A stretch of DNA of 64,000 nt from Polytrichum commune (lineage: Eukaryota; Streptophyta; Polytrichopsida; Polytrichales; Polytrichaceae), in the NCBI GenBank assembly GCA_950295325.1, contig OX485807.1, positions 32,828,440 through 32,892,439 on the forward strand, read 5' to 3'. The position numbers and the translations under genes are program-made. Within the stretch, counting starts at the first letter, position 1; each line of letters begins with the position of its first letter. Below are positions 1 to 64,000 of the stretch, in pieces. A model generated the notes under the pieces. That model was given only the letters and a program-made list of their open reading frames with translations, had not been told where the DNA came from and made no database searches.

Positions 1-162
1 CAATTGAAGCTAATTCTGCATGTCGATTAGTGGTGTTCGTTTGTCCAACCACCTTGCAGCCCTCATCATGCCCCTGCACACCACGCCCTTCATCAAGATC
101 CTTAACCTTGCTCTCAAATAGCCACTTCCACCCAAACCTTACAACTTACAAAACTCTACCTT

Positions 163-520
163 CCTTTGTATAAGGCACGTGGGCCTTGTGTGGTCGCTCT
201 TCTTAATCAAAGGCCTACACTTTGTGTGGTATATGGCAAGGCTTGCGGTTAAATAAGGCCACCACCCAAAAGACATGTGTTGCAATGAGATTGGACTACC
301 ATGCTCAATATATAGACACCATTCTAAAGTTAATTTGAACACGAATGGGAAGGTCTATGTGAACATTTTAAGAATAGGGACCACACAAGACCCGTATGCC
401 TTATACAAAGGAAGGCAATGTTGCCTATATTTGTGTGGTGTATGGGAAGGTTTGGTATTGAGAACAGGCACCCAAAAGACATGTTCCAATATATAGACTA
501 GGTTCAATAATGAACATAAT
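163..520. repeat. Small repeat block with inverted and direct copies
   Basis: An imperfect 33 bp inverted repeat pairs 163-195 with 379-411, both built around CCTTTGTATAAGGCA and its complement. Two direct copies of a second motif, TTGTGTGGTRTATGG followed by CACCCAAAAGACATG, lie near 211-300 and 430-500. Similar pieces (a TATTTGAGTGGTATATGG core) recur near 1300, near 11000-11130 and near 40080-40140, so this is a dispersed family. No coding potential is visible. Confidence 0.6.
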
Positions 521-571
521 AGGGAGGGCCTATATGAGCACTGCGGGAGTACTCTTTAAATGCTCATATAG

Positions 572-783
572 GCTAATTTCCTCCGATACATGGGTGGTTG
601 ACTTAATTAAAAAATTGAAAGAATTTTTTTCCGGAAGCGAAAATTTCAAGTGCTACAAGGACATTTGTCGCTGATTGAACTCGTTGGACAAATGTCCTTG
701 TAGCACTTGAAATTTTCGCTTCCGGAAAAAATTCTTTCAATTTTATAATTAAGTCAACCACCCATGTATCGGAGGAAATTAGC
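572..783. mobile_element. Fold-back (near-palindromic) MITE-like element
   Basis: Two arms of about 98 nt (572-669 and 687-783) are reverse complements with one substitution and one T-run length difference, separated by a 17 nt loop (670-686). The ends read GCTAATTTCCTCCG. No clear target-site duplication is seen. A further perfect 13 bp inverted pair (528-540 and 561-573) abuts the left end. A transcript would fold into a long hairpin, so small-RNA production is possible, but that is inference. Confidence 0.8.
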
Positions 784-1899
784 TTCTGGTGAATTGTGAT
801 GTTTGTTTGGAAATTTAAACAGTATCCTTGGCAGAGTCCCTCAACCGCATGCAGGATAACTTCAAGGGCCTCTAGACTGTAACAGCGACAATGGCGTGGA
901 CTCGATTTACATCACATGATGCCATATTCAAAATCGAAGTGTCACATGCATCGGAGCAATGCAATTCCAATTTCAACATTAAACATGCAAACTCCCGAAG
1001 TAAAACTTCAAAAAGTCTATTCGGACAGAACCCAAAACCCCAAGGGTGAGAATTCCGTCTCTGTGTCCTTACCTGAAGCCAGTACTGTCCAACAAGGCTT
1101 CCCAACACTCCAGGTCCCACCACAAGCAAGTCACTCTCCGCAACTCCACCTTCTGCCGGATTCCCTCTCATTTCATCTGCATACTACAAAATCCCAATTA
1201 GCCAAAACCCAAAATCTTAAAATCCCAAAAAACAAAAGTACAAAACACAATGGTAAACCTGCATAAGGTAAACGTCCCTAAGTCCAACATACCAACGATC
1301 TGAATACCTATATTTGAGTGGTATATGGTTAAAAGACATCGTCATGTATCTACAGCAAGATTGGACTATGTGCTCAAATTATGGTAATCCATTCAAAGTT
1401 CAGCAGTCACCATCATGGGGCCTATATGACCATTTAATGAGCCCCCCCGAAATTCTTCACTTTGATTCGAGAATGCTCCGCAAATTATTATGAGACCAAA
1501 TAATTACGGCTACGGGCACGATTTGGATTTTCCAATTATCTCGCTCGTACTTAAACATTGTGATGTGTTTCACGTCCTACACGAAGTGGGTGCAGACAGA
1601 AAAAAGTATCCGAATAATACACACCAATCTTACTACAAAACCTCTATCAGCCAAAACCCACAACCCAGAAAGAAATCAAGTAACTGAAACACAATGCGTG
1701 TCCGAGATTGAATTGGGCAGGGTCGTACACAGGTCGGTTGAGGCCCCAGCGCGGACTGCCATTGAATCCTGCATCCTCCCAAGCCCTCCAACGTGGTTGC
1801 AAGAACCAGGTGCAGAATTATGGCGAGGGAGACGAAGAGAAATGGAATTGGAATGGTAGAAGGTGGCATGTGGGAGGGAGAGCAGAGTGTTGGAAATGT
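784..1899. other. Intergenic, no gene seen
   Basis: Only short open frames with no recognisable domain or splice context. A degraded copy of the dispersed TATTTGAGTGG repeat lies near 1300-1420. Confidence 0.5.
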
Positions 1900-2090
1900 G
1901 GGAGTGACTTTGAGGTGCGAGAGAGGGAGGAGGGAGAGAGGAGACCACAGCCATAGCCATGGTGGAAGAAGAAGGGAAGGGAAAGGGAAGGGAAGGGGAG
2001 GGGATGAGGTGGGCAGTGTAAGAGATTTCTCTCATTCCCTTGGGCTTGTGACATCATCATGCAAGTTTTGTTGCCCATATATTAAGCTAA
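1900..2090 (+). repeat. Purine-rich dispersed repeat, left flank of the 7.3 kb element
   Basis: A GA-rich stretch ending in a segment with CATAGCCATGG and TTGTGACATCAT. It is homologous, in the same orientation, to 10020-10195. It is interrupted at TAA (2088-2090) by the element that follows. In the second copy the sequence runs on past TAA into sequence that matches the right flank of the element. Confidence 0.8.
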
Positions 2091-2580
2091 GGGCCTGTTT
2101 AGACTACAGTGAAGAAGTGCACGGGTCAAGAATTCTAGAAGAATGGAACAATATGATTGATCTCGGAACGGGTTCTTCATTGGCTGGGGTTTACACTATG
2201 ATTAAGAACTTCAAGCATGGATGAAAAATGACAGGAATATCAACATGGCAAGATTTTTTTTGTTAGGGGAGGTTCTCTAGTGAGTTCTATGGAGTTCTTT
2301 GAGCAACCTCAAACCCTCGGACAAGAAACTTGATCTTTGGAGAACTCCTCTAGCAAAATATGTTGCCATGTTGGCAACCATTTCATTTTTTTTTCATCCA
2401 TGCTTGAAGTTCTCCAGACCTTGGACAACTAACCAACTAATTCAATTATTAGTTAACTTGTTGCCTTTCGTAACTATAGTTGTTCGTTGTTTGACTTTCC
2501 AAAAAATGTAGTTAACTATAGTTGTTCTAAATTTAGCCTGCTAAAAAATCTAGTTAAGTATAGTTATATATATATCAAGT
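2091..2580 (+). repeat. Left long terminal inverted repeat
   Basis: Matches 9130-9424 in inverted orientation. Shared landmarks include TGAAGAAGTGCAC, CAATATGATT, GGGTTCTTCA and GGGTTTACACTATG, followed by several TAGTTAACTATAGTTG units. The arm is interrupted by a nested fold-back at about 2209-2412. Confidence 0.75.
2209..2412. mobile_element. Nested MITE inside the left TIR
   Basis: The ends AACTTCAAGCATGGATGAAA and TTTCATCCATGCTTGAAGTT are perfect inverted complements about 200 bp apart. The homologous place in the right TIR lacks the intervening sequence. Target duplication not determined. Confidence 0.6.
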
Positions 2581-3030
2581 TAACTAAAGTTGAGCGCAAC
2601 ATGTTCACGGAAGTTTTATGTAGTGTTGAAGTGTCACTAGTGTGTATTTGTGTCGGTGGTGTACATAGAAGTTGTTCCAGAGCCATTAGAAAAGTTATCA
2701 GGCCTTTAAGAGGCCTCCAATATTCGTACCCAATGGAGCCTATGTGCAGAGCCTGCCCGTGGCTACATCAAGAACGTATGACGTGGAAGGCAGTTGTACA
2801 GGTATGATTATCCATCGAATGAGAAAGTGGGATTTAGGCGCCAAGAAGCCTTGTGCGCTTACATTGTTTTGAAGTGTCAATGTTTCGCGCGCTTCTGTGG
2901 TTTCATTGTCTTTCTGACCGCTCTTCTTTTTCTATGTGTTTTTCTATGTGTCGCTTCTCTTTGCCAAGGAATTTTGCCAGGTTTAGGTTTGCTTCTAGGA
3001 ACTCTCTGGTTCTCTACTTCTGTTTCGGCA

Positions 3031-4817
3031 ATGGCTATCGGAGCGATTGAGTCAGTCAGTATTGAAAATATTTCTGAAGCAGGAGTTAGGGTTTCATTGA
3101 GAGTAGAAATTAATTCGTGGGTTTCTCTTAGGCCTAGAAAAAAGGGAGGGCACGCAAAGGATGCGGCAAGGCACGGTGGTGCATATAGCATTGAAGGATC
3201 TTATAAGGCAAAGATTTCGGGATTCCGCATGAGTCCAGGATGCAAAGGCGTTTCGGCAGTGCAAGTGCAACACGCATATCAGCGCCGTCAACTGGACTTA
3301 GATCCCATAGTCTTAATTGGGCTAGGCGCCGTAAACTGTAAGTTAGAAGCTTCGTTTCCTTACAGCATGCTTATTATTGTATTGTTAACTTTTTTTCCCT
3401 TCAAACATTGAGGGTTCTGTATATTGTTTATCTTGGCAGACTTTTGATGGCTCGAATTCTCTCTACTCCCTGAGTTCTCCTAATGTCGTTCACTTTTTTT
3501 TCTTGTCAATCAGTATGTAGACTGGTTCTCACCTTCTTCAGTCAGTTTCTCGTTTTGTCCGATTCTATATTGGTGATGAAGTTGTGAGTTCCGTGCATAT
3601 GAATGGTAGTGCATGTAAATTATTAGTTCAGAATTAGCGTCGTGACAAGAACAACGGTACCAGTCATGCTACTGTGCAGCTGTGGAATGAACTCCCATGA
3701 CATCACCAGTAGCTACTCTTTGCTGCAGTAGAACTCATATGGCATTTTGTTAAATGTTGTGGAACTTATCATTGCCATGCCTCGGTGGGCTCTGAGCTAA
3801 ATTCTATCGAAAATGTGTGCTCCTGAATCTCATAATTATGTCTCCTTCGTTTCCTTACAGCATGTTTATTATTGTATTGTTAACTTTTTTCCCTTCAAAC
3901 ATTGAGGGTTCTGTATATTGTTTATCTTGGCAGACTTGTATTTGAGTGACTTCAAAGATTGGGTACACCCAGAGAGCATCATTGGAGTTATTGTGGTTCT
4001 TCATGCTGAGATTGGAGAGCGTACTCGAGGGGTCAGGTCACATGCGGAGCTCTTAAGGGACAATGTTTTCTTTTATAATGCTACATACATACCAAGATCA
4101 AATTCTTTGACTTTTGGGACAGTGATCCCAATTCCACTTCCTGGACTCGAATCAGCTGAATGGCCGTTGCCAGATATGTATACAACAGAAGTTTTTCGGG
4201 CCAGATTTCGCACAGAGTTTCAATCTGCAATGAGGCCTACTACCGGCAGCAAACAGACACATTTCTCATGCTTTCTACCTATTCACGTCTTTGTTGATCT
4301 GTTTGTTGTAGCAAGTTCAAATGTTACAAGAAAGCCAACAATGTTTGTTTTCAAACCTGTGAAAAAAGAACTCACAGATTCCTTGATGGATCAAGGATGG
4401 AATATTAAAGTTTCAATAGGCGTTGATCACATCAAATGCACAGTTGATTCTACTTCACTGGTATTCCGTTATCACATTGGTAGGTCAATTCTATACACAA
4501 ACTTTGTGTACAATCGAGAAAGGCAAGTTGGTCTTAATAAATGGCAGGCTATGGATAATTTTGAGCCTGAAGTTATTGTGACTATCCAGTGCGAGATGGG
4601 AGACATGTGGAGCCAAGAGCTGGAAGTTGGAATGTCGTGGTCCCTGTCAGATGTGAGAAAAGAATTAGAAGTGTATTTGGGAAGTGATATTGAGTTTAGG
4701 CTTGCGATCATTGATTGTAACAGAGCGAATTTAGTCAACTACAGAAACGAAAAGAAGAAGTTTGTTGTAGACTTGTTACCACCAAAAAAACTTCGCCTTA
4801 TAGAAAAATTAGCTTAG
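3031..4817 (+). CDS. Unrecognised 396-aa protein in the 7.3 kb element (two exons)
   Basis: Exon 1 is 3031-3337 (ATG to a GTAAGT donor) and exon 2 is 3934-4817 (after TTGGCAG, ending in TAG). The junction is in frame (VN|YLYLSDF), giving 397 codons with the stop. I start at the ATG beginning MAIGAIES because the sequence upstream is T-rich and leader-like. The frame is open back to 2794 and would add a hydrophobic stretch, so a longer N-terminus is possible. I see no known domain. The C-terminal 80 residues (from about VTIQCEMGDMW) look like a small mixed alpha/beta unit; that is a guess. The gene points toward the centre of the element and converges on the transposase-like gene. Introns and codon choice look plant-like. 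It could be an accessory transposition protein or a captured host gene. Confidence 0.6.
3350..3937 (+). repeat. Direct repeat duplicating an intron 3' splice region
   Basis: Segments 3350-3443 and 3845-3937 (94 and 93 nt) are almost identical. Both contain a pyrimidine tract and TTATCTTGGCAG. Only the second acceptor keeps the frame of the surrounding gene; using the first gives a stop after three codons. Confidence 0.85.
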
Positions 4818-5343
4818 TTGATCAAGATGTTAAATTCTTGATATGTTGATCAAGATGTTCATCTTAATATGTTTCTCATGGTCATCCACTTCAATAAGTT
4901 TGTAGCAATGCAGATTGTCGTTCATGATCACTCTTTGCATCACAAATCACCTGGCTGTTTGTTTAGAGCTTGCTCTAAATTTTGCACGTCAAGTGTGTAA
5001 GTGTGTAAGAGTCAACTTGTTAGTTGCACGTCAAGTGTGTAAGAGTCTGTATTTGTAATCACGAGAACCAGGCTAAACAACAACAAAATGGTACAACAAG
5101 ATGCGTTATATGCGCGCGTTAGATGTTGTCAAGGGGTCTTCACAACTTCCCTCATCAGACACATTCTTTCAAACGATGGAGAGTTTACAAAATGGCCTAG
5201 GATAGTTCCATTTGATCAGCTTACCAGTCTGGCGGTCTCCCTATCAACATCCAACTAATAAACCCAGGCCTAGAACTTCAAGTAGAACGTCGCAGTACAC
5301 CTGGGGCGCGAACATATTAAGCTTAGTTGATCAAGATGTTAAA
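4811..5343 (+). repeat. 24 bp direct repeat at the 3' ends of two convergent genes
   Basis: A 24-mer beginning AGCTTAGTTGATCAAG occurs at 4811-4834 and 5320-5343. The first copy holds the stop codon of the plus-strand gene and the second holds the stop codon of the minus-strand gene. The 485 bp between them has no gene. Confidence 0.85.
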
Positions 5344-8300
5344 CACTATTGTTGCTTGTGCATGCTTCTTCAGTGATTGGCAACCACTTGCTGCCTTGGC
5401 GTCGACACTTGGATCTCCATGCTGCACTGTGAGCAGTTGCACTAGATCGTAAGGAAGCCTCCCGCCTTGCAGCTATTGCTAGCTCGGCTTCTAGAGTGTC
5501 GAATTCATTCACAGGAATCTGAGTATCTTTATTTCGAAATCTATGGGCTATAATCCGGTACCAATGTTGAAAAATTTGTACCAAAGGACTCTTCTTCACT
5601 CTACCTCCTGAGTGTTGGGTGTGGCGTTGGTAGGCAGTCTTAGCGGCATGATGACTATTTTCCACTCCCTGACAGCTCCATACTGCTAGAGAACCATATT
5701 TCTCTACAAAAAACACAGCATGTCGTACTAGAACATGTTGTTTGACAAGTGAGGTGATATAGTTAGATATGATTAGTGAGGTGATAATATTAAACAACAT
5801 GTAATATACTTATATAATCGAGCATATAGCAACAGAGCTCTCTATTAGTACACCGTTTGTTGTTCAAGGCACATTTCCATACCTAAGATGAATTATAGCT
5901 GATTTGCACTCTTACACTGAGGAGACACTTTGACAGGCAGACGTACCATACAGACATGAAGTTGTGGAAACGTACCATATAATGAGTCACATGTTGCTCT
6001 CCGAAGCATTTCACAAATAGCCTACCCCATGCTTCAACCTTCTGTTTGAAATCTGCAGCTGATTGATTCTCTTGCAATCTCAGACCTTGGCAATAAGGCC
6101 GGAGTTCATCTAATAACCTCCAGAGCTCAAGCCGGTCTCTTTTATCTTGGCCCCTATTAGCAAAATTTTGCTCTGCATTCACTACATCAACATATAACTT
6201 TCGTGGTGTAGATCCTGTAATCGTTTCAGGATTGAGCTTGAAAAGCTTCATAGCATGAGGTCCACTGAAGGAACATTTGTTTGGAATGTTATTACACTTC
6301 CCTGACAAGTCCTCGTCTTTAAACATAATGACATTGCCACCGTGGGCTCCAGTGAGTGATACGGCTTTCTGCATCTTGATAATGGCCTCCTTCTGTCGTG
6401 CTTCATTTCGTATCACCCACACTTGCATGAAGTGCAGATGCACAAGCTTCTCTATGATTCGATTCAGACAATGGAGTGTACATATGTGCACACGGTCTAA
6501 GGGGATGGGCAACACAGGCTTCCACCGCTCGTGTCCAATTGTTGGACTTGCATCAATTGTGTTGGAAAACATGCCATGACTCCATGAGTACTTCTGTTTT
6601 TCCTTCATTACTGTCTCAGCTTGCTCGATCGTTCCTATCATTGACTTACATCGTTGTTGATTGCAGTATATGCAACTAAATGGGTTGTTTGCTCCCATTG
6701 AAAGGCCATACATGCATTTCACTGTTTTCATGTCGGCTGCCATGTGTCATTCGACTTTGAATGAACCTATTCCTGCAACTTCAAGCATTTGTCCTCTCTC
6801 TTGCTTATCTATCAATGATGGTATTTTAGTTTGGGAGAACACCCAACTTAGTATCTTATGCGACTCTTTAGGAATCTGAAATGCAGCAATAGGCCAGACT
6901 TCTCTTTCGCTCTGCACTGAAAAATATTTCTCACTTTTAGGATCTATACTACTGTCAAGGGCTCTATTCATCAGTGTTAAAGAGACTCTCTCAAACTTTT
7001 GAGCATGCACAACTTCTGCTTCATCGAGCTTAATACAGAACATGAGTGGATTCCTGTTCAGCTCTACAATAAAAAAATTTAAACAACATGTCAAAAACTT
7101 ATATTCAATGATGCACAAATCAATGAGATTGAAGTGAACATGCAGCTTCATTTCCAACTCTAATATAAACTCTTGAAGGTGAACATGAACTCATGAAGAG
7201 CTGTGATACATACCTTCAATTGTGATGCCATATAGTTCAACCATTGTGCGTTGCACTTGCTCCACATCAGCAAAAATGTTGTTGTATTGATTCAAGGAAA
7301 CGATGACAGAGTCTTTCTCCTTAGATTTAGTTGGTAGTGGAAATGTGTTTGATTCAGTCAACGAGTAGTAATCACCAATGAACTCTGCTAACTTTAGATT
7401 GAGCATTTGTCTGGTTTTGGACACTCTGAAAGGCCTTGGAAGGCAACCTATTCGCAAACCTCTGTTTGACACCTTTACAGCACTTTGGAAACGTTTGTAA
7501 AGAGCAGCGTAGCCATTCTGTGTGATGCCATTATAGTCCATTGTTTCGACAATTTCCTCTGGACCAATGCTCTCTCCAATCTTGTCCATATATTCATTTG
7601 CAATTCCGACTCCTACTTTGTTCATTCTTGTTGTTTTGCAGATTGCAGATACTTCATTTACTGACAACATATTTGCAAGGACCTTCCCTGTTTCAGCTTG
7701 TTTTTCATGACTACCACAAAGACGCCGTCGAGATCCAGTTTCGGAATTCTGACTGCATATTTTTGTTAATGTGGTTGGCGCTATGATCGCCCTGGCCAAT
7801 CTCATTGTTCTTTTTGCTTGACCCCCTCCTGGAGCGAGATCGCATAGATCTTTGCGTGGTCTAACTATACTACGATACCCGAAAGGCGTTCGAATCAATT
7901 TTCCAATTTTTGCTTCTCGCCGTCTCAAAGTCGCCTTGGTTCTTTTGAGTTGTCCCTGAATTAATTTGAATTTCTCTTCATTTTGCTCCTTCTCACTTTC
8001 GATCAATATCCACAAGTCTAATTCAACTTGAAAGCGATCTTCTGCACTTTGTGATTCAATAGCAGTGAAATTGCGGATACGCTCTTCGTGATCAAACTGC
8101 ATGGCAGAATATTCTTCTCTCAACGTAGACAACTCGCCTCTCAAAGAATCGGTGGTTACAAGGACCTCTCTACTTTGCTGAACTATGCTCTCACGTGATT
8201 GAATTTCGGAACAAGCGAAGTTAAGTAGTCGATTCTTTTCCTCAACATCATTTGTCAATCGTAGAATATGCTCACGAAGTGCTTGTATCTCTCTCTTCCC

Positions 8301-8612
8301 TTCATCAATTTTGAACAACATTGTACTGTCAAGTGAGCATAAACTTTCTACATAGCCTAAGAGACCGTTTTTCCCCTCTCCAACATATTCTAGTAATTGG
8401 CTGACGCTTCGAAAACAAGGTCGTTTATCCAAAACAGGGTGCTTGGGATAAAGAGATCCATCAGTCCAAAGGTCAATACATGTAGCTCCCGCCTCTCTTA
8501 ATGCTGGAAACTCTGACTTGTGAGTTTGTTCATGCAACATGCGACTGCGATTTATCAATGGTGCATATTTAGAACCGATGGTAGCAGATAGTTTATAAGG
8601 TTTGTCTACCAT
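5339..8612 (-). pseudogene. Decayed transposase-like gene with N-terminal coiled coil
   Basis: Exon 1 runs 8612-7214 (ATG, then donor GTATGT). It encodes an N-terminal region, a long coiled coil (roughly residues 95-235) and a basic linker. Exon 2 starts at 7063 after TTGTAG and stays in frame to a GTACGT donor at 5976, except for an in-frame TGA at 6749-6747. A last exon lies at about 5730-5339, but no acceptor there restores the phase. After the coiled coil come an acidic site in KLDEAEV (7023-7025), a second in AADMKT (6732-6734), a CIYC pair with a later H/C-rich stretch, and an E in VENSHH (5660-5662). This D, D, E order with Cys and His between suggests an RNase H-fold transposase. That is inference from spacing; I cannot assign a named family. 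The position inside a TIR element supports it. Confidence 0.6.
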
Positions 8613-9129
8613 TTTTTAACCAAAAAAATACTATCAATCCAAAATTTGACAGACACAAATGCTACAGTGTACTGCACAATCACGCTGCAAAAGCATCACG
8701 CCAAATCTAAAACCATACAGACTAGCAGACGCTGCTCTTCATGACACACAAAATGCCACGAAAAGAAAATGGAACCGCATGAAAAGAAAAGGTCTGTTCA
8801 TGGATAGAATTGGAGCGGGAAAAATGGAGCGGGAAAGTTGACGACATGATGACGTGTGACAGGCGCATGGGCATGACAGTGAGCATGGGCAGCTTCTTTG
8901 AACTTCCCGCTCGATGACCGCCCATTCTTGGAGGGGAATATTCCCGCTTGCCCGCCCATTCCTAGAGGCACATTGTCAGGATTTGATCAAAGGACCAAGG
9001 CCTTCTCCAGGCCTCATAATTTTTCTAATGCAAGCACTATGAATGATTGTATAAAGGTGTTTCTTGATGATCTTCAATGGCCCAAGCATATTAAAGACCC
9101 TCAACTAAAGCAAATCAAGAGGTGAACTT
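8613..9129. other. Region upstream of the transposase-like gene
   Basis: Probable promoter and leader of the minus-strand gene. It contains GAGCGGGAAAAATGGAGCGGG and CCCGCTTGCCCGCCC stretches that form a weak inverted repeat, possibly a degraded small MITE. No gene seen. Confidence 0.4.
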
Positions 9130-9424
9130 CTTCGAATATATAATAATACTTGGAATTTTTCTAGTTAACTATAGTTGTTCTTCACATTGGTTTGAGATTT
9201 TTCTAGTTAACCATATATAGTCGTTCCCTGAAATGTATTGAAAAAAATATAGTCAAATATGGTTATTATAGCAATTGTCCAAGGTCTGAAGTTCTCCACC
9301 ATAGTAGTCTTGGCCATAGTGTAAACCCTGGCTCGTGAAGAACCCATGTCGTAGCTAATCATATTGTTGCATTCCCCTTAAATTCTTGATCGGTGCACTT
9401 CTTCATCATTGTCTAAACTAGCCC
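9130..9424 (-). repeat. Right long terminal inverted repeat
   Basis: Inverted homologue of 2091-2580 without the nested insertion. It ends in GTCTAAACTAGCCC at 9424 and is followed by AAAGTGTGCC, which matches the sequence after TAA in the related empty site. Confidence 0.75.
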
Positions 9425-10019
9425 AAAGTGTGCCTAAGTAATGTGGTCATTGAGTTACTATTCATGCAAAAAACACAAGAGAGTTGACTCCTTTGACTGC
9501 ATGAATGACAACTTCCACAAAACGATGAGGTAAAGAGGAGGCAAACATGACAAGTGTCATGAGGTTATACGTGTCAATGGTTATGACAATGGTCAATCTT
9601 GTTGGTTATTAGTGTAATTTAGGATAGGCCCCATAATAGGGTAAGTGACATTGTTAGCTAGGTGACACTACATATCATAAACAATGTAATTACAAATGAG
9701 CCGGTTATATTTGAGAAATAACCACTTCAAGTTCAAGACTTCAAGTAAATTATCGATCCTTTGAAAGGAATCCATGGAATTGTTGAAGAAAAGCTTTAAA
9801 ATTTTAACATGTACCCGGTTGGACTTGGAGACACTTGGATCTGGACTGAATTTGCCCAAAATCTTCTAAGACATTGGTTGACTCCCATGTTCCCACTAGC
9901 GGGAATCATGGTGTTGCTTCATCTTGTACATATAATTTAGTTTGAATCAAAAATTATGGAAATCAGAGGGACCTAGAAGAATATTGCCTCTTTTGAAAGG
10001 TGAACACCTTGAGTAAATG
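9425..10019. other. Intergenic repeats
   Basis: The first 70 bp match 10196-10265, which is empty-site homology. Near 9690-9860 is a degraded copy of a family containing GAAATAACC and TTCAAGACTT, also seen at 11265-11340 and 39620-39670. No gene seen. Confidence 0.5.
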
Positions 10020-10270
10020 AGCTTTGACATAGCCATAGCCATGGTGGGAGAGAATAGAAAAGGAAGGAAAGTAAGGAGGGTAGGATAGGGAAGGGAACGT
10101 GGGTGTAGGTAAGATGAGGTGGACAACGTATCAATTTCCCTCTTATTCCTTTGGATTGTGACATCATAGGAGTTTCATTGCCCATGTTTTAAGGTAAATG
10201 TGTCTTATGTGGTCATGACTACTTGTGAAAAAAACATGAGGGTTGACTCCGATGTTGCCACCCGCTTAAT
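10020..10270 (+). repeat. Related empty site of the 7.3 kb element
   Basis: The left part aligns with 1930-2090 (CATAGCCATGG, GTGACATCAT, TTGCCCAT). The right part aligns with 9425-9492 (TATGTGGTCAT, GTTGACTCC). They meet at a single TAA (10195-10197 region), where the other copy carries the 7.3 kb insertion. Confidence 0.75.
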
Positions 10271-12074
10271 AAGAATAATTTTGAAATGGACATCACAAGA
10301 ATTAGAGGGACCTTGAAGAACATTGCATCTTTTCAAAGGTGAACACCTTGAGTAAGTGGGCATTCACAAGTGGGTTCAAACCGATGTTGGACCAGAATCG
10401 TCAATTTTTGATACCATTAAGGTATCTATTGTGAATATTTCACACTTATTGATACCAATGGGGTATGGGTATTTGGCAATATTCTTGTTTTCGATGCCAT
10501 TCGGGTCTATATACCATGCAAGAACTTTTGTACTTAGGTAAAATCACCCTAGTGTCAATATGGTTTAGAATGGTATTGACCCAAATAATAACTCGGGTAT
10601 ACAAAATTTCTCACCTTGGCATACCCACTAAACATCAATGTTTGACTAGTTTTACAATTTTGATACATACAGATAGGTTCTTTGATACCATTATTGATGT
10701 TGATTATTGATGCCATGCATTCACCTATATATTGATCCAACATTGGTTCAAACCTAACCTCCCTCAAGGGCAAGTCCTTCAGTTTTCACATGATTGATTG
10801 AAAATATTTGGTTCATGTAGGAACTCCCACTATGACTCGGTACATCAAAAATCAAGTGTTTAGGAAGGTCACACATCCATACTACTATTATAGCCTTAGG
10901 CAACTTAATCTCATACTTCCCATGGGATCCACATCAAGACATTGGGTTTCAGCCACCTACTGAAAAACATTCTACTTTTTTGAACACATATATTTAAGTG
11001 GTGGAACATGTGTTGAACCTAAAATCAAAATATTGAGCACATAGTCCAATATCTTTAAAATATTTGTCTTTTAGTAATGGAATCCACAACTAACCCCACA
11101 ACACTCAAATATAGGTTTCCAATTAAAATTAAGCAACCAAGTTGGGACCAACACCTTCCTGTAATGGTTGCCCTTATTTTATGAAGTAAAAAACAGTGTC
11201 ATATCTTAATTTTCTCGTGGTGTAGGTTGATAAACGGGTAAACCAACAGCTAGTTACAGATGAATCCATTGGATTGAGAAATAACCGGTTTAACTTCAAG
11301 ACTTTAAGAAAATCTTCATTCATTCTAGAGGATTTCATAAAACATACTTCAAATCAGTAACAAAAAACCAAAAGACATCAACATGGAACTGATAGGACTC
11401 CAAAACACTCGGCTCTTGACCAATTATGCCCAAAAATCTCCCAAACACTGGTGTGAATTAGAAGCTGCATGCCCATAGGAGAGGATAAATTTTTCAACAT
11501 CACCAGTTTTTGAATTATGAAAAACTACCTCTGCATGGCGGATACGTCCAACTCCACAGATAACTTTGGCCGTTACATCCGATTGGCACCCCGTCTAATT
11601 TTTTTGGAAGGATGGTCAATTCATGTTTCATAATTGGAGGTGAGTGCAAATGTTACAAAAGGTGAAGAAAACACGCAGAATCTCTAAAACAACATTGAAA
11701 GCTCTGCGTAACAAAGCTTCTACTTTCTAGATAACAAGAAATGTGTACTACAAATGGAAGGGCTTCAGACTTTAGGGGTTTAAAATAGTTTCCAGTAAGA
11801 CAGTATTTAGACTATGCCAGGAGTGCAGTAATAGTAAGCTTTGAACGAGATCAAGTTTTGGTCTTCGTATTTTGGTATACTCGTTGAAATACGGTTATGC
11901 AGTGATGATGTATTCACTTTCTTTATGAGTTTTTTTATCACAAAGGATAGAAATAAACAATGTCTCTTGAAAGTCCAAGCATTTTGCTTGTCAATTTAGC
12001 TTGTGTACATGCACTTTCATCACCATACTCGGATGACAACCAGAACAATCCAAGGTGCAACATGTGCTCACTGC
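10271..12074. other. Intergenic, including a possible MITE at 10372-10753
   Basis: An imperfect inverted repeat, GGTTCAAACCGATGTTGGACC against its mirror near 10733-10753, bounds a segment rich in GATACC and GGTATC words, probably a MITE. Around 10985-11130 is a minus-oriented copy of the dispersed TATTTGAGTGG family. No convincing gene. Confidence 0.45.
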
Positions 12075-14073
<1,999 letters not shown>

Positions 14074-14892
14074 TACTTAGCCCTGGAAACATTCAATACC
14101 AACCGTAAAGACCCAGGCCAAAGTTCCTTTTGTAATCTGAGATAGCCTTATTTTGCATAATGCACCAAACGTATTTCGGAGTGCATTACATTTTTGGGCA
14201 GGGCATTACATTCATCAACTAATGAGTGCCATTGAAGTCCGTCATCAAGCCTTAACATTCGGTAATACATGAGGAGGACTGCATTATGGGGAACACAGAG
14301 ACCTCTGTTCGGGTATCATCTCACAGGTGCACTTAATCCCTATAATATATTCCCTCGAATAATAAATTACCTATTACAAAGAAAGTACAAAACTGAGCGC
14401 TTCCGATCACGTAGGTTTACTTGCACCAATGTTGGGTTGGTATAACTTCTTTTAATATCCTTAATGTTTTATATGTTTTCAAGATTGAGGTCTACACCAA
14501 CCTAGCTTTATGAAATAATGTTGGGCTTTGGTGATTATGTCCTAAAAAATGGATTGTGCTTCATCATGTCGATAAATGCAACGGACTTGCCTTTTTCAAT
14601 GAGGTTCAAACTAAAATTTACAATGCACACCTACTCTTAGTTTCAGGAAAACCCCTAGCCCATAAAATGATGTGCCACTTATGTAAACGTTCACACCTAC
14701 TCCTAATTGCAAACACTTGTGTTGGAACATCAATCCTAAACGATGTCACTTGGTTAAGGCTCAAGCATGGATCACTACATTCATTGTTAGCATTTGAATA
14801 GTTAGCAAGATTACAACCAAAATATCAACTACAAGATTTGAAGGGTTGCAGACATGCTTGCAACCATTGTATGGCATTGAAGAATTAATTTG
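14074..14892. other. Intergenic, no gene seen
   Basis: AT-rich sequence with short open frames lacking recognisable motifs. TGCATAATGCACC near 14155 and GACTGCATTATGGGG near 14278 form a weak inverted pair, possibly an old MITE. Confidence 0.4.
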
Positions 14893-14903
14893 TGTTAAAT
14901 TAA

Positions 14904-17900
14904 ATTAAATTCATACTCGCCAAATATGGGGGCTCTAAGGAAATCACCCGCATTAAATACCACCACTATGTTAGATCACCCATCACTAGAACATTATTCT
15001 TGCTCAAACATAAAGCCGAAGTCCACCTAAAAAATACAATAAACAAATTCCTACTAACCCCATCCCCACTTGAAACTGCCTGGATGCAGGAAGTACAAAT
15101 GCTTCACGGCCTAAATTCCAACACCTCACTTAAATTACTACACAAACTACTTATACATAATATAATCACACTAGACCAAATTACCATGCCTAACGGTACC
15201 ACTCTAATGAACCCAGACGAATTCAAAATCTACCACTCCACTCCTTCTAAACTTATCAAAAGCGCACTTAACATAGCTAATCAATTATTTTGTCACCCCC
15301 CTTGTACTCAATGTCCCCTACCATGCCAACAACACCATCCACCAAGATCCCTAAAAAATAAATATATAATTAGACACCACAATATCCTACCACACTCACC
15401 AACCGCCCCCGTACATTCCCCTAACCTTCCCATCCCCCTTCTACCCCCTCCTCCCAACAACATGCTTAAAGACCCCCGACAATTCCCCATACACAAAATA
15501 ATCGATCATAAACAAAAACAATCCAAAGACCATAACGGAATAAAAAGAACAGTCACGTCGTACTTATGTCAATGGACTACAACAAATAACAACACATATA
15601 ACAAATGGCGAACTCGAAGGGACCTATACCCCTACTGCGAAGCCAACACATGTAATCACAACACAGACCTACTTATCTATTACTACAAAGAAAGACAACA
15701 CAAACATTTTCCAAACATAATTAATGCCTATTTCTCCACAGAACAATATAGAGACACAAGATACGTCACACCAACCACAATAATTCCACTCGCACATATC
15801 TCTATTAATGAATGCAACCCAGAAAACGACATCGAAACAAACTCTGATACCATCCAAACACAATACGATATCGCTCACATATACGAAGACAATGGCCGAC
15901 ACCTCATTACCATCCCGAAAGCTAGACTAACATGACTATGGAAACAATACCAAATGGCAAAAAACAACACACACGGTCTAGAACCATCTACCCAATCGTT
16001 CGAAACTGAAGTTGTCTGGTTATATCAAAGGTACAAATACCGTATCCCAAAAAATGACCCACTCAAACGCGCCCAACATACAATACCAACCCAAATATTA
16101 GATCTCCTGATTACAACATTCAATATTAGCCACTCATATTTTTCATCCCCAGTTACATGCCCCACACAATTCACCCAATTTTACTCACCATTCTCGCGAG
16201 ACATAATGTTCGGATCCCTAGGTAAAGCGTTTGACCATAAATGGCAAGGAATCGGTTACGCACACCCTCATAATACAACAGACCTACAACAAGCTATTCA
16301 TTGGGCGCGCATAGCGGCCCAAAATGATCCATATACAATCACTATACTTATATCTCCGGATACTAATTGGTACCAAAACTCCAACCCACACACAGGCCCA
16401 TTCCCAGACACACACGTCATTGCCCATTTCGCCGCTGATACGATCACGTATGAGGAACCCACAATACCCCCCGAGCTCAATATCACAAGAAAAGAACCAT
16501 CTACCATGCAAATATTTTGTATCCATCACCAAAACAATAACATAGGCACCTAGGAACAAATGAAATTAATAAACGACACAGCAAATAACCTCCAAATACT
16601 ACAAAGTCACACACAAACTGCACCACCCACCCCTCCAAACATCAAAGTTAACCCTAGTAAAAAATGGGCCAAATCAAACTACCCAAATACAATCCCACAC
16701 AATAATACCCCTACCCCACAACTTCCAAACTATCACACTAATCTACCGCTCAAATTCCACCCCCAATTCAGTTACTACACGGATGGTTCCTTTATAAAAC
16801 CCAAAGAAATTGCCCCTGGGGAATGGAGAAGAGACAGAGCTGGATACGGTATCTACAGCCCCAAAGGCTTAAATATCGCCAAAAGACTCAATGGGCATCA
16901 AAACATACTACGTGCAGAAATGATGGCTATACACAAAACACTAAGAATCATCAACACACAATTCCCTAATGAACCCGCATTTATATTCACAGACAATCTA
17001 AACGTATTATACCTACTCAACACACAAATTAAACACCCCACTCTACATAATAGTCACCCAGACCAAACCACACTCAACTCCATGGTAAAAATCCTTCAAA
17101 ACCGTACACAGCCAATCACATTATACAAAGTTAGAGCACACGTCAACATTGACGGTAATGAAAAAGCGGATAAACTAGCAAAAGACGGGTTAGAATTAGA
17201 ACACAGAATTGCCATCCACCCATACGAACATGCCCACGCCACCCCGTACTATTATCAAAAGGACGTCTGGGCCTCGATGGCAGACGTCCCAGACAAAGGC
17301 CCAGTAAGATTCCTAGAAAAACAAATTAAAAAATATGATAGGGAAACCAATATAGCAATCATGGTCACACAAACCCCCAACATGTGTAAATGGACAGAAA
17401 ATATAAACATTGACAAAGAATTGTCCAACGAATTCTGGACAAATCCCTTAATCACAGACAAACAAAAATCCTGCCTTATTAAATTCCGCACAGGAACATA
17501 CATGGGTAATGCTAGAAAACAAATGTTCTTTGGTCACCAGAGGTACCCCTCTATCACGTGTCCTATATGCAATTCAAATGATACAGACACTTGGCTACAT
17601 GTACTACTGAAATGTAACCAACAACATATACACTCACTACGAATTAAAATACATAACAAAACAGTTGGAGAAATTAGGAAGCTCCTAATCTCGTCCGAAA
17701 AATCCCGATGTTTTACCCTCATGAATGCCGGTACCTTCAATAATAATCCCCAAGAAAATACTGTCCCCAATTGGCTACTCCCCTGCACATGTAACACACA
17801 AAGATGTCATTGCAACGCAAGATTTCGACCCGATATACTCTGCGTTCAAGGATTACCATATCAAAATGACCCTCCCATTGACATTGACCCTAACCTCACC

Positions 17901-18233
17901 ATACAATTTATTGAATTCACATATTGTAACGACAGATTCTCCCCAGAAACAATAGAAGCAAAAAACAACAAATACAAACCATTGATTGATAGTATCGCCT
18001 CCAGAGGATGGAAAATCGAACCACTTATTGTCATCACAGCCGGGGCCCGAGCTACGGCCCACATCCCATCTATGAAAATACTAGAAGAAAATCTCAAAAT
18101 ACCCATGGTTACCATCAAAAATACCTTTAAAAATATTAATACCATTGCAATACAATATGCCATGTCCATCCTCCTCCATAAGAGGAGAATTGAAAACCAC
18201 CAACTGCTCCCCCAAAACTTAGACCCTCCATAA
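14904..18233 (+). pseudogene. LINE ORF2 remnant: RNase H, CCHC finger, endonuclease-like C-terminus
   Basis: One frame runs from the truncation point to TAA at 18231-18233, broken only by TGA at 15933-15935 and TAG at 16551-16553. No reverse transcriptase catalytic motif remains; the first part is probably the thumb/connection region. RNase H follows at about 16770-17190, with all four acidic sites: D in YYTDGS, E in ILRAEMM, D in FIFTDN and D in GNEKADKLAKDG, the last preceded by the usual His (VRAHVN). A CPIC-x9-H-x4-C zinc knuckle lies near 17557-17610. The C-terminal part has FRPDIL then FIEFTYCND, which could be a restriction-like (PD-D/E-x-K) endonuclease as in R2- and Dualen-type LINEs; this is inference. 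The frame is preserved enough to suggest a fairly recent insertion. Confidence 0.88.
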
Positions 18234-18638
18234 AATCCAAAAATTATATAATATCTAGTATCTATTTACAGCTCATAATGAGGGATTGGTGCCGGTTGGT
18301 TGGTACAAATTTCCTGCCTTTTACTCACTTGCAGCACCAAGTCACGTATTACATTTTAGACAATCATACGGACTCGACTGCAATCGAACCCGGAACGTCT
18401 TAACTCAAACATCCTCCCACAACCAACCGAGGAATCATGACTTGGCGTTCACACTCATAACAAAAACACTAATTATACCTAATAGGCATGCACCGCCGTG
18501 GGCCATGATTGGCCCACGTTATTTGTTTCTCGGTTACTATAGTGTCCATCCTCGAAAGAGGAGAGTAGTTTTGTCCCAACTCCCCCATGTCCTGTGGGCA
18601 TCGGGTTGTTGGCATTACGAACGGACACTCTATTCACG

Positions 18639-18677
18639 CCGGTCCCTAAAAGGGACCGGAGTTTCTATCTATCTATC
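18639..18677 (+). promoter_or_regulatory. LINE 3' hairpin and TATC tail
   Basis: A perfect 8 bp stem, CCGGTCCC (18639-18646) with GGGACCGG (18652-18659), has a 5 nt loop TAAAA. It sits five bases before a short TATC-repeat tail that runs into the target duplication. In several LINE groups a terminal stem-loop is recognised by the element's own reverse transcriptase; that role here is inferred from position. Confidence 0.75.
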
Positions 18678-18690
18678 TGTTAAATTAAAT

Positions 18691-20890
18691 CTTCTAAATT
18701 TGAAGTATGATCTTTGGGGAAGCTTTCTTTGGCATTCCATGTTGTTGCACCAACCAGTTGGGAGACTATCAATTAGATTTTATGGGAGGTGAGACTGCTT
18801 CGTCTTAATAGAGTTAGGCACACAAAAGTTATCATTAGTCAATTGGTCTACACGTAGGCAATGTAGTAGACCATGGTAGTTCCTATTGCAACAATCTATT
18901 GTCCAGGGGAGGTGCTAGAGGTGGAGTTTTTAAATGCACAATCTCAATTACTATCAGGCTCCCTCCCATGTTTTTTCAATGTAGGATTTACTCTTATGTA
19001 CTTGTTTAGTTACGAAATGTCGTTCACATTTGAAAACTTATTACGCACAATGTATGCATTTGCCAAAACATACTATCCAATATAACAAGCCCAAAATCTT
19101 TTATCGAAAATGTTCTCTATTATGATGACTACCCCACATTTAATCAAGCACATGCATAAAATTTATATGCATGTGAGCATTAGGGAATACCTTGACCACT
19201 GCACACATATATTTACACACACCGCTCTAATAACTCTGCCTACCATGCAAGACCCATGCTTGATTCTTCATGCAACAACCCTCAATCCGCAAGCCCTATG
19301 TTAAGAGCTTCGAGTATCGTCTTGGGGTTCACACTTGGGAATCCCAATGCAATACTCAAACCCTAAACATATAGGTGCCAATTTTTAAGTTACATGAATA
19401 TCACGTGTTTTTTTTTGGAGCAACATGTAGGTGGATTAAATAGAGGATTAGCCATTATGAGAATATTGTGAGGTTATTTTGAGTGCCAGTATTAAGCTAC
19501 GCAGAGGGCTTGCAATAGCGTGCTGATTTATGCATGTTCTTGTGTGGATCACATCATCAATGCGCTCTAAAATTTGTATATTGTTGTTCAGTGTATTTAT
19601 CATGCACCCAACTTTTATGTTGAGTACACTTATTGGACAAGCTTAGATTGATTTTCGGGCACATATGAATTTTCCACCATGCATACCCTGCATATATAGA
19701 AAGAAAGTTCATAATTGAAAACAATCCGGGGCAATGTTATGAAAGTTATTAAAAGTGTCATGCTAGGGTACCCTATGACCACAACCATGTGACCGTTATT
19801 TCATGAGCAAGCTCATGAAATACATTTCCTCTTATTGTGATATTTAGCTTTGGGGATTTGGTGTTTGGTGTACAATGTTGTGATGTGATGTTTAGGTGGT
19901 TAAGAAGGGGGATTGGTAGTATTTGAGTCTTCTTATATTGAACATAAGTAGGGTGAGATATAGGATTCTATTAAGTGGATTTGTTGCATGCATGAATGGG
20001 TGGGCACAAGGACTCACAATTTTTACATGACATTCATAATGTGGTGATATCATGTGTACTATATAGAGGAGTATGGTCCAAGTGAACACAAGTGCATGTA
20101 AATACCTCACATGTTCCGTAAATTTGAGAAACTAGACTTACAGGTGCGATGTGGTCCATAACTTCCTAACTAAGATAACATGTTGTGTACATCAATTGCC
20201 TCGAATTTGTGTACATGCATGAGAAAAACCTTTCATGATGGCCAAAGCACGGAGCTTTAAGTGTATCTATTATTCATTATTTGGTTAATCACGTGCATGT
20301 ATAGTCCCATATCAATAAGTACAAATTCCTTGAGTTTTTTTGTTTCGTTATTTATTTCACTTTTAGTGTGTCGCAAGTAATGCATGGCCAACACAATATG
20401 TAAATATGAATATTTCGTTACTCAAAATGTGTCATGCATTAGTCATATTCATATTTTTGAATTTTTGAATTTGGAATGATTGCTCAAGACAGTGTTTATT
20501 TCTGAAGAGAGTTCAAGATTTGAGGCAAATATTGTCATTTGAAACAACATGAGGTATTTCTTGAAGGAAGGTTCAGGCATGTGCTCCCTTCAGGGAGGGA
20601 AATCCTACTTGTCAAACACATAGCAATATGATGTTGAGAAAGTTGGAAGTTGGTCCTCTGGTCAGTTCTCGGGATTATTTTCACGTGACCTAAGTAATCT
20701 GCAGTGGGTTGAAGCCTTACAGCCTGTTGCCTAAATCGCTAATGAAGAATTACAACTCTCAAGGAAATCACAGATTGGTCAATCCTACATCCAGAATATC
20801 AATCAGATAAAAGATAGTATTAGTGGTATACCTTCACTATCTGATCAAATTGTTGACCTTCACATACTCAATTGAAACATTTGATGATAT
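18691..20890. other. Intergenic, no gene seen
   Basis: AT-rich sequence. Short open frames show no domain. A weak hairpin of AAATATGAATAT with ATATTCATATTT lies near 20402-20457. Confidence 0.45.
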
Positions 20891-20901
20891 TATTTTAGTG
20901 T

Positions 20902-23900
20902 TTAATAAGCTACAAGGATCCAACCCATGCTCCACCCAAGCATCAATCCCGCTCCTGCAAGGCTAAGACCTAATGCAAATGCAAAACTTAGTGTGCAGCC
21001 CATGATAATCTCTGCACCATCTTGTCCAATAATCACAAAATTGCTTGAAGCCTCTTTCTCTCCTGGCAATAGAGCAGAGAAGTGTTGCCGCATCTGCCGT
21101 CTTGCATGCTCTTTCCCAAAGTTTTTCCACCTATTGGAAAACCTATCCAGAACTGAAAATGGAGAAAATAAACTCTGCTCAAGCCAAACAGCAGCTTGAT
21201 GATGTCGAACATACATTTTCAATCGCGTGTTTTCTGCTTGAAGTGAACTCACCCATTGCCTGTACATATTTCACATACTGTAAACCAGAGGAAGCCATAT
21301 TTGCATCAATTCAATGAAGGGATTTACTAAGTAGACAGGAATCAAAAAATTGATGGGAAGAAATTTTAGCTGGAAGAGGAGGTTGAGGTAACAATATTCA
21401 TTACAATTTGAGCCTCAGGGTTGTTGAGGATCCATGGAGTAGCTACGTAAATATGTCATTCCTTTTATCTAATGTTCAACGTCCAGTTATTCAAATTGAA
21501 GCCACACCTTTGTGAGCACAATGGTGGTCTGAGATAATAGAGAGTTGAAATACTAGCCTGTAAGTAAGCGAGAGTGATGCCTCCCGGAAAAATAAGTGCG
21601 AAATTTTCTGATAATCCTGGAATGTTCTCTCTGCTTGCCTTTCGGCTTTTCGTGCTCGAGTCTGAGAGTGGCATAACGCTTCACCTAGTGGGCCAGAATT
21701 TTTCCCAAGGCTACTGCTGAGCACTCTTTCTCCACCGTTCCTGCATGTTTCTCTGTTCTCTGGGCTGAAATGCAAGAGCTGAACTCTGTTAGCATTGCTT
21801 TCTTTTGATGAACCCCAATCACAAATTGACCTCAAATGAGAAATTGAGATCAGTTTCAAAGGGATGGCCTTCCTGTGATATCAGCCTGAACCTCGCCTCA
21901 TGTCGTCCTTGATAGGGTAAACTATACTTCCTTCTTGCTTAAGAGTCCATATGAAGGCAGAGAATAAACATACATGGCATGCGTTACATTGTAGTCCATA
22001 ATTCAACAAGAGTTGATGAGCTTTTTGAGAAGGTTGTATAGAAGTACCTAAAGCTCTCACAGCTAGAGTCCACGCCGCTTGAGGCACGACTTGCTGTGGG
22101 TATAGTAAAAGGTTGAGAGATCCTTGCAAAGTGGCGAGCTGGAGAGCAAGCTTCGGGTTTGACGAATATGTAAGGAGAAGCTGGTAATGCGTGACTTTCT
22201 AGCTTTGTTGATTCACCACCTTGCAGGATAGATGCAATTGCATTACTATCTAATAGCGCAGAAGTGTCCGGTTGAGCATTCGGTACAAGGTGAAAGCTAT
22301 CAAGGGAGCTCTTCAGAGCGGATTTTGAAAGTGGGGTCGGCAGATCGCAATTCTCCAAACGCTCTGCTGTTTTTTGAGCAACAAGAACAGCTAGAGTCTC
22401 TTTGTTAGCAGTCCGCCAGGATACGCTGCTCCCCATGAATGAAGGTGTAGGTGCAGTATAAAGTGACTGCGAAACAGAGGTATATTTTCCTCGCATTTGC
22501 CAGTATTTATCCGGACATTCTTGATAATTTTGCTCCAATTTCAATGGCTCGCAATTTCTTGATGTTGTAGAGTTTGAAGATAGTGCTTCCCATTCTCGTA
22601 AACTTCTGGTCATTGAAGATTCCCTCAGACTTTGACTTTTCTGCACTGATTGACTACTTTCACTCGTGATGTCTTCAGCTATGACCGCTTTTTCGTCCAC
22701 AGTGGAATCAATCTTCAGATATTCGTTTCGTTTCTTTGCACCTGCTGGTTGAGATGAGATGGAGAGTCGAGACTTGGGCTTTGGGTCCGCAATCAACTGC
22801 CACTCGAGTTCAAGCTCAGCTCCTGTGGCATACTCACTAGGTGTGACTCTCATCACACCTGGATCATAAGTATTGAAATCAGGAGCAGTTCTCATTCATC
22901 GCTAGGAGCTATCAAGGAATCATCTTATGTATCATGTTCCTATGGAATGTCAAAGAATCCTACAACCAACTATACTGCCCAGATCTGACTGGTAGGGGTC
23001 TATTGAGACACACGATGACCAAAATGCATCGACATGCATGCCTCCTGTGATTCTTGACGTAGATTTGAGGTTTCCACCTCAAATACATCCGTAGCTATCA
23101 TTGTTGCAGAAAACCTTGCAAATACTTGAATTCACAAATTCTTATTGATCATCGAGCACAGAAATAATTCCAAGTACAAATAAAAGGATGACACAATTCT
23201 TGAGAGTTTTCTTTCCACACACCATGGTAGGAAATGCTTTTTAGTGCCCACATAAATCCTTGGTCCTAGCTGCGAAAACGATCTAGACCGTATCACACCT
23301 CGTAATGCAGACTTGAGCTACCCCACACAAATAAGCGAGCTACTATTTTTCTGGTCTCCGAGTGGCGCATAGAAGGGTCATTCGAGGGTATTCAATGCGG
23401 GAAATTCAATAACCTATAACCCAATTTTCAAGGACATGGACAAAGCCAAACAGGGTGGAGAGACAGACTCTTACATCTCAAGAAGAAATTGATGCCTAGT
23501 GGATCCTCTCAATTTGTTTGAGAGTGTCAATTACGTCATGCTTTGAGCCTCTAATGAAATAACGTTTTGGCAAAAAATGGCCGATCCCAGGAAGAGATTA
23601 TCAAAGAGAAAAACACTGACCTTGGTGACTACTCTTCACATTTGTGCTCTGTTGTGCTGCAATCTCCTGCAAGCCGGCAGGTTTTGTGCACCGAGACTCT
23701 AGAATTTCATCAAGTGCAAGGTTATCAGAGCGGTAGTCACACTGGGCACTGGGGCTCATTTGCCAGACCGTCTTTGTGTCTAGAGAGCCCCAACTGTTGC
23801 TCCAGTAATACGAAGGTGTATGTTCAAAACCCCTGACGATTATCGGCTGACAAATCTCAGGTTGTGTTTTTGGTAATATTGGGCAATGGGCGAGCTTAGG

Positions 23901-24017
23901 AGCTCGGAGTGTTTCTTCCTGAATTCGATTAGAAGATGTACGCTGCCACATGGTGCGGGCATCGGTTGTCACCATGCTGTGGATGCAGTCTTTTCTAGTA
24001 ACCAAATATCTGGCCAA
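20902..24017 (-). CDS. Multi-exon plant gene of unknown function
   Basis: Coding blocks on the minus strand are 24017-23621 (ATG, donor GTCAGT), about 22895-21990, about 21770-21558 and 21258-20902 (TAA). Block 2 is Ser-rich, then has ALQLATLQGSLNLLL and VPQAAWTLAVRALG. Block 3 has the heptad-like stretch RARKAERQAERTFQDY followed by FREASLSLTYR. Block 4 continues QWVSSLQAENTRLK and ends in a hydrophobic tail (MGCTLSFAFALGLSLAGAG) that may be a membrane anchor or amphipathic hairpin. I recall similar ARKAE...REAS...YRQW stretches in conserved plant proteins without assigned function, but cannot name one. The block 3 to 4 junction works only with a GC donor (AG|GCTAGT). Between VKPE and LALQL (about 22160) the frame shifts by one, so there is either a missed short intron or a lesion. 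The block 1 to 2 junction is unresolved. Confidence 0.55.
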
Positions 24018-27000
24018 CGTTATTGAACCAACATCAGTACTTGAAGTGCATCATGCAAATAGCGTCTATGTATAACGGCATGTTTGAACCAGTCTACTGT
24101 AAATAACATCTAGAAATTACATGGGACTGCACAATATGTTAGATATAAAGCTCGCCACCGAGTTCTATGTCTGATATCGTGGAAGAAACAATCTTAGCCT
24201 CTTTGGGAAGGGCGATTTAATAGGCGCAACTAAGTTTCTGAAAACATTTCGCAAGTTCAAACAGGAATACCTGTCAAATAATAATCAGGTCATGGGAGGA
24301 TTTATCCCCACAGTCGACTATATGTGGTAAGCATTTCGACTTCTTTGGAAATGGAAAGGGCATGTTATACAAACGTTATTTAGTGCAGCTATTCTAACTT
24401 ACTTTAAGACTTGCAAGCCATTTGTTCTTCGGCAGCTCGGGTTGTTTATGTCCAATTCTGTCGTAATTATTCCGTTCAAGTCGAATGTCTCACTATAGTC
24501 GAGAAACAAATTATCCGTCCGAAGTATAAGTTCATCATGACCATATTCTTGTGGACTCCAAGCTCATGGCCACAATTTCGAAGTAACAGGGGACCGTGAA
24601 AACGAGCGTTGTCAACCTTTGACGATTGAATTGGACAAGTATGGCAGCAGAAACATATTGATCTATGTTTCAGATGTTGTGTTAAAACAAGGCTGTAACA
24701 TCCCAGGCTTTGCCTTCTGGTAAATTTTCTGATTGGGACACTACAGGTGTCTATCAAAGCTCTTTAGTGCCAGAAAAATCGCAAAGAATAGATCTCAGCA
24801 AAATTCAATCAGCAACCACATCGGTACTGATTGACTTGTGCAATCTGGTATGTGACATGCACAAGCAAAATTGTCTCCTCAGAGAAAATTTATACTCATA
24901 GTTTTCTTATACGACCAACACATGGACTTGCAATGAATAAGGAGCATCATATCCATGCACTCAAATAATACAAGGATCATTCAATCGACGGAAACAGAAA
25001 TGGAGTAGGAAGATCACCATACTTGCGCGTTTCTCGTTCTTGCAATCGTAGTACGGCAACGACAACTCAATTCGGTTGAGAGTGCAAGAAGAAGTTATTT
25101 CAATGCAAGCCGTCCATAATCGTAACGTGCGAAGTCCTTCATGACTGCTCCTTTGTTCCTTCCAATATAGGGTTGCTTCATTAAACTGGAGGTTGACATC
25201 TCTTTTTGTCGGTTAATGGCCTATTTCCTGTCGCTGAGAATCATTCACATCAGACCACGAATTTGTTGTTGCTCGGACGACGTTCGAGGCCTTAGAAATT
25301 TGCAAGAATGTTGAGGTTGTACTTCTTGGTATCACAAAACTTGCTATAAGATGGTGCGAACCATATATCCTCCTGCTAATCATACAATCCTTATGCCCGC
25401 TGATGAGGTATCTATTGACGGTTGAAAATCAACAGATCTGGCTTATTATTCCCTGACTTATTATTCCCTAGCTTTTTCAAACTTAACAAATTCCTCTCCA
25501 TAACTTAAACCTAAGGCTCTCAGTAGTCGGTGGTCACTAATATTGCAAATACAGGATCAAGAGAGTTGTCTTCGGGACTCTGTAGGTCCTTGTCAAGAGT
25601 TCGAAACTTGTGACCCTCAACTTGGCCACTCCGCCATTAAATTTTCTGCACTAATTTGTGCGGAAATCCAGTATGTTCAAAGGGACAATCATGAAACACC
25701 AAGAACATGATAAACACTTCAGGCAGTTCATTATTGTAGACCTTCCATTCAATAATTTGTGCTTGTTGTTCACAAACTATTATGAAATGGACCGATCAAT
25801 GTCAAAATTGTTTCCCAGAGCATATGCAACTGCAAATTATGTGCAATGTTCGTCATCACTTCAAAGACCTAGTTTCTTGTTTGTTTCACGTGCTCTTCTT
25901 CTCATGCAACGTATTTGCCTCTTTCAAATGCAAATCCTTCTCGTTACCTTTGACATCAATCTTCTTTGAAAGATGATAAGAGCAGGGGAAGGGCTGAGTA
26001 TACCATCGTTTAATTACTTGCGCCAAGAATTTCCAAAGCAGTATTACTTAAGAACAATCAAACCTCGGGATTTAATGACAGTGAATCCCGATGCGATCTA
26101 TCCTCACAAAGATCCAGCACGCAAAATCGAATCAAAACGAAAGAAGAAGAAAGTTGCAGACTCTTGCTCACTCCTCGGCAAACTTCTTATCCACATCGAA
26201 AGACATCGTTAACATGACGACTGAAGCATCTTTTTCTCCAATAACCTCGGTGTGGTCTTTTATTTGCGCATCCATCAATTCTCTGTCATGCAAAGGGAGC
26301 AATCAATCCTCACAGCGATGAATTGTTTTAAAAGAAAGGAGCGGTACATTTCATGCTGAGAAATATCCACACACGAGCCTTGAACTCCCTTCATTGGTCT
26401 GATTTCCGCTTCATTGTACACGAGAACTGAAAACTAATCGAAGGTAAGAATAGAAGAAAGCACATCTTTCTCACAGCAAAAACTCGAGAAAGAAAGAAAG
26501 AAACATGCAGTGCATATTCCAGGCACAAGTCCCTCACTGTGGTTCAATGTAAAATGTTACACACCAAAAGACGAGACTAAAATGAGGTGAAGAATACAAG
26601 AATCAACACATTATCTCTGAACAGCATATATCCAATTGGAGAAAAGAAGAAAAAAAAGAGGTGCAGCACATTTGAGGCTGCTGCAAGGAAAGATTAAACC
26701 AGACACACACACCACTCACTGCTCCTATGATTTGTGGTGTATTGTAAGGTAGACCAAAACTAAAATGAAAAACTGATTAAAGACGGGAAGCAGGAGAAGG
26801 GAACTTGAACGTGAGCATTGTGAAACATGGAATTAATGTGGAGAGAGAGGGAGAGGTCCCCGACGTTGGTATTCTTGAGCAGAGGCAGAAACAGAGCAGC
26901 AGCGTCTGTCGGGCTCTCCATCATGGCCTCGCATGCTCGGCAACGAGGAAGTAAACTACTAAGTTAACCTCACTCACTCACTAAGGTCTTAGTTTAAGTT

Positions 27001-27025
27001 AACCCGGCTTTAGCTTCAACTAAAC
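24018..27025. other. Intergenic; weak coding candidates only
   Basis: Two weak candidates: a 63-codon frame at 24710-24901 (+), and a minus-strand frame from 26924 beginning MMESPTDAAALFLPLLKN, which could be a first exon. Neither has a recognisable domain or a convincing splice partner. Confidence 0.35.
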
Positions 27026-27028
27026 TTA

Positions 27029-27425
27029 GGGCATGTTTACACGAAAGTTATTAGGCCATAGCTCTTGAGAATCCTTGAATTCTCATTGGTTGGGAGTATT
27101 GCAGACCCCACTTTAGGTTTACACGAGGGTATTGTTGGATTATAATCCCTAATATTTTCAGTGGATGGAAAATCTACACGGAATCTCATAATGGCAAGTA
27201 TGGATATTGTTAGTTGGGATTGTAGGGGGATTTTTCAAGACAACTCTTGAAGGTACGCATGACATGGCGGGGATCTGGGTTGACACACTCGGGGTTTGTG
27301 ATCTCTAAAAGACTAGGGGTTATATATATAGTCCATGGACTTTTCTATGCCCTCATCCAAAAAGTTGGGTATCATGCATGGCCATTTAAGAGCCATGGCC
27401 TCATGCCTTAAGTGTGAACATGCCC
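27029..27425. mobile_element. MITE, TTA duplication (Harbinger-like)
   Basis: Termini GGGCATGTTTACAC and GTGTGAACATGCCC are inverted complements with one mismatch, flanked by TTA at 27026-27028 and 27426-27428. It is 397 bp with no coding frame. TIR and TSD type fit the PIF/Harbinger group; the terminus is also close to that of the 7.3 kb element (GGGCCTGTTTAGAC). Confidence 0.85.
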
Positions 27426-27429
27426 TTAA

Positions 27430-27789
27430 TCCATGATGCTATTTAAGGGTGGGTTTACATGTTTACTCTAGGGTCCAAGACCAAAGAAACTCCAAAAGCG
27501 ATATAGTGGTCAAGAGCAAAACTTTACTCTAGGGTTTAGGTTCAAGGTATAAGAAACAAAAAATGGCATCATTTCCCTCTCCGAATCTCATTGATGTTAA
27601 CTCATGGAAAAAACTCCTTCTAGCTTCAAGAAATACATCTCCAAGCTTGGGTCCATGAAGGGGTGTTTTGGACTCCATGTTTCTTGGTCCCAAACCCTAA
27701 TATAGACCTACTCTTAGAGTATGGGTTCAAGAAAGTTGGGTTCAAATATCCCTCAACCTTTTTAGCATGTAGCTAGTGAGGTCAACGTA

Positions 27790-27826
<37 letters not shown>

Positions 27827-29766
27827 TCGTATATATTGGCGAGGCTCATATAAATTGGTCCAAGACTTAAATTGTTTTTTCAAAAATTTTGGGGTTTGAA
27901 ATTTTTGAGTAGATTATCTTATATCAAAAATAATATAAAATACATACTTACTTACTTGTTACACTCCTAATCACAAGATAAAGCATGTATTTGTATCCCA
28001 AGGTACTCGTGTTGTGTAAGTGAACCTAAATCATCAAAAATGTTAAGCTATTCAACCGATTTGAAAAGTGTATTTGAATAAAAGTTGGTTTTAGAAGCTA
28101 AAATGAAAGTATGAGGCTCAAATACATGTTTTGGTGCATGGTAATTTGAGCTTATTGAACACTTAACCGTTAAATCCCTCAACATCATTCTTCTCAAAAT
28201 TGGCCTCAACTCATTGTTTCTAAGAGAAATAATTTAGGACTCAATATGTAGATGTTTTTGAGCATCCAACCATATGTGAGATCGGCCTTTGCATGAGTTA
28301 CCTTGAACATAATCAACTGTCCCATGTGGTAATGGGAATGAGAAGTTAGTACACATGTGAAGGTATAATGGTAGATGATTGAAAATAAACTTTAACTCTA
28401 CTGACCTCATCAATTGGATGATAGGATGAGACTCAAGTTGGATGAAACTTTTTCCATATTATTTCCAACTTAATTGTGAACCTTTGAGGCTTGAACTTTT
28501 TGTGTTTGCACCAAACGTGATTTTTGGAGAGCCCTTGCAATTGTAGCACTCCGTTTTACATCCAATCTTACATAACATTTCTTCAATAACTTTAAAAACT
28601 CCAATTACCAATCCCAATGGTCAATATATGAAACGTAAAGTAAAATAAATCCTTGGAATTTTTCACATCTTTCCAAGTACATACGAGTGTTGTTTTCCTA
28701 TCTGACAAATTTCCTCATGTATCATGAGGTTTAGTCCAAGTCCAATGGAATTTGGGGCGTTGGATGCAAAATGAAATTCATTAATTTTGACATGAATTTC
28801 ACCTCCATCTAAAAAAAAAATCCAAAGGTCTCATTCGAAACAAAAACCATAAAAAATTGGTCATTTTGGGTCCTCGGGGCCTTATGCATTAAGGGTTAGT
28901 GGACATTATTTTCAAACTCATGATTGGATCCAAGCTTGAAGATTGATTTCTCCACTCATGGTAGAAAATGCTAATTTTGTTGCTTTAAGGGCTAAGCAAA
29001 GTTTTTTTTTTTAAAAAAAACTTTCGATATATTCCCTATCATCAAATGAATGGAGATTTCAACACCCAAAACATGCATTCTTTGGAGTCCGTATGCAAAA
29101 GTTAAGAAGGGTTCCATGGGTTATTGATAGATTATCCAAAACCATTAGGGTGCATGATGTTAAGGTGATGAACATTCTCAAAATCAATATGTGCTTATTG
29201 TATTAGATTTTTAGGGTGTTGGATCTAGCATTCTCCACCTTAGGAGAAGTGTTTTCTTGAGTGCGGACCATGGAGATTTGATGGGAAAGTGATACCATAA
29301 TAGAGTTATTCACAAAGTCCCTTAGAGGGACAAAATCAAGGGTTTGATCCATCTTTAAGAAAATTTCCTACTAAGAGCTTGTTAGCTCGTAATTGTGTAT
29401 TGGAGTGCATTTAAAAACTTGGGTGACAATTGGGACTTCCTCATTCCACCTCTCAAACTTTGAGAAACTTTTAGGATCCAAAAATAAGGTATGTCCATGA
29501 GACCAACTGTCTCAAATTTCATATCAGCCTATGCAAGGTTAACTTGACCCACCCATCCTAGTAGGACAAGCTAGAAAAATGGTTTTTAAGAGCGTGATAC
29601 GACTCTTTGTGTATGGAAAATGAAGCATAAAGAAGACTTGGATGACTTTGTGTCAATTCTTATAAACCTAGAGTTTGAGCCTAAACAAATGATATCATTT
29701 GCTTTACTTTACAAGTAACTCTATTAGAAGCACTTCATTTTTTCATATCATGGACCCGGACACTAA
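27430..29766. other. Intergenic with repeats
   Basis: No gene is seen. It contains a (TA)n run at 27792-27823. From about 29240 to 29735 it contains one copy of a dispersed repeat whose inverted copy lies at about 48800-49400; shared words include CTCTTTGTGTATG, GGACAAGCTA and TTTGCTTTACTTTA. Confidence 0.5.
27792..27823. repeat. (TA)n microsatellite
   Basis: About 15 uninterrupted TA units. Confidence 0.95.
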
Positions 29767-30346
29767 GGGCCGCTTCACAATATGGCTGTCCAAGTCAAGA
29801 GGCCATGGGATTGAATGGCCAAACTTTGTTGAGAGTCCAAAGAAATGGGCTGAAAATAGCCAATTAAACGTAGGAATTGGAGCCTTTGGTTGGGCATAGT
29901 GTGAAGCCTCCAAAGGCCAAGGCCAAAGTCCAAACCTTTGGCCATGAACTCTCATGGCCTCTCGACTTGGACGGCCATAGTGTGAAGCCTCCAAAGGCCA
30001 AGCTCAAAGCCCAAAGGAAGAAGGAGCATCCCACTTTATTCCATGCCCAAAACAACCCCTCCAATCTAACGCCCAAGATCTTGTTAGTTTTTTCTTATTT
30101 TTGTATGAAAAAAAATCGATGGTCTCTCGACCATAGTTTGGGGTTACATTCATGTCTGACCCAAACTTCCTTCAAGAGTTTGTCGCCTTGATCAAAAGGT
30201 ACTGCCATGTAGGCATTTTGGAGAGCGATGGCCTTTGAACTTTGGCCTCTAGTATGAAAGGACAAGAGGCTGAATTCTTGGTTTCATGCAATTTGATTGG
30301 TGGAATCGACGGCCTCTCGACCTTCGGCTATAGTGTGAAGCGGCCC
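29767..30346. mobile_element. MITE, TAA duplication, internal tandem duplication
   Basis: The left end GGGCCGCTTCACA and right end TGTGAAGCGGCCC are inverted complements, flanked by TAA at 29764-29766 and 30347-30349. It is 580 bp. Inside, a block containing CATAGTGTGAAGCCTCCAAA occurs twice (about 29896 and 29972), each copy resembling a subterminal TIR. Noncoding. Confidence 0.87.
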
Positions 30347-30422
30347 TAAGATAAAGTTCTTGGCTCCAAATATTTACTCTAGATCAGTAGGATTCCTCCA
30401 TTTTGGAGTTTCTTTGGTCTTA

Positions 30423-30798
30423 GAGCATCTCCACCCTTGGGCAGAAAGGCAGGCTCTCGAAATGCGCTTTGAAGGGCTCCAAGCATGCACTAAATTTTTT
30501 TTAGGGTGGCACTCCCCCACCGTTACTTGCATACTGGCTCTTCAAGCCAAAAAGTTGTCAGGAATATTCCTTGTATTCCCAAAAGTGGCACGATTCACTG
30601 AATCGCAAGTGGATGAGGCCCCGGAATGTGGGCGTAGCAAGAACAACACTCACTCGCGAGGATAGTGAGTGGAGCCGGAAGTTTGAAGAGCCCTGGCAAT
30701 CAAGGCCTCGGTGTTAGGGAGGGGTGGGGCAAGTTTTTCTCCAAGGCCGCGTTAAAAGGCTTGCCAAGTCCCTTTAACGCGGTAGGGTGGAGATGCTC
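30423..30798. mobile_element. MITE with GAGCATCTCCACCCT termini
   Basis: A perfect 15 bp inverted repeat, GAGCATCTCCACCCT with AGGGTGGAGATGCTC, is flanked by TTA at 30420-30422 and 30799-30801. It is 376 bp and noncoding. GAGCATCTCCA-type ends are common in plant MITEs; the TTA duplication places it with PIF/Harbinger. Confidence 0.88.
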
Positions 30799-30993
30799 TT
30801 AGACCCTACTGTATAGCACCCTTCAACGCAGCACTCGTTTTTGTTATTTATTTGGTTGCTTTTGTATGGTCCCAAGAATGACATACTGTGGGATCACACC
30901 CCACCAGTAGGTCCGTCTCCGAACCTGCATGCTGAGCCGGGGCCAGTGCCGACCCTAAGGCCGAAGCTGGTGAAGAGGGTAGTAAAGCCACAC

Positions 30994-31002
30994 TTAGGGT
31001 TT
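30994..31002 (+). promoter_or_regulatory. Telo-box upstream of RPS15
   Basis: TTAGGGTTT lies about 83 bp before the ATG, next to the pyrimidine-rich CTCTTTCTCTC leader. Telo-boxes are established elements of plant ribosomal-protein promoters. The partner copy has TTAGGGTTC at the same place. Confidence 0.6.
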
Positions 31003-31084
31003 CGAAGCTCTTTCTCTCAGCGCAGGACTAGCGCAGCTGTCTCTCTCGCTCCGTCGCTGCTCAACCGTCTCGCAATCTCTCACC

Positions 31085-32720
<1,636 letters not shown>

Positions 32721-32835
32721 AGACAGTGTAGGTTCTTGGGATGGCATTTCATAGCAATTTCTGCCCATACCAATGCGGTTGGGCAAGTTACAATGATGTA
32801 ATGAAATGTTTTGAGAGATCATGATGGGAATCAAA

Positions 32836-35313
32836 CAAGTGTGCTCCTAATGGAACTGGAGATCGTATCTGGAGTGGAAGTCTTTATCATCATGAATTGG
32901 TTCAAATTATCATATGTACACAAATGACCGGAAGATTTCAATGTGAAATCACATTACCTCTGACACTGAATGTGGCATCTCACGGTATACTACAGTATTG
33001 TGTCTACCTGTTATGAATCAAGTAATCAGAGGTGTTTCTCGAAATCTTGCACATCCTGTGGTAATGTGCTTTCTGATGGCAAGATGCTTGCAGATGTTCC
33101 CTGTTTTCTCTTAAAAAAAAAACCTAGAGTTTCATAGCTACTGAGGGATCTCACCAAACGTTCATGGCTTACTGTCTTTAATGAGCAAGTTACGAATTTG
33201 AAAGAATATGTTCATGAATCAGGCAACTGAATAGCTCTGTACTGTTAAAACGCTCAACATAAAATGGTACACCTAACTTTTTCGACAAGCTCTGAAGGCT
33301 TCGTAAAACATACCCATAGTGACAAAGAAAGGCTGTTACATTTATAAGTTATTAATCAGATCAATAATGTTGGAGGTTCTGTATTAGATGTATGATTTGA
33401 AGTAAATAGAGCTACAATTGGGTCTGTCGAATTCTGAACGAGTCCAACTGAGTGCACCGAATGTGTCTTGTGTGAATTATCTACTGTATTGGTCTAGGCA
33501 GTATATAGGCACCTGAATTATTCCTAATTCGGTTGGCAGCCGTCACTCGATTTGAGTGCCATGTGCCTCAAAGATTGAATATTGAACTTACATCCTTAAA
33601 AAGAGACTGGACTTCGTGCTCAAACTATGATAACTATTTGATGAGCATGAGACCCTAGGACATGATAACAGAAGGAAATAGGCTATGGCCTTGATTTAAT
33701 CCTAACCATCTTGTAAAAATTGTGTGTTTCATATCTACGAGAAGTGGGCTAATTGGCAAAAGTAACCATTCCAGGGTTGCCTACCTTAAGATAGGGTTCA
33801 TTATAGAACCTAGGATGTCGCACATTGGGCACATATTCCACTTGTTGTCAAGCAAAATCACATTTTTGAGGTTTTCCTAGCTACAGAGTGGAATTGTTTC
33901 CACCTCATGGGAAATAAATCAGGTTACTTCCACCTCAAAGAGTTTCTCTAACTATGTGAATTTGAAGTAACTATGAATGTAAATTTTACTTGAAGCATGC
34001 ATTTACACCACCCCAACGCATAATCATTGTTGCTTACCGCACTTTGACTCATAAGCTAGCCACTGAAATTGGACAGTGGTCAACTATTCCAATTCCTAAA
34101 GATGACAAAGTATGCACTTTTGCACTTACAATTGCTACAGGAAAACATGTCCAAATTAGCCCTGTAGGGTTGTTGTAATTACAATGGATATGATCACCCG
34201 TAGACGGTGGTTGCAAGTAGTTGGTGGAGTTTTGATGGCCAAGTCGTAAGCCATGTAATGTTTCTAATATTGTTGTTTTTGACCCCCATGGTATTCTATA
34301 GGCGACGCTTCCTATTGTGTGTGTGATGCATACCTTTTGTCCATTCTACCATAATGGGTAGTATAGATCAAGTTTTGAGTGACATTCATTCAATGTCATT
34401 TTGGTAACGTGCAATGAAATTGGTGAACTTGATGATATGTACCACCTACCCACATATGTGGACATACTAATATTAACATTATTGTAGCTACAAACATGCC
34501 ATTCACCTATAATGTGTTGACACGATCCTAATTGGTGTGTATAGAATACATGACAAACTACTTGTCCACGGGTAGTGCATAATACTCATTAGACAAAACA
34601 ACTGAAGATAGACATATTGGGTGACATAATGCATTATTATTATGCACCTCTTCATGAGGAGTGTCCGAAACACCATGGGCGCAAAGGAGACCCCAGAATG
34701 ACACCTGGAACTTGTGGCCCCATTGGTGAGAACGCCCAAGCGATCCCAGAGTGGGTGATGCCTCCGGGCGTTGAGAACGCCTTCTATGCACGAAAACTAG
34801 GAGTCACGAGAATAAAGCCATGAGCTATAAGTAGCTTATGGCGTTTGAATTCTAGAATGCTCAAGAATACCTTAAATTGGAGGTGTGAGCTTGGAGATAT
34901 GACAGTTTAAGTGGGGTGCTGAATAGGATATTTAGATGAAGATATGATACTTTGAGGGTGAAGATGGTGACAGGTTAAACACGCAAACTAGACGTAACAG
35001 TCAAAAATAAGAACTAAAAAATATATAATACCAACGAAGGGAGATTAACTGTGATAATTGTCGTGAACAAAATTGCGAAACAGTCAAACATTTTTTTTCC
35101 TACTGTTGTAAACTTCCGCTCTACAAGGCAATTCAAACGAAACGACATGATAAGTCCTGAGCAAACTTTATTGTTAGGCAAATTAGACAGTCTGGATGGA
35201 TTCCAAGTGTTAATGACGGACAACATGTGGGGCGTTCCGGACGAAAACACCTTAATTTTCCCGGAAGTATTAAATGACAAACAGATAACACACCGGAGGG
35301 CGGACTTGATCTT
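32836..35313. other. Intergenic, no gene seen
   Basis: AT-rich sequence with short frames only. Near 33600-33660 there is another degraded piece of the dispersed GACTGGACTTCGTGCTCAAA family. Confidence 0.45.
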
Positions 35314-35316
35314 TAA

Positions 35317-35882
35317 GGGCCACTTCACACACAAGGCTGAAGGCCCTTGACCATGGCAATGTAAGAGCTCTCATTGGTCGAAAAGGTGGAGACCGTCCAA
35401 GTTCACTTCACACTAGGAGGTGAAGGCCTAAAGGCCCAAAGAAAAGTTCGTGGATGAAACGTCTACATGGAGCCCTACATGGCTAGTTGTGGATAAGGGT
35501 GCATGGTCTACCGGAATTTGCGTCAGACCCACCTGCAAGAGGTGGGCTTGACGCAAATTCCGGGAGACCATGACTTTTTAAATATTTTTTCCAACAGGAC
35601 AGATTCCAAGACAGATTCCAGGACAGGCAAACACCACCAAGTAGTTATCTTAAATTGATAAACTTGGAGACATATTACATTATACCAAATCCTCCCCTTT
35701 TTTCCCGCCAACAAAATATGCAATGGTCCTGCAACATGGCTCATTCTCACTTCACACTATGCTTGAGGGCCCAAGACTACATAAAATGGCTTTCCCAACA
35801 CCCATGGTACGGCCTTTGGATGAGAGTCAAGGGTCCTCACCATTACAAGGTCACGGCTCTTGGCTCATGTGTGAAGTGGCCC
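35317..35882. mobile_element. MITE, TAA duplication, with internal long hairpin
   Basis: Termini GGGCCACTTCACACA and GTGTGAAGTGGCCC are flanked by TAA at 35314-35316 and 35883-35885. It is 566 bp and noncoding. At 35502-35572 there is a 33 bp stem with two mismatches and a 5 nt loop (GCAAG), carrying GGAATTTGCGTCA and its complement. Related copies: 62283-62639 (inverted) and 62994-63493. Sequence and spacing of the hairpin match the right end of the Harbinger transposon at 51.7-55.4 kb. Confidence 0.9.
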
Positions 35883-35885
35883 TAA

Positions 35886-38800
35886 GTATCAACCAGCAGC
35901 GCAACGAGGGGACGACGTGGAGTTAGTAAGGTGAAATCATGAAATTGAAATATGAGACATTTTGGTGATTAGGGACAATGCGATGATGCAAAAGGTGGAT
36001 TGGTATAACGAACTAGTAGATGCATTTTGCCGATGATATCTAGAAAGCAACGTAAGATTTTAGCCAATGGTAGTGTGTGTAATGGGCACGGTCCCGGCCT
36101 TAATAAAGCAAATTCTCTGAAAAATTTAGCTGAAGGTTCAAACGTCCTAGGTGATAATATAACCATCGGAAACCATAACGTCCATCAAAATCCATAACTA
36201 TACATTATAGATGATCCGAGATCAAATTCACGACCGGAGGTAAACCCACTCGGACGAGCCCCACAAATTTAGATCCCAAAATGTAGAAGGTTGAGAATAG
36301 TACACTTAATACATAATATAATAGGCACAAAATACATTGTCTGGAATCCAAATATTTTAGATATGTCCATAATCCTGAACAATATTGGCAATAGGTTTGT
36401 CGAACAACTTAGTATAACGCTTATCCCAAGAATTTGGAGGGTTTAGGTCGAGTCCATCCGACTAGCCCTACATATAACTAGATCTATAAAAGTAAAACCA
36501 TTTTTAAACCCGCCTCCAACCTCGGAATTCATTCTTGAAATTTGTACCGAAATGGGATCGCCGACTTGAGGACATTTGAATCGCAAAGGACTTTGATTTT
36601 TTTAAAGTGTTTTGGATTATTTTGCATCAAATCCATTTATTTAGATGCTATTTTAAAATATTTTCAAAGATTATTTAAGATTATTTAATCTTTTGACTGT
36701 TGACTTGAGTGTTTTCTATATTCTAAGGTTGTTTTAGGACATTTAAATGTCAAAGAGCCTAGATTTATTTTTGAAACGTTTTGAAATGAATTTTTATCTA
36801 ATCGAAGCTATAAACACAACTAATTTGGAAAGCTCACTACGGAATCTCATAACATCTGTTTTTTTTTTGAAAATTCATATCCGAGGACAGGTCTACTAGT
36901 CTTCTTTGCAGCCTAAGTTGTTTCAAAATTATCTAACGTTCTGTTTAACAATAATAGAAGTTTTTATGAGACTATTTAGAAAGTTACCAATGTAGGAACA
37001 TGTAGTTTTCAAGGCTTGCCACGGTTTTGTATAGTTGTCATTTATTTTTAATCTTATATGCACAAATATGTTTTGAAGTTGTCTTTTCAGCCTAAATAGT
37101 TTAATTATTCAAAATTCTATTATTAAGTTATAGACATTTTCATAAAACAACTTAAAACCTCATTATTCTTTCTTTCTCTATAGAATTTCCTTAGGTTTAT
37201 GAATGATCACAATAGGTTTTATATTACATTGGTTTGCATTGTATTAACTTAAATGTATTACAAAAATTTAAGTTGCTCAATGCATGGTAACTAAGTTTGA
37301 TTGAACAAAAGAACAATGAAGTCATGAAATATGAATATGCAAGGGATGACAACCATATCCATAGTAGTGGAGGGCAATCCACAAAGGGCAACAACCAAGA
37401 CCAATTTGCTTTGCAACCAGGAAATGGGAACTCGTGAGTCTTCTTCCACCCAAAAACCAGCTGAAACCCGAAATGGGTTGGAACCACCCATATTCAGCGG
37501 GAAATGACAATTAGAACGAGAGTGGACATGGACGCTTCCAACATTGTTGACTAAGGTTCATTTGGACACGCTATCCTCTAGTGAAAGTAGTCAAAATGAA
37601 ACACACTTCATGTTGAAATGTCCCTTCTACCACCACATTAAAAAACAAGTTTCTTTTTCTACTTGAGAATGCCATTCTACGTACTCTCAAGTCTTTCTTC
37701 AAATTGGACCATTAATTAATTGATCTAGCTTACACACGACACTACACTCCACTCCACTCATGTAGGAAACTAGCCTTTAAATACAAGCCTTGCTATACCT
37801 CACCTAATAAGGCCCACATACCTCATTGGGAGGTGTGTGATCTACGTACCCAAACTCATTTATTGGCTTGGGGCTCGTGGCCTCTATGTTAACCCATCCA
37901 GCATGGTTGAAGGGGGTCTAGTAAAAACAAATCCCTTGCAAGGTTGAGGGCCGATTCACTCCAACTGCAATTCATTAAATTAAAATCGGAATCTCTGATA
38001 TCATTTCCATAGTCAAATGTTTTTTAAATAGGTTTTAAAAGAAATAGTTTGTTTTGGTTTCATCCATGCTAACAGATGAGTTTATGTAGACACCACAAAC
38101 CCTAGCCTCATTCATTCATCCCATACCCAATGCCCATGGTTTAGAATACAGTTATGATCCTGGACGCATTTTTTTTAATAAGTTTCTTGTAGTCGTAGAT
38201 TTCACAATAGTCATTGGAACATGGTGGCGCCGAAACCGTCAATTGAAGATTCCTCTTGCTCTCATTCCAAGCCTTTCGAAGGCCATCCTGATGTGCATTT
38301 TGCAAAGCAAAGGCAATCACGGAGGGCCAGCTATTCCTGCTGCTCGGCACAGGTGATCAAAATTGACCAGCTCTGTGAGAAGGATTGATAGTTCTCAAAT
38401 TGGGAAGTTGTTGGATTTCCATGTCTTGATTTTGCATTGAATGCATGATCGATATTCACAATCTACTCCAAGTACATCGATCTCGAAGAAACAAAATGTG
38501 GGCATTGATGAAGGTTTTCTAAGGGAAAGCGTAACTGAGAGGTCGTATCGGACGTACGAACAGAAGTCAGTGGACACATCGCTTTGAGCATCCAGTTAGT
38601 GTCGTTCTCGAATGTATTCTAGCTCTCTTGGTTTCCTTAAAAGAAATTTTTGGTGAAAGAGTGATGGAATACAGAAGGACTGATAATGCGCACTGAAGGA
38701 CCTAGTTATTAGCAAACTTTGACGCACTTTACAAATTTCACGTAAGAGATGCTTAGTGGACAACTCCTGTTTTATATTTCATCAGTTAAGTTCTATCCCT

Positions 38801-39080
38801 GAAAATCGTGGTAAATGTCACGAGGTCATTCAAATATAGCACGAAACTCGGAATATCGACGCAGGCATTGACGCGAAATTTGTTTCCCTCAATATCTCGA
38901 TGTGCATCTGGTACATTGCATTGCATTTACCACATACAAATTCTGAGGATAAAACATCACTCTGCTATCTATTCACGAATGCTTGGCATATACACCTAAT
39001 CCTGCACGTCATTCCGAGACAAAATCATTTGTCTCGTTCGATTGAAATGAGGGGAGACGAATGGTGCCAGAGTCCAAGTG
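35886..39080. other. Intergenic, no gene seen
   Basis: AT-rich. Open frames at 37224-37510 and 38141-38577 lack recognisable motifs and convincing splice context. A gapped TTCTCGAATGTATTC at 38605-38619 resembles a weak heat-shock element upstream of the small HSP gene. Confidence 0.45.
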
Positions 39081-39081
39081 G

Positions 39082-39111
39082 CTTCTGGAAGCATTTCCAA
39101 CGCCTTATATA
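39082..39111 (+). promoter_or_regulatory. Probable heat-shock element and TATA box of the small HSP gene
   Basis: CTTCTGGAAGCATTTCC (TTC-nn-GAA with a third imperfect unit) begins at 39082. TTATATAT begins at about 39104, some 110 bp before the ATG at 39215. HSE followed closely by TATA is the standard layout of heat-inducible plant promoters. Heat induction is inferred. Confidence 0.55.
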
Positions 39112-39214
39112 TCCCTGATTGAAGAGAATGTTGTCTGTGCTGCAGGGCGAGGCATCGTTGACAACGAAGACTTCATTGTGAACCTTCTTGGGTGATGAGG
39201 GTTAATACGTAACA

Positions 39215-42200
39215 ATGGCGATGGAGAAACATCACAAAGAAGATGATCATGAAAAATTTGCACTGACTACACAGAAACACCACAAGGGAGACGATCAGCA
39301 ATGCGTGGTATTGGACCCTATGGCGTTTGAGCCTTTTGAGTCTCTTGGCGCACTGTGGCAGGGGCCATTTTCTATGTTCCAGAATTTCTGTGCAAGTGGT
39401 ACGCGTGTAGACTGGAAGGAGACCGCTGACCATCACATATTCAAGGCCGACATTCCTGGTAAACTTTCTTCCTCTCCGATCAGATCAGTGTCCGGGGAGA
39501 TTTTTGGGCAAAATCGGTCTATATCCTAGTGTTTCGAAGTCCAACCGGTTACATGTTGTGAGCTATGGGTTTTCCTTTTGAGATATATTCCATATAGATT
39601 CCTCTTAAATGATCAGTAATATTTCTGAAGTCTTGAGCTTCAACCGGTTATTTCTCAAATTCAACCAGTTCATCTGAAATTATAGGCCGGTTCTTCCCAT
39701 TCATTGAATCAGATCCAAGTTGGCTCCTACATGAGGGCAACTCTAACCAATTCTTGCCTCATAAGTTGCTTGCAAACCTATGCATCAGGTAAATGGGTCT
39801 TAAATGGTTATTTCTTGCAACAGTTATAGCCCACTTCTCCTAAGATATGAAACACATGATTAGTGCGAGATGGTTAGCAAGTCCAAATTGAAGCCCTAGT
39901 CACTTTCATCATAGACTTTGGAGCTCATATGGATATTTTATCCTATCCATTGTCAAAGTGAAGAATCTTTGAGTTATTAAATGATCATATAGGTCCCCCC
40001 TGATTATATTGACTATTACATGTAGAATGTTTAACACACTTTGAAGACGTAGTCCAATCTCTTTTCAACACATGGTATATCTTTTGGTGTTTGTTCTTAG
40101 ATTCATATGCAATCATATACCACTCAAATATAGGTGTCTATATATGATCAAAATATGAATTAGACACATTTACCTTAGCAAAAAAACATACTCGTTTTAT
40201 TGGAAAAAAAGGATGACTGCATCCACTTTCTGCATATAAATGTGGATACACCGATGGAGCGAGCCCTCGCCAACTCTAACATAATATGCACTCTTCATTT
40301 ATAACCAATGTTTGTTACATGGATATGGCAATGGGTGAGCTTGCATATAATTACAACAGAGTTGGATTCTTCACTTGCTAGAAACATGGTTCCAAAGTGA
40401 TGAATAAAATTAGGAGTGGAGACTTATTGCATCTACCATGCAAGATGTTGGTCTTTGTTGTGCAATTTAAGAGTCTCTTATCTCAACATTGACTTGTGAT
40501 GCTTAGAGCAAGCCCACTTGTTGTTGTATCCCTCATTATCCATTTTTTTTTCCTTTTCACATTTGCAAATACGATGCATTCTCTTACCATTTGTTGTATC
40601 CATAACAACATTTGGGGTGACTTCACGTTGTCTTGCAAAAAAGCATGGTAAAGAGTTCATTAATTAGAGCAACCTAAAACAATTTAGGTATGACATGTCT
40701 TTAAGTGGAAAAAAAGCATGGTAAAGAGTTCATTAATTAGAGCAACCTAAAACAATTTAGGTATGACATGTCTTTAAGTGGAAATATATGAGTCATCTCA
40801 AGGTAAATCAGTCACCTCAAGGTGAGATTCAAAGGAGAAACAAGGTCATTCATCACTTGTCTCAGTATGCTTGTTGAGAGTTTACAATGGCTACAAATGG
40901 ACTTGTTTGGTTGAAAAATGTAGAAGTTTGCATCCACACTCCATTGCCATATCCACATAGGTGTGAGGGAATGATACGTGCCCTTGTTTCTCCTAACAAT
41001 GACCTTGGCAAGCCCACCCATTGCCATATCCACATAACAAATCTTGCCACATCCATCCACATTTTGTTTGTGGATTCAGATATGACAAGCATCCCCCCCC
41101 CCCCCCACACACACACACACTCATGTTCCCTATCCATATCCACATGCTTGGGGTAGGACTTTATTAGTTTCACATTGTCTTGCAAAAAGACATGATAAAG
41201 AGCACATCAATCAAAGCATCCTAGACCTCTAGGTGGACATAAGCCACATCAAGGTATGAGAGTCACCGTTAGGCAATAATGAAGGAGGAATTAAGGGCTT
41301 TGATCGGTCGTCTCATTATGTTTGTGGCAAGTTTGTGGTAGTTGCAAACGGACTCATTTTGTTAAAAAATGTGGGTGACCATATCCACTTTCTACAAATG
41401 TTTGCAAATATGGCGATGGGTCAGGGGAGCCTTGCCACAAATTTTCCAACATAATATGCGCTTTTCATCCATATATAAGCAATGTTTGTTATGTGGAAAC
41501 ATCAATGGGTGGATTGCCCTAAGCCTTCGCCATATATTTTCTAGTACAATGCACATTACTCATCCTAAATAATTTTGTCATGTGGCCACGGCAACAGGTG
41601 GGCTTACCCTAAGACTACAAGTGAGTGTCAAAAGCTTTCATTTTATGGAGAAGTCTTTCTGAACTTAAGAGAGAAAGCAACAATCTTGTTCAATAAAATG
41701 AAATTAATTTTAAAGTTTGAGAAGCCAAATGGCATATGAGACTTAAAAAAACATCAAGATGGTGTCAAACCGGCTTACTCCTTAGAGTGGTGAAGTGTGA
41801 TAGACTCCGTGAGATAGAGGCTATATATTGACTTGATGGTCCAGTTGAAAGACAAACTTGAGACTCTCCAACACTACTTGCTCAATAGAAATGTTGGTCT
41901 TACAGTGCCATGCTTCTTTGAAATGAATGGCCCACAGGTCTGCAGAAAGACGATGTGAAAATTTCTCTGGAGAATGGAAACATGCTCCAGATTCTTGGCC
42001 AAAGAGGACAGGATGAGATGGATGATTCGGCAACTTGGCATCGTGTGGAGCGTAACCAAAACAAGTTTTTGAGGCGATTTCGGTTGCCTGGTGGCGTGCG
42101 TCTGGAGGGGATGAAAACGAAAGTCGAACATGGAGTGCTCACCATCACGGTTCCGAAAGATAAAAACTACAAGCCTTCTCCCCGCAACTCGACTGAGATT

Positions 42201-42218
42201 CCCATACAGTGGGAGTAA
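39215..42218 (+). CDS. Small heat-shock protein (HSP20, alpha-crystallin domain), two exons
   Basis: The product is an ATP-independent chaperone that holds unfolding proteins, probably cytosolic because no transit peptide is evident. Exon 1 is 39215-39458 and exon 2 is 41938-42218, joined in frame at ADIPG|LQKDDV, giving 174 aa, a normal length. The N-terminal arm is His/Asp/Lys-rich (MAMEKHHKEDDHEKF), then FEPFESLGALWQGPF. The alpha-crystallin domain runs from VDWKETADHHIFKADIPG to GVLTITVPK, including the VKISLENG and RRFRLPGGV strands. It ends in EIPIQWE, where IPI matches the usual C-terminal I-x-I motif. The 2479 bp intron is unusual, because most plant HSP20 genes lack introns or have short ones. 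It is full of repeats, including a 73 bp tandem duplication. Confidence 0.93.
40641..40786. repeat. 73 bp perfect tandem duplication
   Basis: The unit begins AAGCATGGTAAAGAGTTCAT at 40641 and again at 40714, with no differences seen across the 73 bp. The lack of divergence indicates a recent duplication. Confidence 0.92.
41093..41120. repeat. C14 run followed by (AC)7
   Basis: A homopolymer of 14 C followed by alternating AC inside the HSP20 intron; length may be unreliable in sequencing. Confidence 0.9.
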
Positions 42219-44271
42219 CTTAGTGGTCATAACATGCTACAACATGGACCGATTTCTTCAAAAAAACACTCAAAAGTAAGTAGCCTAGTCGAAGAGTACA
42301 AAAGAAACGCACAAGAGACTAATTCTTGACCTGATTTAGGAATGAGATGAAAGTTTTTGCAAGAGCAGTTCAAAGGACATTGGCTTATGGACCTAACTTA
42401 GATGAACTGAACCTCCAAGGAAAATTGTCTTGAGTTTAAATAACAAAAAATAAACACGTCGTTTACCCAGGGTAATCCATCATGACGAGGCTCCCACATT
42501 TCAGACAACTCAATTAAAGCCGTTAAACACAAATCAAACTATATCTAGGTCTTGCACGATTGACCATTTGTATTTCCGCGTACACATTCTGCGCAACACA
42601 TGAGCCTCCCTTCTTGCAGATTCTGCTGTAATCTTGTGCTCAAATGATTCAAAAATGCAGGATGCTGAACCATTAGTCGTCCTCCGAAATGAACTGGTAA
42701 GGTCCTTTGAGCAAGTACTAATTTTCAAAGTTTGTTCAACAATTCCATGAATTGCCACAGTTCAGGTGTTGGACATCTTAATGAAGCTGTCAAAGAAGCG
42801 ACAATTCATTGTCTTGGCTGGGATGAGAGCCTCGGTTGGTATGTCAGTCAGCAAATTAAAGTCAGCAAGCTTTTACTGATAAGGCTCAAAATGACCTGAT
42901 TTCTCAGGGCCCAATTGGGAGGATTAAAAAACACATGTGGGACAAAAATCAGGTTCCCGTATAATCTGTGAACCTAAAAATAAAAATAGTGTAGATAGGG
43001 GCCAATAATTTCATTTAAAAAATATCTGTAAATAATTTTGGGAAAATTCATCCAATGTGTGGAATATTCTGAAAATGTGTGTATTACCTATAGCCCACCT
43101 GAAAACACCCATTTTCCACACTTGGTATGAACAAAATGCATATTGTGCACCCCTTGAGCCTGATCCCGATTTGCAGTCTTTTGCATCCACCTTAAATCTG
43201 TCTGTAGGGAAGACAGAATGATGAGTTTCCAAAGGGTGTCATTCGACTCAAAGGACGCCGTGATGTCTGGTCTTCCCCTGCACCTTCTCTCACTGACCAG
43301 AGCATCTTGCAAAGAAAACGCCAGAAAAATGCTCATTTAATTGACCCGATTAAGAGCCTCTTTTAACTCTGCAACACCTGCAACAAAGCATCCTCACCTC
43401 TCCTTTTCTCGTGATCTGTTTTGGGTTCCAGATCAACAATTGATTGAAGTGTTTGTATGGTAACCATGTGGAAAGTTCACCATGATTGGATGAAGATTAG
43501 CAAGAAGGATCCATGGATGCTGGTGAAACCACCTCCAGGAAAGCCATGGGATCCTGCACGTTCACCATTCTTAGATATCATTCGTGTCACTTGTTTTCTG
43601 TTTCGTGGCCTTGAAGGTGTGGCTGTCCTCTTGGTGTGCAAACCAATATACTACTATGTTTAGTACTCCTGGTTCTTCTGATATTTTCGTATGGATTTGA
43701 GGAATGTTCGAGGATTATTTGGCATGGGTTTTCTTTTCTGGTGATCCATGGGGAACCATCTAAATCCAAAAATTTATGGAGACCTTTAGCTGAGAAGCTT
43801 CATCAAAACCCGCAAATGATCTTCTCCAGTGACTAGAATACTGGTTGACATTCAAATGGAGTTTGTGAATGTTTATGCCTTTCATTGCACGTTCATGGAT
43901 TGATCCACAGTGTCACATTTAGGTGTTGCATCTTCACTGACGACACTGTGAGTATGTTTTCCACCGAATGCAACCCTTTCTGTTATTCATTCTTTGCAAT
44001 CCCCTGTTTCTGATATCTTTGGCAATTTAGCACACAGAAAAGGGTATGTTGAGACTGCCCCAGTTGGTCGACTTCGACATTCAATTTCAAACATGATGCA
44101 CGTGATGTAGGAGAATGAAATTCAAAGATTGCACATTATTGCAAATGTCAACCTCCCTTCAGGCACAACATCATACGAAGTAGGCTTGATACCCTGTAAA
44201 CTCTGATGAAATTGTTTCCTGGAGGGCTTCCATAGGTGTTATGATACTTAAGGAACATTAAGGAACATAGC
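42219..44271. other. Intergenic; weak coding traces
   Basis: Frames at 43457-43663 (MVTMWKVHHDWMKISKKDPW...) and near 44040-44100 (GYVETAPVGRLRHSISNMM) read like protein fragments but have no recognised family and no convincing exon partners. Possibly remnants of duplicated genes. Confidence 0.35.
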
Positions 44272-46136
44272 CTACTTCTTGTTCTTCTTTTCAAATTCAG
44301 CTATCAACTCTGCTGCATATCTAGCATTGTCTTGATCAATAATAGCCCTGATCTCCTCGTCTGCTTCCTTCCTCTGTAATCAAATTGATTGGGTCAAGCA
44401 GGGTAGGGAACTCTTGTAAGGGAGACTTACAGAACTCTTCTCTACACGAACAAGGACCAATTTAATTGAGCAACATGCTAGAGGTCACCCAAGGATTGTT
44501 GACCACAGCCACTTGACATTGTTTATTACTGCCAAGAAGACTTCCTTTCTTTTAATTTTCTCATATGTGACCACTTTCTAGAAGCAGAGGGGATATCAAA
44601 GTGGTTACCATTTCCATTTCCCTGATGTCTCGCCACAAATGGTCTGCATCTGAAAGACGAGAGTATCTGCGTCCGAAAAGTAATTGATGATAATATAATA
44701 GGAGATATTCTTACACTGGAGAAGCTGGATACTGTCAATGCAAATGAATCAGGAAGTTGGACGATACAAACAAGATACACCATGCTTTAGCTTCCATAGG
44801 ATAATATTCTGTTGAACTCACCTTCTGAAATCTCCAATTAATATATACTAGGTTTACGAGGTAATTTTAACATGCCCTACAGTTTGTCACACAATCTCTT
44901 GAATGCATGTAAACCTAAATTTCATTTCCTTCAGGAGATAGATTGAAAGAAAGAGAGAGCAACTACCCTGTCAAGTCTTTCTCCAGAGGTCCCTTGAATT
45001 GGTAAGGATAATCCACCCACAAAACCCCCGTACCTATTTCTCCTCGAGCCTTTCCTTCATACCTGGTCACAGAGACGTCAAGAGAAGAAATTAACAAGAA
45101 CTTTGAAATATTATACCTACTCAAGCTCTCAGGTTTTTTTTACGTGATTAGGGTTTCAGAAGGAAGAGAAGCGACCTGATGAATCTAGAGGGAGCTAAGT
45201 ACCATCAAGAGAATCCTGAACATGTATGCAGCGATTGAGAAAAATAAGAGACATTGAGAATTACTTTACCCCAAGGACGGTAGCGACCACGCCCAGGGGA
45301 GTCTTTATCAGATCGCGAGCCTGCATCCACATCATTTATCAAACACCCTTCAATGCTGCAAAACATTAGAGTTATCCTTCAAATCAGAAGGACTTTTCGT
45401 CGGGGAGTTGGTCCCCTATGATTTTCAATGGTTGGTTTACATACAAAATCAATCATTTCTTTGCACTTGTGCTGCATGTTTGGAGGTAGTGTTTGAACTT
45501 GGATGAATGGTTCGTTGAGGACCAAACTCATTTTAGCGCCTCTTGGCCCAAATAGATTGTTTTTTGTCAAAACCTCACACTATCTCCAAGCACAACCGAA
45601 CATAGAAGATGCTGTATGCAAAACAACCAACTCCCGGGCAAAAGTCCCCTTGAGTTAGAGTCCCACCTTCTTTCTTCCTTTTAATTCCATCTATTGCTTT
45701 CTTTGATGTGAGCATAAAATTGTCACTAATTTCCTTACATGGCTATTCAATGATGTTGTTTAGCAGACATGCGAGCGTTTTAAGCTTCAGCAAATTCGTG
45801 CTACCATATTTCCAACAGGAATATAGGTTCGATTAATGACGATATGGGGCGCTTTTGCAATGCCAATGCAGTGTAGATCATTCCCCACATTAAATTCCCT
45901 CGATTTTGTGAATCCAAATTTGTTGGATAATGACATGCAATTTTAAATGCAAAGTGAAACTGTATGATGTAGAAATTTGAGCAGAAAATTCATGCCTGGC
46001 CATGGATAACGGCATCTTAGAAACTGAGATTGAGGCTGAATTGAAGCAATCGGAATTAGCAAGTTACCTTGAGCTTGAAGAACGGTTCCATGTCGACCTC
46101 ATCTGTCCAGAATGCTGGCAATTTCTGTTTTCCCAT
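44272..46136 (-). CDS. Small five-exon gene, about 120 aa, function not recognised
   Basis: Exons on the minus strand: 46136-46068 (MGKQKLPAFWTDEVDMEPFF..., donor GTAACT), 45320-45265 or -45270 (ARDLIKTPLGVVATVLG), 45062-44967 (YEGKARGEIGTGVLWVDYPY...), 44649-44609 (DADHLWRDIREMEM) and 44373-44272 (RKEADEEIRAIIDQDNARYA... ending EKKNKK, TAG). Acceptors TTTCAG, TTACAG and GACCAG and the GT donors support them. The first two exons could hold a short membrane-type segment; the last two form a charged helix. It reads like a conserved small organellar or membrane-complex subunit, but I do not recognise it. Exon 3 appears one base too long for the phase of exon 4 (ACAGGG|TAG context), so there is a lesion or a mis-set border. 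Intron 1 contains a MITE. Confidence 0.5.
45364..45655. mobile_element. Degraded MITE in intron 1 of the small gene
   Basis: Homologous, in the same orientation, to 55462-55809. Shared landmarks include AGAGTTATCCTT, GGACTTTTC, GAGTTGGT, TGCTTGG/TGTTTGGAGGT and AAAACAACCAACTCC. The right terminus is eroded. Confidence 0.65.
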
Positions 46137-46417
46137 GAATTCCTATCCTAAGCAGTGGAGAGAGAGCTTCTACATGGACGAAGCGTCTTGCAGTTTCTGC
46201 AATTCCAGATGAAATTCTTGAAGGAACACTCGTCCCTGGCCTATCCAGAAATCATCAGAAGATTTGAAGAAAGTCCAAATTAAGCCTACAAATCTCTCTA
46301 TAATTATTAATCCTGTCTGGGCCCATTCCAAATGACTCTCTGGGTTGAGGAGGTCCGCGTATGAAGGAAAACCTAGACAGGAATGAGAGTAATGTCATTA
46401 GAATGCTGGGTTATTAG

Positions 46418-46719
46418 GGGGCTCCCTAAATACCCGGACGAGCGTTGCAGGTGTCAAGTTCGGAGGCCAGGTTCGGAGGCCAGGTTCGGTGGGGTTTATT
46501 TTTCTGGCCCTCCCCGTTTTAGCCACTTGGTGACTTTTTTGGGTTTTTTTTTGCTAAATTTGGGTCATGCGGCCCCAAATTACCGTAGGGAGCCCCTTAT
46601 GAGATCAAATAAGGCCCCACCCAATTAAAAAAATAGGGGGCATGTTTTATGCCAACCCTGCCACCCCCTCCCGAACCTAGCCTCCGAGCCACGCTCGTCG
46701 GGGGTATTTAGGCAAATCC
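46418..46719. mobile_element. MITE with 9 bp target-site duplication
   Basis: GGTTATTAG occurs at 46409-46417 and 46720-46728. Just inside, CCTAAATACCC-GGACGAGCGT on the left and its imperfect complement on the right form TIRs of about 28 bp. It is 302 bp and noncoding. It contains two and a half tandem GGTTCGGAGGCCA units. A 9 bp duplication fits Mutator-like elements, though 8 bp (hAT) cannot be excluded. Confidence 0.75.
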
Positions 46720-46799
46720 GGTTATTAGGGTTAGGGTCACTTAACTTATGATGCTTAACCCCTAAATTTAAAGAGGGTTCCACATTTTTATAAGATCTT

Positions 46800-47891
46800 C
46801 AGTCTAACCTTGATAATGTCACACCATCCGTTTCACCAAAAAGAGTGATATAAACAAAGTGTGACATATTTGATAATGTTACATTTTGAAGATTTGTGCA
46901 TAATGTGATATTATCAAAAAAATAGGTAGAAAATCAAAATAAAATTACAATGTAAAAAAGAAAATAACAAATACGAGACTTCAATGTTTTTGAATGTAAA
47001 ATCTAATTCAAAATTGTGAATAACAACAAGAGCACATCATAATGTGTCATTGAGATCAGGTAAAGACCTCTCACTAGACCAGCTCAGCTAAACCGTAGAA
47101 CTTAACTTCCTGAATTACTTCACACAAGCCAAAACCCTCATGATCAATTCTGGAATACACAACATGCAAGTGATGGCATTGGTGTCTTCCACACGCAAGA
47201 CCTATCTGCTCACTCCCAATTTCCGTGTTCCCATCTATGAGAGAAAGCCAGAAACAGAGTTGAGGAGGTTATCTCCAAAACTAGGAAACGAATCATATGG
47301 GCACCCAAACTAATTAACCAGTGATAAACAACCCTCTAACTTAGTTTACAAATTCTACTAAACAAAATTGGGGATCTCCCTCTACTTCCCAAATGTGAGT
47401 ACCTACCAGAAACCCCAATTCTAGCTCCATGAAGCAAAATTCCTTGGTTTCTTCTTCTTCTTCTTGTGCCCACATGCGTGAACGCCGTGAAAAGACACAC
47501 AGTTGAACACATGTGACGGAAGGTGGGGTGCATAGAGGCCGAGAAGTCTTGACAGCGCCGTGAAAAGACAACACCTTTGAGTGCCGTGTATAGACAACAC
47601 CGTTCAGGGTTGGTGCACGATCAAGTTCCAAGAATAGCATTGCATTTATCACAGGGGCGGCGCATGACCCTTTCGGCTACTACAATTTGTCCATCCAACC
47701 ATCACATACAATCCATCCATACTTGGTATTATCACATTTACACTACGGATTTTGGAAAAAAATAGTGACATTACCAAGGGTGATAGGGATAATAACGAGG
47801 GAGTTTTACACTATAAAAATCGGTTTCAAACTTTTAGGTGACAATATCAAGGTGTTCTATTAACAATGGTGACATTATCAAGGTTAGACTG
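46800..47891. mobile_element. Pogo/Tigger-like nonautonomous element, 1.09 kb
   Basis: Termini CAGTCTAACCTTGATAATG and its inverted complement (ending GGTTAGACTG at 47891) have TA on the right and TT on the left (expected TA). Ends of the form CAGT..aaCCT.gATAA are typical of pogo-type Tc1/mariner elements. No transposase frame is recognisable inside. Confidence 0.75.
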
Positions 47892-49835
47892 TACTACTTA
47901 CAGGATGTTTCTTTTTGGTGGCAAAATGCATCTTGTGCTTCTACTAAGCTGTTGGTTTTTTTCTTAGACTCTATCAGATACAATTATTATATGCAAGTTC
48001 CTTCATGAATTTCATATTATCAACCCTTGAAACGGTTGTTTTGAGTGCATTTTACTCAATGTTGTTTGTGGAATTCTCATGGACAAGTACTGGGGTGAAA
48101 GTGGGATATCCAAAGGGTCTTGAAACATGGGAGATGAGCTATTTGCAAGGGGCAGATGGGGTATGAAACACCGACTGGATTTTCAAATTATAACATTTGA
48201 AGGAAGGAGTGCTCATGAAAATGTCATATTTTACTCCCAATAAAGATTTTTACACTAGTCAAATACATCTAGAAAATGAGTGGCATGCTTGTCTGATCCA
48301 CTAGGTGGGGAACTCGGGGGGGGGGGGTGCACTCAATGTCAGAACCAGGAAAACATGTGGGTGCATGACCATGAAATTAATACCCCTAATATACAAGATT
48401 TTCTCTCTCCTAAAAATGATATACATATAAATATGTAGCTAGGAAATCCCCTTACTACATACATAAGTGAAAATTAAATAAATCATATAGACTCCAATCA
48501 TATGTATACACCACAAAGATCGTATGAACAATATGGCTAACATACTCTTAGCAAGACATAATTATTTATCAACATCCTATGCATCAAATTAGTACACTGA
48601 TAATCCCACTTAGTGAGTGAGGGTTAGTAATGCGTGTGGGAACTTAGTGACGGTGATATTAAATCTCTTTACGCTATGAAATTACAGTTATTTTACACAA
48701 AGCTTAATCAAGAAATGCATGAAAATCTCAACGATTTTCTTCAATAATTGAAGCTGATGTATAAAGTCACTTTGAGAAGTGTTCACTCAAGTAAGTTGTC
48801 CTTCAACTTTCACTACCCTGACATTAGAATTATTCATAAAGTAAAGCAGATGAAACCATTTGTTTAGTCCCGAATCTTGCGTTTATGAGAATCGACAGAA
48901 AGTCACCCGTTTTCTGAATGTTCAAATTATCATACACAAAGAGTGATATGGGGCTATTAAAATCCAACTTTTTAGCTTGTCTTACTAGGATGGATGGGCC
49001 AACCTAACCCTTGCATAGGCCATCCGAGATTTTGCACACCTGGTCCCATGCGCATGCTCTATTTTATATTCTAAAAATTATTTCAAAGTTTGAGAGGTAA
49101 CTGCATGGAACTTGATACCAAGATTTCATGTAATGAGCCTACTTTCCAATTATTGAAAGTGATTTTCCTTCATTTTGGCTATAGTCTGCCGAGGTTGCTT
49201 TCTACAAATTTGGTTCAAACCTACGGATTGCGAGGAAAAAAAGGCAAAATGTAACGTCACTATACTACCTACTTTCTACAAAATAAAAAGATCCCTAAAA
49301 TCTCACCCAAGTTTTAAAAATGCCTCAATGTACGACAAACTAACGAGCTCTTGATGTAAAGTTTTCTCAAAGAAGGATTAGATCCACAGTTTAGTCCCTC
49401 TTTGAGGAATTTACCGTTAACTCAATTTAAACATGAGATTTTGATCTAGCAATGCATAAACAAATTCACCGTATTTCTCGACTTGTAATGCTTGTGAGAT
49501 TGTAGTAAGTTCGTGTATAGAATCATGGTTTAGCTCTGAGCACAGGTTGACCAATTTTGGTCGAAGTTGGTCCCGTTGAGAATGGGATTCTAATCCTCCA
49601 TAGCCTCGGCAAATCCATAGTTTAGGGTTTTGCATTGCGAGTGACATTGTGCATAAACAAGTGCACAAGATGAAACTAGACGAGTGTGTTCACCTCTCTA
49701 GCAATGCCGTAGGGGGTTTATGTCCAACTTCTACATCTTCACAAATAAGCAAAGGAGGAAGAATTACATCTACAAATGCGAGATGTGTGCATGCATGACA
49801 ACGCAAACCCAATGCACGGATGACAATATTTTCGA
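47892..49835. other. Intergenic with dispersed repeat
   Basis: About 48800-49400 is the inverted homologue of 29240-29735. A G run lies near 48317. No gene recognised. Confidence 0.5.
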
Positions 49836-49856
49836 GGAGGAGGCTTAGCCTCCTCC
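49836..49856. repeat. GC-rich palindrome upstream of the kinesin gene
   Basis: GGAGGAGGCT-T-AGCCTCCTCC is a perfect palindrome around one central base. It lies 1.6 kb before the kinesin ATG; function unknown. Confidence 0.8.
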
Positions 49857-51485
49857 CGAAATGCTGGCCTCTCCTGCGGCCACGTCACCTATTCGTTTTA
49901 GGTTTAGGGTTACGTCATTCCAGATAGCTTGCAAAGGAATTTCACAAAGAAACGGAATTTTCGGACGAAAGGGGACTTTGAATTTCCTCTTTCGAGCGAC
50001 AGATCGGGTTTCATTGCACGCCTTCTGGTGACAGGTGATTCCTCCGCTTACAAGAAGAAAGTGTTTCTTTTCCCGTTGTGTGTGAACTGGATGTCTTTGA
50101 ATTCGAGGACTCTTGAATTCGGGATCAGGGTTTGGAATGGAAAGATGCTGATCGTGGCGTTTTTCAACGATTTTGTAAGCGTATCGAATGAAATGGAATG
50201 GAAGATTCGAGAGTCGGCGTAAAGAGAGATTTATCGCTGCCTCTTGAATCGTGCAGTGAAGTGTCAAATTTATCGCAAGAGCGCGTTGAAGTGAAGTGTG
50301 CTAGCGAGGCAGAACTTATATGTCAAAATGTAAGGGCACATCCAGCTTTAAGCTTCCTGAGCAAGTTTGTACATGAGGAGCACAGAGTGAAGTGGTTCAT
50401 TTAAAATTCAGACCATCCTTGAGCTTTCCGCATCGATTACTCGACCATAGTAAACTTCTGATGTGGTAGGGGATTATGATAGTGCACATCTTAATTTACT
50501 CTTTGTTCAAGTCAAAGGCCTGGATGTCGTTATCATGTCGTCTAGTCGAAATCTATCTTCCATTTCCTGGTGCTGGAAATTTGGACATTGAGCTCCAGTA
50601 TCTTGAAATTTTGTAGCCTGGCAACTAGTTTGATAAATGTGTGCTCATTGTACTGAACCTGTAAAGAGCTATGTCTTTTCAATATCAGCTCGTAATCAAT
50701 TTGTAATCGAGGATGAACCTCGACAGGACTTTCCTCTGCATTGGAAGAAGAGAAAAATATATACTCTGAACGTGCGCTGTGCACTTGCAATTGCTCCTCA
50801 GTTCATGTGGTGCAGCGTATTTACTCCTGCTTTAGAGGTTACATACATTCAGTCTGTCAAATTAGAATCATCACACGTATTGCACTTTTAAGAGTTAAAC
50901 GCTGTCGCATTTTCTTACGAGAGCGTTTATTTCTCACTCGCCTAGACACTTGCGATCCCTACGAAAGAACCTTCACGGCCCATTCCTTTATTCGACATTG
51001 ACTTCTTCCTTTGCTGGACTTTAAATTTCCAATACTTCAATCGTCTTTTCATTAAGCCCTTCTGTGCTTCTTTTTATGCATATGTCTACCTGCACGCACC
51101 AAGTTTTATGTGCATAATTGGTCAGATCTTCTCTGTTTTGTTTGTTTGCTTGCAGATCTTCTGATCTCATACCTGCCAGGATGTTGATGACTTTCACTAG
51201 TCCTTTATTCTGATATCGCATTTTTGGCTTCAGAAAGTCTGCTAGAATCGTCTTCCTAATGCTTCATTCTTATTTGTGATGATGCCTCAGAATACTACTA
51301 CTTCCCAACGGCTATCTCCTGCGCCTTCAACTATACTGCCTTTGTTCAGCACAAAAGATTGTGGACCTTTGGAATGGACGAATTTAATGTCTGTGTGAGT
51401 TTAGACACGAAGGAAGCACACTCCAGCCAAAATAGTTGACAAGAGGGACAGCAGGAATAAACTTGAACTTGAACAAACGAGGGCA
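49857..51485. other. Upstream region of the kinesin fragment
   Basis: Overlapping frames occur on both strands at 49845-50267 but without domains. The region probably held promoter and leader of the kinesin gene. Confidence 0.35.
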
Positions 51486-52031
51486 ATGGAGAAAATTTGT
51501 GTGGCCATCAGGGTGAGGCCCTCTTCACATGAAAACACCAACCGAGGGCTTCAGTGGAAGGTAATGAACAATACAATTGCGTTGCTGAATACAGCTGGCA
51601 CACCAGTACCCGGTCATACCTTTGCCTTTGGTAAGTTTCTTGACAAATCCTTCCCTGTATGCCACAGAAATAGGAATCGCCGACGTCATACTAAAGCCAG
51701 GATTCATGTGTAGGTTAGAGCGAGAGAAAGCAAGTTAGGCCCTCTTTACACTAGAAACGAGAAGTCGTGGAGAAAACCGGCCAAGGGCCATGGCTCATTC
51801 TTGAGAAGCCAAACTTTGAATTTGACGTCCTTTGGATATAGTGTAAAGTGAGAAGGGGCCACAAAATAATGTGCTGATTTTTTTAATATAATTCTAATAT
51901 AGGGTTGATCGCAACTTCCACTCCACTACCTCTCTTTTCTACCCCAAGACCGGTCTTTCTTTCTAGTTGTTGGCGGTTTCTTTTGCTTCTTTCTTTCTCG
52001 TTTTTGCCTTGTTTACTGAAATTTCAGCACT

Positions 52032-53372
52032 ATGGAGGAGAGGAGGAAGAAGCTTGTGGTGATGATGGTCTTGTATTGGTGTCTCTACATGATTACGCAG
52101 CATGTTAACAACATGCAAGCTTTGATTTTACAAGGTGAGTGGACGAATGTTGCAATTTTCAGCATTTGCCTTCAAAGTTTAGGGTTTAGAGAGAGAATTG
52201 TTTGGAGTTTTGAGAGGCCATCTGGCTTTGTAGACCGGTATTTGTTGGGTTCGTTTACGGAGAAGATGTTTAAGGAAAGGACTCGTGTCTCGCATGCTAC
52301 ATTCAGATTTTTATGTGAGAAATTAGGTCCGTTTTTGAAAAAACAGCATACTAATTTCAGAAGATTAATTTCTGTAGAAGAGAGGGTTGCAATGTCTTTG
52401 GCTAGACTTGGTACAGGAGATGGGTTGCGTATGGTTGGAGAGGTATATGGGGTGGCGGAATGTACAATTTCAAGAATTGTGAGAGAATTTTGTAAAATGG
52501 TGAGACTTCATTTGCAAAAGATTTTTATTCAAGTTCCAAATGAAAACAAATTTAGGGTTTTAGCGAAAGAGTTTGAGAGATTACATAACATACCTTACAT
52601 AATAGGAGCCATAGACGGTTCACACATTCCGGTGCTAGCTCCAGTTATTGGTGGAGAAGATTATTACTATCGCAAATCTTTTCATTCGGCTTTGTTGCAA
52701 GGAATTGTTGATACCAATTGCATATTTTGGGATTATGAATTCGGGTGGGCCGGAAGCTTGCATGATTGGACTGTTTTTCAACAAACCAAAGTAGGAAGAG
52801 CTTGTATGGAGAGAAGATTTCTACCGTACAAGTTAATTGGAGATGCGGCATATCCGGTTCGCCCTTGGATGTATTGTCCATTTAAGGATTGTAATGATGG
52901 ACTAGAATCTTACAAGGCACATTGGAATTTTATCCAATCTTCAACCCGAATGTGTGTGGAACATGCGTTTGGAATTTTGAAGGGTAGATGGAGAATTATA
53001 CAAAAAAGAGCAGATGTTCCTTTACGATCAATGGCAGATATTGTATCAACTTGTATTGTTTTGCATAATTTATGCATCATAACAAAGGACAAGTTTGATG
53101 CAATATGGATTGAAGAAGCGGAGGTGGAATTACATAAACGGGTTGAAGAGGACACAGTGAAGGGAGGACAAGTCTTACGAGGAGAACAAACATCCATTGA
53201 TGAGGTAAAAACATGCATTTTGAAATATGGTACTACAAGAACATTTCAAAATTTTGAGCAAGAAGAAATTGATGCTGAAGAAGAAGCTTTTTTAATCAAA
53301 CAAAATGAGAAAGATGCTGATTTATTGAGAGAATCTACCATTGCTCATGAATCCATTGCCAAAACATTATGA
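52032..53372 (+). CDS. PIF/Harbinger transposase (DDE_Tnp_4 type), 446 aa
   Basis: A single uninterrupted reading frame. An N-terminal helical/HTH-like part (about residues 105-160, with VEERVAMSLARLGTGDGLR) precedes the catalytic core. Acidic residues are D195 (IGAIDGSHIP), D271 (LIGDAAYPVRPWM) and E310 (CVEHAFGILKGRWRI), all in the expected family contexts. Length is normal for plant Harbinger transposases. The ATG at 52032 is the first that keeps the whole domain; a later Met is possible. In this superfamily the transposase cuts at the TIRs, and the Myb-like partner aids nuclear import and end binding. With intact ends and catalytic triad it could still act if a partner protein is supplied in trans; that is inference. 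Confidence 0.95.
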   Translation: MEERRKKLVVMMVLYWCLYMITQHVNNMQALILQGEWTNVAIFSICLQSLGFRERIVWSFERPSGFVDRYLLGSFTEKMFKERTRVSHATFRFLCEKLGPFLKKQHTNFRRLISVEERVAMSLARLGTGDGLRMVGEVYGVAECTISRIVREFCKMVRLHLQKIFIQVPNENKFRVLAKEFERLHNIPYIIGAIDGSHIPVLAPVIGGEDYYYRKSFHSALLQGIVDTNCIFWDYEFGWAGSLHDWTVFQQTKVGRACMERRFLPYKLIGDAAYPVRPWMYCPFKDCNDGLESYKAHWNFIQSSTRMCVEHAFGILKGRWRIIQKRADVPLRSMADIVSTCIVLHNLCIITKDKFDAIWIEEAEVELHKRVEEDTVKGGQVLRGEQTSIDEVKTCILKYGTTRTFQNFEQEEIDAEEEAFLIKQNEKDADLLRESTIAHESIAKTL

Positions 53373-53447
53373 CAATACAATTTGTCAAAGGACTCGACCA
53401 TTCAATTTTCAGAATCAAGTAGTGATTCTGATGTTATGGAAGAATAG

Positions 53448-54883
53448 CTACAATTTTTCTAGAATTGCTGCCATATGCCTATCCATGTTCTTCAATAAAG
53501 CTGTGCTTTCTTGAAAAGTTGTAAGAAAGCTAGAAGAATTTGAGACAACCTTTTCCAAAATAATTTCTGAATTCTCTTGGAATTTTTTCTTTTTCTTCTC
53601 TTGTTTTGAAGTAACCTCACGATCTTGCAAATCTGATGGTGTTTTGTCTTCATCGTTTTCATCTTCACCTTCAGTGGCACTTTCTGGAATTTGGTTCTTT
53701 ACACATGCACGTGTAGAATTCCAGACATCCAGTTGGTCAAACCACTTACAGTCTTGATGCCTATCCGAACCAGAAATCTCATTGGCCCTCTTGTCATTTT
53801 TGTACTCTGCGTAAATGGTTTTGTACTTCTTCTTGCATGATTCCCATGAGCGGTCAAAGCCACGAATGGCCGCCACCATCCTTGCTTGCAATTTTAACCA
53901 TGTATTAATCCCTGAAATTTTACATTATAAGTCATTAGTGCAATTATATACAAGCATATGATAGGGAAAACGTCCTCAAAATGTCAAAAAAACAACCGAA
54001 AGGGCCTCATTTGAGGCCCTCAAGAATGCAGACAGCATAGGTAGTGACCGGAAAAACCCATAATGTTCGTCAAAACACGTGCATGACTCATTTCTGCCGG
54101 GTATAAACACCCCCCCCCCCCCTGTTGAGAGTTGGCCGTAGAGCCTAGAAAGGGCACTTGGCAGGTAAGGACGAATGGACTAGGGGAGAAAATGCATTTG
54201 GCAGGTAAGGACCAATAGACTTGGGAAGAAAGCTAGGTAGGCCAATTCCTGGTTGAAGCTTTGAAAAATTATGAAAACCATTCATGTGTACAAAAAATTA
54301 TAGAACCAAAAAATAAAACACATATACAAACTTTGTTTTTTTGCACATCTTGAAAATTCTTCTTCCATCTCTCCCCGAATTGATATCAAGGTTTCAACCT
54401 CGTAATCTCGCCACTTCCGACTTGCATTTTCTTCTTCCAAATCTGAACCAGCCAAATTCACCACTTCTTTTGTTGCCTTCTTTGTTGTGATCTCCATTTT
54501 CTTCTTCTTTGCTGGAGCATTTGTTTTTCCTCCTTTTGGTGGTCGTCCTCTCTTCTTTACTACAGGTACATCTTCTCCATTTAGTGCCTTTACTGCAGCC
54601 CGGATTGCCTCCTCCTCCTTCATATCCATGAAGTAATTTCTTGCATTTGAACTCGGTGTCACTTCCTCACTTGATGGTTGCAAATCTGAACCATTACAAG
54701 GAGGCATTCCAAGAGGCATAAAATATCTAGGACTACCATACCAAAATGATCAAAATTTGAAAGATGCATTTGAGGAGAAATGGGCTGAAATTGGGGTTGA
54801 GAGTAGCTCATCCAAGGCGAATTTTGACTCCATGCTTGTCCTTGAGATTGAGAGAATTCTCCATCTTGGGAGTAGCCTTCCAT
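53448..54883 (-). pseudogene. Harbinger Myb/trihelix partner gene, frameshifted
   Basis: Exon A runs from ATG 54883 (MEGYSQDGEFSQSQGQAW...) to 54332 (donor GTTTGT) and exon B is 53911-53448 (after TTTCAG). Joined they give SRCAKKQ|RINTWLKLQ in frame. The protein has a Gln/Ser/Pro-rich N-terminus, an AT-hook-like KKRGRPPKGGK, a SANT/trihelix domain from KWRDYEVETLISIRGEM to CKWFDQLDVW, and a lysine-rich coiled tail. Near 54740 the frame moves from ...NFDHFG to ...WYGSPRYFMPLGMPP, a one-base deletion that should abolish the N-terminal join. Translation from the Met at 54719 could still make the DNA-binding part. Confidence 0.85.
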
Positions 54884-55461
54884 TGTAATGAACACAATGC
54901 AAAAAATATTTGGGCAAAATAATATCGATGGTGCAAAATAATTTGAGCAAAAATAAATAGCAAATAATTGGGCAAAAAAACATGCAAAAAAAAGCAAATC
55001 TATACTTCTTTCTGGTCACACATGAGGAAGAAGAAAAAGATGACTTCGAATGATCAAGGAGCTGCCTTTAAGGACGAAAATCGGGAATGAATAATAATAG
55101 CTGTTGGGTAGAAAACGGGTAAACAAATGGCCGTCAGTAAAAGTGGCCGTTCTGAAAAATTATTAAAAAAATGAAAATGATTGGCTGTGAGAATTTCGGC
55201 CAAACGGCCCCCCGGATTTTGCGTCAGGCTTTGACGAAAAATCCGGGGGTCTTGGAAAATGTGTCTTCTTGCTGCCACCAAGGACAAAAGTGTTGTCCAT
55301 GTCATTTTCTCCTCGTTTTGTCCTTTGGGCTGAAAATTTCGGGTGTAAAGTGACCTGGAATGGTCTTCTCGATTTCTACGCATCCCATTGGCTGAAATTT
55401 CTTTTCTCACGGCCCCTCGCCTCTAGTGTAAAGAGGCCCTTAGACACGGAAGGAGCATATC

Positions 55462-55809
55462 AGAGTTATCCTTTAATTCAATGGGACTTTTCCTTGAAGT
55501 TGGTCTCCTATGGATTTTGCATTGGTTGTTTTGCAGACCAATTGATTATCAATAATGTCTCTCTATTTCTTGTGCATGCTTGGAGGTCGTGTTTGAACTC
55601 AAATGAAGAGCAACCTATTTTGGTTCATTGAGGGCCAAAAGTTAGCACCTCTTGGCATGCCAAAATGAGTTTGAGCATTCATGAGCCGATATAGAATGGT
55701 TTTCGTGCGAACTTCCACACTTCCTCTAAGCATGCACCGTAAGCTTACCGGACATGACAAAACAACCAACTCCGGACTAAATAGTCATGTTGAGTTAGAG
55801 GATAACTCT
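55462..55809. mobile_element. MITE adjacent to the Harbinger right end
   Basis: Ends AGAGTTATCC and GGATAACTCT are perfect inverted complements. Homology between the arms continues about 45 bp with mismatches (GGGACTTTT, GAGTTGGT). It is 348 bp and noncoding. A diverged same-orientation copy lies at 45364-45655. Target duplication unclear (AT-rich flanks). Confidence 0.75.
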
Positions 55810-56839
55810 ATTATTCTGTTCTTGGAGGCCACTTTCCCTTCTCAAGTGGCCATGAATTGTAAGTGGACTAGCATTCGTAGAGCACTCACTCGATTCTTAC
55901 CTTGAGATTCCTGTCTCTGATGACCCAACGTCTCTCTCCGTTCTGAAGAGTTTCATAGCTTGGAATTCCCTTTTATGGTGGTGGTACAGGTCTTTGGATC
56001 TTCCTTGTTCTCACTGTACGCTTGTGGATGGATTTTAACTCTTGTGGGTCACTATACTGCCTTCCCAATTTGAGCAGACACGATATTTGGATCAGCAGCA
56101 AAGAACATCAACATCTATGAAGAGCACGCCAAGGACGTTGTTCTATCTGCTGTGGCTGGTTTTAATTGTACTTGATTTCTGCAAGTATTCAATGTCCTGT
56201 CATCTGCATGTGCTAATGAATAATGATGTCTTCAATATACAGCGGGGCCCTTCTATTGTTTGACTGCAATTCTCACTGGAGGTGGTGACGAGCGTCCTGC
56301 TCTCAAAAGCGATTCATGACCTTTCTGATGGTTTCTTACATGTTTTATAAAAATCTCTGTAGACAGGACATCTTATTGATGTATGTTGCGAAAACATTCA
56401 GGGACTGTATTTGCCTATAGGCAAACAAGCAGCGGAAAGACGTACACCATGAGGGGTTCAGAAGCCGAGCCAGGAATTACTAGGCTGGTTGTCAGTGAAG
56501 TATTTAATCACATCCGAAAGGTAACTCAGTATTCTTTCTAGAAGAGTAAATAGCTCTTAACATACCGTTCCAACAAAATCTAATTTTTCAAGGGACAACT
56601 AATATTCACCATATGTGTGTACATCTCGTATGATAATCTTCCAATGGCCTCCAAAATCCTCCAAAGAGATGAGATCCAAAAAACTGGAATTAACTTCCCT
56701 TTCTTGTAAACATCGTGGCCACACATTCAACATATAAAATTTGCAAAACAAATACACCACATGTTTGCAAGTGATGTTTCATTCCCTCTCACAAAAAATT
56801 ACATTAAAGACAGCATGAAGTTACAGAGATGGTACTCAC

Positions 56840-57674
56840 AACTCCCAAAGATAATTAGATGCTTCATGGTTCCCACCCACAAAGAGAGTGGGGTAGGGTG
56901 CCTTCTCAACACCCGAATAATACTTCCAGAAGCTATTCATAGCACGAAATTTTGTTGGGCAGTTCAAAGACGGGAGATCTTCTTCATTCCGCACAGCCTG
57001 AATTAAAGCATCAACAGTATGTTACAAAATGAATTTGTGCACAAAAACCAGAAATGATTGCATGCGAGGTTCTTAAACCCTAAACCCTGAACCGTGAACT
57101 CCAACTTGCTAAACCCACAGTTATTTCAAGGAGTTCTGGTGGAATCGATTGCCCATGACACTGGGTGAAGATTGCACTACAAAATATGTATAGCATTCTT
57201 AATGATGTGTGACGACACTCTTTCTATTCTAGGTTCAAGAATCAAGGTCCTTAATCACATCCATGGATGCCAAACATAGTCTAGTGGCATTAAGCTCTCA
57301 GTAGTCGACATAACCTCATTGTTGATGCCTATGATCTTCAGACACAAATCCTTCTTCCATCTACAATTAAAATTGCGTGTGTCCCCGATGAAATCCTTCT
57401 TAGGCTATCCAAATTGCCTACGAAGTATTCCATCTGCAAAGAAACTTAAATAGGCTGGCTACTTGACAATGTCACGTGCACCATAGTGATGCTCTCCTTA
57501 ATTATTATTTTGTGGCGATTGGAACCCATAAAGGTTTAGGGTTACAGCAACCTGGAAGTCGCCACAGCAGATGAGCAGATCAATTTTAACATTCTCCACA
57601 ACCTCCAAATGTTGCAAAGTGGCATAAATGTTGTCCAGGTCGCCATGTGCACATCCCTCCACAGCAATCTGCAT
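56840..57674 (-). pseudogene. DBR1: RNA lariat debranching enzyme, first two exons only
   Basis: DBR1 hydrolyses the 2'-5' bond of excised intron lariats in the nucleus. Exon 1 is 57674-57552 (41 codons, beginning [20 protein letters not shown] and ending CCGDFQ). Exon 2 is 56997-56840, beginning [17 protein letters not shown] and including [17 protein letters not shown], then [15 protein letters not shown]. Borders are CAG|GTTGCT and TTCAG|GCTGTG, in phase 0; exon 2 ends at a GTGAGT donor. The metallophosphoesterase motifs GCxHGxLD, GDFQ and GNHE are present. The full enzyme is usually over 400 aa, but no third exon (YYGGW...) is found toward the kinesin fragment, whose exon 3 ends 320 bp away. 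A truncated gene copy is likely. Intron 1 includes a short telomere-like AAACCCTAAACCCTGAACC near 57075. Confidence 0.85.
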
Positions 57675-60600
57675 CGCAGTAGAAACAAGCATAGATGAAG
57701 AAACTATCAAAATTTACAAAAAATGATAAGGAAGTTGCATTTACATCACAGCAGCTCCTCTAAAGATTTTTGCAATGTAGCACCTGCTCTTAAAAGATTT
57801 AGATTCAGACACACGGCAAATAGTAAAATGTAACTCTCATCAGGTGTGTGCGGTTGCAAATTGTGGTTGCTGCACTTAGCAAAATGCAAATTACAAGTAC
57901 TGACAAGGGCGGCTAGTTATTTTCAGTCAGGGATTACAAAAATCGCATTAAGGTCACAGCTTGAATGGCAAAAGAAGTCTTAATTCAAGGGTTTCAGTAA
58001 AATTATGGGGTCTGTTGTCAAAGAGCCACAATGGTTGTATGCTCCAAAAATGTGTTGTTTCATTAGACCATAATGGCTTGAGAGTTTTTGGTTAGTGATC
58101 AGGTAGTGCATTTGCTGTCCAGTTAGATAAATGAAAGCGTAGAATGGAGCACTTTAGTTTTCATATTCTGCCCATTTTCCTCTGAGTTTGTTCGGTTCTC
58201 TTTCTGTGGATATTATAAACCAAATACCCATCAGTTTTGCATGTCAAAGCTTATGCTTACACTCCTTCCTTTCAATTGTGTTCTACATGTGAAGTGCACA
58301 AAGACATTGCACCTCATCAACAGTTTTCAACACTTTGGATGGAATCCAATACTTTAAATGTCTTGCTCTTGTTGTTCGTGTCAAGCAGCTCACATTGAAC
58401 GGTGGTGGTATCCAGTTCTAAAATGGCCATGGAGATTCTGATCCATGACCTTGCATTCTCCAACCGGAGCGGATTGTCAGCAAGTATGTCTCCTTCAATG
58501 GCACATCGCTCATCTCAATGAGTGCAAGTAATTCTTATTACCAGCAACTGCGGCTGATGTTCGTGATGGAGTTTCTGTCACCAAAGAAGATTGCAGCATC
58601 TCTGAGTATCCGTTAGGAGCAGGTCAGATTTCGATCTCTAATTCCCACTTGGTTTTGAATTGTTCTTGCTGTTTTTCTTAAACTCCAGTGCTTTTGATTT
58701 GACGGAGGAACCTATAAAGTTGAGTACTACTTGATTGCATAGTCGTTCTTTGATCCTCACCTAACCACACACCAATCAAATATAGGTGTTCCATTGAGAA
58801 AATTAATCGAACAAAACCCGCATATCAAAGGGTCTAAGGTCAGATTTTACATACCTGGTGCGGAGGGAGCATCAATATGTATGGATTCTCAAAACTTGTA
58901 AATGCGTCATGGAGTGAGCAGATCAGTGTCAGTAAGCTCCGTGGTGTCATCGAGCAAAATGCCATCGTGTCCTAATTTCTTCTTCATGTTTTTGAGAATT
59001 ATTGTATAGAGTGAAATGGACTTGGTCGACAATTTATCCTGCACTTGTGATGTTGTGTGTTGTTTGTAAAATGTTTCAGTTCATTATGCTTACTTGACTG
59101 TGCCTATGAAACCTACATGTTTGTGAATAAACCCGGTAATCTACCTGCATACACAAGTCCAAACTATTTGGAGAGGGGGAATTATTGCATACAAGCGTAT
59201 ATCTCATCCATCCAACATCAAAAATTGACCCTCTATAGGTTTGTTGTTGTTTCACCTAACTTGTAAATGTAGGTACAAACGAGGTGAATCAACAACAAAC
59301 CTAATTCACCTTATAGGTAAATTAACCCGGTCTACATTTTTATATAGCGATTACTTAATCCCTTATATGTTTATTGCTGATTCAACTCATCTATAGGTTC
59401 ATATCTACATCATTTGAACTAATTTGGGAAACAAACTTAGATAATAAGGAGAAGTGATGTTGGTATGAATAGCATGACTGTTTTGAATAGTTTTGCTATG
59501 CGTATATTTTTCTAGTAAATAATGTCGGAATGAACAATGCTTCCTAGATCTTATGGTGGCTCTAATTTCATAGCATGAAGAAATTTAATATAACTTTATC
59601 CCACACGCACTATTATCCCACCCTCACTAAATGGGATAATTAGAGTAGTCAAGTGTTTGAGTTTTATAGCAAGCCTATGTTTATTTTTTCACAATGAAAA
59701 ATTGCAGAAACACCCTATCACATTGAATAATCTAAGTCAACATGTAATTATACCTTAATGACATTATTCTAAGTTTTTTTTTAGTTTTTTTCCCCTTTAT
59801 TGAGCAGCTCATGATTGACTTCGGCCTTAACTTCACACCCGCATACCCTCATTGCCTTCCAGATGAACCGCCTCTCCTACGAGGGGCCTCCTCCTCCCAC
59901 CAACGGTGGGGCCTCGGCCCCGAGTGGCTCGTTGTTTCACAAGTGGCTCTTGTAGTTTGTCAAGTGCCTACAAACAAATAGTGGGTTGTTGTTAAAAGGA
60001 TAATTGCCCCCTTTTAATCTCAACTAACACAATTCACATGTCACCAAACCAATTCGCTCCAAGTCCCTAGCTTCCCATGATGATATCACTAGAGTCTGGT
60101 CTTTGTCAATAAGTTCCATGAGCGTTTAACAATCTTGTTCAACGATGTATTGCCCAAAACCAAGCTAAGTCCCTAGGCTCTTCTAAAAATGGAACTCTTG
60201 AGGGACCAAATATTGGTAAACTTGGTCTTGAATGTTCTTGACCATAATCATCCAAAAGTCCCAAGAGCAGTTTAGAATCGTGAGGAGGAACCTCAAAAAC
60301 ATGATCCCTTGCTCCTTTGAAAGATGTACAAGTCATTTTGCAAAGCTACACCAGGGATAAATCCGATTAAGGTATGTGGACCTAATTAATGTCCCAACTC
60401 CGCATACAATTTGGCCTTGACGTACTCTAGTATAAGATCATTCTAGAATTATAATTCACATAACTTCTCACGAAAGAATTCACCTTCCATTTACCATCAA
60501 AGTGAGTCTTAGTTTGTTCTATAAAGCACATCCACTTATCTCTTTGTGTTGTTCGTACGCGCAAAACTTCCATCTTGGCAAAAAGTTATAGCAAATTTCA

Positions 60601-61346
60601 TATCTCCAAATGATGATCCAACGTAAGTATGCAATATTTGAAAGATTAAACAGTATAATATTTAATTGATAACAACACGAACTTGACAAAGTATTTTGAG
60701 GACTAGCTAGTTCTTGCACTTCTATATTTCAGTGCATTTTCATAGGCCAGGATTAGCTTTGGCACACGTGTATTCACGAAAGGGGCCTCCGGAAACATGC
60801 AAATGACTATTATAAGAAACTGACATTGCACATTTGATTTAGTTTGGGTCACACTATTCATCATCAACCCACGTACATATGATCTTGTATTCAATAGACG
60901 GCAGCAGGGAATAAATGACATGGACATACTAAAACATATATATATATAGAAAAAGAGAGAGAGGACAAGTAACAATGGACACGACTCTAAGTAACATATT
61001 GGATCAATCTCAAAATTGGATTTAATGCCATACTAAAATGGGTGTAGAGTGTAGTAAGTTGAGGGGATTTAAGAAATGGAGGTTGTGTCACGAGAAGGAA
61101 GTGATGACTTGGCCGGCATGGGAGACTCCATGGAGTGCTGAAGATTGTGCTGGAAACAATAGGCACACATAACTTATAGAGCTACTTTCAATTTCTATGA
61201 GGTCATGCTGTGGTCATTCTCTAAATTTAGGGTTTGACCGTAAACGAAGAGCGGCTTAAACTATTTTAGTTGCACACCAGGAGTCTGGCACCAATTGTGC
61301 AACAATTGTAGGTAATTAAAAAGACGTGCTACAGCCGGTTTCTAGT
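57675..61346. other. Intergenic, no gene seen
   Basis: AT-rich. A small hairpin at 59236-59304 pairs TAGGTTTGTTGTTG with its complement. A GC-rich patch lies at 59860-59930. A minus-strand frame at 60139-60336 has no recognised domain. Confidence 0.45.
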
Positions 61347-61348
61347 TA

Positions 61349-61836
61349 CAGTCCACCCTCGATAAATGTTACACTTATAAACGTTAACTCATTATATTTG
61401 TTAACAAAATCGTACTCCCCTCGTATTGCTAACTAGAATGTTAACTATGTTCAATGTTAACAATAATTTAATCCCCTCTTTGTTAATTTGCCACTTATAA
61501 ATGTTAACTTACGAAATACATCCAATATTGTGTGATGACATCCATTACATTGACTCACAACCTTTCAAAGTGGCAGAAGCCACCAAATTTTACTTTTGTG
61601 ATCAAATTATTCATCTAGACTATATTGATTCTTATTTGGTTTCATAGAAATAAAAGATTGATTTGATACACATATTTTATATATGATAATTTTGCAAAAC
61701 TCTCCCTCCATAATTATAATGAATTTATATTTGTTAAGCATTCAAAAAGGTCCCTTTATAACTGTTACAATGTTAACTCACTATAAATGTTAGGAAAATT
61801 TTACTCCAGAGCCTAACATTTATAAAGGGTGGACTC
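61349..61836. mobile_element. Pogo-like MITE, TA duplication
   Basis: The left end CAGTCCACCCTCGATAAATG and right end, in complement GAGTCCACCCTTTATAAATG, are flanked by TA at 61347-61348 and 61837-61838. It is 488 bp with repeated internal TATAAATGTTAACT words. TIR style matches the 46.8 kb element and the MITE at 62.7 kb. Confidence 0.8.
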
Positions 61837-62282
61837 TATCTAAAAGTATTTGGAATTTGTAGGAGTGTGATGATTTGCAGAACGTCGGCCACTTAGATAA
61901 TCTGAATTGTGTCATTCATTGTGAAATAAAGTTATACAATTCATGACATTGATTTTGTGAAGTTGACCACAATGTGTAGTGAAATTGGTTGAAAGTTCAA
62001 GCTAAATCGGTTGTGTGTATAATGAACGCGGTTCATGATTCCAATGAAATTGGTGAAACTTGTTGCGAAATTGGTTTATAAAATTGTGAAATTAAATCTG
62101 CACTTCTATGATTTCATCTTACCAAAGGAGTATGTTGAACAATGTTCATTTTAATTTAGCGTGGCCCACACATCCACCATAGACTTGCATAAATGTTCTT
62201 ACATTAACTAGGTGACATCCAACGAAGGTGATGTGCTATATTTGTTGTTGTTGTTATATGATAAGTCACGGAGATCGACTAC

Positions 62283-62639
62283 TCTCATGGTTGTTTCACA
62301 CACAAGCCAAAAGCCATGACCGTGTATTGGTGAGGGCCATTCACTCTCATCCAAAAACCAAATGAATTGTTTAACTGACATGGTGTGTCGGAATTTGCAT
62401 AAGGTCTGCCTCTTGGAGGTGGGCTTGACGCAAATTCCTGACAGTCCATGAAACATTAATTATAATATGCTACATATGATCCATGTAAATCTTTTCATTT
62501 ATAACAATTTCTTTGCGTCCTTAATTAGACCTTTCACCTTCTAATTTGAAGTGAACTTGGGCGGTCTTGGCCTTTGCGACCAATGAGATATCTTATAATG
62601 CAATGGGCACGGGCCTTAGTCTTGTGTGTGAAGTGGCCC
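62283..62639. mobile_element. MITE, inverted relative of the 35.3 kb element
   Basis: The right end GTGTGTGAAGTGGCCC is followed by TAA (62640-62642). The left end is eroded (GTTGTTTCACACACAAGCC). The internal hairpin region 62379-62450 keeps GGAATTTGC and TTGACGCAAATTCC. Confidence 0.75.
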
Positions 62640-62705
62640 TAACTAACATGGTACAACACTTTTAATGCAACGCTACATAAGTTGCCGCAACTTCCAAGGT
62701 GTACA

Positions 62706-62909
62706 ATATGCCCTCTATAAGTGTTAACATACCATTATTCAAATCCATAACAATGTTTTGTGGGACTGACAATATTCTACGAAATATTGTCCACATTCAG
62801 TATGAACACATTCCGAATGTGGGCAATGTTTTGTGGAATATTGTTAGGCCCACAAAACATTGTTATGGATTTGAATAATGTTATGTTAACTGTTATAGAG
62901 GACAAACTG
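62706..62909. mobile_element. Fold-back pogo-like MITE, TA duplication
   Basis: Arms of about 95 nt are inverted complements with few mismatches, sharing ATTCAAATCCATAACAATG and TTTTGTGGG. The ends CAATATGCCCTCTATAA and CAGTTTGTCCTCTATAA (complement) are flanked by TA at 62704-62705 and 62910-62911. Confidence 0.85.
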
Positions 62910-62993
62910 TACTTCTTTATTTGTGTATTTGTACAACATGAGAAATGTAGTCAATAGTCATGATAGCATTGACTCTATGACTCCTTAGTATAA

Positions 62994-63493
62994 GGGCCAC
63001 TTCTCACACGAAACCAAGAGCCCGTGACCAGTGCACTTCAAGCACTCTCATTGGTGGAAAAGGCAGAGTTGGTCCAAATATGCTTCACACTATGCTTGAG
63101 GGACCAACAGAGTAAGTGTATGCAAGATGGATGTAAAGTCTACATGGATTCCTACATGGCATCCAGTGATCATGTTTCATGGTCACATGGATTGTTTTCA
63201 AAAACCATCTCTTGGAGGTAGACCTAACACAAAACCGTGAGACCTTTTCACTCCGAAATCTCACAACCGTGATTTCTCATATTTTATCATGTGTGAGGAC
63301 CCCACATGAATAAAAATTCATTGAAAAATAGCATTTGGTTGAGGGCCCGGTCACATATGACTTCACACTACACTTGAGGACCCATGACCACATTACATGA
63401 TTTCGGAAGTGTGTTGGGGCGGCCTTTGAACACTTTCTTTTGGGCTCTCACAATTTCATGGTACCGGCTCTTGCCTCATGTGTGAAGTGGCCC
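62994..63493. mobile_element. MITE, TAA duplication (Harbinger-like)
   Basis: Ends GGGCCACTTCTCACAC and GTGTGAAGTGGCCC are flanked by TAA at 62991-62993 and 63494-63496. It is 500 bp and noncoding. Same family as 35317-35882, with shared subterminal words CTCTCATTGGT and TTCACACTA; the internal hairpin is degraded (about 63176-63243). Confidence 0.87.
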
Positions 63494-63496
63494 TAA

Positions 63497-64000
63497 TGCC
63501 CCCTCCCTACCTGACTTTAGCGAAGCCTAAAAGTTGGTTCTAAAAACACGGCCTCCACACCATCGACATTATCTAGTGCCGAGCCTAGTTGGCAAATGAT
63601 ATGGCATGGCTTAGAAGTGGAGGTCTTAAGCCCCAAGCACTGACCCTCCCATCAGTACCTAGACATGAGGCAAGAATATAGGACTTTTTAAAGTGTTGCC
63701 TCCCGCCCTTGTGATTGGTTGCTTTTTAGTCTTAGCTATGAGGGCACGAGGAGCTCCATTAACAAAAACCGATGGTAAGATGGATGAGTAGTAAGGCATT
63801 TGGGGATGGGACAAAAACTACCCAACATTCATTGCTTGGAGGATAAAACCATGAACATGTGTGAAAACTACTTAACTAAAACCTACTCAAAATTTTCCAG
63901 AGCAAGTTCTTGTAGGTGCATTGAGATAGCTGGATGCCTCCCCTATAACCGAGGGAGCTTTACCCGGGTTTAAGGAAAAACTTTGGTTATTTGGTAAAGT
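63497..64000. other. Window end, no gene seen
   Basis: No coding frame or repeat recognised in the last 500 bp. Confidence 0.4.

Follow-up and report, generated by a model that had tools for sequence, protein, structure and literature searches.

The window analysed here is a 64,000-nucleotide stretch of Polytrichum commune DNA (contig OX485807.1, positions 32,828,440 to 32,892,439), in which a first-pass annotation had reported a complete 7.3 kb transposon at 2091-9424. The structures it described are present: inverted ends, GGGCCTGTTTAGAC starting at 2091 and GTCTAAACTAGCCC finishing at 9424, whose arms (2091-2207 and 9308-9424) show 75% complementarity; further short inverted pieces (e.g., I5 and I7); and two convergent genes between them. 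Reading the whole interval as one transposon did not survive comparison with three close copies, which match only 2684-9033; the reported element is two mobile elements, the inner one nested in the outer. The features, in window coordinates, are as follows.

2088..2090: TAA flanking the outer element on the left, presumably its target-site duplication
2091..2683: outer element, left part, with the GGGCCTGTTTAGAC end (inverted repeat and homology edge)
2684..2718, plus strand: inner left terminal inverted repeat (TIR) CATTAGAAAAGTTATCAGGCCTTTAAGAGGCCTCC (inverted repeat I3; sharp homology edge with L009, L010 and L023; alike across families)
3031..3337, plus strand: partner exon 1, first part of the tentative BAH-like domain
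3934..4817, plus strand: partner exon 2 to stop (homologues; purifying selection)
5339..5737, minus strand: transposase exon 3 to stop, with H(4)H and the candidate catalytic E
5662-5660, minus strand: codon of the candidate catalytic E, exon 3
5976..7063, minus strand: transposase exon 2, with candidate D1, candidate D2 and C(2)C
6674-6672 and 6665-6663, minus strand: codons of the C(2)C cysteines, exon 2
6734-6732, minus strand: codon of candidate D2 in ADMK, exon 2
6747..6749, minus strand: in-frame TGA of the window copy
7025-7023, minus strand: codon of candidate D1 in KLDE, exon 2
7214..8612, minus strand: transposase exon 1, N-terminal region (weak coiled-coil matches in relatives)
8996..9030, minus strand: inner right TIR, CATTAGAAAAATTATGAGGCC... 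read inward (inverted repeat; homology edge; alike across families)
9031..9424: outer element, right part, ending in GTCTAAACTAGCCC (inverted repeat and homology edge)
9425..9427: right flank AAA, one mismatch against the left TAA
10195..10197: single TAA in a paralogous site empty of the outer element (not relevant to the inner one)
47044..47045: junction of a paralogous empty site for L009, which is a sister of the inner element's window copy (exact join, no duplication)

Edge mapping, in which window 1791-9724 was compared with 20 genomic loci, revealed that homology to the three close copies (L009, L010 and L023) is confined to window 2684-9033, with an identity of 96-98% for their pieces and 91% for one 96-nt piece of L023. 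Because these copies match only this interval and carry their own inverted ends, we assign the genes to the inner element, and the GGGC ends and TAA to the outer one. The inner element is a 6.35 kb two-gene transposon (2684-9030) with the ends CATTAG...CTAATG; these ends are similar among divergent families, and both tips of all 11 complete elements read CATTAG, with CATTAC in two. The family is large: one transposase exon has 52 matches in the genome, and there are 36 transposase homologues and 29 partner homologues. Both genes are under purifying selection: between families, nonsynonymous differences amount to 0.21-0.37 of sites and synonymous differences to 0.73-0.90 (seven transposase and five partner sequences). 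The window copy itself is decayed and nearly full-length, its transposase frame being broken by a nonsense codon (TGA) at the position where L009 and L010 read TGG (W). The stitched transposase frames of L014, L015 and L019 are free of stops.

Among the Pfam matches listed for transposase and partner homologues there was no relevant domain, so elements of this kind could be overlooked where plant genomes are annotated by domain. Pattern searches of viral contigs and prokaryotic genomes returned 65 and 38 matches, respectively, none of them a relative by tblastn, and this element was not seen among the papers listed in a literature search; seemingly, this is an undescribed family of plant transposons. 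The first-pass annotation had likewise suggested an undescribed plant element with genes unlike those for a Harbinger transposase or its Myb partner. That part stands, as neither was among the Pfam matches listed (one listing giving 25 of 58 weak families), whereas its PIF/Harbinger framing of the genes is not supported, the GG ends and TAA belonging to the outer element.

We then aligned the transposase motifs across the family. KLDE, candidate D2 and C(2)C are conserved in all 14 aligned sequences, while the E motif is lacking from L020 and has G instead in L018. Of the 13 sequences measured, 8 carry a recognizable H(4)H, and the remainder include stitched exon junctions. With L020 dropped, the spacings in these 13 are D-D 97 (in 10), D-C 20 (in 12) and H-E 19-20 (in the 8 with H(4)H). 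The codon coordinates of the exon-2 motifs were derived by hand from the exon boundaries, and we infer the start of exon 3 because the preceding bases read AA in the window where L011, L013 and L015 read AG. Two matches were judged to be chance: RAG2_PHD, a weak match of the window exon-2 piece (E = 0.2), and Glr2806 protein. A 286-aa window piece hit the latter at E = 0.00037, although none of its individual stretches passed, and the longer protein did so only at E = 0.14.

The partner gene is present in 11 of 11 complete elements, and L013 holds only a remnant. The window partner alone, as a tblastn query, recovered the partner in 12 of 21 loci, a count that takes in the window; a partner profile, built partly from the same loci as were searched, raised this to 16 of 21, and in every one of the 16 the gene is convergent with the transposase. 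Its N-terminus is tentatively BAH-like: one of five members gave Pfam BAH matches (E = 0.11 and 0.23), in which partner residues 103-159 align plausibly with positions 61-114 of the 121 in the profile. It is an even question, however, whether the partner is not a chromatin reader but has another fold and serves to bind nucleic acid or protect the ends, since the BAH signal is weak, a listing of 12 families for 33 members does not include BAH, and the other weak matches, DUF1997 (7 of 33) and ubiquitin (2 of 33), are as poorly founded as BAH. Avidin, the only match of the partner N-terminus in a PDB profile search, was judged to be chance.

Three empty sites, all that are known, show insertion of the inner family without target-site duplication. 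Two of them, one being the paralogous site for L009, are exact joins with no base lost or added; the third, in an imperfect tandem repeat array around L013, is also an exact join. Consistent target-site duplications were not present in the flanks of 11 complete elements, where, of 12 lengths tried, flank matches were slightly in excess at length 1 (P = 0.04) and length 2 (P = 0.03). Several alternative readings were rejected. A duplication hidden by shifted tips is one, since the single shift reported is just the AT that CATTAG and CTAATG trivially share; a CATG target fits the empty sites more poorly than a plain join, and so does a 4-bp GTTT duplication at L013. A 3-bp TWA duplication was not found in the three empty sites and was not consistent in the 11 flank pairs. 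Spy elements (PMC4482050) integrate without target-site duplication, prefer AAATTT and have a PHIS-type transposase; the inner element resembles Spy in lacking a duplication, but no PHIS-type transposase was seen, and no AAATTT preference in the flanks of the 11 elements.

We compared the transposase with structures in the PDB. A profile of five cores gave three hits at E <= 10, all RAG1 (E = 0.49-1.2), with the score coming from the H(4)H-E block only and the D2/C(2)C block alone giving approximately 0 bits. The L021 core gave RAG1 as its best hit (E = 0.15; RAG1 in 9 of 16 hits), and with the window protein RAG1 ranked fifth of six (E = 0.37). A broader profile, A4, thin at the C-terminus, gave no PDB matches, and P0007 gave three other chains, RAG1 being absent. 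The RAG1 matches, with a best E of 0.15, are not significant alone. RAG1 carries D600, D708 and E962 with C727/C730 and H937/H942, according to PMC4914335; its spacings there (D-D 108, D-C 19, H-E 20) compare with 97, 20 and 19-20 in the inner transposase. RAG1 and ProtoRAG (RAGL) share with the inner element the arrangement of D-D-E together with the C(2)C and H(4)H motifs, and RAGL elements (PMC7204232, PMC9435367) also carry a second gene between the TIRs, mostly convergent. In contrast to RAGL, the inner partner has no kelch match among the Pfam matches listed, the TIRs begin with CAT (CATTAG/CATTAC) and not CAC, no 5-bp duplication is present, and sequence similarity is marginal.

The inner family is probably a new RAG1/CMCT-type lineage. 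CMCT comprises EnSpm/CACTA, Mirage, Chapaev, Transib, Plavaka, ESTA and Lanisha, and its lineages are described (PMC12730594) as having CA..TG termini, 2-5 bp duplications and, in the stretch from the second D to E, the motifs C(2)C and H(3-4)H. That the family is an ordinary described CMCT lineage, too divergent for Pfam and with its duplications masked by decay, is unlikely. The C(2)C (14 of 14), H(4)H (8 of 13 measured) and CA..TG termini (11 of 11 complete elements) are common to CMCT, and RAG1 tops two of the PDB searches; however, three empty sites show no 2-5 bp duplication and 11 flank pairs no consistent one, the ends read CAT and not CAC, and a relevant Pfam match was absent among those listed, which sets the inner element apart from the CMCT descriptions.

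We favor, with good but incomplete confidence, the reading of 2684-9030 as a cut-and-paste DNA transposon with a co-conserved partner and a transposase that looks distantly related to RAG1, an enzyme of vertebrate immunity, which inserts without duplication and lies inside an older element. In the catalytic chemistry that we infer, the transposase, probably together with the partner, would excise the element at its CA/TG tips, and both ends would then be joined to directly opposed target phosphates in a blunt strand transfer, leaving target DNA neither duplicated nor lost. The plus-strand partner would possibly act as a BAH-type chromatin-binding protein. The wider proposal is more tentative, a serious possibility that we hold somewhat below even: a new land-plant superfamily in which a RAG1-type recombinase is paired with an unrelated, BAH-like chromatin-reading partner, an independent echo of the RAG1/RAG2 plan with blunt, duplication-free strand transfer unlike that of described RAG1/CMCT relatives.

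RAG-type enzymes release blunt ends. A RAG1-like transposase might only excise the element, and end joining might then incorporate the blunt-ended DNA wherever a double-strand break happened to occur, which would likewise leave no duplication; we consider this improbable, as the two clean empty sites are exact, an outcome that end joining would rarely give. Should the transposon reading with duplication-free strand transfer be correct, the RAG1-like enzymes would gain a branch in plants, distinguished by its partner protein and by a stagger of zero bases. Two questions could then be tested directly: what determines the stagger in DDE transposases, and whether RAG1-type enzymes were paired with chromatin-binding partners on more than one occasion.

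The outer element has GGGC ends, TAA/AAA flanks and arms totaling approximately 1 kb; no gene of its own was identified in it. The repeat at about 10020-10270 aligns over both flanks and has one TAA at the element's position, as the first-pass annotation had noted. The two genes occur elsewhere without GGGC ends, close to what that annotation had itself named as counting against its proposal. A single 7.3 kb PIF/Harbinger-like (PHIS) transposon with a TAA duplication is very improbable: the GG-starting ends, the TAA/AAA flanks and the one TAA in the paralogous empty site agree with it, but the three close copies lack GG ends and extend only from 2684 to 9030-9033, the inner CATTAG ends are alike across families, and the listed Pfam matches include neither Harbinger transposase nor Myb. 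The resemblance to PIF/Harbinger (GG-starting ends and TAA flank) concerns the outer element only, where the duplication is imperfect, a left TAA facing a right AAA, and no second copy was found in 34 loci and the window. Searched against these, its ends gave self-matches and one 40-nt match in L031. The outer element, older than the inner one, is possibly Harbinger-like (TAA, GG-ended).

The first-pass annotation described a single 7.3 kb transposon, and in the window sequence its GGGC ends, the 117-base arms (complementarity 75%), the two convergent genes and a paralogous empty site with a single TAA were all confirmed; TAA flanks the left end and AAA the right. The single-transposon reading fails: blast of window 1791–9724 showed that the close copies L009, L010 and L023 (loci from the same genome, the last internally shortened) match the window within 2684–9033 only, with inverted CATTAG ends at both edges of this homology. 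Because the close copies stop at 2684 and 9033 with these inverted edges, we assigned the two genes to an inner element, 6,347 bp long and nested in an outer one measuring about 987 bp, to which outer element the originally described ends and TAA belong.

Features of the nested structure (window positions; exons are predicted readings)
2091–9424: outer element, GGGC ends
2684–9030: inner element, CATTAG...CTAATG ends, gene-bearing
3031–3337, 3934–4817, plus strand: partner gene exons
8612–7214, 7063–5976, 5737–5339, minus strand: transposase exons

At L016 1787–8503, an element lies between inverted TACAGTC tips, and related sequence without the insertion occurs in L028; the L016 element thus looks like another instance of nesting.

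A transposase exon, searched once against the window's own genome (408 Mb, 64 contigs, seven at 42–78 Mb), gave at least 52 matches, some being fragments of one copy. We fetched 20 places from these matches, along with six more stretches, all but one of them extensions of those places. Both tips were present in 11 elements of 3.8 to 13.1 kb (window, L009, L010, L013, L014, L015, L016, L018, L023, and the joined c3 (L030+L017) and c5 (L032+L020)). CATTAG plus purines at the tips, with a GGCC-like block farther inward, recurred across divergent families (CATTAC at the L015 and L016 tips); the majority string of eight ends of our choosing was CATTAGgAgngnanTnannCCtnnangnGGCcgCn.

Empty sites were found for L009, L016 and L013, and none for the window's own inner element. 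The paralogous empty site of L009 lies within the window (46800–47076, 97.5% over 277 nt), and the flanks meet exactly at 47044/47045 with no target-site duplication. The L016 site in L028 (88.8% over 249 nt) likewise showed an exact join, and at L013, which sits in a tandem repeat, intact units favour a plain join over a 4-bp duplication (91 vs 81; 79 vs 67). Among 11 elements, flank matching was no better than in shuffled pairs at lengths 3–12, and slightly above them at lengths 1 and 2 (P 0.04, 0.03). The repeat at window 46800–47076 has a sister copy elsewhere (L009, contig C5) into which a CATTAG element has inserted; the L013 repeat (3388–3590 and 8391–8790, GTAGGTTGTTGGTTTAGA-like units) is split by its element.

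The partner gene, with 29 homologues in a database search, was present in 12 of 21 loci including the window when the window protein alone was the query, and in 16 of 21 by a profile partly derived from these loci; it was convergent with the transposase gene in all 16. All 11 complete elements carry it (L013 as a remnant only), and the profile search did not find it in L019/c2, L021/c6, L027/c7, L022 or L024. In one of five members, BAH matched weakly within the N-terminal half of the protein (E 0.11; 0.23 in a second scan). BAH was absent from the families listed for 33 members in a Pfam scan, and avidin was the only PDB match of the N-terminal profile; we treat a BAH identity as a lead only. 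In the partner intron, a block of about 94 bases is doubled almost exactly (3350–3443, 3845–3937), spanning the region before the splice acceptor, and L009 and L010 have both copies.

The first transposase intron is bounded by GT..AG; exon 3 is preceded by AA in the window and L010, AT in L009 and AG in L011, L013 and L015. A TGA at 6747–6749 breaks the window frame, where L009 and L010 have TGG. A first database search returned 5 homologues (E 1.3e-143 to 2.4e-69) and a later one 36, none with E above 1.8e-44. Both homologues with an organism name come from the fern Adiantum nelumboides. They are also the only ones with precomputed Pfam domains, which seem to stem from unrelated parts fused to them; no relevant Pfam match for the transposase occurred among the families listed in several scans (25 of 58 in one). 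Exon sequences of seven transposases and five partners were compared between families, leaving out two same-family pairs. Nonsynonymous differences (0.21–0.35 of sites for the transposase, 0.30–0.37 for the partner) were below synonymous differences (0.73–0.90, mostly saturated), so both genes were maintained as proteins during divergence of the families.

In an alignment of 14 near-full-length transposases, KLDE, the D of W-H-[LM]-[AS]-[AG]-D-[LM]-K, and C-x2-C were each found in 14/14; the E motif, Q-G-M-E, is replaced by S-M-E in L013, reads G in L018 and is missing from L020, which for that reason was left out of the 13 measured for spacing. D-D spacing was 97 in 10/13 and 104 in L013; values of 205 (L012) and 173 (L018) apparently reflect matches to an earlier KLDE. 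D-C spacing was 20 in 12/13 (19 in L018), H-E spacing 19–20 in the 8 transposases where H(4)H was found, and D-E spacing 266–280 (but 310 in L012, where intron sequence is part of the frame). RAG1 (D600, D708, E962, C727/C730, H937/H942; PMC4914335) has corresponding spacings of 108, 19, 20 and 254.

When a five-core transposase profile was searched against 177,635 PDB sequences, the three that matched at E ≤ 10 were all RAG1 (E 0.49–1.2); both motif blocks were collinear, D2/C(2)C scoring about 0 bits and H(4)H-E 9–10 bits. The L021 core alone ranked RAG1 top (E 0.15; 9 of 16 matches), and the window transposase ranked it fifth of six (E 0.37). RAG1 was not found in PDB searches with the homologue P0007 or the broader profile A4. 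A 286-aa window piece matched the Glr2806 protein (E 0.00037, no individual stretch passing; E 0.14 with the full protein). From motifs and spacing, not E-values, we read the transposase as truly but very distantly related to RAG1.

The CMCT clade (including EnSpm/CACTA, Chapaev and Transib/RAGL), as defined in PMC12730594, shares with this family the C(2)C and H(3–4)H motifs and mostly CA..TG termini, but has 2–5 bp duplications that this family lacks. In RAGL elements the duplications are 5 bp long and RAG2 is a kelch protein (PMC7204232), and Transib-like proteins are reported from plants (PMC9435367). Spy also lacks duplications, yet is a PHIS element preferring AAATTT (PMC4482050). On this comparison we placed the family in no named family; it is probably a new lineage working like a RAG1/CMCT transposase.

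Beyond the ends, genes, gene pairing, selection and exact joins, which the data show, movement would proceed by DDE cut-and-paste through a RAG1/CMCT-type transposase, with strand transfer at directly opposed positions, that is, zero stagger. Alternatively, the element may be excised with blunt ends and then captured at breaks. Elsewhere in the window, GC skew at 14001–18000 is -0.30 to -0.35, more negative than in the rest.
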